The notes under the pieces were generated by a model. That model was not told where the DNA came from. It saw only the letters and a list, made by a program, of their open reading frames with translations, and searched no databases. Of a stretch of 38,874 nucleotides of DNA, positions 1 through 38,874 are shown piece after piece. The stretch's first letter is position 1. Every line of letters begins with the position of its first letter. The stretch comes from Chitinophagaceae bacterium (GTDB lineage Bacteria; Bacteroidota; Bacteroidia; Chitinophagales; Chitinophagaceae). The stretch is from contig CANEWJ010000007.1 of NCBI GenBank assembly GCA_947442625.1, forward strand, positions 1 to 38,874. Direction: 5' to 3'. The position numbers were made by a program, and so were the translations under genes.

Positions 1-732
1 CCTGAATTTTCAGCAATTGAAAGCCAGTTAAAAACAGAACTTGAGCAACTTAAGAAAGAAACAGGCTATAAAGCTGAGATACCGAGGCCTGATGCTGAAC
101 GCTTAGGAAATGTGAAAACAAGAAAACTACTTTCGATTGATTTTGGAAATACTATATTATATTCCCAACCTGAAAATGATATCCAATTCCAGGGGGTAGT
201 ACTGAATAAAGATCAAAGAGGAGCTAGTGGTAATTTTAATGATGGTGCTACAGCAGTTATAAAAGCCAGACCGGATTTAGATCCTTCAAAAGGCACTTTT
301 GTTATTGAATGTCTGATTAAGCCAGAATCCCCTGATGGAATAATTGCTTCTTGTGGATCAGAAAAGGAGGGATGGGCAATATTTTTAGAAAACGGGATAC
401 CTGGTTTTGTGGTAGCGCATGATAAGCATCTGCAGTTTATAGACGGAACATCAGAAATAATCAACAAATGGTCCCATCTTGTGGCAGTAATTGAAAACTA
501 TAATAACGTTATAAAGTTTTTTGCCGATGGAAAATTAATCGGACAACGGAAAATGTTACTGCCAATACAATCCGTTAATTCTAATGATGGTGATGTTTAT
601 TTAGGCCAGGATTCAGGAGATATGATTGATCCGAAAGGGGTTTCAGTTCATGCTTATAAAGGCTTGATTCAATCTGTTACTTTCTATCGCGAAAAGATGC
701 AGAATTCAAAAATAATAGAATTATCAAAGTAA
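1..732 (+). CDS. C-terminal part of a sulfatase-like protein with a LamG/concanavalin A-like domain (5' truncated by window edge)
   Basis: The frame is open from base 1 (PEFSAIESQLKTELEQLKKETGYKAEIPRPDAERLG...), upstream of the GTG the ORF track uses as a start. The tail resembles sulfatase C-termini and is followed by a LamG-like beta-sandwich (FVIECLIKPES..GIIAS..WAIFLENGIPGFVV..WSHLVAVIEN...IKFFADGKLIGQ). Confidence 0.6.
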   Translation, partial: PEFSAIESQLKTELEQLKKETGYKAEIPRPDAERLGNVKTRKLLSIDFGNTILYSQPENDIQFQGVVLNKDQRGASGNFNDGATAVIKARPDLDPSKGTFVIECLIKPESPDGIIASCGSEKEGWAIFLENGIPGFVVAHDKHLQFIDGTSEIINKWSHLVAVIENYNNVIKFFADGKLIGQRKMLLPIQSVNSNDGDVYLGQDSGDMIDPKGVSVHAYKGLIQSVTFYREKMQNSKIIELSK

Positions 733-797
733 ATTGATTGTAACCTGAAAGGGATACGATATGTAGAATTCAATAGCTTATTTTGTAAAATCGTATT

Positions 798-1976
798 ATG
801 GCATCAGTTAAATCATCATTGGTATGTATAGCCTTACTTTTTTTTCTAAATGGTATTGCTCAAAAAACAATTGATACTATAGCCACAACAGTGGGTAATT
901 TCTCTATACCAATCAAAATACAATTGCCCAAACAAACCACAGCGAAAAGCCCTATTTACTTCTTTGTCCATGGTGGAGGATGGAATGGAGGTACACAAAA
1001 TGAAGTTCCTCCAGCTACGCTTTCAGGTGATGCAGACATTTTGTCTGATGCGCTGGGAATTATTTACGTTGGGTTGGCCTATCGTTGTAAAGGGAATAAT
1101 GCCAGTTTTGCTGACGCAATAAATGACTTAGAATCAAGTGTTAAGTGGTTTTTAGACAATGCAAGCAGATTTAATGCAGACACTGCGAGGATTGGTTTTG
1201 GAGGTGCTTCCGCAGGATCTACTCTTTCTGCAGTGATGGCTCAAAAATATCCGAATTGCAAGGTTTATGTTGGTGCAGAGGGAATGTATAACTTGGTAGA
1301 CCAAGATGAAAAAAAATCCCCATTTCCAAATTCCGAAGCAAGAAAAAACTATGGGTTAGAAACTGAAGACAAAAGTAAAATGGCATCTGCATATTATAAT
1401 TTAAGGGATAAGCCTCCTGCCTCACTTTTATTGCATGGAAAAGAAGACAGGTTATGCCATTACACACAAAGTATACATTTTGCCGAAAAAATTAAGGTAG
1501 CCGGTGGCAAAGCCAATGTTTTACTTTATGATAAAATTAATCATACTTGCTTAAGTGCCGCTTATCCAGACGTTTTCAAAAAGAGTGTAATGGAAATTGT
1601 ATATCTTTTTATTAGTGAATTCAATATTAAAAACATCAGTATTGAAACAATTCAAAATACATTGGATACACGATTAGAAAATCAGTATCCATCAACGAGT
1701 ATCACCGAAAGTAAAATTATTGGTTTATGGAAATACAATAATGAACATTTATTTTTCAAATCCAATGGAAAAGGGGAAGTAAAATTAAACAATAGTGTGA
1801 ATGACTTTAATTACATCATCAAGAATGATTCTTCAACCATAATATTGCAAGAACAAAAGGAACGAATATTTTATTTGAGGAAAAACAATAGCACTATGTT
1901 TGAGTTATTTACCGATAACACAGAAAAAATATACAGAGTGTTTGATTATTTTAAACAAGAAAATTATTCAAAGTAA
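798..1976 (+). CDS. Secreted alpha/beta-hydrolase (esterase/lipase family) with an extra C-terminal domain
   Basis: Signal peptide; HGGGW oxyanion motif; GASAGS nucleophile elbow; later GKEDRLC and NHTC for the Asp/His of the triad. Confidence 0.8.
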   Translation: MASVKSSLVCIALLFFLNGIAQKTIDTIATTVGNFSIPIKIQLPKQTTAKSPIYFFVHGGGWNGGTQNEVPPATLSGDADILSDALGIIYVGLAYRCKGNNASFADAINDLESSVKWFLDNASRFNADTARIGFGGASAGSTLSAVMAQKYPNCKVYVGAEGMYNLVDQDEKKSPFPNSEARKNYGLETEDKSKMASAYYNLRDKPPASLLLHGKEDRLCHYTQSIHFAEKIKVAGGKANVLLYDKINHTCLSAAYPDVFKKSVMEIVYLFISEFNIKNISIETIQNTLDTRLENQYPSTSITESKIIGLWKYNNEHLFFKSNGKGEVKLNNSVNDFNYIIKNDSSTIILQEQKERIFYLRKNNSTMFELFTDNTEKIYRVFDYFKQENYSK

Positions 1977-2001
1977 AATCCAGCATCTTTCTCTATTTGA
2001 G

Positions 2002-2478
2002 CTAATCAACCACCACTATCCCCTTTGCAAGTATATTCACTTCAGTCTTCGGTTGGGTGATGGCATCTATTTCTGCCTGTGATTTTTTGGCGTCTTCAGC
2101 AAAATGCCTGAGTTCTTTAACAGAAACCGTTTTTATGGCAGCCTGGCCTTCAATTACAACCGTTTTTCCCTTGGCAGCCAATGGAACGAAAAACCCGTAG
2201 TCTTTCATTTTTACAGTCGCTTGTTTTCCATCAGGAAGCTCAAGTTTGAGCCAGCATCCCTTATTAGGGCAGACATCAACTATTTTTGCACTGATCTTGG
2301 CTTCAGGCATGCTTGGTTCTTTCTCCAATTGGCTTACAAGTTCAGCCAAAGGAATAGCCCCTTTTGCTTTTACCTTGACTCCGTAAAAATCACCCTTATC
2401 AGCATTGCCTGCTGGAGGTTGAGCATAGGAGCCAAGGGTAACCAGGAGTGCAATGGATACAAATATTAATTTATACAT
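2002..2478 (-). CDS. DUF4920 domain-containing secreted protein
   Basis: Signal peptide, then GDFYGVKVKAKGAIPLAELVSQL...KISAKIVDVCPNKGCWLKLELPDGKQATVKMKDYGFFVPLAAKGKTVVIEG, a pattern typical of the DUF4920 family. Confidence 0.8.
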   Translation of the reverse strand: MYKLIFVSIALLVTLGSYAQPPAGNADKGDFYGVKVKAKGAIPLAELVSQLEKEPSMPEAKISAKIVDVCPNKGCWLKLELPDGKQATVKMKDYGFFVPLAAKGKTVVIEGQAAIKTVSVKELRHFAEDAKKSQAEIDAITQPKTEVNILAKGIVVVD

Positions 2479-2500
2479 GATGTTTAAGTTTATGTTGGTA

Positions 2501-2682
2501 AAGTTAATAAAGGTTTGATTGATTTTGTGAGATCTGAGAATATAAGATTTCTATACTACACCGATAGCTTGAGAAAAGGTTCAGCCCTAACCATGACAGG
2601 TCTTTCAAAGGGAATCTACAATGTCAAGGTCTGGGGAATTGATGGAAAACTGTTGATGACTGAAAAAATTATCAAGGAATAG
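2501..2682 (+). pseudogene. Orphan T9SS-type C-terminal sorting-like tail (gene remnant)
   Basis: Frame KGLIDFVRSENIRFLYYTDSLRKGSALTMTGLSKGIYNVKVWGIDGKLLMTEKIIKE*, read by eye. The L-S-K-G-I-Y-x-V-K-V...K-x-x-x-x-K-I-I-K-E ending resembles type A T9SS C-terminal domains. There is no plausible upstream gene body. Confidence 0.45.
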
Positions 2683-2811
2683 GGGATAATTATATATTAT
2701 ATTTTTAAATAATATGAATAATTTTACTCAACCAATGAAAAAATTATCAAGGAATAGGGGATAATTATATATTATATTTTTAAATAATATGAATAATTTT
2801 ACTCAACCAAT
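2661..2811. repeat. Perfect 75-bp direct tandem duplication (2661-2735 and 2736-2810, plus one shared base)
   Basis: TGAAAAAATTATCAAGGAATAGGGGATAATTATATATTATATTTTTAAATAATATGAATAATTTTACTCAACCAA occurs twice back to back with no mismatch. Confidence 0.97.
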
Positions 2812-2818
2812 TATATGT

Positions 2819-3046
2819 ATGAATAATTCTAAATGCAAATTCCTTGTGACCATGTTGGCTGGATTGATAATTACCGCTATAGCTTATTCACAACCACCTA
2901 CTGGTGATGATGATGATGTAGCTGATGTAGCTGAAATGGTTCCATTGGATGGAGGACTTTCTATTTTACTCGCAGCAGGTGTTACCTATGGGTTGAAGAA
3001 AATGCATGATTCAAAAAAACGTGAGCAAGAAGGGGGCAAAGATTAA
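2819..3046 (+). CDS. Small secreted/membrane protein with a PID-CTERM-like C-terminal segment
   Basis: MNNSKCKFLVTMLAGLIITAIAYSQPPTGDDDDVADVAEMVPLDGGLSILLAAGVTYGLKKMHDSKKREQEGGKD: signal peptide, acidic spacer, P-[IL]-D-G-G-hydrophobic helix-basic tail. The ORF track starts at 2789 inside the tandem repeat; 2819 fits the signal peptide better. Confidence 0.7.
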   Translation: MNNSKCKFLVTMLAGLIITAIAYSQPPTGDDDDVADVAEMVPLDGGLSILLAAGVTYGLKKMHDSKKREQEGGKD

Positions 3047-3422
3047 AGCGAATTTTAGTACACTCCATTGAGTTCATAGCACTATAGAATACTTTTAGGA
3101 ATTACTTGCCATTGATTCCAACAGAATTCTACAATGTTATGAACCCTGTGAAAAAGTCATTTCTCCTTTGGTGACATCCGCAAAAATGAATGTATCCAAA
3201 AGGGAGGAGTAGCCAAGTCTTATGTTGACCATGTGATGGTATTTGAAGCGGTATCAGGAAATTAGTTGATGATAATAGACACCCGCATTTGAAGATTTGA
3301 ATAGAAAGCATCATCTATCTGGGTCCTCTGCTAAGTCAGCGGTTCAAGCAGTTTTCTACCGCCAACGATTGCGTAATTCCACTTTCCCAAGAGCAGGATT
3401 TTGCTTAGCTTAGCCACTTGTT

Positions 3423-3434
3423 TTAACCGGTTAA
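3423..3434. promoter_or_regulatory. Perfect 12-bp palindrome TTAACCGGTTAA upstream of uxaA, candidate LacI-family operator
   Basis: TTAACCGGTTAA is its own reverse complement, has a central CpG, and lies 13 bp before the uxaA start codon at 3448. Confidence 0.5.
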
Positions 3435-3447
3435 TCCAACATTGACA

Positions 3448-5094
3448 ATGAAGAAAATTGTTCTGAAAGTACACCCCAGAGACAATGTGATTGTAGCCTT
3501 GCGTGACCTTGAAAAGGCCGAAATCATTGATTTTGAGGGATTTCAATATGAGATGCAGGAAAAAGTGCAGGCCAAGCATAAATTTTATACGGAAGACCTT
3601 CCCCAAGGCAGTGAGGTGATTATGTATGGAGTGCTTGTGGGTAAAGTGCAGTACGACGTGAAGAAAGGAGGGTTGATGACTACTGATAACCTTCATCATG
3701 CCGCAGATCCATACGCCTATCGGGATGCTGAATACAAATGGACAGCTCCTGATGTTTCAAAATATGCAGGAAGAACCTTCAATGGCTACCACAGAACCGA
3801 TGGCCGTGTAGGCACAGCCAACTATTGGCTTTTCATTCCAACCGTTTTCTGCGAAAACAGGAACCTTGATGTGATCCGTGAAGCCATGCACAATGAATTG
3901 GGTTATGCGGTTACAGATAAGTACAAACGCTATACCAGGATGCTTAAAGAGGCCTATGAAAAAGGCGAGCAACTGGATCATGATGCGGTGAACCTTTCTG
4001 CAGGAACTGATGCAAAGGCAAGCCGCTTGTTTAAAAATGTAGATGGTATCAAATTCCTCAACCACCAGGGTGGATGTGGTGGAACAAGACAGGACTCTGC
4101 TATTTTAGAAAACCTGCTTGCGGCTTATGCTGATCATCCCAATGTAGGTGGCATAACTGTTTTGAGCTTGGGCTGCCAGCATCTTCAAGTGGATACATTT
4201 GTTGATACCATCAAAAAACGCAATCCTCATTTTGACAAGCCCATCCATGTTTTTGAACAACAAGGACCAATGAGTGAAGAGGAGTTGATCAAACATGCGA
4301 TTGCTTCAACCTTCAAGGGATTGATTGAAATCAACAAACAGGAACGCAAGCCTGCAGGCCTTGATACATTGACTGTTGGCGTGAAATGCGGTGGCAGCGA
4401 TGGTTTCAGCGGTATTTCTGCCAATCCTGCAGTAGGGTATTTTTCGGATTTGCTGGTAGCACTCAATGGAAAAATTTTGCTGGCAGAGTTTCCTGAACTC
4501 TGTGGTGCTGAGCAGGAGCTCATCGACAGGTGTGAAACCAAAGCATCTGCAGAAAAATTTATCAAACTGATGGATGAATACAGTGCACAGGCCATTCAGG
4601 CTGGATCAGGATTTCACATGAATCCATCTCCAGGAAACATCAGGGATGGCTTGATTACCGATGCCATCAAGAGTGCTGGCGCTTGCAAGAAGGGCGGCAC
4701 TGCACCTGTGGTGGATGTGCTTGACTACACCGAACCAGCAACCAAGGCAGGTTTGAGCCTTGTCTGTACTCCCGGAAATGATGTTGAAGCCACTACCGGC
4801 AAGGCCGCTTCAGGAGCAACCTTGATCCTGTTTACAACAGGCCTTGGCACACCAACCGGAAATCCCGTTTGCCCAACCATCAAAGTGGCCACCAATTCAA
4901 CCCTTGCAAAACGCATGGCTGACATCATCGATATTGATTGTGGACCAATCGTGGAAGGTGAAAAGACCATTGAAGAAATGGGCGAAGAAATCATGGAGTA
5001 TTGCATCAAAGCCGCCAGCGGTGAATTGATACCCAAGGCCGTCCAGCTCAACCAGGATGATTTCATTCCCTGGAAACGCGGCGTATCCTTGTAG
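3448..5094 (+). CDS. uxaA: Altronate dehydratase
   Basis: MKKIVLKVHPRDNVIVALRDLEKAEIIDFEGFQYE... TFNGYHRTDGRVGTANYWLFIPTVFCENRNL ... HQGGCGGTRQD ... GVKCGGSDGFSGISANPAVG ... TTGLGTPTGNPVCPTIKVATNS, typical of UxaA. The ORF-track start at 3442 is a TTG; an ATG lies at 3448. Confidence 0.93.
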   Translation: MKKIVLKVHPRDNVIVALRDLEKAEIIDFEGFQYEMQEKVQAKHKFYTEDLPQGSEVIMYGVLVGKVQYDVKKGGLMTTDNLHHAADPYAYRDAEYKWTAPDVSKYAGRTFNGYHRTDGRVGTANYWLFIPTVFCENRNLDVIREAMHNELGYAVTDKYKRYTRMLKEAYEKGEQLDHDAVNLSAGTDAKASRLFKNVDGIKFLNHQGGCGGTRQDSAILENLLAAYADHPNVGGITVLSLGCQHLQVDTFVDTIKKRNPHFDKPIHVFEQQGPMSEEELIKHAIASTFKGLIEINKQERKPAGLDTLTVGVKCGGSDGFSGISANPAVGYFSDLLVALNGKILLAEFPELCGAEQELIDRCETKASAEKFIKLMDEYSAQAIQAGSGFHMNPSPGNIRDGLITDAIKSAGACKKGGTAPVVDVLDYTEPATKAGLSLVCTPGNDVEATTGKAASGATLILFTTGLGTPTGNPVCPTIKVATNSTLAKRMADIIDIDCGPIVEGEKTIEEMGEEIMEYCIKAASGELIPKAVQLNQDDFIPWKRGVSL

Positions 5095-5117
5095 TCGATT
5101 AAAATCTATCGCACAAT

Positions 5118-5160
5118 CCCCAACCCTTAAACCCCTAAACCCCTAAACCTCTCCACCCCT
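5118..5160. repeat. Telomere-like C-rich tract (CCCCaaCCCttaaaCCCCtaaaCCCC...), G-quadruplex-capable on the - strand
   Basis: Four C-runs of 3-4 separated by 2, 5 and 4 nt in the uxaA-kduD gap. Confidence 0.8.
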
Positions 5161-5173
5161 CAACCTCTCTAAC

Positions 5174-5941
5174 ATGAATATCCTCTCCGCATTCAACCTC
5201 TCAGGAAAAACTGCCCTTGTAACCGGTTGCAACCGTGGGATCGGTATGGGCATGGCCATAGGACTTGCAGAGGCCGGTGCAGACATCATTGGCGTAAGCG
5301 CTTCACTTGCTCCAGGCAGTGGGGTGGAAAAGCAGGTAACTGCATTGGGCAGAACATTCCAACCTTACCAGGCTGATTTTTCCAGCAGGGACAGCATCTA
5401 TATTTTTCTTGGTCAGTTGGCAGAAGCTGGAATTGTTCCGGATATCCTTGTCAACAATGCGGGTACCATCATGCGCAATCCGGCAGCTGAACACAGTGAT
5501 GAATACTGGGACCGCGTCATCAACATCAACCTTGATGCACAGTTCATCATGTCCAGGGAAATTGGCAAAAAAATGATTGAAAGAGGATCTGGAAAAATAA
5601 TTTTCACCTGCTCATTGCTTTCCTTCCAGGGAGGAATCAATGTTCCTGGCTATGCTGCTAGCAAAGGGGCATTGTCTAGCCTCGTTAAAGCATTGGCCAA
5701 TGAATGGGCATCAAAAGGGGTAAATGTAAATGGCATTGCCCCAGGTTATATTGCCACTGATAATACCGAAGCCCTGAGAAACGATCCTGAGCGCAGCAAA
5801 TCGATTATGGATCGCATTCCCGCCAAACGCTGGGGTGAACCCGAAGATTTCAAAGGAGCCATTGTTTATTTGGCCTCAGCCGCCAGCAGCTATGTTCACG
5901 GAGAAATCCTGACCGTAGATGGAGGATGGATGGGACGATAG
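5174..5941 (+). CDS. kduD: 2-dehydro-3-deoxy-D-gluconate 5-dehydrogenase / 2-deoxy-D-gluconate 3-dehydrogenase (SDR family)
   Basis: ILSAFNLSGKTALVTGCNRGIGMGMAIGLAEAGADIIG ... NNAGTIMRNPAAEHSDEYWDRVININLDAQF ... YAASKGAL ... NVNGIAPGYIATDNTEALRNDPERSKSIMDRIPAKRWG, strongly KduD-like. Confidence 0.88.
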   Translation: MNILSAFNLSGKTALVTGCNRGIGMGMAIGLAEAGADIIGVSASLAPGSGVEKQVTALGRTFQPYQADFSSRDSIYIFLGQLAEAGIVPDILVNNAGTIMRNPAAEHSDEYWDRVININLDAQFIMSREIGKKMIERGSGKIIFTCSLLSFQGGINVPGYAASKGALSSLVKALANEWASKGVNVNGIAPGYIATDNTEALRNDPERSKSIMDRIPAKRWGEPEDFKGAIVYLASAASSYVHGEILTVDGGWMGR

Positions 5942-6048
5942 GGTGTAGGGGTTTAAGGGTTTAGAGGTGTAGTGGTTTAGGGGTTTAAAGGGGATGTAAA
6001 ATACCTAACCCTCTAAACCTTTAAACCCTAAACCTCTCAACCCTCAAC
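5942..6048. repeat. Telomere-like inverted repeat (G-rich GGGTTTA half, then C-rich CCTAAACCC half) between convergent kduD and fba
   Basis: GGGTTTAAAGG (5981-5991) pairs perfectly with CCTTTAAACCC (6018-6028). GGTTTAGAGG (5958-5967) can alternatively pair with CCTCTAAACC (6010-6019). Confidence 0.8.
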
Positions 6049-7116
6049 TCAACTATTTCTATTGATGCAATTGAGGTCCTCAAATGCAACCTTCAACCTT
6101 GCCATGAAGGTTTCTTCTCCTTTGCGGAGCCAAACCCTGGGGTCGTAGTATTTCTTGTTGGGCTTTTCAGCACCCTCTGGATTGCCCAATTGTGCCTGGA
6201 GATAGGCTTCGTTTTTCTTGTAGTTGTTCAATACACCTTCCCAGAAAGCCCACTGGAGATCGGTGTCGATATTCATTTTGATGGCACCATAACTGATGGC
6301 TTCCCTGATCTGGTGCTGTGGTGAACCGCTTCCACCATGGAATACAAAGAATACTGGCTTGTCGCCGGTATTGAACGTTTTTTGGATATAGTCTTGGGAG
6401 TTTTTCAAAATTTCCGGGCGCAGTTGAACGTTGCCTGGGCTGTAAACACCATGAACATTGCCAAATGCAGCTGCAACGGTAAACAGTTCACCCACCTTGC
6501 CAAGTTCTGTATACGCATGGGCCACGTGTTGTGGCTGTGTATAAAGCTTGTCGTTTTCAACGTCTGAATTGTCAACACCATCTTCCTCACCACCAGTAAC
6601 ACCCAATTCAATTTCAATACCCATGCCAAGCGGCGCCATGCGTTTGAAGTATTCCACAGATGTGGCGATGTTCTCTTCCAGTGGTTCTTCGCTGAGGTCA
6701 AGCATGTGAGAACTGAACAGGGGCTGTCCTTTTTCTTTGTTGTATTGCTCACCAGCATCAATCAATCCGCTGATCCATGGCAACCATTTTTTGGAAGCAT
6801 GGTCGGTATGAAGCACAACAGGAACGCCATAGTATTTGGCCACATTGTGGATATGAAGCGCACCTGAGATGGCACCGGAGATATTCGCCTGCAACTGATC
6901 ATTGGGCATGCCTTTTCCTGCGATAAACTGTGCACCGCCATTTGAAAACTGAATGATGACAGGAGAGTTCACTGCAGCGGCAGCTTCTAGTGTAGCATTG
7001 ATGGTATCTGTGCCAGTGGTATTCACTGCAGGCATGGCGAATTGATTGTCTTTTGCGTCTTGGTAAAGTGCTTTCAGGTTATCTCCGAATAGCACACCGG
7101 CTTTGTATTTGCCCAT
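6049..7116 (-). CDS. fbaA: Class II fructose-bisphosphate aldolase
   Basis: MGKYKAGVLFGDNLKALYQDAKDNQFAMPAVNTTGTDTINATLEAA...VVLHTDHASKKWLPWISGLIDAGE...HSSHMLDLSEEPLEENI...VFHGGSGSPQHQIREAISYGAIKMNIDTDLQWAFWEG. Start moved to the internal Met at 7116. Confidence 0.93.
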   Translation of the reverse strand: MGKYKAGVLFGDNLKALYQDAKDNQFAMPAVNTTGTDTINATLEAAAAVNSPVIIQFSNGGAQFIAGKGMPNDQLQANISGAISGALHIHNVAKYYGVPVVLHTDHASKKWLPWISGLIDAGEQYNKEKGQPLFSSHMLDLSEEPLEENIATSVEYFKRMAPLGMGIEIELGVTGGEEDGVDNSDVENDKLYTQPQHVAHAYTELGKVGELFTVAAAFGNVHGVYSPGNVQLRPEILKNSQDYIQKTFNTGDKPVFFVFHGGSGSPQHQIREAISYGAIKMNIDTDLQWAFWEGVLNNYKKNEAYLQAQLGNPEGAEKPNKKYYDPRVWLRKGEETFMARLKVAFEDLNCINRNS

Positions 7117-7210
7117 ATTGGTTGTTTTAGATTCGCAAATATCGTAAAAAGATGGGAGAATTCTGCTGTCCTGGGTCATGTGGCCATTTCTACCCGAGCG
7201 CAGGTAGGCA

Positions 7211-7243
7211 AAAAAAATCCCGGTTGCACCAGGCAACCGGGAT
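7211..7243 (-). terminator. Rho-independent terminator of the TlpA-like gene
   Basis: Perfect 11-bp stem ATCCCGGTTGC-ACCAG-GCAACCGGGAT (7217-7243), followed on the - strand by a T-run (A7 at 7211-7217 on +). Confidence 0.88.
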
Positions 7244-7264
7244 CGGATAGCATGTCGAAATATG

Positions 7265-8404
7265 TTATTTGAAAAGCGATGCCAATTTCTTGTTCAAAGC
7301 TTCACCACGAAGGTTTTTGCCTACAATCTTTCCTTGTGGATCGATCAGGAAATTCTGGGGGATGGCCTGGATACCGTATTGCACAGCTACATCATTTTTC
7401 CAGTATTTCAGGTCTGAAACCTGTGTCCAGGTGAGCTTATCATCGTGTATGGCTTTCATCCACTTGTCTTTGGCTGTAGGTTGATCCAATGATACTCCCA
7501 ATACGGTAAATCCTTTGCTGTTGTAGGCATTGAATGCTTTTACCACGTTGGGGTTCTCCTGGCGGCAAGGCCCGCACCAGCTGGCCCAGAAATCAATCAG
7601 TACATATTTGCCACGGAAGGAAGAGAGCGAAACGGGGTTGCCCAGGGTATCATTTTGGGTGAAATCCATGGCCATTTTACCAATGCCCGTTTTCTTTGCC
7701 GTCTCCAGTTTTTCTGTCATGTCTTTTCCTGCAGGACTAGCCCTCAGTTGTTCGGGCAGGGCGAGGAACATGGGTTCAACATCATCAGCATTGATATCAT
7801 AGCCTGCATATTGCTTCAATACAAACATGGCAATAGGAGAAGACGGATTGTCTTTCAGGTACTGTTTGTTTTTGATGTTTTTCTGCTCGGTCAATTTATC
7901 GAAAGCGGCATCAATCTTGTCCATGCCTGCCTGGTCTTTCTTTTTGTAATACTCACTGTATTCTTTGTTGAGGGCAGCCGATTGGGCAGTTTCCTCTTTG
8001 GTCAGGTCAGTCCATGAAACATAGGCCGTGTGCGACTTCGAACCCTTGATGGTTGCATTGGCAAATGAGTCAACACTGGCCATTTTAATCTTTGAATTTT
8101 CAAGGAAAATCTGCTTGATGTCCCTGTTGTAGGAGATGGCCTTCATCGACTTAGCGCCGGGCACTTCCTGGTATTTGGCCCTCAGGCTACCCATCACAGG
8201 GTCAGCCAATGTGCCAGTGAAACTGAACTTGCCATCTTTTACTTCTGCACTGTCCATGGTGGATTTTCCATCAGCATAATAGTTGAGGTATACTTTTACG
8301 ACAGGGTCTTTTACTTTGCTGACATCTCCTGAAATGGTGAACCCTTTTTGGGCAAAGCCGTTGGCTGATACCAGCAAAAACAGCATTGAAATAAATTGTT
8401 TCAT
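7265..8404 (-). CDS. TlpA-family thiol:disulfide oxidoreductase with N-terminal DUF4369-like domain
   Basis: Signal peptide; GFTISGDVSKVKDPVVKVYLNYYADGKSTMDSAEVKDGKFSFTGTL; redoxin domain GKYVLIDFWASWCGPCRQENPNVVKAFN. Start at the Met at 8404. Confidence 0.88.
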   Translation of the reverse strand: MKQFISMLFLLVSANGFAQKGFTISGDVSKVKDPVVKVYLNYYADGKSTMDSAEVKDGKFSFTGTLADPVMGSLRAKYQEVPGAKSMKAISYNRDIKQIFLENSKIKMASVDSFANATIKGSKSHTAYVSWTDLTKEETAQSAALNKEYSEYYKKKDQAGMDKIDAAFDKLTEQKNIKNKQYLKDNPSSPIAMFVLKQYAGYDINADDVEPMFLALPEQLRASPAGKDMTEKLETAKKTGIGKMAMDFTQNDTLGNPVSLSSFRGKYVLIDFWASWCGPCRQENPNVVKAFNAYNSKGFTVLGVSLDQPTAKDKWMKAIHDDKLTWTQVSDLKYWKNDVAVQYGIQAIPQNFLIDPQGKIVGKNLRGEALNKKLASLFK

Positions 8405-8443
8405 GTTCCTATGGATTGATTGTTTTAAGGTATACAAGTTAAA

Positions 8444-8863
8444 TCATTTGGCGGAATCCTCAGTGCTTTCCTTGATGTTCGGGTCATAGGCCACAAACCA
8501 GGAAAGCCATATACTTCTTGACAGGCGCATGAAAAGGGGCTGCATCAGGATCATCAAAACGGCATTGGTGCCCATCCACCCGAAGAACCTGTTATCATCC
8601 AATGACATCCCAATCAAAACCCACCAAGCCACGAAGGTGGCCACACTGAAGGCTATTGTCAAGGCATAGCTTACGTAAGCAGTACCATAATAGAATCCTA
8701 CTTCAATTTCAGTGGGTTGTCCGCAAACAGGGCATTTCTCGTTCATGGTTGTCATCTGCCCCAATCTATAGGCATTCGACGATGTATACATGTTGCCTTT
8801 TCTGCACCGGGGGCACTTGTTGGTCAATACACTGTACAGATAAGACGATTTATAGCTGCTCAT
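8444..8863 (-). CDS. DUF983 domain-containing membrane protein
   Basis: NKCPRCRKGNMY...MNEKCPVCGQPTEIEVGFYYGTAYVSYALTIAFSV: paired CxxC and TM segments. Confidence 0.85.
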   Translation of the reverse strand: MSSYKSSYLYSVLTNKCPRCRKGNMYTSSNAYRLGQMTTMNEKCPVCGQPTEIEVGFYYGTAYVSYALTIAFSVATFVAWWVLIGMSLDDNRFFGWMGTNAVLMILMQPLFMRLSRSIWLSWFVAYDPNIKESTEDSAK

Positions 8864-8924
8864 GGGTATTATTTTTTCGAAATTATGTTTTCAATCTTGC
8901 CCATCATCTGACGTTGGTCCGCCA

Positions 8925-10211
8925 TCAAAGAGAATCCAGCAATTTTTCCATTTTAATTCCCCTTGACCCTTTGATCAGGATCAGCGCATTGGATGGAGGG
9001 TTTTGCTTTATCCACTCCGCTGCTTGTGCGGCATCGGGGAGAAAAGTGCAGTTGTGTTCAACATGGGCAAAATCGCCACCGACAAGTATTACATTGTTTA
9101 TCCCAGTTGTGTTGATCATCTCCACGAGGGATTGGTGTTCAGCCATTGATTCCTCTCCAAGCTCCATCATTCCGCCAAGGAACATGTATTTGTTTCCTGA
9201 CTGTTGATGGCTGAAGTTTTCAATGGCGGCCAGCATGCTGCTGGGGTTGGCATTGTAGGCATCCAGGATGATGGTATTGCTGCCTTTTTTGACCAGTTGT
9301 GATCTTGCATTGTCTGGCACATAGGCTTCTATAGCACGTTTGATGGATTCAAAAGCAATGCCAAAATAATCGCCCACACAAATGGCTGCTTCTATGTTGG
9401 GCTGATTGTATGCACCCACCAATTGGGTAAAAACTTTCTGTCTTCCCCATTTTTCACTCCTGATTTCAAGCGCCAATAACGGTTCGCTTTGGAATACAAC
9501 AGCCTCGAACGAATGGGCTTTTCCGCCATAGAAAATCTTGTTTTTGATGGCGGATGACATGTTGATGAGGTAATCCAATCCTGCATTGATAAATGCAGTG
9601 CCATTGTTTAGGGCCAGAAAATCAAACAGTTCCCCTTTTCCTTTCCTGATGCCTTCAACGCCGCCAAATCCTTCCAGGTGGGCCTTTCCGCAGTTGTTGA
9701 TGATCCCGTGTGTGGGCAATGCGATCCTGCAATAGCCTTCAATTTCTTTTTGATGGTTCGCACCCATCTCGATAATGGCCATGGCAGCATCATCCTTGAT
9801 GGACAGGATGGTCAAAGGAACACCAATGTGGTTGTTGAGGTTTCCTTTGGTGGTGTAGGTGGTGTACGTGCTCGACAATACAGCATGCAGCAATTCTTTG
9901 GTAGTTGTTTTTCCATTGCTACCTGTGATGGCGATAAATGGAATCTTGAACTGCCTGCGGTGTTGCAAGGCAAGGGCCTGAAGGGTTTCCAGCACATTGT
10001 CTACCAGAAAAATATTGTCACCTTCAACGCCAATGGGCTCGTCTATAACAACCCCTGCTGCACCCATTTCCAATGCTTTTTTTGCAAATACATTGCCATT
10101 GAAACTCGGGCCTTTCAATGCAAAAAACAATTCATTGGGGGCAAGTGCCCGTGTATCCGTTTGAACCTTGGGATACTGCTTGTAAAGGGCGTATAAGCGA
10201 TCCATCTGCAT
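8925..10211 (-). CDS. murF: UDP-N-acetylmuramoyl-tripeptide--D-alanyl-D-alanine ligase
   Basis: QTDTRALAPNELFFALKGPSFNGNVFAKKALEMGAAGVVID...FIAITGSNGKTTTKELLHAVLSSTY..TTKGNLNNHIGVPLTIL...IEMGANHQKEIE...ILDAYNANPSSMLAAIENF...FLGGMMELGEES. Start at an internal Met (10211 or 10205). Confidence 0.93.
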   Translation of the reverse strand: MQMDRLYALYKQYPKVQTDTRALAPNELFFALKGPSFNGNVFAKKALEMGAAGVVIDEPIGVEGDNIFLVDNVLETLQALALQHRRQFKIPFIAITGSNGKTTTKELLHAVLSSTYTTYTTKGNLNNHIGVPLTILSIKDDAAMAIIEMGANHQKEIEGYCRIALPTHGIINNCGKAHLEGFGGVEGIRKGKGELFDFLALNNGTAFINAGLDYLINMSSAIKNKIFYGGKAHSFEAVVFQSEPLLALEIRSEKWGRQKVFTQLVGAYNQPNIEAAICVGDYFGIAFESIKRAIEAYVPDNARSQLVKKGSNTIILDAYNANPSSMLAAIENFSHQQSGNKYMFLGGMMELGEESMAEHQSLVEMINTTGINNVILVGGDFAHVEHNCTFLPDAAQAAEWIKQNPPSNALILIKGSRGIKMEKLLDSL

Positions 10212-10250
10212 GCTGCAAAGATACACTAGATTACAGACCTCCAGCAAATG

Positions 10251-10278
10251 AAAAAGCCCTCGCTGGGAGGGCCTTTTC
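10251..10278 (-). terminator. Rho-independent terminator downstream of gldJ
   Basis: Stem GCCCTC-GCTGG-GAGGGC (10256-10272) with a T-run on the - strand (A5 at 10251-10255 on +). Confidence 0.75.
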
Positions 10279-10295
10279 ATTATTTCAATGGTTGT

Positions 10296-11840
10296 TTATT
10301 TTTTTCTTGTGTTCTGCCTGCGGTTGCTGAACTGGTTTCCATTTTTGAAACCATTTCCTTCTTGGCTTCCGAAACGGTCCATCGCACACCTGAAACCAAT
10401 GGTTGAAGTGGCTTGATCTTCTTCAAGATGCCTGCGTGTGCCTGGGCTCAGCCAATAGGCCCTGTCGTCCCAGCTTCCGCCTTTGAAAACCCTGGATTTG
10501 TCGCTTACCAGTGTAGTGATGCCATATCCATAGTTTACCATGGACATAGAGTCTCCATCCATGAAATTGATCACATTTCCTTTTTGGTAGTTTCTTCTGG
10601 TTCTCGCTTCTTCATCAGTTATCACAACAGTTTTTACCCTGCCCATGCTGTCACGCTGAAATTCGCCGTTGGCATCTTTTTCATTTTTGGTGAAAACGTT
10701 ACCACGATAGGGATTGAAATCGTCAACATCCTTGCTAGACAGGGGCCTGTAAACATCAGAAACCCACTCGTTTACGTTACCAGACATGTTGTAAATACCA
10801 AATCCGTTGGGATAGAAAGCATCAATTGGACCAGGGATGGCAGAGTTATCATTCAATCCACCTGCAACACCCATATAGTCACCATTCCCACGTTTGAAGT
10901 TGGCCATGTATTTACCCTGCCATGAACCATAACGGTTATCACGCATGCCATTTACATTGTGAGACCATGAATATACTTGCTTGTTCATGATCAATTCCTC
11001 GCCACGCTTGCCTTCTTTGGTTTTTACATTTGGGTTTTGGTTGATATAACCCAATGCAGCGTATTCCCATTCTGCCTCAGTAGGGAGGCGGTATTCAGGC
11101 ATGAGGATACCATCTTCAAGTTTAGTATAACTCCTTGGCCTTCCATTCTCGTCAATCAAAGGAGATTTCTTGGATTTGGCAGCCTGTGTTGAATAAAGTC
11201 CAAGCAGGTATGATTTTGTGGTAAAGTTCTCTTCACCTTGTCCCTGGATGGTTTTCAGCTGATTGGGGTTGGCCAATCCTTTTTGAACCAGCAACAACTC
11301 ATTCACACGGCTTCCTCTCCAAATACAAAAGTCATTGGCCTGCCTCCATGATACACCTACTACAGGGTAGCTGTTGTAAGAAGGATGCCTGAAATAATAA
11401 TCGATCAATGGCTCGTTTGCAGCCAACTCACTCCTCCAGACAAGGCTGTCTGGTTTGGCGGCGGCAACCACTTTTTCGTATTGTGGGTCATCAAAAGTCC
11501 TTTCAATCCAGTTCAGGTATTCCCTGTAGTGGATATTGGCCACTTCTGTTTTATCAATGTAAAATGATGACACCGTTACTCTTCTGGGAACGTTGTTCCA
11601 ATCTCCCATGATATCCTCATCGGCAGCTCCCATGGTAAATGTACCACCTTGTATAAAAACAAGACCAGGACCTGTGCTTTGTTCTTTTATCGGAGACTTG
11701 TAAAATCCACCCATATTTTTGTCATTGTAATTCCAGCCGGTAACGCCCGATTTGTCAAATTTTTTCTTGGCAAATGGAAGGCCGCCCTTACAGGCACTGA
11801 ACAGGACAACAACTGCAGACAAGTACAAAAGGTTTCTCAT
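10296..11840 (-). CDS. gldJ: Gliding motility / T9SS lipoprotein GldJ (SUMF1/FGE-sulfatase fold)
   Basis: Lipobox VVVLFSACKGG; STGPGLVFIQGGTFTMGAADEDIMGDWNNVPRRVTVSSFYIDKTEVANIHYREYLNWI...SYPVVGVSWRQANDFCIWR...EYRLPTEAEWEYAALG...GNVNEWVSDVYRPL...RVFKGGSWDDRAYWLSPGTRRHLEEDQATSTIGFRCAMDR. Confidence 0.88.
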   Translation of the reverse strand: MRNLLYLSAVVVLFSACKGGLPFAKKKFDKSGVTGWNYNDKNMGGFYKSPIKEQSTGPGLVFIQGGTFTMGAADEDIMGDWNNVPRRVTVSSFYIDKTEVANIHYREYLNWIERTFDDPQYEKVVAAAKPDSLVWRSELAANEPLIDYYFRHPSYNSYPVVGVSWRQANDFCIWRGSRVNELLLVQKGLANPNQLKTIQGQGEENFTTKSYLLGLYSTQAAKSKKSPLIDENGRPRSYTKLEDGILMPEYRLPTEAEWEYAALGYINQNPNVKTKEGKRGEELIMNKQVYSWSHNVNGMRDNRYGSWQGKYMANFKRGNGDYMGVAGGLNDNSAIPGPIDAFYPNGFGIYNMSGNVNEWVSDVYRPLSSKDVDDFNPYRGNVFTKNEKDANGEFQRDSMGRVKTVVITDEEARTRRNYQKGNVINFMDGDSMSMVNYGYGITTLVSDKSRVFKGGSWDDRAYWLSPGTRRHLEEDQATSTIGFRCAMDRFGSQEGNGFKNGNQFSNRRQNTRKK

Positions 11841-11920
11841 ACCGTACACTTTTTTATTTTAACGATTCACTTAACGGGTAACTCGGGAAATTATTGTCCG
11901 GTTTACCACGGAGATGATGA

Positions 11921-11951
11921 CAAATGTAAGTGTTAAATTAAATCAATTCAA
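11921..11951 (-). promoter_or_regulatory. Bacteroidota-type promoter for gldJ (TTG-N20-TACATTTG)
   Basis: On the - strand, TACATTTG (11928-11921) matches TAnnTTTG, with TTG (11951-11949) 20 nt upstream. It lies about 80 bp before the gldJ start. Confidence 0.6.
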
Positions 11952-11984
11952 TGGATTACGTCAAATATTATGTTTAGTAAATGC

Positions 11985-11992
11985 TAAATTTG
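11985..11992 (+). promoter_or_regulatory. Candidate -7 element TAAATTTG for porU
   Basis: Exact TAnnTTTG match 13 nt before the porU ATG. No clean TTG -33 element was found. Confidence 0.4.
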
Positions 11993-12005
11993 TTCACATG
12001 CCCAT

Positions 12006-15000
12006 ATGAAGAGACTGTTTACCATGATTGCCCTTTTCGGCATGGTCCTTTTTGCAGAAGGACAAAGGCGATACGCAGCAGCATCAGTCCTATCCACTGG
12101 TCAATGGACCAAGGTCTCGGTTGACCACCAGGGGGTTTACAAGGTCTCGGCTTCCTTATTAAAGACTGCGGGGCTAACAAACGCTATGCCATCAGCCAAT
12201 ATCAGGATTTTTGGTACGGGTGGGGGCGTTTTACCCGAATCCAATCAAGCAACAATTACCGATGACCTGCCTGAGGTTGCCATTGAAATGAGTGATGGGG
12301 GGGATGGTGTATTCGATGGGAACGACTTTTTTTTGTTTTACGCTCCCGGACCAGACCAGTGGATGCTTAAACCCACAACAGGGGAATTTGAGTTTCGGAA
12401 AAATCCATACAGCGATCAATCCTTTTTTTTTATCACTATTGGAAACACCCCGGGTAAGCGCATCGCAGAAATACCTGAAGTATTGAATCCCGGGAAAGCT
12501 GTTGTTGAATTTGATGAACATTACCGCCATGAGTTAGACAGCATCAACTTCCTCAGAAGTGGTAAAGAATGGTATGGAGAACCATTTGGAATCCAAGCGG
12601 GGAAGCTTTCTTCACGGGATTTCAACCTTAATTTTTCAGGTGCAGTAATGGGTACAGATTTTACCCTTCACAGCGAGGTGGTTGGAAGAAGTTTTGAGCA
12701 ACCCAACAGGATACAGGTGCTGCTCAATGGACAGCCCCTCTTTGAGCATTCAACCCCTCCTTTGGTTGGAACTTTGCTGGAGCCTGCTGCGAACATGAGC
12801 AGAAAATCAGTGAAGGGGAAACTTACCGGGAGTGGTCTTGCTGTAGGGTATAGGTTGACTGGTGGATCAGCCAGTGCAGAAGCCTGGCTCAACTGGTTTG
12901 AACTCCATTTCAGGCGAACGCTGGATCTGCAAGGCCTTAAGCAGTTGGCCTTCAGGGACCTGAAATCTGTGGCTGCATCCGGCACTGCTGGTTTTTCGAT
13001 GCGCAATGGAACAGGTTTTGCTGTTTGGCTTGTCTCCAACCCACTGCTTCCGGGTAAATTGAAAACAAGCCAGGCGGGCGCAGACCTCCGTTTTGCCAAC
13101 GAAACATCCAAGCTGCACGAATATATCGCCTTCAATCCTGCTCAGCTTGAAACTCCGGTTTTGGTTGGCGCTGTCCCCAATCAAAATCTTCATGGGGTTA
13201 TCCAACCGAGCATGGTCATCGTGGCGGACAAGTCTATGGCAGCAGAGGCAAAACGCCTGGCCGATTTTCATGCACAAAAAGATGGCCTTACTGCTGTTGT
13301 AGTAGAACCTGAACAGCTGTACAATGAGTTTTCATCCGGAACCCCAGACCCCACGGCCATTCGCAATTTCATGAAAATGTTGTACGACCGGGCTGGTACT
13401 AATCCTGCTGCTAAACCCAAATATTTGTTGCTTTTTGGCAGTGCATCCTATGTTTACAAAGAAAAGACTGCTGGCAAGAAAAACCTTGTACCATCCTACC
13501 AAACTGAGTCATCTTTAGACCCATTGACCAGCTATGTGACAGACGACTATTTTGGATACCTTGATGACGATGACGACATCAACCAGAACCTCCCTGCGCC
13601 GCTGCTGGATCTTGGCATTGGCAGAATTCCTGCAAGAACAATTTTGCAGGCCAGGCAAGCCGTTGATAAAATAATCCAGTACCATGGCAAGGCTTCACTG
13701 GGCCCCTGGCGGAATGACATCACCTTGGTAGCGGATGACGAAGATTTCAATATTCACCTCAATGACGCAGAATACCATGCTTCATTGATTGCAAAAGAAT
13801 CACCTGTATGGAACATAAAGAAAATATACCTGGATGCATTTAAGCAGGAAAGTGGAACCGGAGGCAGCCGATACCCTGAGGTAAATGCAACCATTTCAAG
13901 GGTCATCAACGAGGGAACACTCATTTGGAACTATAGTGGACACGGAAGCAGCAGCAGGCTTGCCCAGGAGGCGATTTTGGACAAGGAAATGCTGGGCTCA
14001 TGGGAAAATGCCACCAGGCTTCCGCTGCTCATTACGGCCACCTGTGATTTCGCCCCATTTGATGATCCTTTCCAGTTTTCAATTGGAGAAGATTTATTTG
14101 TGGGCAGGAGCAATGGTGCCATAGCCCTGATGACGACCACAAGGTTGGTTTTTGCATCCAGCAACCGCATCATCAACAATCATTTTTTCAAATACCTCCT
14201 AAAAAGGGACAATGCCAGCAAATACCCCAGGCTCGGCACGGCATTGATGGATTCCAAGAATTTTACGGTTGTTAATTCCGGTGACTATATCAATGCCAGA
14301 AAGTTTACCATGCTGGGCGACCCTGCCATGAAACTGGCCATGCCGGAATATTCGGTCAGGTCGACAGCCATCAATGGAAGGCTCATTGCCAAGGGGTCCG
14401 ATACGCTTCGCTCCCTCAACCGATACACCATTGAGGGGGAGGTGCTTTCCCCAACCGGACTGCTGGCCTCCGACTTCAATGGAGAGGTGTATCCAGCAGT
14501 ATTTGACAAGCCTACTGTTCTCAAAACCCTGGGGAACGATCCGCAAAGCAGGGTTGTCAGCTTCAATTCCCTCCAAAACCTTTTGTACAAGGGGAAGGTC
14601 AGGGCAACAAATGGGAAATTCAGTTTTACTTTTATCGTCCCCAAAGACATCAATTTCCAGTTTGGGCAGGCAAGGGTTAGTTATTATGCAGACAACGGAA
14701 CCTATGATGCACAGGGGATTGATGAAAACCTTGTTGTGGGTGGTCTGGGCAATCAGGTTTCCAACGACAATGCGGGTCCTTCCATCAAGGGGTATTTGAA
14801 CAATGTTCAATTTGTCAACGGGGGTATTGTCAATGAAACACCCCTGCTGTTGGTTCATTTGGCAGATGCATCGGGCATCAACCTTTCCGGCAATGGCATT
14901 GGGCATGAGATTACCGCGGTAATCGACGGAAACTACCGTGAAACCATTGTGCTGAATGACTATTTTGAGGCATCATCCACCGCTTCATTGAATGGCACCA

Positions 15001-15425
15001 TACAGTTCAGGCTTCCCCAGCTTTCCGAAGGAAATCACAAAATTCTCCTGAAAGCCTGGGATGTTTTCAACAATTCCAGCGAATACACCCTTCTTTGTAA
15101 GGTCATTAAGCAAGATACCATCAAGATTGTCCGGCTTTTCAATTATCCCAATCCGGTCTACCACTCAACCCTGTTTTCGTTCAGCCTGGAAGGACCTTAT
15201 GCTGGTTCCAGGGTGGATCTAAACATCTTAACAGTTGAGGGTCAGGCAGTAAGAACATTAACCAAGGCAATAAATGAAAAGGGATTGCGTTCTATCGAAA
15301 TTGAATGGAATGGTAGGGATGAGAAAGGCAACAGATTGGGTAGGGGAGTATATATCTATCAATTGACCATCATGAGCAAGACCGGAAAGATGACAAGGAA
15401 GGTACAAAAACTCATTATCCTTTAA
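12006..15425 (+). CDS. porU: Type IX secretion system sortase PorU (gingipain-like C25 peptidase)
   Basis: 1139 aa with signal peptide; C25 core KPKYLLLFGSASYVYK...VTDDYFGYLDDDD...DLGIGRIPARTILQARQAVDKIIQY; catalytic His/Cys context LIWNYSGHGSSSRLAQEAILD...LPLLITATCDFAPFDDP; CTD-like tail. Adjacent to porV. Confidence 0.93.
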   Translation: MKRLFTMIALFGMVLFAEGQRRYAAASVLSTGQWTKVSVDHQGVYKVSASLLKTAGLTNAMPSANIRIFGTGGGVLPESNQATITDDLPEVAIEMSDGGDGVFDGNDFFLFYAPGPDQWMLKPTTGEFEFRKNPYSDQSFFFITIGNTPGKRIAEIPEVLNPGKAVVEFDEHYRHELDSINFLRSGKEWYGEPFGIQAGKLSSRDFNLNFSGAVMGTDFTLHSEVVGRSFEQPNRIQVLLNGQPLFEHSTPPLVGTLLEPAANMSRKSVKGKLTGSGLAVGYRLTGGSASAEAWLNWFELHFRRTLDLQGLKQLAFRDLKSVAASGTAGFSMRNGTGFAVWLVSNPLLPGKLKTSQAGADLRFANETSKLHEYIAFNPAQLETPVLVGAVPNQNLHGVIQPSMVIVADKSMAAEAKRLADFHAQKDGLTAVVVEPEQLYNEFSSGTPDPTAIRNFMKMLYDRAGTNPAAKPKYLLLFGSASYVYKEKTAGKKNLVPSYQTESSLDPLTSYVTDDYFGYLDDDDDINQNLPAPLLDLGIGRIPARTILQARQAVDKIIQYHGKASLGPWRNDITLVADDEDFNIHLNDAEYHASLIAKESPVWNIKKIYLDAFKQESGTGGSRYPEVNATISRVINEGTLIWNYSGHGSSSRLAQEAILDKEMLGSWENATRLPLLITATCDFAPFDDPFQFSIGEDLFVGRSNGAIALMTTTRLVFASSNRIINNHFFKYLLKRDNASKYPRLGTALMDSKNFTVVNSGDYINARKFTMLGDPAMKLAMPEYSVRSTAINGRLIAKGSDTLRSLNRYTIEGEVLSPTGLLASDFNGEVYPAVFDKPTVLKTLGNDPQSRVVSFNSLQNLLYKGKVRATNGKFSFTFIVPKDINFQFGQARVSYYADNGTYDAQGIDENLVVGGLGNQVSNDNAGPSIKGYLNNVQFVNGGIVNETPLLLVHLADASGINLSGNGIGHEITAVIDGNYRETIVLNDYFEASSTASLNGTIQFRLPQLSEGNHKILLKAWDVFNNSSEYTLLCKVIKQDTIKIVRLFNYPNPVYHSTLFSFSLEGPYAGSRVDLNILTVEGQAVRTLTKAINEKGLRSIEIEWNGRDEKGNRLGRGVYIYQLTIMSKTGKMTRKVQKLIIL

Positions 15426-15451
15426 ACCTAAATTCCTTAATTTAGCCTAAT

Positions 15452-16603
15452 ATGAAAAGAATTGTCAGGAATCTATTCGGAGCTTTTGTTTTGTTGACTT
15501 CTGCAACAAATGTGTTTTCTCAAACAAGCAGCATCAATGTGGTAACCTCTGCAGTACCTTTTCTCAGGATCTCTCCTGATGCGAGGGCCGGTGGCATGGG
15601 TGATCTTGGCGTAGCTACTTCGCCAGATGCCAACGCACAGTTCTATAATGTTGCAAAATATGCTTTTGCCAAAAGCCCTTCAGGCCTGGCCATGACCTAT
15701 ACGCCTTGGTTAAAAGACCTTGGCCTCAATGATGTTTACCTTGCATCTCTTGCTGGCTATTATCAGTTGAGTGAAACTGAAGCCATTTCAGGATCCCTGC
15801 GGTATTTTAGTCTTGGGAATATTCAATTTACCGACAACCTGGGGAATGATCTCAATTCATTTCGTCCCAGGGAATTTGCGTTGGATGCGGGTTATTCAAG
15901 GATGCTGGGAGAAAACCTCAGCCTGGGTGTAGCCCTTCGCTACATCAATTCAAACCTTGCAGGCGGGCAAGCGGTCAATGGGGTTTCCTACAAAGCAGGC
16001 AACGCTGTTGCCGGTGATATTGGTCTCTACTACACCACGGTTGCAGAGGATGGCAGCGGCATCAACCTGGGTGCAGCCTTCACCAACCTCGGTTCCAAGA
16101 TCAGTTATACCAGCGATGCAACACAGAAGGATTTTATCCCTGCCAACATGGCCATTGGAGGAGTATATAACTATGTCAGCAATGAGGTCAACCGCCTATC
16201 ATTTGGCGTTGACATACACAAATTGATGGTTCCAACGCCTCCAGCCCTGGGTGATTCATCCGGTCTGGCCAACTTCAGGACAAAAGGTGTTGTGGGAAGC
16301 TGGTTCAGTTCATTTGGTGATGCACCTGGCGGTGGTGCTGAAGAACTGAAAGAATTCTCTTTATCACTCGGAGGGGAATTTTCCTACAATGAACAATTTG
16401 CAGTAAGGGCAGGATATTTTTATGAGGACAAGACCAAGGGCAACCGCCAGTACTTCTCATTGGGTGCAGGCTTTACCGCATCATCTTTCGGTTTCAACCT
16501 TTCTTACCTTATTCCTTCTGGATCGGGTGTAAACAGGAACCCACTTTCGAATACCATACGGTTCAGCCTGCTCATGGATCTTGCTCCATCAGACAGGAAC
16601 TAA
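15452..16603 (+). CDS. porV: Type IX secretion outer membrane protein PorV
   Basis: INVVTSAVPFLRISPDARAGGMGDLGVATSPDANAQFYNVAKYAFA... FadL-like beta-barrel repeats. Directly follows porU. Confidence 0.93.
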   Translation: MKRIVRNLFGAFVLLTSATNVFSQTSSINVVTSAVPFLRISPDARAGGMGDLGVATSPDANAQFYNVAKYAFAKSPSGLAMTYTPWLKDLGLNDVYLASLAGYYQLSETEAISGSLRYFSLGNIQFTDNLGNDLNSFRPREFALDAGYSRMLGENLSLGVALRYINSNLAGGQAVNGVSYKAGNAVAGDIGLYYTTVAEDGSGINLGAAFTNLGSKISYTSDATQKDFIPANMAIGGVYNYVSNEVNRLSFGVDIHKLMVPTPPALGDSSGLANFRTKGVVGSWFSSFGDAPGGGAEELKEFSLSLGGEFSYNEQFAVRAGYFYEDKTKGNRQYFSLGAGFTASSFGFNLSYLIPSGSGVNRNPLSNTIRFSLLMDLAPSDRN

Positions 16604-16626
16604 TAACGTCTTTAAATAATAGATTC

Positions 16627-16656
16627 AAAACGGCCTTAGGGCCGTTTTCTTTTTTC
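16627..16656 (+). terminator. Rho-independent terminator downstream of porV
   Basis: AAAACGGCC-TTAG-GGCCGTTTT (16627-16648), followed by a T-rich run CTTTTTT. Confidence 0.88.
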
Positions 16657-16678
16657 ATACATTTATAAAAAATACAAC

Positions 16679-17161
16679 ATGTCTTTCAGGATTGGCTTTG
16701 GGATAGATTTTCACCAGATGGTAGAAGAAAGGGATCTTTGGATTGGTGGTGTGAAAATACCGCATCACAAAGGTGCCAAAGGACATAGCGATGCGGATGT
16801 GTTGCTGCATGCCATTTGTGATGCCATGCTGGGTGCGCTTTCCCTGGGGGATATAGGTGTCCATTTTCCTGATACCGATGCTGCCTATAAAAACATTGAC
16901 AGTAAAATCCTCCTCCAAAGAACATTTGAATTGATTGCTGCCAAGGGATATAAGGTGGTAAACGTAGACAGTTCACTCTGTTTGGAAGCTCCAAAGATTA
17001 AACCTTATGTTAATTCAATGCAGGAAACCATTGCTTCCATTGTACAAGTGGATGTCTCAGATGTGTCTGTAAAGGCCACCACGACTGAGAAAATGGGCTT
17101 TGTGGGCCGTGAAGAAGGATTGGTTGCCTATGCAACCGTGCTTCTTGAAAAGCAAGGATAG
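16679..17161 (+). CDS. ispF: 2-C-methyl-D-erythritol 2,4-cyclodiphosphate synthase
   Basis: [11 protein letters not shown]...[48 protein letters not shown]...[20 protein letters not shown]. Confidence 0.95.
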
Positions 17162-17164
17162 TTG

Positions 17165-17172
17165 TACCTTTG
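17165..17172 (+). promoter_or_regulatory. Candidate -7 element TACCTTTG for dut
   Basis: TACCTTTG matches TAnnTTTG; a TTG lies 17 nt upstream inside the ispF end. Confidence 0.45.
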
Positions 17173-17186
17173 CAAAAATCATTTCG

Positions 17187-17621
17187 TTGAAGGTTAAAGT
17201 CATCAACAAATCATCCCATCCACTTCCATCCTATGCCACATCGGGTTCATCCGGTATGGACCTGAGGGCCAATATTTCCGAACCTGTTCTGCTCGCTAGC
17301 CTGGAAAGGAAATTGATTCCAACAGGAATTTTTTTGGAGCTTCCTACAGGGTTTGAAGCCCAGATCAGGCCGAGAAGTGGGCTGGCCATCAAGCAGGGAT
17401 TCACCTGTTTGAATACTCCTGGTACCATTGATGCAGATTATCGCGGAGAGATAAAAGTCATTCTGATCAATCTTTCAGGAGAAACGCAACAAATTAACAA
17501 TGGTGACAGGATTGCCCAAATGGTTTTTCAGCGAGTAGAAATGGTTGAACTGATTGAAGTTTCATCCATTGATGCAACAGAAAGAAATGAAGGCGGCTTT
17601 GGACATACCGGTAAACAATAA
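17187..17621 (+). CDS. dut: dUTP diphosphatase, probable TTG start
   Basis: (M)[28 protein letters not shown]...[35 protein letters not shown]...[13 protein letters not shown]...[12 protein letters not shown]. The in-frame TTG at 17187 gives the canonical N-terminus. The ORF-track start at 17100 lies within ispF. Confidence 0.92.
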
Positions 17622-17630
17622 AATTTGACC

Positions 17631-18440
17631 ATGAGAATTGGATTGCTTTTAATGGTGCTCATGATGGCCTTTGCTTCCTGCAGGTCAACCAAGCAAATCA
17701 CTACAGTGATTGCAAAAAAAGACAGTGCTGTAGTGGTGGTCAATCCTGCTGAATCGGATTCAGCCAAAACGGTAAGGGCTACCCTGGATAAAATAAAAGC
17801 CAAGAAAATCAGCTTCACCACATTTTCATCAAAAGTAAAAGTAGAGTACAGCGATGATAAGAACACCCGCTTTGACTTCAATGCTTTTGTTCGCATGAAA
17901 AAAGACAGTGCCATCTGGATCTCCATCATTGCCGCATTGAACATTGAAGCTTTTCGGGTGATGATCACCCCTGATAGCGTCGTCATCATGGACAAGATCA
18001 ACCGCACGATCCAGCGCAAACCACTTTTTTACCTCCAGGAAATCACCAAAGTGCCATTTGATTACACTACCCTCGAAGACCTCATTGTGGGCAATCCGGT
18101 TTACCTCGATAAAACGATTATTGCATACGCCGATCAGGGAGAAAAACTGTCCATGTCAACCATTGGGCAGGCATTCAAACATTACCTCACCGTCAGCAAA
18201 ACTGATCTTAACCTTCTTTTCAGTAAGCTGGACGATATTGATATAACCCGGAGCCGGACGGCAAATCTGGCCTATGGAGATTATATTGCTGCTGGTCCCT
18301 GGATGTTTGCTGGGACCAGGGATATTTCACTTTCAGAAAAGACAAAGCTCGACATCAAGCTTGATTTCAAACAAGTGGAATTTGAGAAGCCCATGGGATT
18401 CCCTTTCAGTATTCCCAAGAATTTCAAGGTCGTCAATTAA
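17631..18440 (+). CDS. DUF4292 domain-containing lipoprotein
   Basis: Lipobox LMMAFASCRS; KISFTTFSSKVKVEYSDDKNTRFDFNAFVRMKKDSAIWISIIAALNIEAFRVMITPDSVVIMDKINR, typical of DUF4292. Confidence 0.83.
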   Translation: MRIGLLLMVLMMAFASCRSTKQITTVIAKKDSAVVVVNPAESDSAKTVRATLDKIKAKKISFTTFSSKVKVEYSDDKNTRFDFNAFVRMKKDSAIWISIIAALNIEAFRVMITPDSVVIMDKINRTIQRKPLFYLQEITKVPFDYTTLEDLIVGNPVYLDKTIIAYADQGEKLSMSTIGQAFKHYLTVSKTDLNLLFSKLDDIDITRSRTANLAYGDYIAAGPWMFAGTRDISLSEKTKLDIKLDFKQVEFEKPMGFPFSIPKNFKVVN

Positions 18441-18474
18441 CATATCATAAAAGAATAATTACCAAGATTTGCTG

Positions 18475-19779
18475 ATGAGAAATATTTCCAAAATGGCAAA
18501 AGGATTGTATAAAACATGTTTCATCTTGTTGCTTTTTGTTGCATTGGATGGGCTGGCACAATCAAGAGAAGATCTTGAGAAGAAAAGAAAAGAGATTCAA
18601 CAAGAGATTGCATCATTGCAGGAAGCACAAACAACAATTTCAAAAGACAAGAAGGCCAGTGTTTCTCAGCTCAAGCTCATTGAAAAGAAATTAAAAAGCA
18701 GGTATGCCTTCATCAACAACCTCAATGAAGAAATGGACCTCATTGACAATACCATTTTCAGCAACAACAGAGAAATATACAGGTTGCAAAAGCAATTGGA
18801 TACGTTGAAGCAACAATATGCAAAAACAATTGAATACTCTTACAAGAACCGGAGCAGTTATGATATGCTCAATTTCATTTTTACTGCATCCAGTTTCAAT
18901 GACGCAGTAAAAAGGGCAACCTACCTGAAGAGCTACCGAAAATACAGAGACGAACAAGCGGCCAATATCAACAAGACCCAAAAAGAACTGGCACAAAGGA
19001 TAGAAATGCTGACTGCCAACAAGCAAGAAAAAGGAAAAGTGCTGGAAGAGCAGAACAAGCAAAAAATTATTCTCGAAGGAGAGCAAAAAGAGAAAAATCA
19101 ATTTGTCTCCAAACTCAAGGCAAGGGAAAAAGAGATTGAAAAAGAAGTAGCAGCCAAAAAGAAAGTGGAAAGAAGCCTCCAGAATTCCATTGCGGCCATC
19201 ATTAAAAGAGAGATTGAGGCGGCAAGGCGCAAGGCGGAAGAAGAAGCCCGGAAACTTGCTTCAAGCAACACCGCAAGGCCGGCTGAAAAAGCGCCTGTGG
19301 CTGGTCCTTCCAATGCCGCCCCCACAAGGAAGGCGAATATTCTTGAAAATACACCAGAGGTTACCAAGGTTTCTGTGGGATTTGAAAACAACCGTGGAAA
19401 CCTTCCCTGGCCTGTGGATAAGGGAACCATCACTTCCAGTTTCGGAAGACAGCGCATCGAAGGAACCAAGATTGATGAAGACAACAGTGGCATTACCATT
19501 CAGACCTTGTCTGGCGCACCGGTAAAAGCAGTGTTTGAAGGTGTTGTTACAACCGTATATGACGTTGCTGGAAGCCAGACAGTTACCATCAAACACGGCA
19601 AATATTTTACCACTTACTTCAATCTATCTACCGTAACTGTTTCAAAAGGGACCAAGGTGGACATGGGCCAGATCATTGGAAAGGCAGCAGAAAATTTTGA
19701 TGGGGATGGTGAAATCCTCTTCATGCTCAATGAGGAAATGCGGTTTGTGAATCCTGAGATCTGGTTGAAGAATAAATAA
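18475..19779 (+). CDS. EnvC-like murein hydrolase activator (coiled coil plus degenerate LytM/M23 domain)
   Basis: Signal peptide; long coiled coil (REDLEKKRKEIQQEIASLQEAQ...); C-terminal GTITSSFGRQRIEGT...GAPVKAVFEGVVTTVYDVAGSQTVTIKHGKYFTTYFNLSTVTVSKGTKVDMGQIIGKA. Confidence 0.87.
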   Translation: MRNISKMAKGLYKTCFILLLFVALDGLAQSREDLEKKRKEIQQEIASLQEAQTTISKDKKASVSQLKLIEKKLKSRYAFINNLNEEMDLIDNTIFSNNREIYRLQKQLDTLKQQYAKTIEYSYKNRSSYDMLNFIFTASSFNDAVKRATYLKSYRKYRDEQAANINKTQKELAQRIEMLTANKQEKGKVLEEQNKQKIILEGEQKEKNQFVSKLKAREKEIEKEVAAKKKVERSLQNSIAAIIKREIEAARRKAEEEARKLASSNTARPAEKAPVAGPSNAAPTRKANILENTPEVTKVSVGFENNRGNLPWPVDKGTITSSFGRQRIEGTKIDEDNSGITIQTLSGAPVKAVFEGVVTTVYDVAGSQTVTIKHGKYFTTYFNLSTVTVSKGTKVDMGQIIGKAAENFDGDGEILFMLNEEMRFVNPEIWLKNK

Positions 19780-19792
19780 CATCAAGGGGAAC

Positions 19793-20917
19793 TCACCCTT
19801 TCAAAACCTTGCTGTAAAGTGCTTCGTATTGAGGTACGATATTTTCAATGTCGAAGATTTCAGCCTGCTTCCTTGCCGCATGGCTGAATTGATCAAGCAT
19901 GATGGGGTTTGAAAGCAACAAGATCGAATTCCTGCTCATGCTTTCAATGTCACCAATATCACTGAGGAATCCATTGACCCCATGGGTAATCACTTCAGGA
20001 ATTCCTCCAGCCCTTGAGGCCACAACAGGTGATCCAGCAGCCATCGCCTCTAATGCAGAGAGTCCGAAGCTCTCATATTCTGAAGGCAGTAAAAACAGGT
20101 CAGCAATGGCATAGATGTCTTCCATGTCCTGTTGTTTTCCTACAAAACGGCTATCTTCAAAAATGCCCAACTCCCTGCAGAGCTCTTCTGCCATAGGACG
20201 TTCAGGGCCATCTCCCACCAAAAGCAACTTTGAAGGAATGGTTTTGTGTATTTTATTGAACGTATAGATGACGTCAGCAATCCGCTTGACTTTCCTGAAA
20301 TTGGAGGCATGTAAAATTATTTTCTCTCCATTGGGGGCGATCACTTTTTTAAACGCATCAATCGGTGGTTTAGAAAACCTTTTGATATCAACAAAATTGT
20401 GGATCACACCGATTTCTTTCTGGATATCAAAATTGGTATAGGTCTCGGCCCGGAGATTGTCTGAAACGGCAGTAATGGCATCACTCTTGTTGATAGAAAA
20501 GGCAACCACAGGTGCATAGGTTTTGTCCTTGCCTACAAGGGTAATATCAGTGCCATGAAGGGTTGTAATGAAAGGAACATGAATGCCATGTTCAGCAAGA
20601 ATTTGTTTGGCCATGAAGGCGGCTGAGGCATGAGGTATGGCGTAATGCACATGCAGCAGGTCTATGTTGTTGTTCCTCACAACATCCACCAGGGTGCTGG
20701 CAAGGGCTGTTTCGTAGGGCGGAAAATCGAACAATGGGTAAGCAGGCACCCGCACTTCATGGAAAAAAATATTGGCACTGAATCCGGTCAATCTTACCGG
20801 TTGCTGGTAGGTGATAAAATGAACGACATGCCCCTTGTCGGCCAGTGCTTTGCCCAACTCTGTTGCCAGCACGCCACTTCCTCCAAATGTTGGGTAACAA
20901 ACAATGCCAATGTTCAT
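19793..20917 (-). CDS. bshA: N-acetyl-alpha-D-glucosaminyl L-malate synthase (bacillithiol biosynthesis, GT4)
   Basis: MNIGIVCYPTFGGSGVLATELGKALADKGHVVHFITYQQPVRL...LLHVHYAIPHASAAFMAKQIL...PFITTLHGTDITLVGKD...SESFGLSALEAMAAGSPVVASRAGGIPEVI. Confidence 0.92.
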   Translation of the reverse strand: MNIGIVCYPTFGGSGVLATELGKALADKGHVVHFITYQQPVRLTGFSANIFFHEVRVPAYPLFDFPPYETALASTLVDVVRNNNIDLLHVHYAIPHASAAFMAKQILAEHGIHVPFITTLHGTDITLVGKDKTYAPVVAFSINKSDAITAVSDNLRAETYTNFDIQKEIGVIHNFVDIKRFSKPPIDAFKKVIAPNGEKIILHASNFRKVKRIADVIYTFNKIHKTIPSKLLLVGDGPERPMAEELCRELGIFEDSRFVGKQQDMEDIYAIADLFLLPSEYESFGLSALEAMAAGSPVVASRAGGIPEVITHGVNGFLSDIGDIESMSRNSILLLSNPIMLDQFSHAARKQAEIFDIENIVPQYEALYSKVLKG

Positions 20918-21029
20918 GATCGGTTTTTAGAATAAACGAAAGTACCACATATAAAGTTCATTAGAGATGACGCGCGATCGAATTGAAGGAAAAATTGATT
21001 AGTTTAGGACTCATAAAAATTTACCCCGC

Positions 21030-22406
21030 ATGAGAAGAGTTGTATGCATGTTCTTTATCCTTTTGATGAGTTTTGTCAGTGTTTCTGCCCAGCAAAACCA
21101 GGATTCTCTGATGATCAAAAGGATTTCAGATGAAATATTCATGAATGGAAAGGCGTATGAAAACCTCAGGTTCCTCTGCAAAAAGGTAGGCCCCCGTCTT
21201 TCAGGTTCTGCTGGTGCAGCACTTGCTGTTGAACAAACCGCCAGGATGCTCAGGGAAGCTGGTGCTGATACAGTCTACCTTCAGCCATGCATGGTGCCCA
21301 GGTGGGAAAGGGGAGCAAAAGAAATTGGAAGAGCAAGTTTAAACAACGGACAAACCATGCCACTCAATATCGTTGCCCTTGGAAATGCGGTGGGTACACC
21401 AGTGGGTGGCATCTCTGCACAGGTGATAGAAGTAAAGAGTTTCAAGGAGTTGGAAGCTTTGGGTGCAGACAAGGTCAAGGGAAAAATTATTTTTTATAAT
21501 TACCGGATGGATCCAAGGTTCATCAGCACATTTGCCGCTTATGGCGATGCGGGGGTTTACAGGTCTTCCGGGCCTTCACGGGCAGCTGCATTGGGCGCCG
21601 TAGCGGTTATTGTTCGCACCTTGTCTCCCGTATTGGATGACAACCCACATACCGGCGCTACCAAGTATGAGGAAGGAAAGCCAAAAATTCCTGCCGTGGC
21701 CATCAGCACCAATGGAGCAGTTGAACTCAGCAAAGCCATTGCTGATGGGAAGATAGGGTCTGTTTATTTGAAGACCAACTGTAAGATGCTGGAGGATGTA
21801 TTGTCCTACAATGTGATTGGTGAAATCAGAGGGGCTGAAGTTCCCGCTGAAGTGATCACGGTTGGTGGGCATCTTGACAGTTGGGACCTTGCTGAAGGGG
21901 CTCATGATGATGGCACAGGATGCATGCAAAGCATTGAGATCATCCGTGCCATGAAAGCCCTAGCCATCCGACCCAAGAGAACCATCCGTGCCGTCATGTT
22001 CATGAATGAGGAAAACGGATTGAGGGGTGGTACAAAATATGGTGAGGTGGCCAAAACAGAGAACAAGAAATTCATCATGGCCATGGAAAGCGATGCTGGT
22101 GGTTTCACCCCAAGGGGTTTTGGTTTTTCTGCTGATGCCAGGCAAAAAGCAAAAATCATGTCCTGGAAGCCGCTTTTTCATCCATACGGCGCCCTGGAAT
22201 TCAATGAAGGGGGTGGTGGTGCTGATATTGGTCCGCTTCGCCCTCTGGGCACAGCCCTGATAGGTTTAAACCCAGACTCACAACGCTACATGGATCTTCA
22301 CCATGCCAGAACAGATGTTTTTGAAGCAGTCAGTGAAAGGGAATTGAACCTGGGAACGGTTGTGATGGCGGCCATGGTCTACCTTGTCAGCCAGTATGGT
22401 TTGTAA
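21030..22406 (+). CDS. M28-family metallopeptidase (carboxypeptidase Q-like)
   Basis: Signal peptide; GGHLDSWDLAEGAHDDGTGCMQSIEIIRAMKAL; MFMNEENGLRGGTKYGE; LHHARTDVFEAV zinc-ligand motifs. Confidence 0.88.
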   Translation: MRRVVCMFFILLMSFVSVSAQQNQDSLMIKRISDEIFMNGKAYENLRFLCKKVGPRLSGSAGAALAVEQTARMLREAGADTVYLQPCMVPRWERGAKEIGRASLNNGQTMPLNIVALGNAVGTPVGGISAQVIEVKSFKELEALGADKVKGKIIFYNYRMDPRFISTFAAYGDAGVYRSSGPSRAAALGAVAVIVRTLSPVLDDNPHTGATKYEEGKPKIPAVAISTNGAVELSKAIADGKIGSVYLKTNCKMLEDVLSYNVIGEIRGAEVPAEVITVGGHLDSWDLAEGAHDDGTGCMQSIEIIRAMKALAIRPKRTIRAVMFMNEENGLRGGTKYGEVAKTENKKFIMAMESDAGGFTPRGFGFSADARQKAKIMSWKPLFHPYGALEFNEGGGGADIGPLRPLGTALIGLNPDSQRYMDLHHARTDVFEAVSERELNLGTVVMAAMVYLVSQYGL

Positions 22407-22412
22407 AGGAGG

Positions 22413-23111
22413 CTAATTGCCAATGATAAAAATGGCAGGTTCCTTTGGCAGGGTGATGCTGTTTTTTTTCCACTCGCCAATCTTCTTGGTCATCACCCAT
22501 TCATCCCCCGAAGTCAGGTGGTAGGCAATACAGAGTTTTGTATTGTCTTGCAACACTTGTTGCAAAGACTGAAGCATTTGGTTGTTGCGGTAGGGTGTTT
22601 CAATAAACAGTTGGGTGCAGTTTTCATTGACTGCTTTTTTCTCCAATGTTTTGATCATTTTTTCACGTTCTGCTGATGGAATGGGCAGGTATCCGTTGAA
22701 GGTGAACTGTTGACCATTCATGCCACTGGCCATCAGCGCCAACAGGATTGAGCTGGGTCCGCTGAAGGGCTTCACCTGTGCTTTCATTTCATGTGCAACG
22801 GCCACCAACTTTTGCCCGGGATCTGCAATGCCAGGGCAACCCGATTCACTGACAATCCCAATCGTTTTGTTTTCTTTCAGATGCGCCTTAAAGGCCTCTA
22901 TTTTTTCTTCTTCTGCCTGTCCTGTTTCATGCCATATCCTGGCATCAATATCAAAGGATTTGTCAATTTTTTTAAATGCCCTTCTGGCGGTCCTTGTATT
23001 TTCTGCAAAAAATACTTGGCATGCATTGATGGCGGTTGCAATTGTGGCTGGCAGGGCATCATAGCCGTCTTCTGCCAGTGCAATCGGTATCATCATTACT
23101 TTTCCATTCAT
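22413..23111 (-). CDS. SAM-dependent methyltransferase, RsmI-like (tetrapyrrole methylase fold)
   Basis: MMIPIALAEDGYDALPATIATAINACQVFFAENTRTARRAFKKI...IGIVSESGCPGIADPGQKLVAVAHE...PFSGPSSILLALMASGMNGQQFTFNGYLP...FIETPYRNNQMLQSL. Start at the Met at 23111. Confidence 0.85.
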   Translation of the reverse strand: MNGKVMMIPIALAEDGYDALPATIATAINACQVFFAENTRTARRAFKKIDKSFDIDARIWHETGQAEEEKIEAFKAHLKENKTIGIVSESGCPGIADPGQKLVAVAHEMKAQVKPFSGPSSILLALMASGMNGQQFTFNGYLPIPSAEREKMIKTLEKKAVNENCTQLFIETPYRNNQMLQSLQQVLQDNTKLCIAYHLTSGDEWVMTKKIGEWKKNSITLPKEPAIFIIGN

Positions 23112-23121
23112 GGTATTTGTC

Positions 23122-23892
23122 TCAGGCAAAAGCTTGTTTTTCTTTGATTTCGTGCATGCTGATGGTGGCTGCAATCACGGCATAGGCCGGCGCAAAAATC
23201 CATCCCACAAAAATAACACAATGCATCATGTAGAAAATGATGCCATTGCCAATGGCCAGGCCCTTGTGTTGCCCAATAAAGTCGATGCTTTTCGTGGCAC
23301 TGAGTTTATTTCTTTCACAGGAATAATCCAGCATGGAGAAGCCGTAGTAATAACATTCGATCAGGATGGCCAGGATAGGGGTGGCCCAGCCGATGAACGG
23401 AAGCAGGGAAAGAAAAATGATGGAAATGATATAGACGGTCTGCCAGAGTGTATTCCTGACAGCCATTCTTATTCCCCTCACTACATCAGACAGGTATTGA
23501 CTCAGTTTGAACTCAAAGGGTTGTCCTTCAATGATGGAGGCTGTTTTTTCACTGAGAAACGAAAAGACCGGTGAACCCAGAATTAACCAGATGTATTTGA
23601 ACAGCGAAAAGTACAGCAGCATCAGGATCAGCCAGAGCATGATGCCCCCTACGGTAAAAAGAAAACCAATCCAGCTGTCTTGCAGGCGTGTCAACCATAC
23701 CTGTAATCCGGTTTCTTTTGTCAACCACTCAATGGCCGCATTGGCGGATTTGGAGAAGAAGTACATGCTGATGCCAAAGAGGATGGCATAGCAAATCCCT
23801 GGAATGATGATCCATTTCCAAAGCTTATGTGTTTTGATGAACGCATGGGCCCTGAAATAGGACTGAATAGATATGACGATTTCTTTGAGCAT
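23122..23892 (-). CDS. EI24 domain-containing (CysZ-like) membrane protein
   Basis: MLKEIVISIQSYFRAHAFIKTHKLWKWIIIPGICYAILF...; multi-TM with SEKTASIIEGQPFEF...VRGIRMAVRNTLWQ, as in EI24 proteins. Confidence 0.78.
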   Translation of the reverse strand: MLKEIVISIQSYFRAHAFIKTHKLWKWIIIPGICYAILFGISMYFFSKSANAAIEWLTKETGLQVWLTRLQDSWIGFLFTVGGIMLWLILMLLYFSLFKYIWLILGSPVFSFLSEKTASIIEGQPFEFKLSQYLSDVVRGIRMAVRNTLWQTVYIISIIFLSLLPFIGWATPILAILIECYYYGFSMLDYSCERNKLSATKSIDFIGQHKGLAIGNGIIFYMMHCVIFVGWIFAPAYAVIAATISMHEIKEKQAFA

Positions 23893-23974
23893 TTCCTGAT
23901 GGTTGGCAAAATACACATTTAAAGTCAAATGGATAGGGTTGGCCTTTGTCTATGCTGCACCAAGCTTTTCAATA

Positions 23975-25462
23975 ATGGACTATCTTCATTCAAACTCAGC
24001 GCTGATGAATAAACTAGCCCTTCCGTCCAAGTCTTTCCTGGCACTGCTCAGTGGTCCGGTTTTGTTTTTGTTGGTCCTGTTGATCAACCCTTTCACGCTG
24101 GACCCCCTTGCCAACAGGGTATTGGCAAGTGCTGTCCTCATGGTTACATGGTGGATAACAGAAGCCATTCCCATGCCGGCAGTATCCATCATCCCTTTGG
24201 TGCTGTTTCCGCTGATGGGTATTTCCAAAATCAGTGAAACAGCTGCGCCCTATGCCAATGAAGTAATCTTTCTGTTCATGGGAGGATTCATGATTGGATT
24301 GGGTATTGAAAAATGGAACCTGCACAAACGGATTGCCTTGTCTATTGTACAGTTCACCGGAACAGGAGGAAACAGGATCATTTTGGGGTTCATTCTTGCC
24401 ACAGGGTTCATCAGCATGTGGCTCAGCAATACCGCCACCACCATGATGATGTATCCGATTGCAGCATCAGTGATTGCAGTTGTATATGCAAAGAATGACC
24501 ATAACCCCAACCTGCGCAATTTTGCACTCTGCATCATGTTGGCCATTGCCTATGCATCCAATTTTGGCGGCATAGCTACGATTATTGGCACACCGCCCAA
24601 TGTTGCCTATTCCTCTTTCATCAGCAAAAAATTCGGCTATGATATTTCCTTTTTTGGTTGGATGTTTGTTGCCACGCCCGTAGCCATTTTGCTCCTGTTT
24701 TCCCTTTATTTGGTTTTGGTGAAAATGTTTCCCAACAAAATTGATGCCGATAAAGAGATGCATGCACTCATCAAAAACGACTTGAAAGGGTTGGGGCCAA
24801 TGAGCGTTCCAGAGAAAAGGGTGATGGGTATCTTCTTGCTCACCGCAACGCTTTGGATTACCAGAGACCTGATCAATCAATCAGGAATCGTCAAACTGGA
24901 TGACAACATGATTGCAGTATTTGGCGCCTTGTTGATGTTCATCGTCCCCTCCGGAAATTCAAAAGAATCCGCTGGCAAGATTTTGGTTTGGGCCGATACC
25001 TCAAAAATGGCCTGGGGAATTTTATTGCTATTCGGTGGAGGCATAACGCTGGCAACAGCGTTGGAAAAGGCTGGCCTGATTGGAATGCTGGGAAAATGGT
25101 TGGCAGGATTTTCAGGAAGTTCTTTGCTTTTGCTCATTGTCGCTGTAGCTGTACTATCTATTTTTATCAGTGAAGTAATGAGCAATGTGGCCCAGGTGAT
25201 TGTATTTGCCCCGGTCGTTACAGGCATTGCAGAAGCAATAGGCGTCAATCCTTTTATGTTGGGCATTCCCATGACCCTTGCTGCAAGTTGCGCTTCCATG
25301 ATGCCCATGGGTACGCCACCCAATGCCATTGTTTTTTCAAGCGGCCACATCAAATTAAAGGAAATGATCAAGGCTGGTTTTGTCATGAACCTGATCAGCA
25401 TCCTGTTGATTGTATTGGCCAGTTATTTTCTGGTTCCACTGGTGATGACCATCCTGAAATGA
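23975..25462 (+). CDS. SLC13/DASS-family anion (dicarboxylate or sulfate):sodium symporter
   Basis: MVTWWITEAIPMPAVSIIPLVLFPLMG...FMGGFMIGLGIEKWNLHKRIAL...MWLSNTATTMMMYPIAASV...NFGGIATIIGTPPNVAY...SNVAQVIVFAPV...CASMMPMGTPPNAIVFSSG. Confidence 0.92.
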   Translation: MDYLHSNSALMNKLALPSKSFLALLSGPVLFLLVLLINPFTLDPLANRVLASAVLMVTWWITEAIPMPAVSIIPLVLFPLMGISKISETAAPYANEVIFLFMGGFMIGLGIEKWNLHKRIALSIVQFTGTGGNRIILGFILATGFISMWLSNTATTMMMYPIAASVIAVVYAKNDHNPNLRNFALCIMLAIAYASNFGGIATIIGTPPNVAYSSFISKKFGYDISFFGWMFVATPVAILLLFSLYLVLVKMFPNKIDADKEMHALIKNDLKGLGPMSVPEKRVMGIFLLTATLWITRDLINQSGIVKLDDNMIAVFGALLMFIVPSGNSKESAGKILVWADTSKMAWGILLLFGGGITLATALEKAGLIGMLGKWLAGFSGSSLLLLIVAVAVLSIFISEVMSNVAQVIVFAPVVTGIAEAIGVNPFMLGIPMTLAASCASMMPMGTPPNAIVFSSGHIKLKEMIKAGFVMNLISILLIVLASYFLVPLVMTILK

Positions 25463-25466
25463 TTGC

Positions 25467-26489
25467 CTAGAATTTCGGGCAGTTGATTTTTCGCTTCAGC
25501 GGATCGCTGAAAGGATTGATGTAAATGATGGACAGTTCTGTTCCTCCCCTGGATATAGAAGCGGGCCTTAGGGTGGAGGTATTGATGTCATAGGAAACAC
25601 CAATCCTGAAATGATTTACCTCAATGCCCATGTAAGGAATCAATGCATCGCCCAACCGGTACCATGCGCCAGCATAGAGTTCCAAAGGATTTTCAGGGCT
25701 GCCTCCCATGGTATAGGAAAAAGCTCCTCCTGCAATGGTCTCTTTTGCTGCTCCCTGTACCTGGTGCATGATGCTGGCATGAAAAAAGCCATATTGCCCT
25801 ACTGGAAAATAACTCCCGCCATGCAAGGTTGTTCTTGTATTGAGCAAATAATTTCCTCCGTTGAAAGCCTCAGATGGCCTGTTGACATGGTACACGGATC
25901 CTCCAATATAAAAACTGTTGTCTCCATTGGTGCTCAATGAATAGATGAAGCCTGTATTGATGTCAAGATAGTTGATGGAAAAAGGGCTGTTGGCAAAGGC
26001 TTCGGTAGTCATCCCTGTAAAGCCAAGCGCAGTCAGTTCGTCTTCAAAATCAGCCCTTCTTAGATCCAGCCTTTTGCTGGCATAGGTGCCCTGAAAGCCA
26101 ATGGCCAGCTGGTGCATTCCATCTTCATCAAGGGTTTTGGTATAGGCTGTGCTCAGGGTATAAAATGAATTGTTAAGGATCTTGTTTCCACTTTGGTCGT
26201 TCACGGCCATGAGCCCGACGCCCCAGGTATCATTGTCTGGAAGGTTTTTGTTCAGGATACTGAAGTCAATCGCCGCAGTAGATGTGGTAAAGGCATTGTT
26301 GACCGTTGGCCATTGTTTTTTGAAGTTGCCTGAAAAGCGATAGGTGCCATTGAACTTTCCAGTATAGGCTGGGTTCAAAGTCAAGGGTGAAACAAAAAAT
26401 TGAGAAAAATGGGGGTCTTGAGCGCGCAGGGATGATGCCATCAACATGATGGCAAAGAAGAGAAAGATACGGAATGGGTGTTTGTTCAT
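25467..26489 (-). CDS. Type IX secretion membrane protein, PorP/SprF family
   Basis: AQDPHFSQFFVSPLTLNPAYTGKFNGTYRFSGNFKKQWPTVNNAFTTSTAAIDFSIL...WGVGLMAVNDQSGNKILNNSF...YLDINTGFIYSL...HVNRPSEAF. Confidence 0.92.
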   Translation of the reverse strand: MNKHPFRIFLFFAIMLMASSLRAQDPHFSQFFVSPLTLNPAYTGKFNGTYRFSGNFKKQWPTVNNAFTTSTAAIDFSILNKNLPDNDTWGVGLMAVNDQSGNKILNNSFYTLSTAYTKTLDEDGMHQLAIGFQGTYASKRLDLRRADFEDELTALGFTGMTTEAFANSPFSINYLDINTGFIYSLSTNGDNSFYIGGSVYHVNRPSEAFNGGNYLLNTRTTLHGGSYFPVGQYGFFHASIMHQVQGAAKETIAGGAFSYTMGGSPENPLELYAGAWYRLGDALIPYMGIEVNHFRIGVSYDINTSTLRPASISRGGTELSIIYINPFSDPLKRKINCPKF

Positions 26490-26504
26490 TGGGTGTGGAA
26501 CTGG

Positions 26505-27155
26505 TTAGGATTGGGATTTTTCTCCGAATGCAAGGTCTCCTGCATCACCAAGGCCCGGTACGATATATCCTTTTGAAGTCAGTTCTTCATCTATCGATCC
26601 ACACCATATATTCACTGTTGGTTCATGCCTTCTCAAAAATTCAATTCCTTCGGTACAGGCAATAACCGCGGCAACATGTATATCTGAAGGACTACCTTCT
26701 CTTTTAAGCAAATCAATTGTTTTCACAAGGGAGGCACCAGTGGCAAGCATGGGATCGCAGAGGATCAACACCCGGTTGTCAATTGCTGGGCAGGCAAGGT
26801 ATTCAAGGCTGATGTCAAAGCTGCCATCTGCGTGATGCTTTCGGTAAGCCGCAATGAATGCATTGTCTGCCTTGTCAAAATAATTCAGCATGCCTTGGTG
26901 AAGGGGTAAGCCAGCCCTCAGGATAGTACCCAGTACAGGTTGTGTCTTCAGTAATTTGGTTTTGGCAATGCCCAATGGGGTTGTGATATCCTGTTCTTCC
27001 CAGGCAAGTGTCTTGCTGATTTCATAGGCGATGATTTCACCGATGCGCTCAATGTTTCTGCGGAACCGCATCCTGTCACCCTGAACTGAGGGGTCCCTTA
27101 ACTCGCTGATCCAGTTGCTAACAAGCGAATGGTGTTCACTTAAGTTTTTGACCAT
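26505..27155 (-). CDS. upp: Uracil phosphoribosyltransferase
   Basis: RDPSVQGDRMRFRRNIERIGEIIAYEISKTL...TTPLGIAKTKLLKTQPVLGTILRAGLPLHQGMLNYFD...ILCDPMLATGASLVKTIDLL...YIVPGLGDAGDLAFG. Confidence 0.93.
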   Translation of the reverse strand: MVKNLSEHHSLVSNWISELRDPSVQGDRMRFRRNIERIGEIIAYEISKTLAWEEQDITTPLGIAKTKLLKTQPVLGTILRAGLPLHQGMLNYFDKADNAFIAAYRKHHADGSFDISLEYLACPAIDNRVLILCDPMLATGASLVKTIDLLKREGSPSDIHVAAVIACTEGIEFLRRHEPTVNIWCGSIDEELTSKGYIVPGLGDAGDLAFGEKSQS

Positions 27156-27200
27156 ACAATACTTTAATTTCGGGGTATCTTACAAAATTAAACATAATCT

Positions 27201-28298
27201 ATGTTATATCGGGTGATTGGGGTCATGAGTGGCAGTTCGTTGGATGGATTGGACCTTGCATTTGCTGAAATTGAAGAGTTGGGAGGAAAATGGCAATACA
27301 GCTTGTTAAAAGCGGATTGCTATCCTTATCCAGCTGATTGGCAGTCCAAGTTATGCCAAGCGCCTGCAATGGCTGCAGTGGATTTTGTTAAATTGGATGC
27401 CGATTACGGAAGTTTCATTGGAGATCAGATCAACAAATTTATCGAAGCCCACCAACTGGAATACAAGGTTGGATTGATTGCATCCCATGGCCATACGGTA
27501 TTCCATGTCCCTGGGTCACATTCCATTCAAATAGGAGATGGTGCAGCAATAGCCGCCAGGACTGCACTCCCGGTGGTGTCAGGTCTTCGCTCGATGGATG
27601 TCGCACTGGGCGGGCAAGGTGCGCCTATTGTTCCCATGGGGGAGAAGCTGCTGTTTTCAGCACACCGTTATTTTTTAAACATTGGAGGAATCGCCAATAT
27701 ATCTTTTAACGGAGATGCTTATTATGATGCCTTTGATGTTTGCCCTGCCAATCGTGTGCTAAACATGCTGGCCCATGCTGTAGGTAAGGAATTTGATGAG
27801 AATGGACAGTTAGCGGCTGCCGGTCGCATCAACGAGGCATTGCTGGATCAATTGAACGCAAAGGATTTTTACCTGCAGGATTATCCAAAATCACTGGCCA
27901 ATGAATTTGGAACCGAAGACATTCTTCCCCTGGTCAATTCATTTGCCTTGGCACCTGCTGATGCACTGGCCACCTATGTTGAACATGTAGCGATTCAAGT
28001 GGCTGCTGCTGTTCAGCGGATCAGCCAAAAGAGGATGGTTGATCCTACCCGGGAGAAGCTATTGGTTACAGGCGGGGGAGCCCTGAATGGCTACCTTGTT
28101 TCTCGGCTTGAGAAGCACCTTTCTCCCTATGCAATGGAAATCGAAGTTCCTGATCATGACACTGTACAATACAAGGAGGCCCTTGTCATGGCCTTGTTGG
28201 GTGTACTGCGGTGGCGAGAAGAGGAAACGGTTATCCAAACGGTTACTGGTGCTTCAAGGGCCAGTGTTGGTGGGGCACTCTGGCTGGGTGGAGATTGA
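27201..28298 (+). CDS. anmK: Anhydro-N-acetylmuramic acid kinase
   Basis: VIGVMSGSSLDGLDLAFAEIEELGGKWQYSLLKADCYPYP...SHGHTVFHVPGSHSIQIGDGAAIAARTALPVVSGLRSMDVALGGQGAPIVPMGEKLLF...FLNIGGIANISF...VTGGGALNGYLV. Confidence 0.93.
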   Translation: MLYRVIGVMSGSSLDGLDLAFAEIEELGGKWQYSLLKADCYPYPADWQSKLCQAPAMAAVDFVKLDADYGSFIGDQINKFIEAHQLEYKVGLIASHGHTVFHVPGSHSIQIGDGAAIAARTALPVVSGLRSMDVALGGQGAPIVPMGEKLLFSAHRYFLNIGGIANISFNGDAYYDAFDVCPANRVLNMLAHAVGKEFDENGQLAAAGRINEALLDQLNAKDFYLQDYPKSLANEFGTEDILPLVNSFALAPADALATYVEHVAIQVAAAVQRISQKRMVDPTREKLLVTGGGALNGYLVSRLEKHLSPYAMEIEVPDHDTVQYKEALVMALLGVLRWREEETVIQTVTGASRASVGGALWLGGD

Positions 28299-28326
28299 TG
28301 TGCTTAACAACCATGTTTGAGCATGC

Positions 28327-29577
28327 CTAAACAAACAGGAGCATGATGCCCGCTGAAACCATGAGCAGGAATGCAGCAATACCAAAAATATTGGACCAGG
28401 GTTTATTGGTGTAATCGCCCATGATTTTTTTGTTGTTGCTTACCAGCAGGATTACAAAGATCAACAAAGGTGCCGTCAGTCCATAGATAATTGCTGTGAT
28501 CACCAATGCCCTCACAGGAGAGATTCCTGTAAAGTTGATGCAAATCGCGACGAGGATTGAAACCACCATCACAAAATAAAATCCTTTGGCCTCATGGAAT
28601 TTCTTGTTCAATCCTTCATTCCAGTTCATCGTTTCACTCACCATATACGACAGTGATCCTGCCAACACCGGAATGGCCAGCAATCCGGTGCCTATCACAC
28701 CAATGGCAAAGAGAAGATAGGCCATGTCGCCAGCAAGGGGTTTGAGTGCAAATGCTGCCTGGTCTACTGTTTCAATGGCTGCAAATTTTGTATCATGCAA
28801 CACGGTGCTCGTTGAAAGGATGATGAAAAAAAAGACCAGGTTGGAAAAAAATATGCCTGACCTGATATCCTTTTGCATCCCATGGATGATCCTTTTGTCC
28901 ACCACCAGTTTTCTTTCTTCCACCTCTTCCACCTCCATGGATGTTTGCCAGAAAAAAAGATAAGGAGAGATGGTGGTTCCCAAAATGCCAATGATGATCA
29001 GCAGGTACTCCCTGGTCCAGATCATCTCTGGAACAAAGGCAGCCTTTAGCACGGCCTTCCAATCTTGTGTTGTGAGAAAAGGAACAATGATATAGCAGAG
29101 CAGGGAAAGGCAGAGCCATTTCAGGTAAAGTGAAATTTTGGAATAAGGCAATACCACAATCGAGTAAGAGAGGATGATTCCAAAGCCGATGCTGAAAAAT
29201 GGGGCAGGCACAGCAGGAATTAACATGTTGCAGACAGCGCCCATCCCGGCAAGGTCTGCGCTGATGTTTAAAATAATGGCCGTGAAACTTACTGCAACAA
29301 TAAGCAGTACAAGCCATTTGGGATAGAACATTTTGATGGTTCCAATCAAGCCTTTGTTGGTAACCAGTCCAATCCTTGCACACATTTCCTGCAAGGCCGC
29401 CATCAGCGGAAAAGTAAATACTGCTGTCCACAATGCAGCCAATCCGAACATGGCTCCTGCCTGAGAATAGGTGGCAATACCGGAAGGATCATCATCACTG
29501 GCCCCGGTCACCAATCCTGGTCCAAATCCGCGTTTGATTTTTTTCAGGATCTTGGCCTTGATGTTTTTCAGTCCCAT
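28327..29577 (-). CDS. NRAMP-related divalent metal transporter (DPSG / TTISPYLFFWQ type)
   Basis: FGPGLVTGASDDDPSGIATYSQAGAMFGLAALWTAVFTFPLMAALQEMCARIG...GTTISPYLFFWQTSMEVEEVEERK; about 11 TM segments. Confidence 0.88.
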   Translation of the reverse strand: MGLKNIKAKILKKIKRGFGPGLVTGASDDDPSGIATYSQAGAMFGLAALWTAVFTFPLMAALQEMCARIGLVTNKGLIGTIKMFYPKWLVLLIVAVSFTAIILNISADLAGMGAVCNMLIPAVPAPFFSIGFGIILSYSIVVLPYSKISLYLKWLCLSLLCYIIVPFLTTQDWKAVLKAAFVPEMIWTREYLLIIIGILGTTISPYLFFWQTSMEVEEVEERKLVVDKRIIHGMQKDIRSGIFFSNLVFFFIILSTSTVLHDTKFAAIETVDQAAFALKPLAGDMAYLLFAIGVIGTGLLAIPVLAGSLSYMVSETMNWNEGLNKKFHEAKGFYFVMVVSILVAICINFTGISPVRALVITAIIYGLTAPLLIFVILLVSNNKKIMGDYTNKPWSNIFGIAAFLLMVSAGIMLLFV

Positions 29578-29650
29578 GTTCAACGATGATAAGACAATGC
29601 AGGATGATTTGTTCCAACCCCCGTCTCAATATTGTCAAAACCTTTCGAAA

Positions 29651-29677
29651 AATAAAAAACCAGGCGTTTTGCCTGGC
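29651..29677 (-). terminator. Rho-independent terminator downstream of the sugar-phosphate isomerase gene
   Basis: CCAGGC-GTTTT-GCCTGG (29660-29676) with a T-rich run on the - strand (AAAAAAC on + at 29651-29660). Confidence 0.78.
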
Positions 29678-29685
29678 TTTCATTG

Positions 29686-30594
29686 TTATTTATATCCCCA
29701 TTTTTTCATGATGTTGATGTCCTCTTCTGCACATTCCATCGGGGTTTTGCCTTGATAGGATTCCTGTTCAATGATAAAATGTTTTGTTCCTGATGCCCTG
29801 CCCAGATCAATGATTGCTTTGATCGGAACAACGCCCTTGCCCAGAATCGTAGACTCAAAAGGCTCATGTCCTTCTGTTGCCTTGATCTCATCTTTTACAT
29901 GCATCGATTCAAACCTGCCGGGATATTGTTGCATGACCTCAAGTGCCTTTCCCCCTCCGTTGAGCATGTTGCCGATATCGAGCTGTTGCATCACCAAAGT
30001 GGGATCCGTCTCAGCGAGGATGATATCATACAGCACCTTGCCTTCCACTTTTTCACTGAACTCAAAATCGTGGTTGTGGTAACCGAATTTCATGCCAAAC
30101 TTTTTGCAGAACTCACCAGAACGGTTGAAGATTTCCATGAATGATTTCAGATCACCCATTGATTTTCTTTTGCTTTCTTCCAGCCATGGGCTGATCACAA
30201 AGGATTGTCCCATGGCAGCTGCATCTTCTACCGTGTATTTCCATTCATTGGTGAAGTCTTTTTTTGAGGCATCCCAATGCTTGGCATCCAATACAGTATG
30301 GCCACTTGGCATGCTCATCCCAAAGCCGTTCAATATTTTTTTGAATTCCGATACGCTCCATCCATAGAATTTCCTGTTGGCATAGTTGGCATGCTCTACA
30401 TGCCTGTATCCCATGTCAGAGAGTTGTTTCAGGGTGCCCAGTGGGTCTGCCTTCATGGCTGCTCTTACCGAGTAGAGTTGGATGCCGGTGAGCTCTCCTT
30501 TTTTTACTGTTGCAAAAATATGCTGCTGGAACAAGGATACGCCTGCGGCCGCCATTGCACTGTTGCGAATGAAACTTCTTCTGGAATTGTTCAT
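29686..30594 (-). CDS. Sugar phosphate isomerase/epimerase (xylose isomerase-like TIM barrel), Tat-type signal
   Basis: MNNSRRSFIRNSAMAAAGVSLF twin-arginine leader; GIQLYSVRAAMKADPLGTLKQLSDMGYRHVEHANY...FGYHNHDFEF...LQLDIGNMLNGGGKALEVMQQYPGRFESMHVKD-type barrel motifs. Confidence 0.87.
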   Translation of the reverse strand: MNNSRRSFIRNSAMAAAGVSLFQQHIFATVKKGELTGIQLYSVRAAMKADPLGTLKQLSDMGYRHVEHANYANRKFYGWSVSEFKKILNGFGMSMPSGHTVLDAKHWDASKKDFTNEWKYTVEDAAAMGQSFVISPWLEESKRKSMGDLKSFMEIFNRSGEFCKKFGMKFGYHNHDFEFSEKVEGKVLYDIILAETDPTLVMQQLDIGNMLNGGGKALEVMQQYPGRFESMHVKDEIKATEGHEPFESTILGKGVVPIKAIIDLGRASGTKHFIIEQESYQGKTPMECAEEDINIMKKWGYK

Positions 30595-30665
30595 GGTTCT
30601 TTGTTTGGGTTAACTATGCTGTTAAATTACAAAAAAACTTTGTTAAGTATTCATCAGTCAACTTT

Positions 30666-33479
30666 TTACAGGAAGGGAGCCGTCTTGCTTTTCTTGCATT
30701 TTTTAAGTCCTGCAGGAGGGCCTGCATAAACAAGTGTTCCTCCTTCATCTCCCGCTTCAGGTCCTAGTTCAATGGCCCAATCTGCAGACTTGATCACATC
30801 GGTATTGTGTTCAATCACGATGATGGTATGGCCCTGGTCTACCAAGGCGTTGAACGAAGTCAATAGTTTTTTGATGTCATGGAAATGCAGGCCTGTAGTG
30901 GGTTCGTCAAAAATGAACATGATTTTATCCTGATGCCCTTTGCCTCTGCCCAGAAAACTCGCCAGCTTGACGCGTTGTGCTTCTCCGCCAGAAAGTGTAC
31001 CGCTGGATTGACCCAGCTTCACATATCCAAGCCCCACATCGCTCAGGGGTTTCAATTTTCCTGCAATGTCTTTTTCATCTTTGAAAAATTCGATTGCTTC
31101 GTCTACACTCAATTCAAGCACAGCATAGATATTCTTTCCCTTGTACTGTACCTCCAAAACTTCTTCCTTGAATTTTTTTCCCCCGCAACTTTCACAAGTA
31201 AGGTGGACATCCGCCAGGAACTGCATTTCGACAGTTTGTTCGCCTTCGCCTTTACAGGCATCGCAACGTCCTCCGTCTACATTGAAGGAAAAATGCTTGG
31301 GAAGGTATCCCCTGATTTTACTCAGCGGCTGATCGGAATAGAGGTCCCGCACGCCATCCCAGGCCTTGATATAGGTAACAGGGTTACTGCGTGATGATTT
31401 GCCAATAGGATTCTGATCAATCATCTCTACCTGCTTAATCATGTCAGGGTTGCCTGAAATTTGTTTGTGCGCGCCTGGTCGGTCTGATATCCCACAGATT
31501 CTTTTTTCCATTGCTGGAAACAGAATTCTTTTCACCAATGTTGTTTTCCCGCTTCCGCTCACGCCACTGACCACCGTGAAAATGCCCAATGGGAAATCCA
31601 CATCAAGATGTTTCAGGTTGTTTTCATACGCATCTTCAATGCGGATATAATTTTTCCAGGGACGAATCTGCTCAGGTGCCTCAATCGCCATATCGCCCCT
31701 CAGGTATGCAGCGGTCAGGCTTTTTGGTGATTTGATCAATTCATTGTAGTTGCCTTCTGCCACCACTTCTCCACCCTGATGGCTGGCCAGTGGCCCCATG
31801 TCAATAATGTGATCTGCTTCACGCATCATCAGCTCATCATGTTCCACCACCACTACAGTATTGTCCAGGTCTCGGAGGTTCTTCAATACCTTGATCAGGC
31901 GTTCTGTATCCCTGCTGTGAAGCCCTATGGAGGGTTCATCCAGGATATAAAGAGAATTGGTGAGGTTGCTCCCCAGGCAACGCGTCAATTGAATGCGCTG
32001 GCTTTCTCCTCCACTGAGGCTATTGGCCAATCTTTCCAGGGAAAGATAACCCAGTCCAACATCCAGCATCGTGTCCACGCGCTGGTTGATTTCAATCAGG
32101 ATCCTTTTGGCAATGCTTTCCTGGTAAGCAGAAAGTTTAAGCGCTTTGAACCAATTGGCCAGGTCTCTGACCGGCATCCTGCAGAGTTCACCGATATGCC
32201 TGTTGTTGACTTTTACATACAGGGCATCTTTTCGGAGGCGGTAACCTTCACAAGACGTGCACAAGGTTCTGCCCCGGTATCTTGAAAGCAAGACCCTGAA
32301 CTGAACTTTATAAAGGTTCTCTTCCACTTCTTTGAAAAACTGGTTGATGCCCAAGGCGGGTTTGCTTCCCTTCCACAAAAGGTCTTTCTGTGCTTGGGTA
32401 AGATCGGCATAGGGCCTGTGCACTGGGAAGTCAAATTGTTTCGATGTTTTGATGAATTGTTCTCTCCACCAGTTCATTTTCTCTCCCTTCCAAGGAGCCA
32501 CGGCACCATCAAAAACACTCAAACGGTGATCAGGAATCACAAGGTCTGGATCAATGCCAAGGATCTGGGAATAGCCTTCACAGAGCGGGCAGGCACCATA
32601 AGGATTGTTGAAGGAAAAAAGATTGGGAACTGGTTCTTCAAAGCGCATTCCATCCAGTTCAAAAAGGTTGGAAAACCGATGGGGGTCCTTGTCATTTTTT
32701 TTGATGTAAAGCGCACCCTCGCCTTCATAAAAGGCCAGGGACAAGGAGTCCAGGATTCGGTTCTCTTCATCTTCATCAAAATCCTTGGCCACAAAACGGT
32801 CAATCAACAAATAGGTTTCACGGCTTGGCTTCCATTTTTTTTCTTCGAGCAATTCCTCCAACTGCAGGATCTCTCCAGCGCTATTGTCAAACAGCCTTGA
32901 AAATCCTTTCTGCATCAAAATTCCCAATTCCTCTGCAGGTTTTCGCTTGCTTCCTATTGGGAATGGCGAAAGCAAATAAAGTTTGTCTCCGGCCTTGCAT
33001 TTTTTAATGAAATCCAGCACATCCCGTACGTCATCTTTTTTAACCTCATTGCCAGAAATGGGGGAGTACGTTTTTCCTACCCTGGCAAAAAGCAATCGCA
33101 TGTAATCATAAATTTCTGTCATGCTGCCCACGGTAGAACGGGGTGTTCTGGTGATTACTTTTTGCTCAATGGCAACAGCAGGGCAGAGTCCAGCAATATG
33201 ATCAACATCCGGCTTGTCCATGCGCATCATGAATTGCCTAGCATAGGCGCTCAGGCTCTCTGCATACCTTCTTTGACCCTCTGCAAACAGGGTGTCTATG
33301 GTCAGGGATGATTTCCCTGAACCGGAAACACCGGTTACCACAACGAGCTTATTCCTTGGTATTTCTACGTAAACATTCCGTAGATTGTGCATGCGCGCTC
33401 CCTGGATATGAATCGAGTCGCTGGGCAATATTGTTTTTCCTGGTCTCTTCTTTTCCTTTGCTGTTGCGGGTTTTGGCAT
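30666..33479 (-). CDS. uvrA: Excinuclease ABC subunit A
   Basis: VVVTGVSGSGKSSLTIDTLFAEGQRRYAESLSAYARQF...TRTPRSTVGSMTEIYDYMRLLFARVGKTYSP...RLANSLSGGESQRIQLTRCLGSNLTNSLYILDEPSIGLHSRD...GRCDACKGEGEQTVEMQFLADVHLTCESCGGKKF...TLSGGEAQRVKLASFL. Confidence 0.95.
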   Translation of the reverse strand: MPKPATAKEKKRPGKTILPSDSIHIQGARMHNLRNVYVEIPRNKLVVVTGVSGSGKSSLTIDTLFAEGQRRYAESLSAYARQFMMRMDKPDVDHIAGLCPAVAIEQKVITRTPRSTVGSMTEIYDYMRLLFARVGKTYSPISGNEVKKDDVRDVLDFIKKCKAGDKLYLLSPFPIGSKRKPAEELGILMQKGFSRLFDNSAGEILQLEELLEEKKWKPSRETYLLIDRFVAKDFDEDEENRILDSLSLAFYEGEGALYIKKNDKDPHRFSNLFELDGMRFEEPVPNLFSFNNPYGACPLCEGYSQILGIDPDLVIPDHRLSVFDGAVAPWKGEKMNWWREQFIKTSKQFDFPVHRPYADLTQAQKDLLWKGSKPALGINQFFKEVEENLYKVQFRVLLSRYRGRTLCTSCEGYRLRKDALYVKVNNRHIGELCRMPVRDLANWFKALKLSAYQESIAKRILIEINQRVDTMLDVGLGYLSLERLANSLSGGESQRIQLTRCLGSNLTNSLYILDEPSIGLHSRDTERLIKVLKNLRDLDNTVVVVEHDELMMREADHIIDMGPLASHQGGEVVAEGNYNELIKSPKSLTAAYLRGDMAIEAPEQIRPWKNYIRIEDAYENNLKHLDVDFPLGIFTVVSGVSGSGKTTLVKRILFPAMEKRICGISDRPGAHKQISGNPDMIKQVEMIDQNPIGKSSRSNPVTYIKAWDGVRDLYSDQPLSKIRGYLPKHFSFNVDGGRCDACKGEGEQTVEMQFLADVHLTCESCGGKKFKEEVLEVQYKGKNIYAVLELSVDEAIEFFKDEKDIAGKLKPLSDVGLGYVKLGQSSGTLSGGEAQRVKLASFLGRGKGHQDKIMFIFDEPTTGLHFHDIKKLLTSFNALVDQGHTIIVIEHNTDVIKSADWAIELGPEAGDEGGTLVYAGPPAGLKKCKKSKTAPFL

Positions 33480-33488
33480 AATGAATTA

Positions 33489-33496
33489 CAAATATA
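33489..33496 (-). promoter_or_regulatory. Candidate -7 element TATATTTG for uvrA
   Basis: CAAATATA on + is TATATTTG on -, matching TAnnTTTG 10 nt before the uvrA start. No clear -33 TTG. Confidence 0.3.
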
Positions 33497-33706
33497 AAAT
33501 TAAAGTTGCTTCATTGGGTCGAGTACTTTTCCCCGCCTTTACCAGGGCATTGACATTTATACGCTTATGCTGCTTACACGTAAATACGTAATTGTCTAAA
33601 TTGGAGTGCTCAAAATGCTGATGGCAGTCAAAAAGTTTTAGCTTTACCGTATGATATTAACGAAAAGATATCATCCAATCCAATCCAAGAAAACAAAAAC
33701 CACGCC

Positions 33707-34288
33707 ATGAAATCCTCCATTAACCTGACTGACCAACAACTGATTACGCTTTTTGTTAACGGCGATTCCATTGCCTTGGAAGAGTTGATCAAAAAGCACA
33801 AGGACAGAATCTTCACTTCTATCGTCATCCTTGTCAAAGACAGGAGCCTGGCTGAAGACATCTTTCAGGAGGTATTTATCAAGATCATTGATACCCTTCG
33901 TTCTGGAAGCTATACCGATGAGGGCAAATTTCTCCCATGGGCGTTGAGGATTGCGCACAACCTCTGTGTGGATCATTTCAGGAGAGTGAAGAGGACACCA
34001 ATTGTACACAGCAATGGCGATCATGATATTTTTGAGAACCTCAACCATTCTGAGGAAGGTGTTGAAGGGGTTATCATGAGAATCCAAAGCCATGAACATG
34101 TTCGCCAAATGCTTGACATGCTTCCACAAGACCAAAGGGAAGTAATTGTGCTCAGGCATTTCGCCAACCTCAGCTTCAAAGAAATTGCAGACAAGACCAA
34201 TTGCAGCATCAATACAGCACTCGGAAGAATGCGTTACGGCTTGATCAACCTCAGAAAATTAATGGTTGAGTACCAGGTGTCACTCTAA
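33707..34288 (+). CDS. ECF-type RNA polymerase sigma-70 family factor
   Basis: LITLFVNGDSIALEELIKKHKDRIFTSIVILVKDRSLAEDIFQEVFIKII (region 2) and LDMLPQDQREVIVLRHFANLSFKEIADKTNCSINTALGRMRYGLINLRKLM (region 4). Confidence 0.93.
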   Translation: MKSSINLTDQQLITLFVNGDSIALEELIKKHKDRIFTSIVILVKDRSLAEDIFQEVFIKIIDTLRSGSYTDEGKFLPWALRIAHNLCVDHFRRVKRTPIVHSNGDHDIFENLNHSEEGVEGVIMRIQSHEHVRQMLDMLPQDQREVIVLRHFANLSFKEIADKTNCSINTALGRMRYGLINLRKLMVEYQVSL

Positions 34289-34314
34289 AAGATAGTTTTT
34301 CTCATAAGCAGCAC

Positions 34315-34345
34315 GAGGGACCGTTTTCGGTCCCTCTCTTATTTT
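34315..34345 (+). terminator. Rho-independent terminator downstream of the sigma factor gene
   Basis: GAGGGACC-GTTTTC-GGTCCCTC (34315-34336), then TCTTATTTT. Confidence 0.8.
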
Positions 34346-36273
34346 GAAGCACTGGAGAAGGCATCCAGCCCACATTTCAGCCAGCGTACATAGGCTGATG
34401 CATCAGGGGTATACCCTACAGGGGCGGTCAGCAATTTTTCGTCTGGAGAAATGGCCACATACCAGGGCTGCGAGGTAGCATTGAAATTTTCTGTCTGGAA
34501 TTGACTCCATTTGTTGCCAACTGTTTTGATATTGACGGTTGCGCCAGTTTTTGTGGTGTAGACCATTTGCTGCTCTGCAGGCAGTACTTGTTTATCATCC
34601 ACATAGAGTGAAACCAGCACATATTTCTCCATCAACTCCTGCACTTCAGCTTTTGTCCATACATTTTCTTCCATCTTCCTGCAATTGACACAGGCCCAAC
34701 CAGTGAAGTCAATCAACAGGGGCTTGTTTTGTTTTTTTGCAAGCGCCAGTGCTTCTTCATAATCTTTTAGGGGCTCATCGCAGTTTACAGGCTGATTGTA
34801 AATGCTATAGCAAACGGGTGGCGGAAAGCCGCTGACCAGGCTGATATTGGCCCATTTTGTATTGGTGACACCGGGTGCTATATAAAGGGTAAAAGCCAAT
34901 ACAGCAAAAGCAAATAGTTTTCTGGAAAGGGAAATTTTTTCTCCTTTGCTGTCGTGCGGGAACCTGATCCATCCCATGAGGTAGGCAAAAAGGGAGAGGA
35001 AAATGAGGACCCAGATGCCAAAGAATACCTCCCTTTTGATGATAGACCAATGGGCCACCAGATCCGCGTTGGAAAGGAATTTCAAAGCCAAGGCAAGTTC
35101 AATGAATCCCAAGACTACTTTTACCGTATTCAACCAGCTGCCACTCTTGGGCAAGGTGTTCAGCCATTGAGGGAAAAGCGCAAACAAGGCAAATGGAAGT
35201 CCCAGTGCCACGCCAAATCCTGCCAAACCTGCGGTCAGTGGCCATGCTCCCTGCGTTGCAGTACCCACCAGCAGCGTTCCAAGAATGGGTCCTGTACAGG
35301 AGAAGGATACGATGGCCAAGGTGAGTGCCATGAAAAATACACCAGCCAGTCCGGAGCCTTGTTTTGCATTGGCAGCATTGGCCAGGTTTCCGGGAAGTGT
35401 AATTTCAAAATAGCCGAAAAAAGAAATGGCAAAAAAGATGAAGATGGCAAAGAAAGCTGTGTTCAGGTAAACATTCGTTGCGATGTCATTGTAAATGGCT
35501 GGATTCACATTGCCCATGAGGTGAAATGGAATACTGAAGGACACATAAATTAAAAAGATGAACAAACCGTATACAATGGCCAGGCGTTTGCCCTTCTTCT
35601 TGTCTCCGCCATGTTTGGTGAAGTAGGAAACGGTAAGGGGTACCATGGGGAAAACACAGGGGGTGAGCAAGGCAAAAAGTCCTCCCAGGAATCCCAGCAG
35701 AAAAATGGTGAGCAGGCTGTTGTCTTCCTTTGACACTGGAGCACCGCAGTCCTGAAGGGGCTTATTGGGGTCCAGTCCAGGAATCAGGATCCTTGTGTTG
35801 GTCGCTGCGCCACCTTCCAATGCAACCTCAAATGATGCGGCTTCGCCAGGAAAAAAAGATTCATCCTTTCCGTAGGAATAATTCAGGGTTACCTGAAGGT
35901 TGGCGGGTACGGTAGAAGGGAATTCAATTTCAGCAACAAATTGGGCATTTTTCTTGAATACTTCAAAAGACCTTCCCTCAAAGAGTGTGCTTTTTACTGT
36001 TTCACCTGTTGAGCCGGCTTTCAGGGGTTGTATAGTGATGATCGCTGAATCGGGCAGGATCAATCCACCAGCGGGGATGCCATCAAAATTGACATCCGGG
36101 GCATAGATCTCCCAGTTGTTTTTGTTTTCAGTGGAGAAGAACAGCTGATATTTTTTATTGGCAGTCTTCTTGGAAACGGCTTTCCATTCAATGGCTTGTA
36201 TGGTTTCCTGTGCAGTTGAAAACTGTACAAAAAACAGGGAGAACAGCAACCCCAGGAGGACTGTTTTTTTCAT
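34339..36273 (-). CDS. dsbD: Protein-disulfide reductase DsbD-family (DsbDalpha-like, CcdA-like TM and thioredoxin domains)
   Basis: Signal peptide; LGFLGGLFALLTPCVFPMVPLTVSYFTK...SFSCTGPILGTLLVG TM motifs; IDFTGWACVNCRKMEENVWTKAEVQELMEKYVLVSLYVDD thioredoxin-like end. Confidence 0.92.
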   Translation of the reverse strand: MKKTVLLGLLFSLFFVQFSTAQETIQAIEWKAVSKKTANKKYQLFFSTENKNNWEIYAPDVNFDGIPAGGLILPDSAIITIQPLKAGSTGETVKSTLFEGRSFEVFKKNAQFVAEIEFPSTVPANLQVTLNYSYGKDESFFPGEAASFEVALEGGAATNTRILIPGLDPNKPLQDCGAPVSKEDNSLLTIFLLGFLGGLFALLTPCVFPMVPLTVSYFTKHGGDKKKGKRLAIVYGLFIFLIYVSFSIPFHLMGNVNPAIYNDIATNVYLNTAFFAIFIFFAISFFGYFEITLPGNLANAANAKQGSGLAGVFFMALTLAIVSFSCTGPILGTLLVGTATQGAWPLTAGLAGFGVALGLPFALFALFPQWLNTLPKSGSWLNTVKVVLGFIELALALKFLSNADLVAHWSIIKREVFFGIWVLIFLSLFAYLMGWIRFPHDSKGEKISLSRKLFAFAVLAFTLYIAPGVTNTKWANISLVSGFPPPVCYSIYNQPVNCDEPLKDYEEALALAKKQNKPLLIDFTGWACVNCRKMEENVWTKAEVQELMEKYVLVSLYVDDKQVLPAEQQMVYTTKTGATVNIKTVGNKWSQFQTENFNATSQPWYVAISPDEKLLTAPVGYTPDASAYVRWLKCGLDAFSSASK

Positions 36274-36285
36274 AAGAATTGATTT

Positions 36286-36753
36286 CTAACCGCCAATGGC
36301 AATCTTGAAGGGAACCTCAGCCGGCGGCAGACAGAGTTCATCATTACAGACCATGAATTCTATTTTGCCATTGAGGCTTGTTTTTGCTTTTGTCTTTGCA
36401 TTCACCACCTGTACGAAGGTTACGGTCTTTTCATAGAAGTTTACTTTGCCATCCCAGGCTTCTTCCATCTTGGTGATTTTCTTTCCCTGCTCCATAGGCT
36501 TGCCATCCAGGTTCAACAAGGGGTTGGGCGTGAATGTAATGGTGGTTGGAACTGGGCCTTCCACCCCGGCAACCTGCGCATAGAGGTGGTAATTGCCTGA
36601 AATTGTTGCAGTCATCCTCACTTCATAGCGTTTGTCACCAATTTTTTTGGAAGCAAACGTCCAGCTTACCTGTTTTGCAGATCCCATTTGGGCAAAACCT
36701 GAAAAAGAGAGGGCCAAAAAAAGGACCGATAAAAAGGAAATATATTTTTTCAT
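36286..36753 (-). CDS. Periplasmic DsbD N-terminal-like (DsbDalpha-type) protein
   Basis: Signal peptide; KQVSWTFASKKIGDKRYEVRMTATISGNYHLYAQVAGVEGPVPTTITFTPNPLLNLDGKP...KIEFMVCNDELCLPPAEVPFKIAIGG. CNDELCLPP is characteristic. Adjacent to dsbD. Confidence 0.83.
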   Translation of the reverse strand: MKKYISFLSVLFLALSFSGFAQMGSAKQVSWTFASKKIGDKRYEVRMTATISGNYHLYAQVAGVEGPVPTTITFTPNPLLNLDGKPMEQGKKITKMEEAWDGKVNFYEKTVTFVQVVNAKTKAKTSLNGKIEFMVCNDELCLPPAEVPFKIAIGG

Positions 36754-36763
36754 TTGGTATTGT

Positions 36764-37447
36764 TTAGGCGCTTACAGCATCTTTGACATGCTGAAGCAGA
36801 AGGGTATTGAAAACACTGACTCCATCGGTATTGCCAATTTTACTAGAACAGGCCCTTTCGGGGTGTGGCATCATGCCAAATACATTCCTTTCCTTGTTGC
36901 AAATTCCTGCAATGTTATGCAGCGTACCGTTGGGGTTGGCTTCGGGCCTGATGTTCCCATTTTCATCACAGTACCGGTAAATAACCTGATCGTTATCCAT
37001 GATGGATTGAATGGTGGCTTCATCGGCTTGGAAACGTCCTTCGCCGTGGGCGATGGGAATCTTGAGCGCCCTGTTCTCTTTTCCTATGATATGAACATTC
37101 TTGCAAATGAACTGTTGGTTGGCATTTTTAAGCAAAACACCTGGAAGTAACCCAGATTCGCAAAGAATCTGAAATCCATTGCAGACACCAAGCACTTTTC
37201 CGCCACGCTGGGCAAAGGCAATGGTCTGTTGCATCATCGGGCTGAAACGGGCAATGGCTCCACAACGGAGGTAATCACCATAGGAGAATCCCCCTGGCAA
37301 CACAATGCAATCTTCAGTCGAAAAAGCGGAAAGATCATTGTCTTTGTGCCAGAGCTCAATCACTTCCTGACCAAGGTCATCCCTTAAAGCGCCTATCATG
37401 TCACGGTCGCAATTGGACCCCGGAAATACAACGACACCAAATTTCAT
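36764..37447 (-). CDS. purQ: Phosphoribosylformylglycinamidine synthase subunit PurQ (class I glutaminase)
   Basis: [21 protein letters not shown]...[21 protein letters not shown]...[21 protein letters not shown]...GMMPHPERA. Confidence 0.95.
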
Positions 37448-37508
37448 TGGATTACAATTTGTACAAATTTATGACCTTTCATCCAATGTGTTTCCTGCAG
37501 TTTCAATT

Positions 37509-38471
37509 TTAACGCAGCAATGAAAGAATTATCAGGGTCAGAAAGATTAAGTTGGGGATAAAATTTTTCTTGAAGGCAAGAAACAACGGCGAAAACAGGA
37601 ATGCCGAAGGCACAAGCATTAATGTCAGTGTTGTTGACATATCCTTGATGGAAAACAGGCAGATCACAAGGGTGGCCAGGATAAGGATCAGCATGATGAG
37701 GTATGCTTTTCTGGCCTGGATCATCATTTTACCAATTTGTATGTTGTAAGAAAACATGCCGATCCAAGGCAAGAGTAAAAACAGGCTGGTCTTGGTCCAT
37801 GCCAAAGGGCTCAGCGATGGCAATGTAAAATCCATTGAAACAGGAGGAAAAACCATTGATACATTCAGTGTGTCAAGCAGGTACAAGCCGGAGAAAATGA
37901 AATAGAAGGGCAGGATAAAACCTGTAGTGGCGTGCAGCCATTCCCTGATTGAGGCAGGCCGCATGATCATGATACCAATGACAGTCCAGCAAAACAGGAT
38001 CAAAAAGCCTGTATTCATTGATGCCATACAACCAACAATAAAACCTGTTAACAGCAGTTTGTTGTTGGCATTGCTTTCCTTATACATGGTAATGAACAGC
38101 TTGAAAACAATGAGCACCATTCCATTCAGCACCAAAAAAATCGGGGTTGTATGAAAAGGCAGCAAGGCATTGAGCAGCAAGAAAGACATGGCAGGAATAA
38201 AGCCTGCCCTTTCCATGAGCTTGTGGTCTGCAATGATCTTATTGAAGATTAGTGCTTCCGCTAGCAATATTGATGTGCACATTATTTTCCCCAGCATACC
38301 GTTGGATCTGTCAACAAAAGACAGGTATGCAGACAATGCTTTGAAAATGGCAGTAGTGGCTGCAGGCACTGCAGCATTCAGGGTTGCGTCTACGGTAATT
38401 GCCGGCAAAAGGGCCAGCAAACCCAGCAGCAGCAGGGAAAGGGGGTTGTTATGCTTAAAAATTCCTATCAC
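37509..38471 (-). CDS. Polytopic membrane protein, DUF6427-like
   Basis: MIGIFKHNNPLSLLLLGLLALLPAITVDA... followed by many TM helices. Family assignment is by resemblance only. Confidence 0.6.
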   Translation of the reverse strand: MIGIFKHNNPLSLLLLGLLALLPAITVDATLNAAVPAATTAIFKALSAYLSFVDRSNGMLGKIMCTSILLAEALIFNKIIADHKLMERAGFIPAMSFLLLNALLPFHTTPIFLVLNGMVLIVFKLFITMYKESNANNKLLLTGFIVGCMASMNTGFLILFCWTVIGIMIMRPASIREWLHATTGFILPFYFIFSGLYLLDTLNVSMVFPPVSMDFTLPSLSPLAWTKTSLFLLLPWIGMFSYNIQIGKMMIQARKAYLIMLILILATLVICLFSIKDMSTTLTLMLVPSAFLFSPLFLAFKKNFIPNLIFLTLIILSLLR

Positions 38472-38480
38472 GTTGCTTGA

Positions 38481-38873
38481 TCAAAATTCTATCTTTGCAA
38501 AGCAAATATAGTTCTTGTACATGCAGGGCATGATAATTTGTCTGAGCCCAACCTGTTTTCCGAATTTGGGCATGAATTCATAGTCCCTGTTGAGGTTCTT
38601 CAAGGTAGGTTGCCGCTTTATTTTTCCTTCTGCGTCTATTGTGGCAGAGTTCAACAACAACTCTCGTTTTTCTTTCTGGTTGAAAAGAAAGCGCAGGTCA
38701 TTGCCAGTATTGAAAAGCTGGTAGGAGATGAAGGAGTCTGAGTTATCGTCGTATTGGTTTTTCCTGACAGTATTGCTCCAGCGCAACTTCCCGTCTGCAT
38801 TGAAAAAGAATACCATGATGTTTTCTGACACATGCCGAACATAATTGTTCTGTTGCCCGAACCTGTTGAAGGG
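38481..38873 (-). CDS. C-terminal part of a hypothetical protein (5' end beyond window)
   Basis: The frame is open to the window edge (PFNRFGQQNNYVRHVSENIMVFFFNADGKLRWSNTVRKNQYDDNSDSFISYQLFNTGNDLRFLFNQ...). The GTG used by the ORF track is probably internal. Confidence 0.65.
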   Translation of the reverse strand, partial: PFNRFGQQNNYVRHVSENIMVFFFNADGKLRWSNTVRKNQYDDNSDSFISYQLFNTGNDLRFLFNQKEKRELLLNSATIDAEGKIKRQPTLKNLNRDYEFMPKFGKQVGLRQIIMPCMYKNYICFAKIEF

Positions 38874-38874
38874 A

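Follow-up and report, generated by a model that had tools for sequence, protein, structure and literature searches.

Tandem arrays with a fixed orientation at gene edges and changing repeat units in Chitinophagaceae: the tract between uxaA and kduD

The tract CCCCAACCCTTAAACCCCTAAACCCC in the gap between uxaA and kduD of a Chitinophagaceae genome (positions 5118-5143) is a member of a dispersed family of tandem arrays built from the 8-bp unit AACCYYTA/TARRGGTT. The G-rich strand of these arrays points away from the nearest gene, and sister species carry other repeat units in the same gaps with the same orientation. This polarity with changing units is a new finding and is followed as a strict rule. 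Intergenic tandem repeats of short units tend to be written off as noise from slippage. A near-exceptionless orientation at gene edges, with a word that is swapped between sister species and with occurrences in unrelated Bacteroidota, indicates that the gap is acted upon rather than its sequence, either by transcript-level selection or by copying with a polarity.

The window, i.e., the whole analyzed stretch of 38,874 nucleotides, contains three arrays, all of them beside kduD (Table 1). Tandem Repeats Finder (TRF) assigns the tract a period of 8 bp, not 7, and past the tract the units decay until the array ends 5 bp before the kduD ATG. Two further arrays, which the earlier sequence-only reading of this DNA did not mention, are located near the 3′ end of kduD; the first has the opposite orientation and the second is its inverted partner. 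The gene is hence preceded by a C-array and followed by a G-array that begins at its stop codon. The G-arm and C-arm of the kduD-aldolase gap are predicted to fold together with an energy of -49.6 kcal/mol (z -4.67). Four congeners (G004, G014, G023, and G006) have a classical hairpin and T-run terminator in this gap, which the window species lacks, the hairpin of the two arms standing in its place. The sequence-only reading had correctly described the sequence and coordinates of the tract, the length of the gap and a four-run G-quadruplex (G4) motif on the minus strand at 5118-5143, which is the single strict one in the gap, and its gene names uxaA and kduD agree with the profile matches, that of kduD lying just under the cut-off.

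Table 1. Positions of arrays, gaps, and genes around kduD (window coordinates).
Feature	Position	Strand	Remarks
UxaA/GarD-family altronate/galactarate dehydratase, full-length	3442..5094	+	PF20629 2.1e-95, PF04295 1.2e-36
uxaA-kduD intergenic gap	5095..5173		79 bp; orthologous gaps compared
C-sense array (AACCYYTA)n, the reported tract	5122..5168	+	wraparound alignment score 39.5; TRF period 8
KduD-like short-chain dehydrogenase	5174..5941	+	TIGR01832 9.9e-98; 326.6 bits, slightly below the 338.85 cut-off
G-sense array (on + strand)	5940..5991	- (C unit reads on -)	score 44.5; starts within the kduD stop TAG, 2 bp inside the ORF
kduD-aldolase convergent gap	5942..6048		107 bp, wholly G-arm + 12-bp spacer + C-arm
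C-sense array at the 3′ end of the convergent class II aldolase gene	6004..6047	+	score 33.5; 1 bp from the aldolase ORF
Class II fructose-bisphosphate aldolase, convergent neighbor	6049..7236	-	NF006628 3.9e-163, above cut-off

Degenerate patterns and their reversed controls were compared across the 2.6 Mb genome. The 23-base pattern AACCYYTAAACCYYTAAACCYYT, which spans three units, is matched exactly at 27 sites and its control at 0; for a 13-base core pattern the counts are 90 and 0. Judged against these controls, the tract is far above chance and is not unique, bearing out the suggestion of the sequence-only reading that it belongs to an intergenic repeat family. Around about 40 match clusters, 272 kb of sequence contain 67 arrays, 63 of which lie in gaps between genes, the others being at contig ends (3) or within a called ORF (1), a confinement to intergenic DNA like that of TAACTGA-type repeats. 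The genome statistics combine these 272 kb with 439 kb of largely unselected sequence, window included. Since the latter holds only about 5 arrays (4 at threshold 20), the arrays are clustered and not placed in every gap. As the genome has many gaps and arrays are present in only about 45 of them, an essential role does not follow. On the G strand the unit reads GG-T-(T/G)-(T/G)-A-(A/G)-(A/G), nearly without C, in which the frequency of GG is inflated by a counting rule that demanded a leading GG or at least 7 of 8 matches; the variants include GGTTTARR, GGTGTAGR, and GGTTGAGR. The arrays crowd on some, mostly short, contigs (C38, C91, C106, C121, and C162), and contigs C5, C9-C13, and C15-C25 are nearly free of them; assembly breaks at arrays, regional history or binning may account for this clustering.

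The G-rich strand points away from the nearest gene in 56/57 informative arrays, regardless of gene direction (binomial p about 4e-16), the count being taken from the nearest gene edge per array and leaving out arrays that touch both edges, those at contig ends and the one inside an ORF. The one array that breaks the rule is over 60 nt away from every gene edge. The pattern that located the sites is blind to strand, so this polarity cannot be an artifact of the search. It applies to start and stop edges alike, whether the gap is tandem, convergent or divergent, and from the point of view of the transcript it makes leaders C-sense and trailers G-sense. Within single gaps there are 21 pairs of adjacent arrays, of which 20 consist of a G-arm followed by a C-arm, 1 is C then C, and none is C then G; all 20 opposite-strand neighbors are thus ordered G to C. 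Of 21 arrays at start edges, 16 are at most 10 nt away from the start codon, and most stop-edge arrays are no more than 10 nt from the stop codon or overlap it. The array itself often supplies the stop codon, with TAG making up 19/38 of these stops vs. 63/308 in unselected genes. Within arrays, the strand that enters genes contains 45% C, 1% G and 18 YC dinucleotides per 60 nt, against a background of 22%, 22%, and 6.9. Arrays of other units follow the same rule, namely 21/22 of those found de novo by TRF with a clear G/C skew (in this genome and in same-genus stretches) and 11/11 arrays of GGGACRA. Arrays seem to have given the upstream proteins altered C-termini at two loci (L177, about 4840, and L170, about 10700), where the stop codon used in sister species has disappeared and a stop within the array closes the ORF instead.

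For 16 gaps with arrays, the genes on either side were located in three sister species (G004, G006, and G009), mostly at 85-97% identity. The 38 orthologous gaps contain a 9-mer (GGTTGAAGR) in 24 cases, a 7-mer (GGGACRA) in 3 and a 12-mer (GGGAAAGGCRRA) in 1, and 10 are empty or weak. The 8-mer is the best dialect in 0/38 of them, compared with 16/16 in the window species, a figure that holds by construction as the gaps were picked for carrying it. The switch of unit is independently supported, because the exact 23-mer is absent from 36 congeners and the abundance of the 9-mer is reversed, its pattern matching 34 times in G004, 8 in G006, 32 in G009, and 4 in the window species. The units of the congeners keep the same polarity at the orthologous gaps, none of which shows the order C to G. 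Several inter-arm spacers hold terminators common to the sister species, and several dialects occur side by side in one congener genome. The uxaA-kduD gap itself contains CAACCTCTT-type arms without four G-triplets in G004 and G014 and essentially no array in G023, and the kduD gaps of G004, G014, G017, and G008 contain other tandem motifs. The condition that the sequence-only reading named as its refutation, a tract found once in the genome with nothing at orthologous loci, therefore does not hold: the array belongs to a dispersed family, and orthologous gaps contain arms of the same polarity, although their sequence is not conserved. In two gaps (L293 in G004 and L306 in G009) both arms share a private unit, the 12-mer and the 7-mer, respectively, unlike most other gaps of these genomes, which suggests that the two arms of one gap may be copied from each other. 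Short palindromes, e.g., CAGCCTTCGGCTGG and GGCCTGCGGCCTGTTGAA, are found among the tandem arms at L189, L188, L283, L316, and L181 (about 1161-1190), within gaps of sister species and once in the window species, and are possibly REP-like.

A scan of a genome collection for four units in a row found at least 119 stretches, and among the matches listed most are from Bacteroidota. Some of these genomes contain dozens of matches each to a 21-base pattern, with 0 for the control. The polarity is followed in 23/24 cases in four distant Bacteroidota genomes, with gene calls based on pooled or borrowed training, and in 37/44 over all named loci, where the gene caller was crude and several loci come from one genome.

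The sequence-only reading likened the tract to a telomere and proposed that its G4 motif might tune kduD expression. The plant-type telomeric repeat (TTTAGGG)n does resemble the unit by eye, and this much of the comparison stands. However, the period of 8 bp means that it is not the plant unit, which also differs in that the unit found here is variable, lies inside the chromosome between bacterial genes and is swapped for unrelated units in sister species. A telomeric repeat is rejected, as the array is internal, between uxaA and kduD, with no evidence of a linear end. A G4 element that controls kduD would find its basis in the four-run motif on the template strand, but strict G4 motifs occur in only 16/67 arrays, the four G-runs are not conserved across copies, and they are missing from the orthologous gaps. 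Moreover, the kduD leader on the mRNA is the G-free strand, predicted to be unstructured (0 kcal/mol). Control of kduD by a quadruplex is thus extremely improbable, and the G4 potential is probably incidental, a by-product of units that contain GGG.

Polarity and dialect switching are direct observations, from which a mechanism may be inferred. The reading that is tentatively preferred, as a possible rather than an established account, takes the tract as one arm of a gene-edge tandem-repeat system with fast turnover, whose orientation would be held by selection at the level of the transcript. Non-coding gaps would be partly filled by short arrays of the species-dominant unit, here AACCYYTA/TARRGGTT, which would reach up to the stop and start codons and leave only a locus-specific core (terminator, promoter) between the arms. 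Replication slippage together with template switching would drive growth and turnover, and the unit would be replaced at many loci within one species, as the pattern in the sister species displays, whatever the cause. The orientation would be fixed such that the strand read entering a gene is C-rich and almost free of G, and the strand read leaving it is G-rich, most likely through effects on transcripts. Next to a start codon lacking a Shine-Dalgarno (SD) sequence, a G-free leader would remain free of structure, the G-arm and C-arm could form a long hairpin at 3′ ends, and the arms might provide a Rho-loading tract for transcripts that enter the gene from the wrong side. Arrays in the wrong orientation would presumably be purged, as a G-rich leader would fold and a C-rich trailer would attract Rho.

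Several observations bear on this preferred reading. Leaders of Flavobacterium johnsoniae are tuned by low structure, without SD sequences (PMC6847099), and the generic leaders of the window species contain 0.20 C vs. 0.11 G. Its genome includes a rho gene, and in other bacteria Rho suppresses antisense transcription, with utilization tracts of about 78 nt that have C over G and regularly spaced C (PMC6407284). The inbound strand of the arrays, with its 45% C and 1% G, has C in every 8-bp unit, and most arms are only 40-60 nt long. Against selection on untranslated regions, generic trailers in the same genome are nearly balanced in G and C, which leaves the G-rich trailer without independent support. 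At L175 (the gap after 3044) a conserved terminator and a conserved promoter-like stretch enclose the two arms, which are probably not part of the transcripts and are still ordered G to C; this locus fits an inverted-repeat property of the gap better than it fits selection on untranslated regions. Slippage alone does not explain a whole-genome change from 9-mer to 8-mer at many unlinked loci. The balanced trailers, the L175 arms and the genome-wide switch, for which slippage does not suffice, are the reasons why the mechanism is held only tentatively.

Neutral growth of microsatellites seeded by gene-end sequence (a stop codon followed by G, C-rich leaders) would dispense with selection and derive the polarity from a weak bias in composition. 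Conserved gene ends are already unit-like in places, e.g., CAGGTTTAA at L167 and GGGTTGAAGTAG at L160, coding sequences end with 0.20 G vs. 0.16 C, and leaders have C over G. However, this bias is far too weak to yield 56/57 by itself, and independent seeding cannot put the same 8-mer at about 40 loci while the orthologs share a 9-mer, so that this account is unlikely, if still to be taken seriously. Inverted arm order in all 20 opposite-strand neighbors and the dispersal of the copies would also be expected if palindromic elements resembling MITEs or REPs, with repeats as their arms, had spread by transposition. Such an origin is disfavored and considered very improbable, because an all-against-all comparison of the 12 inter-arm spacers of at least 25 bp reveals no homology and no common core (one weak 42-bp match), the spacer terminators are also found in orthologous gaps, and the copies have no fixed length or ends.

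Templated or untemplated addition of repeats to DNA 3′ ends, similar to chromosome healing, would place G-rich repeats outward on both broken ends before these are joined, so that each gap looks like a fusion of capped ends; alteration of one template would then suffice to change the dialect throughout the genome. The arrangement C-gene-G at every gene and G to C in every two-armed gap has the geometry of a telomere fusion, and dialect switches are species-wide with restricted variation of the unit. This origin is nonetheless improbable: the genome, which is 92% complete, has no match to the reverse transcriptase profile RVT_1 (PF00078), ancestral terminators persist between the arms, several dialects coexist in one congener genome, and breaks next to a gene should often leave the spacer side tailed as well, giving C-arms beside left genes, none of which is seen. 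A broader proposal, and a decidedly speculative one that would probably prove wrong, is that these Bacteroidota possess a dedicated writing process: starting at gene edges, it would add a species-specific word in the outward direction with fixed polarity and periodically change that word genome-wide. Such writing would consist of templated or protein-guided end addition or copying, each species having its own gap dialect.

Among known systems, the short tandemly repeated repetitive (STRR) heptamers of cyanobacteria are, like the arrays described here, dispersed intergenic tandem arrays of a short unit; to our knowledge, no gene-edge polarity is known for them. DNA uptake sequences (DUS/USS) share the species dialects and the inverted pairs at gene ends, but they are single 9-12-mers that are scattered also in genes and are not arrays confined to gaps. 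The papers listed by a literature search with repeat sequences were all unrelated, dealing with primers and the like, and the open-access literature searched yielded no account of gaps with two arms or of sister species in which one unit has replaced another. The nearest described case, as far as the available text of its report extends, is that of the TAACTGA intergenic direct repeats of Beggiatoaceae, some cyanobacteria and Bacteroidetes (PMC4679880). These are likewise short-unit tandem repeats in intergenic DNA, placed in one orientation a few nt from start codons, and one Bacteroidetes set lies directly after the stop codon in reverse orientation, which corresponds to the edge polarity found here (PMC4679880). 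Their phylogeny is patchy, and some relatives have short gaps free of repeats (PMC4679880). They differ in their 7-bp unit, which is not C-rich and is not that of the present arrays (AACCYYTA), and in being mostly start-side, and the available text mentions neither two-armed gaps nor concerted unit replacement among sister species (PMC4679880). REP/BIME elements with RAYT transposases are also intergenic, are arranged in inversion and form hairpins near gene ends, but according to the accessible part of that account they are single palindromic units spread by a transposase, in contrast to tandem arrays of 7-12-bp units (PMC2817692).

Elsewhere in the window, upstream of the uxaA reading frame, an AT-rich unit of 75 bp is perfectly duplicated head to tail at positions 2661-2811 (2.0 copies, 100% identity).
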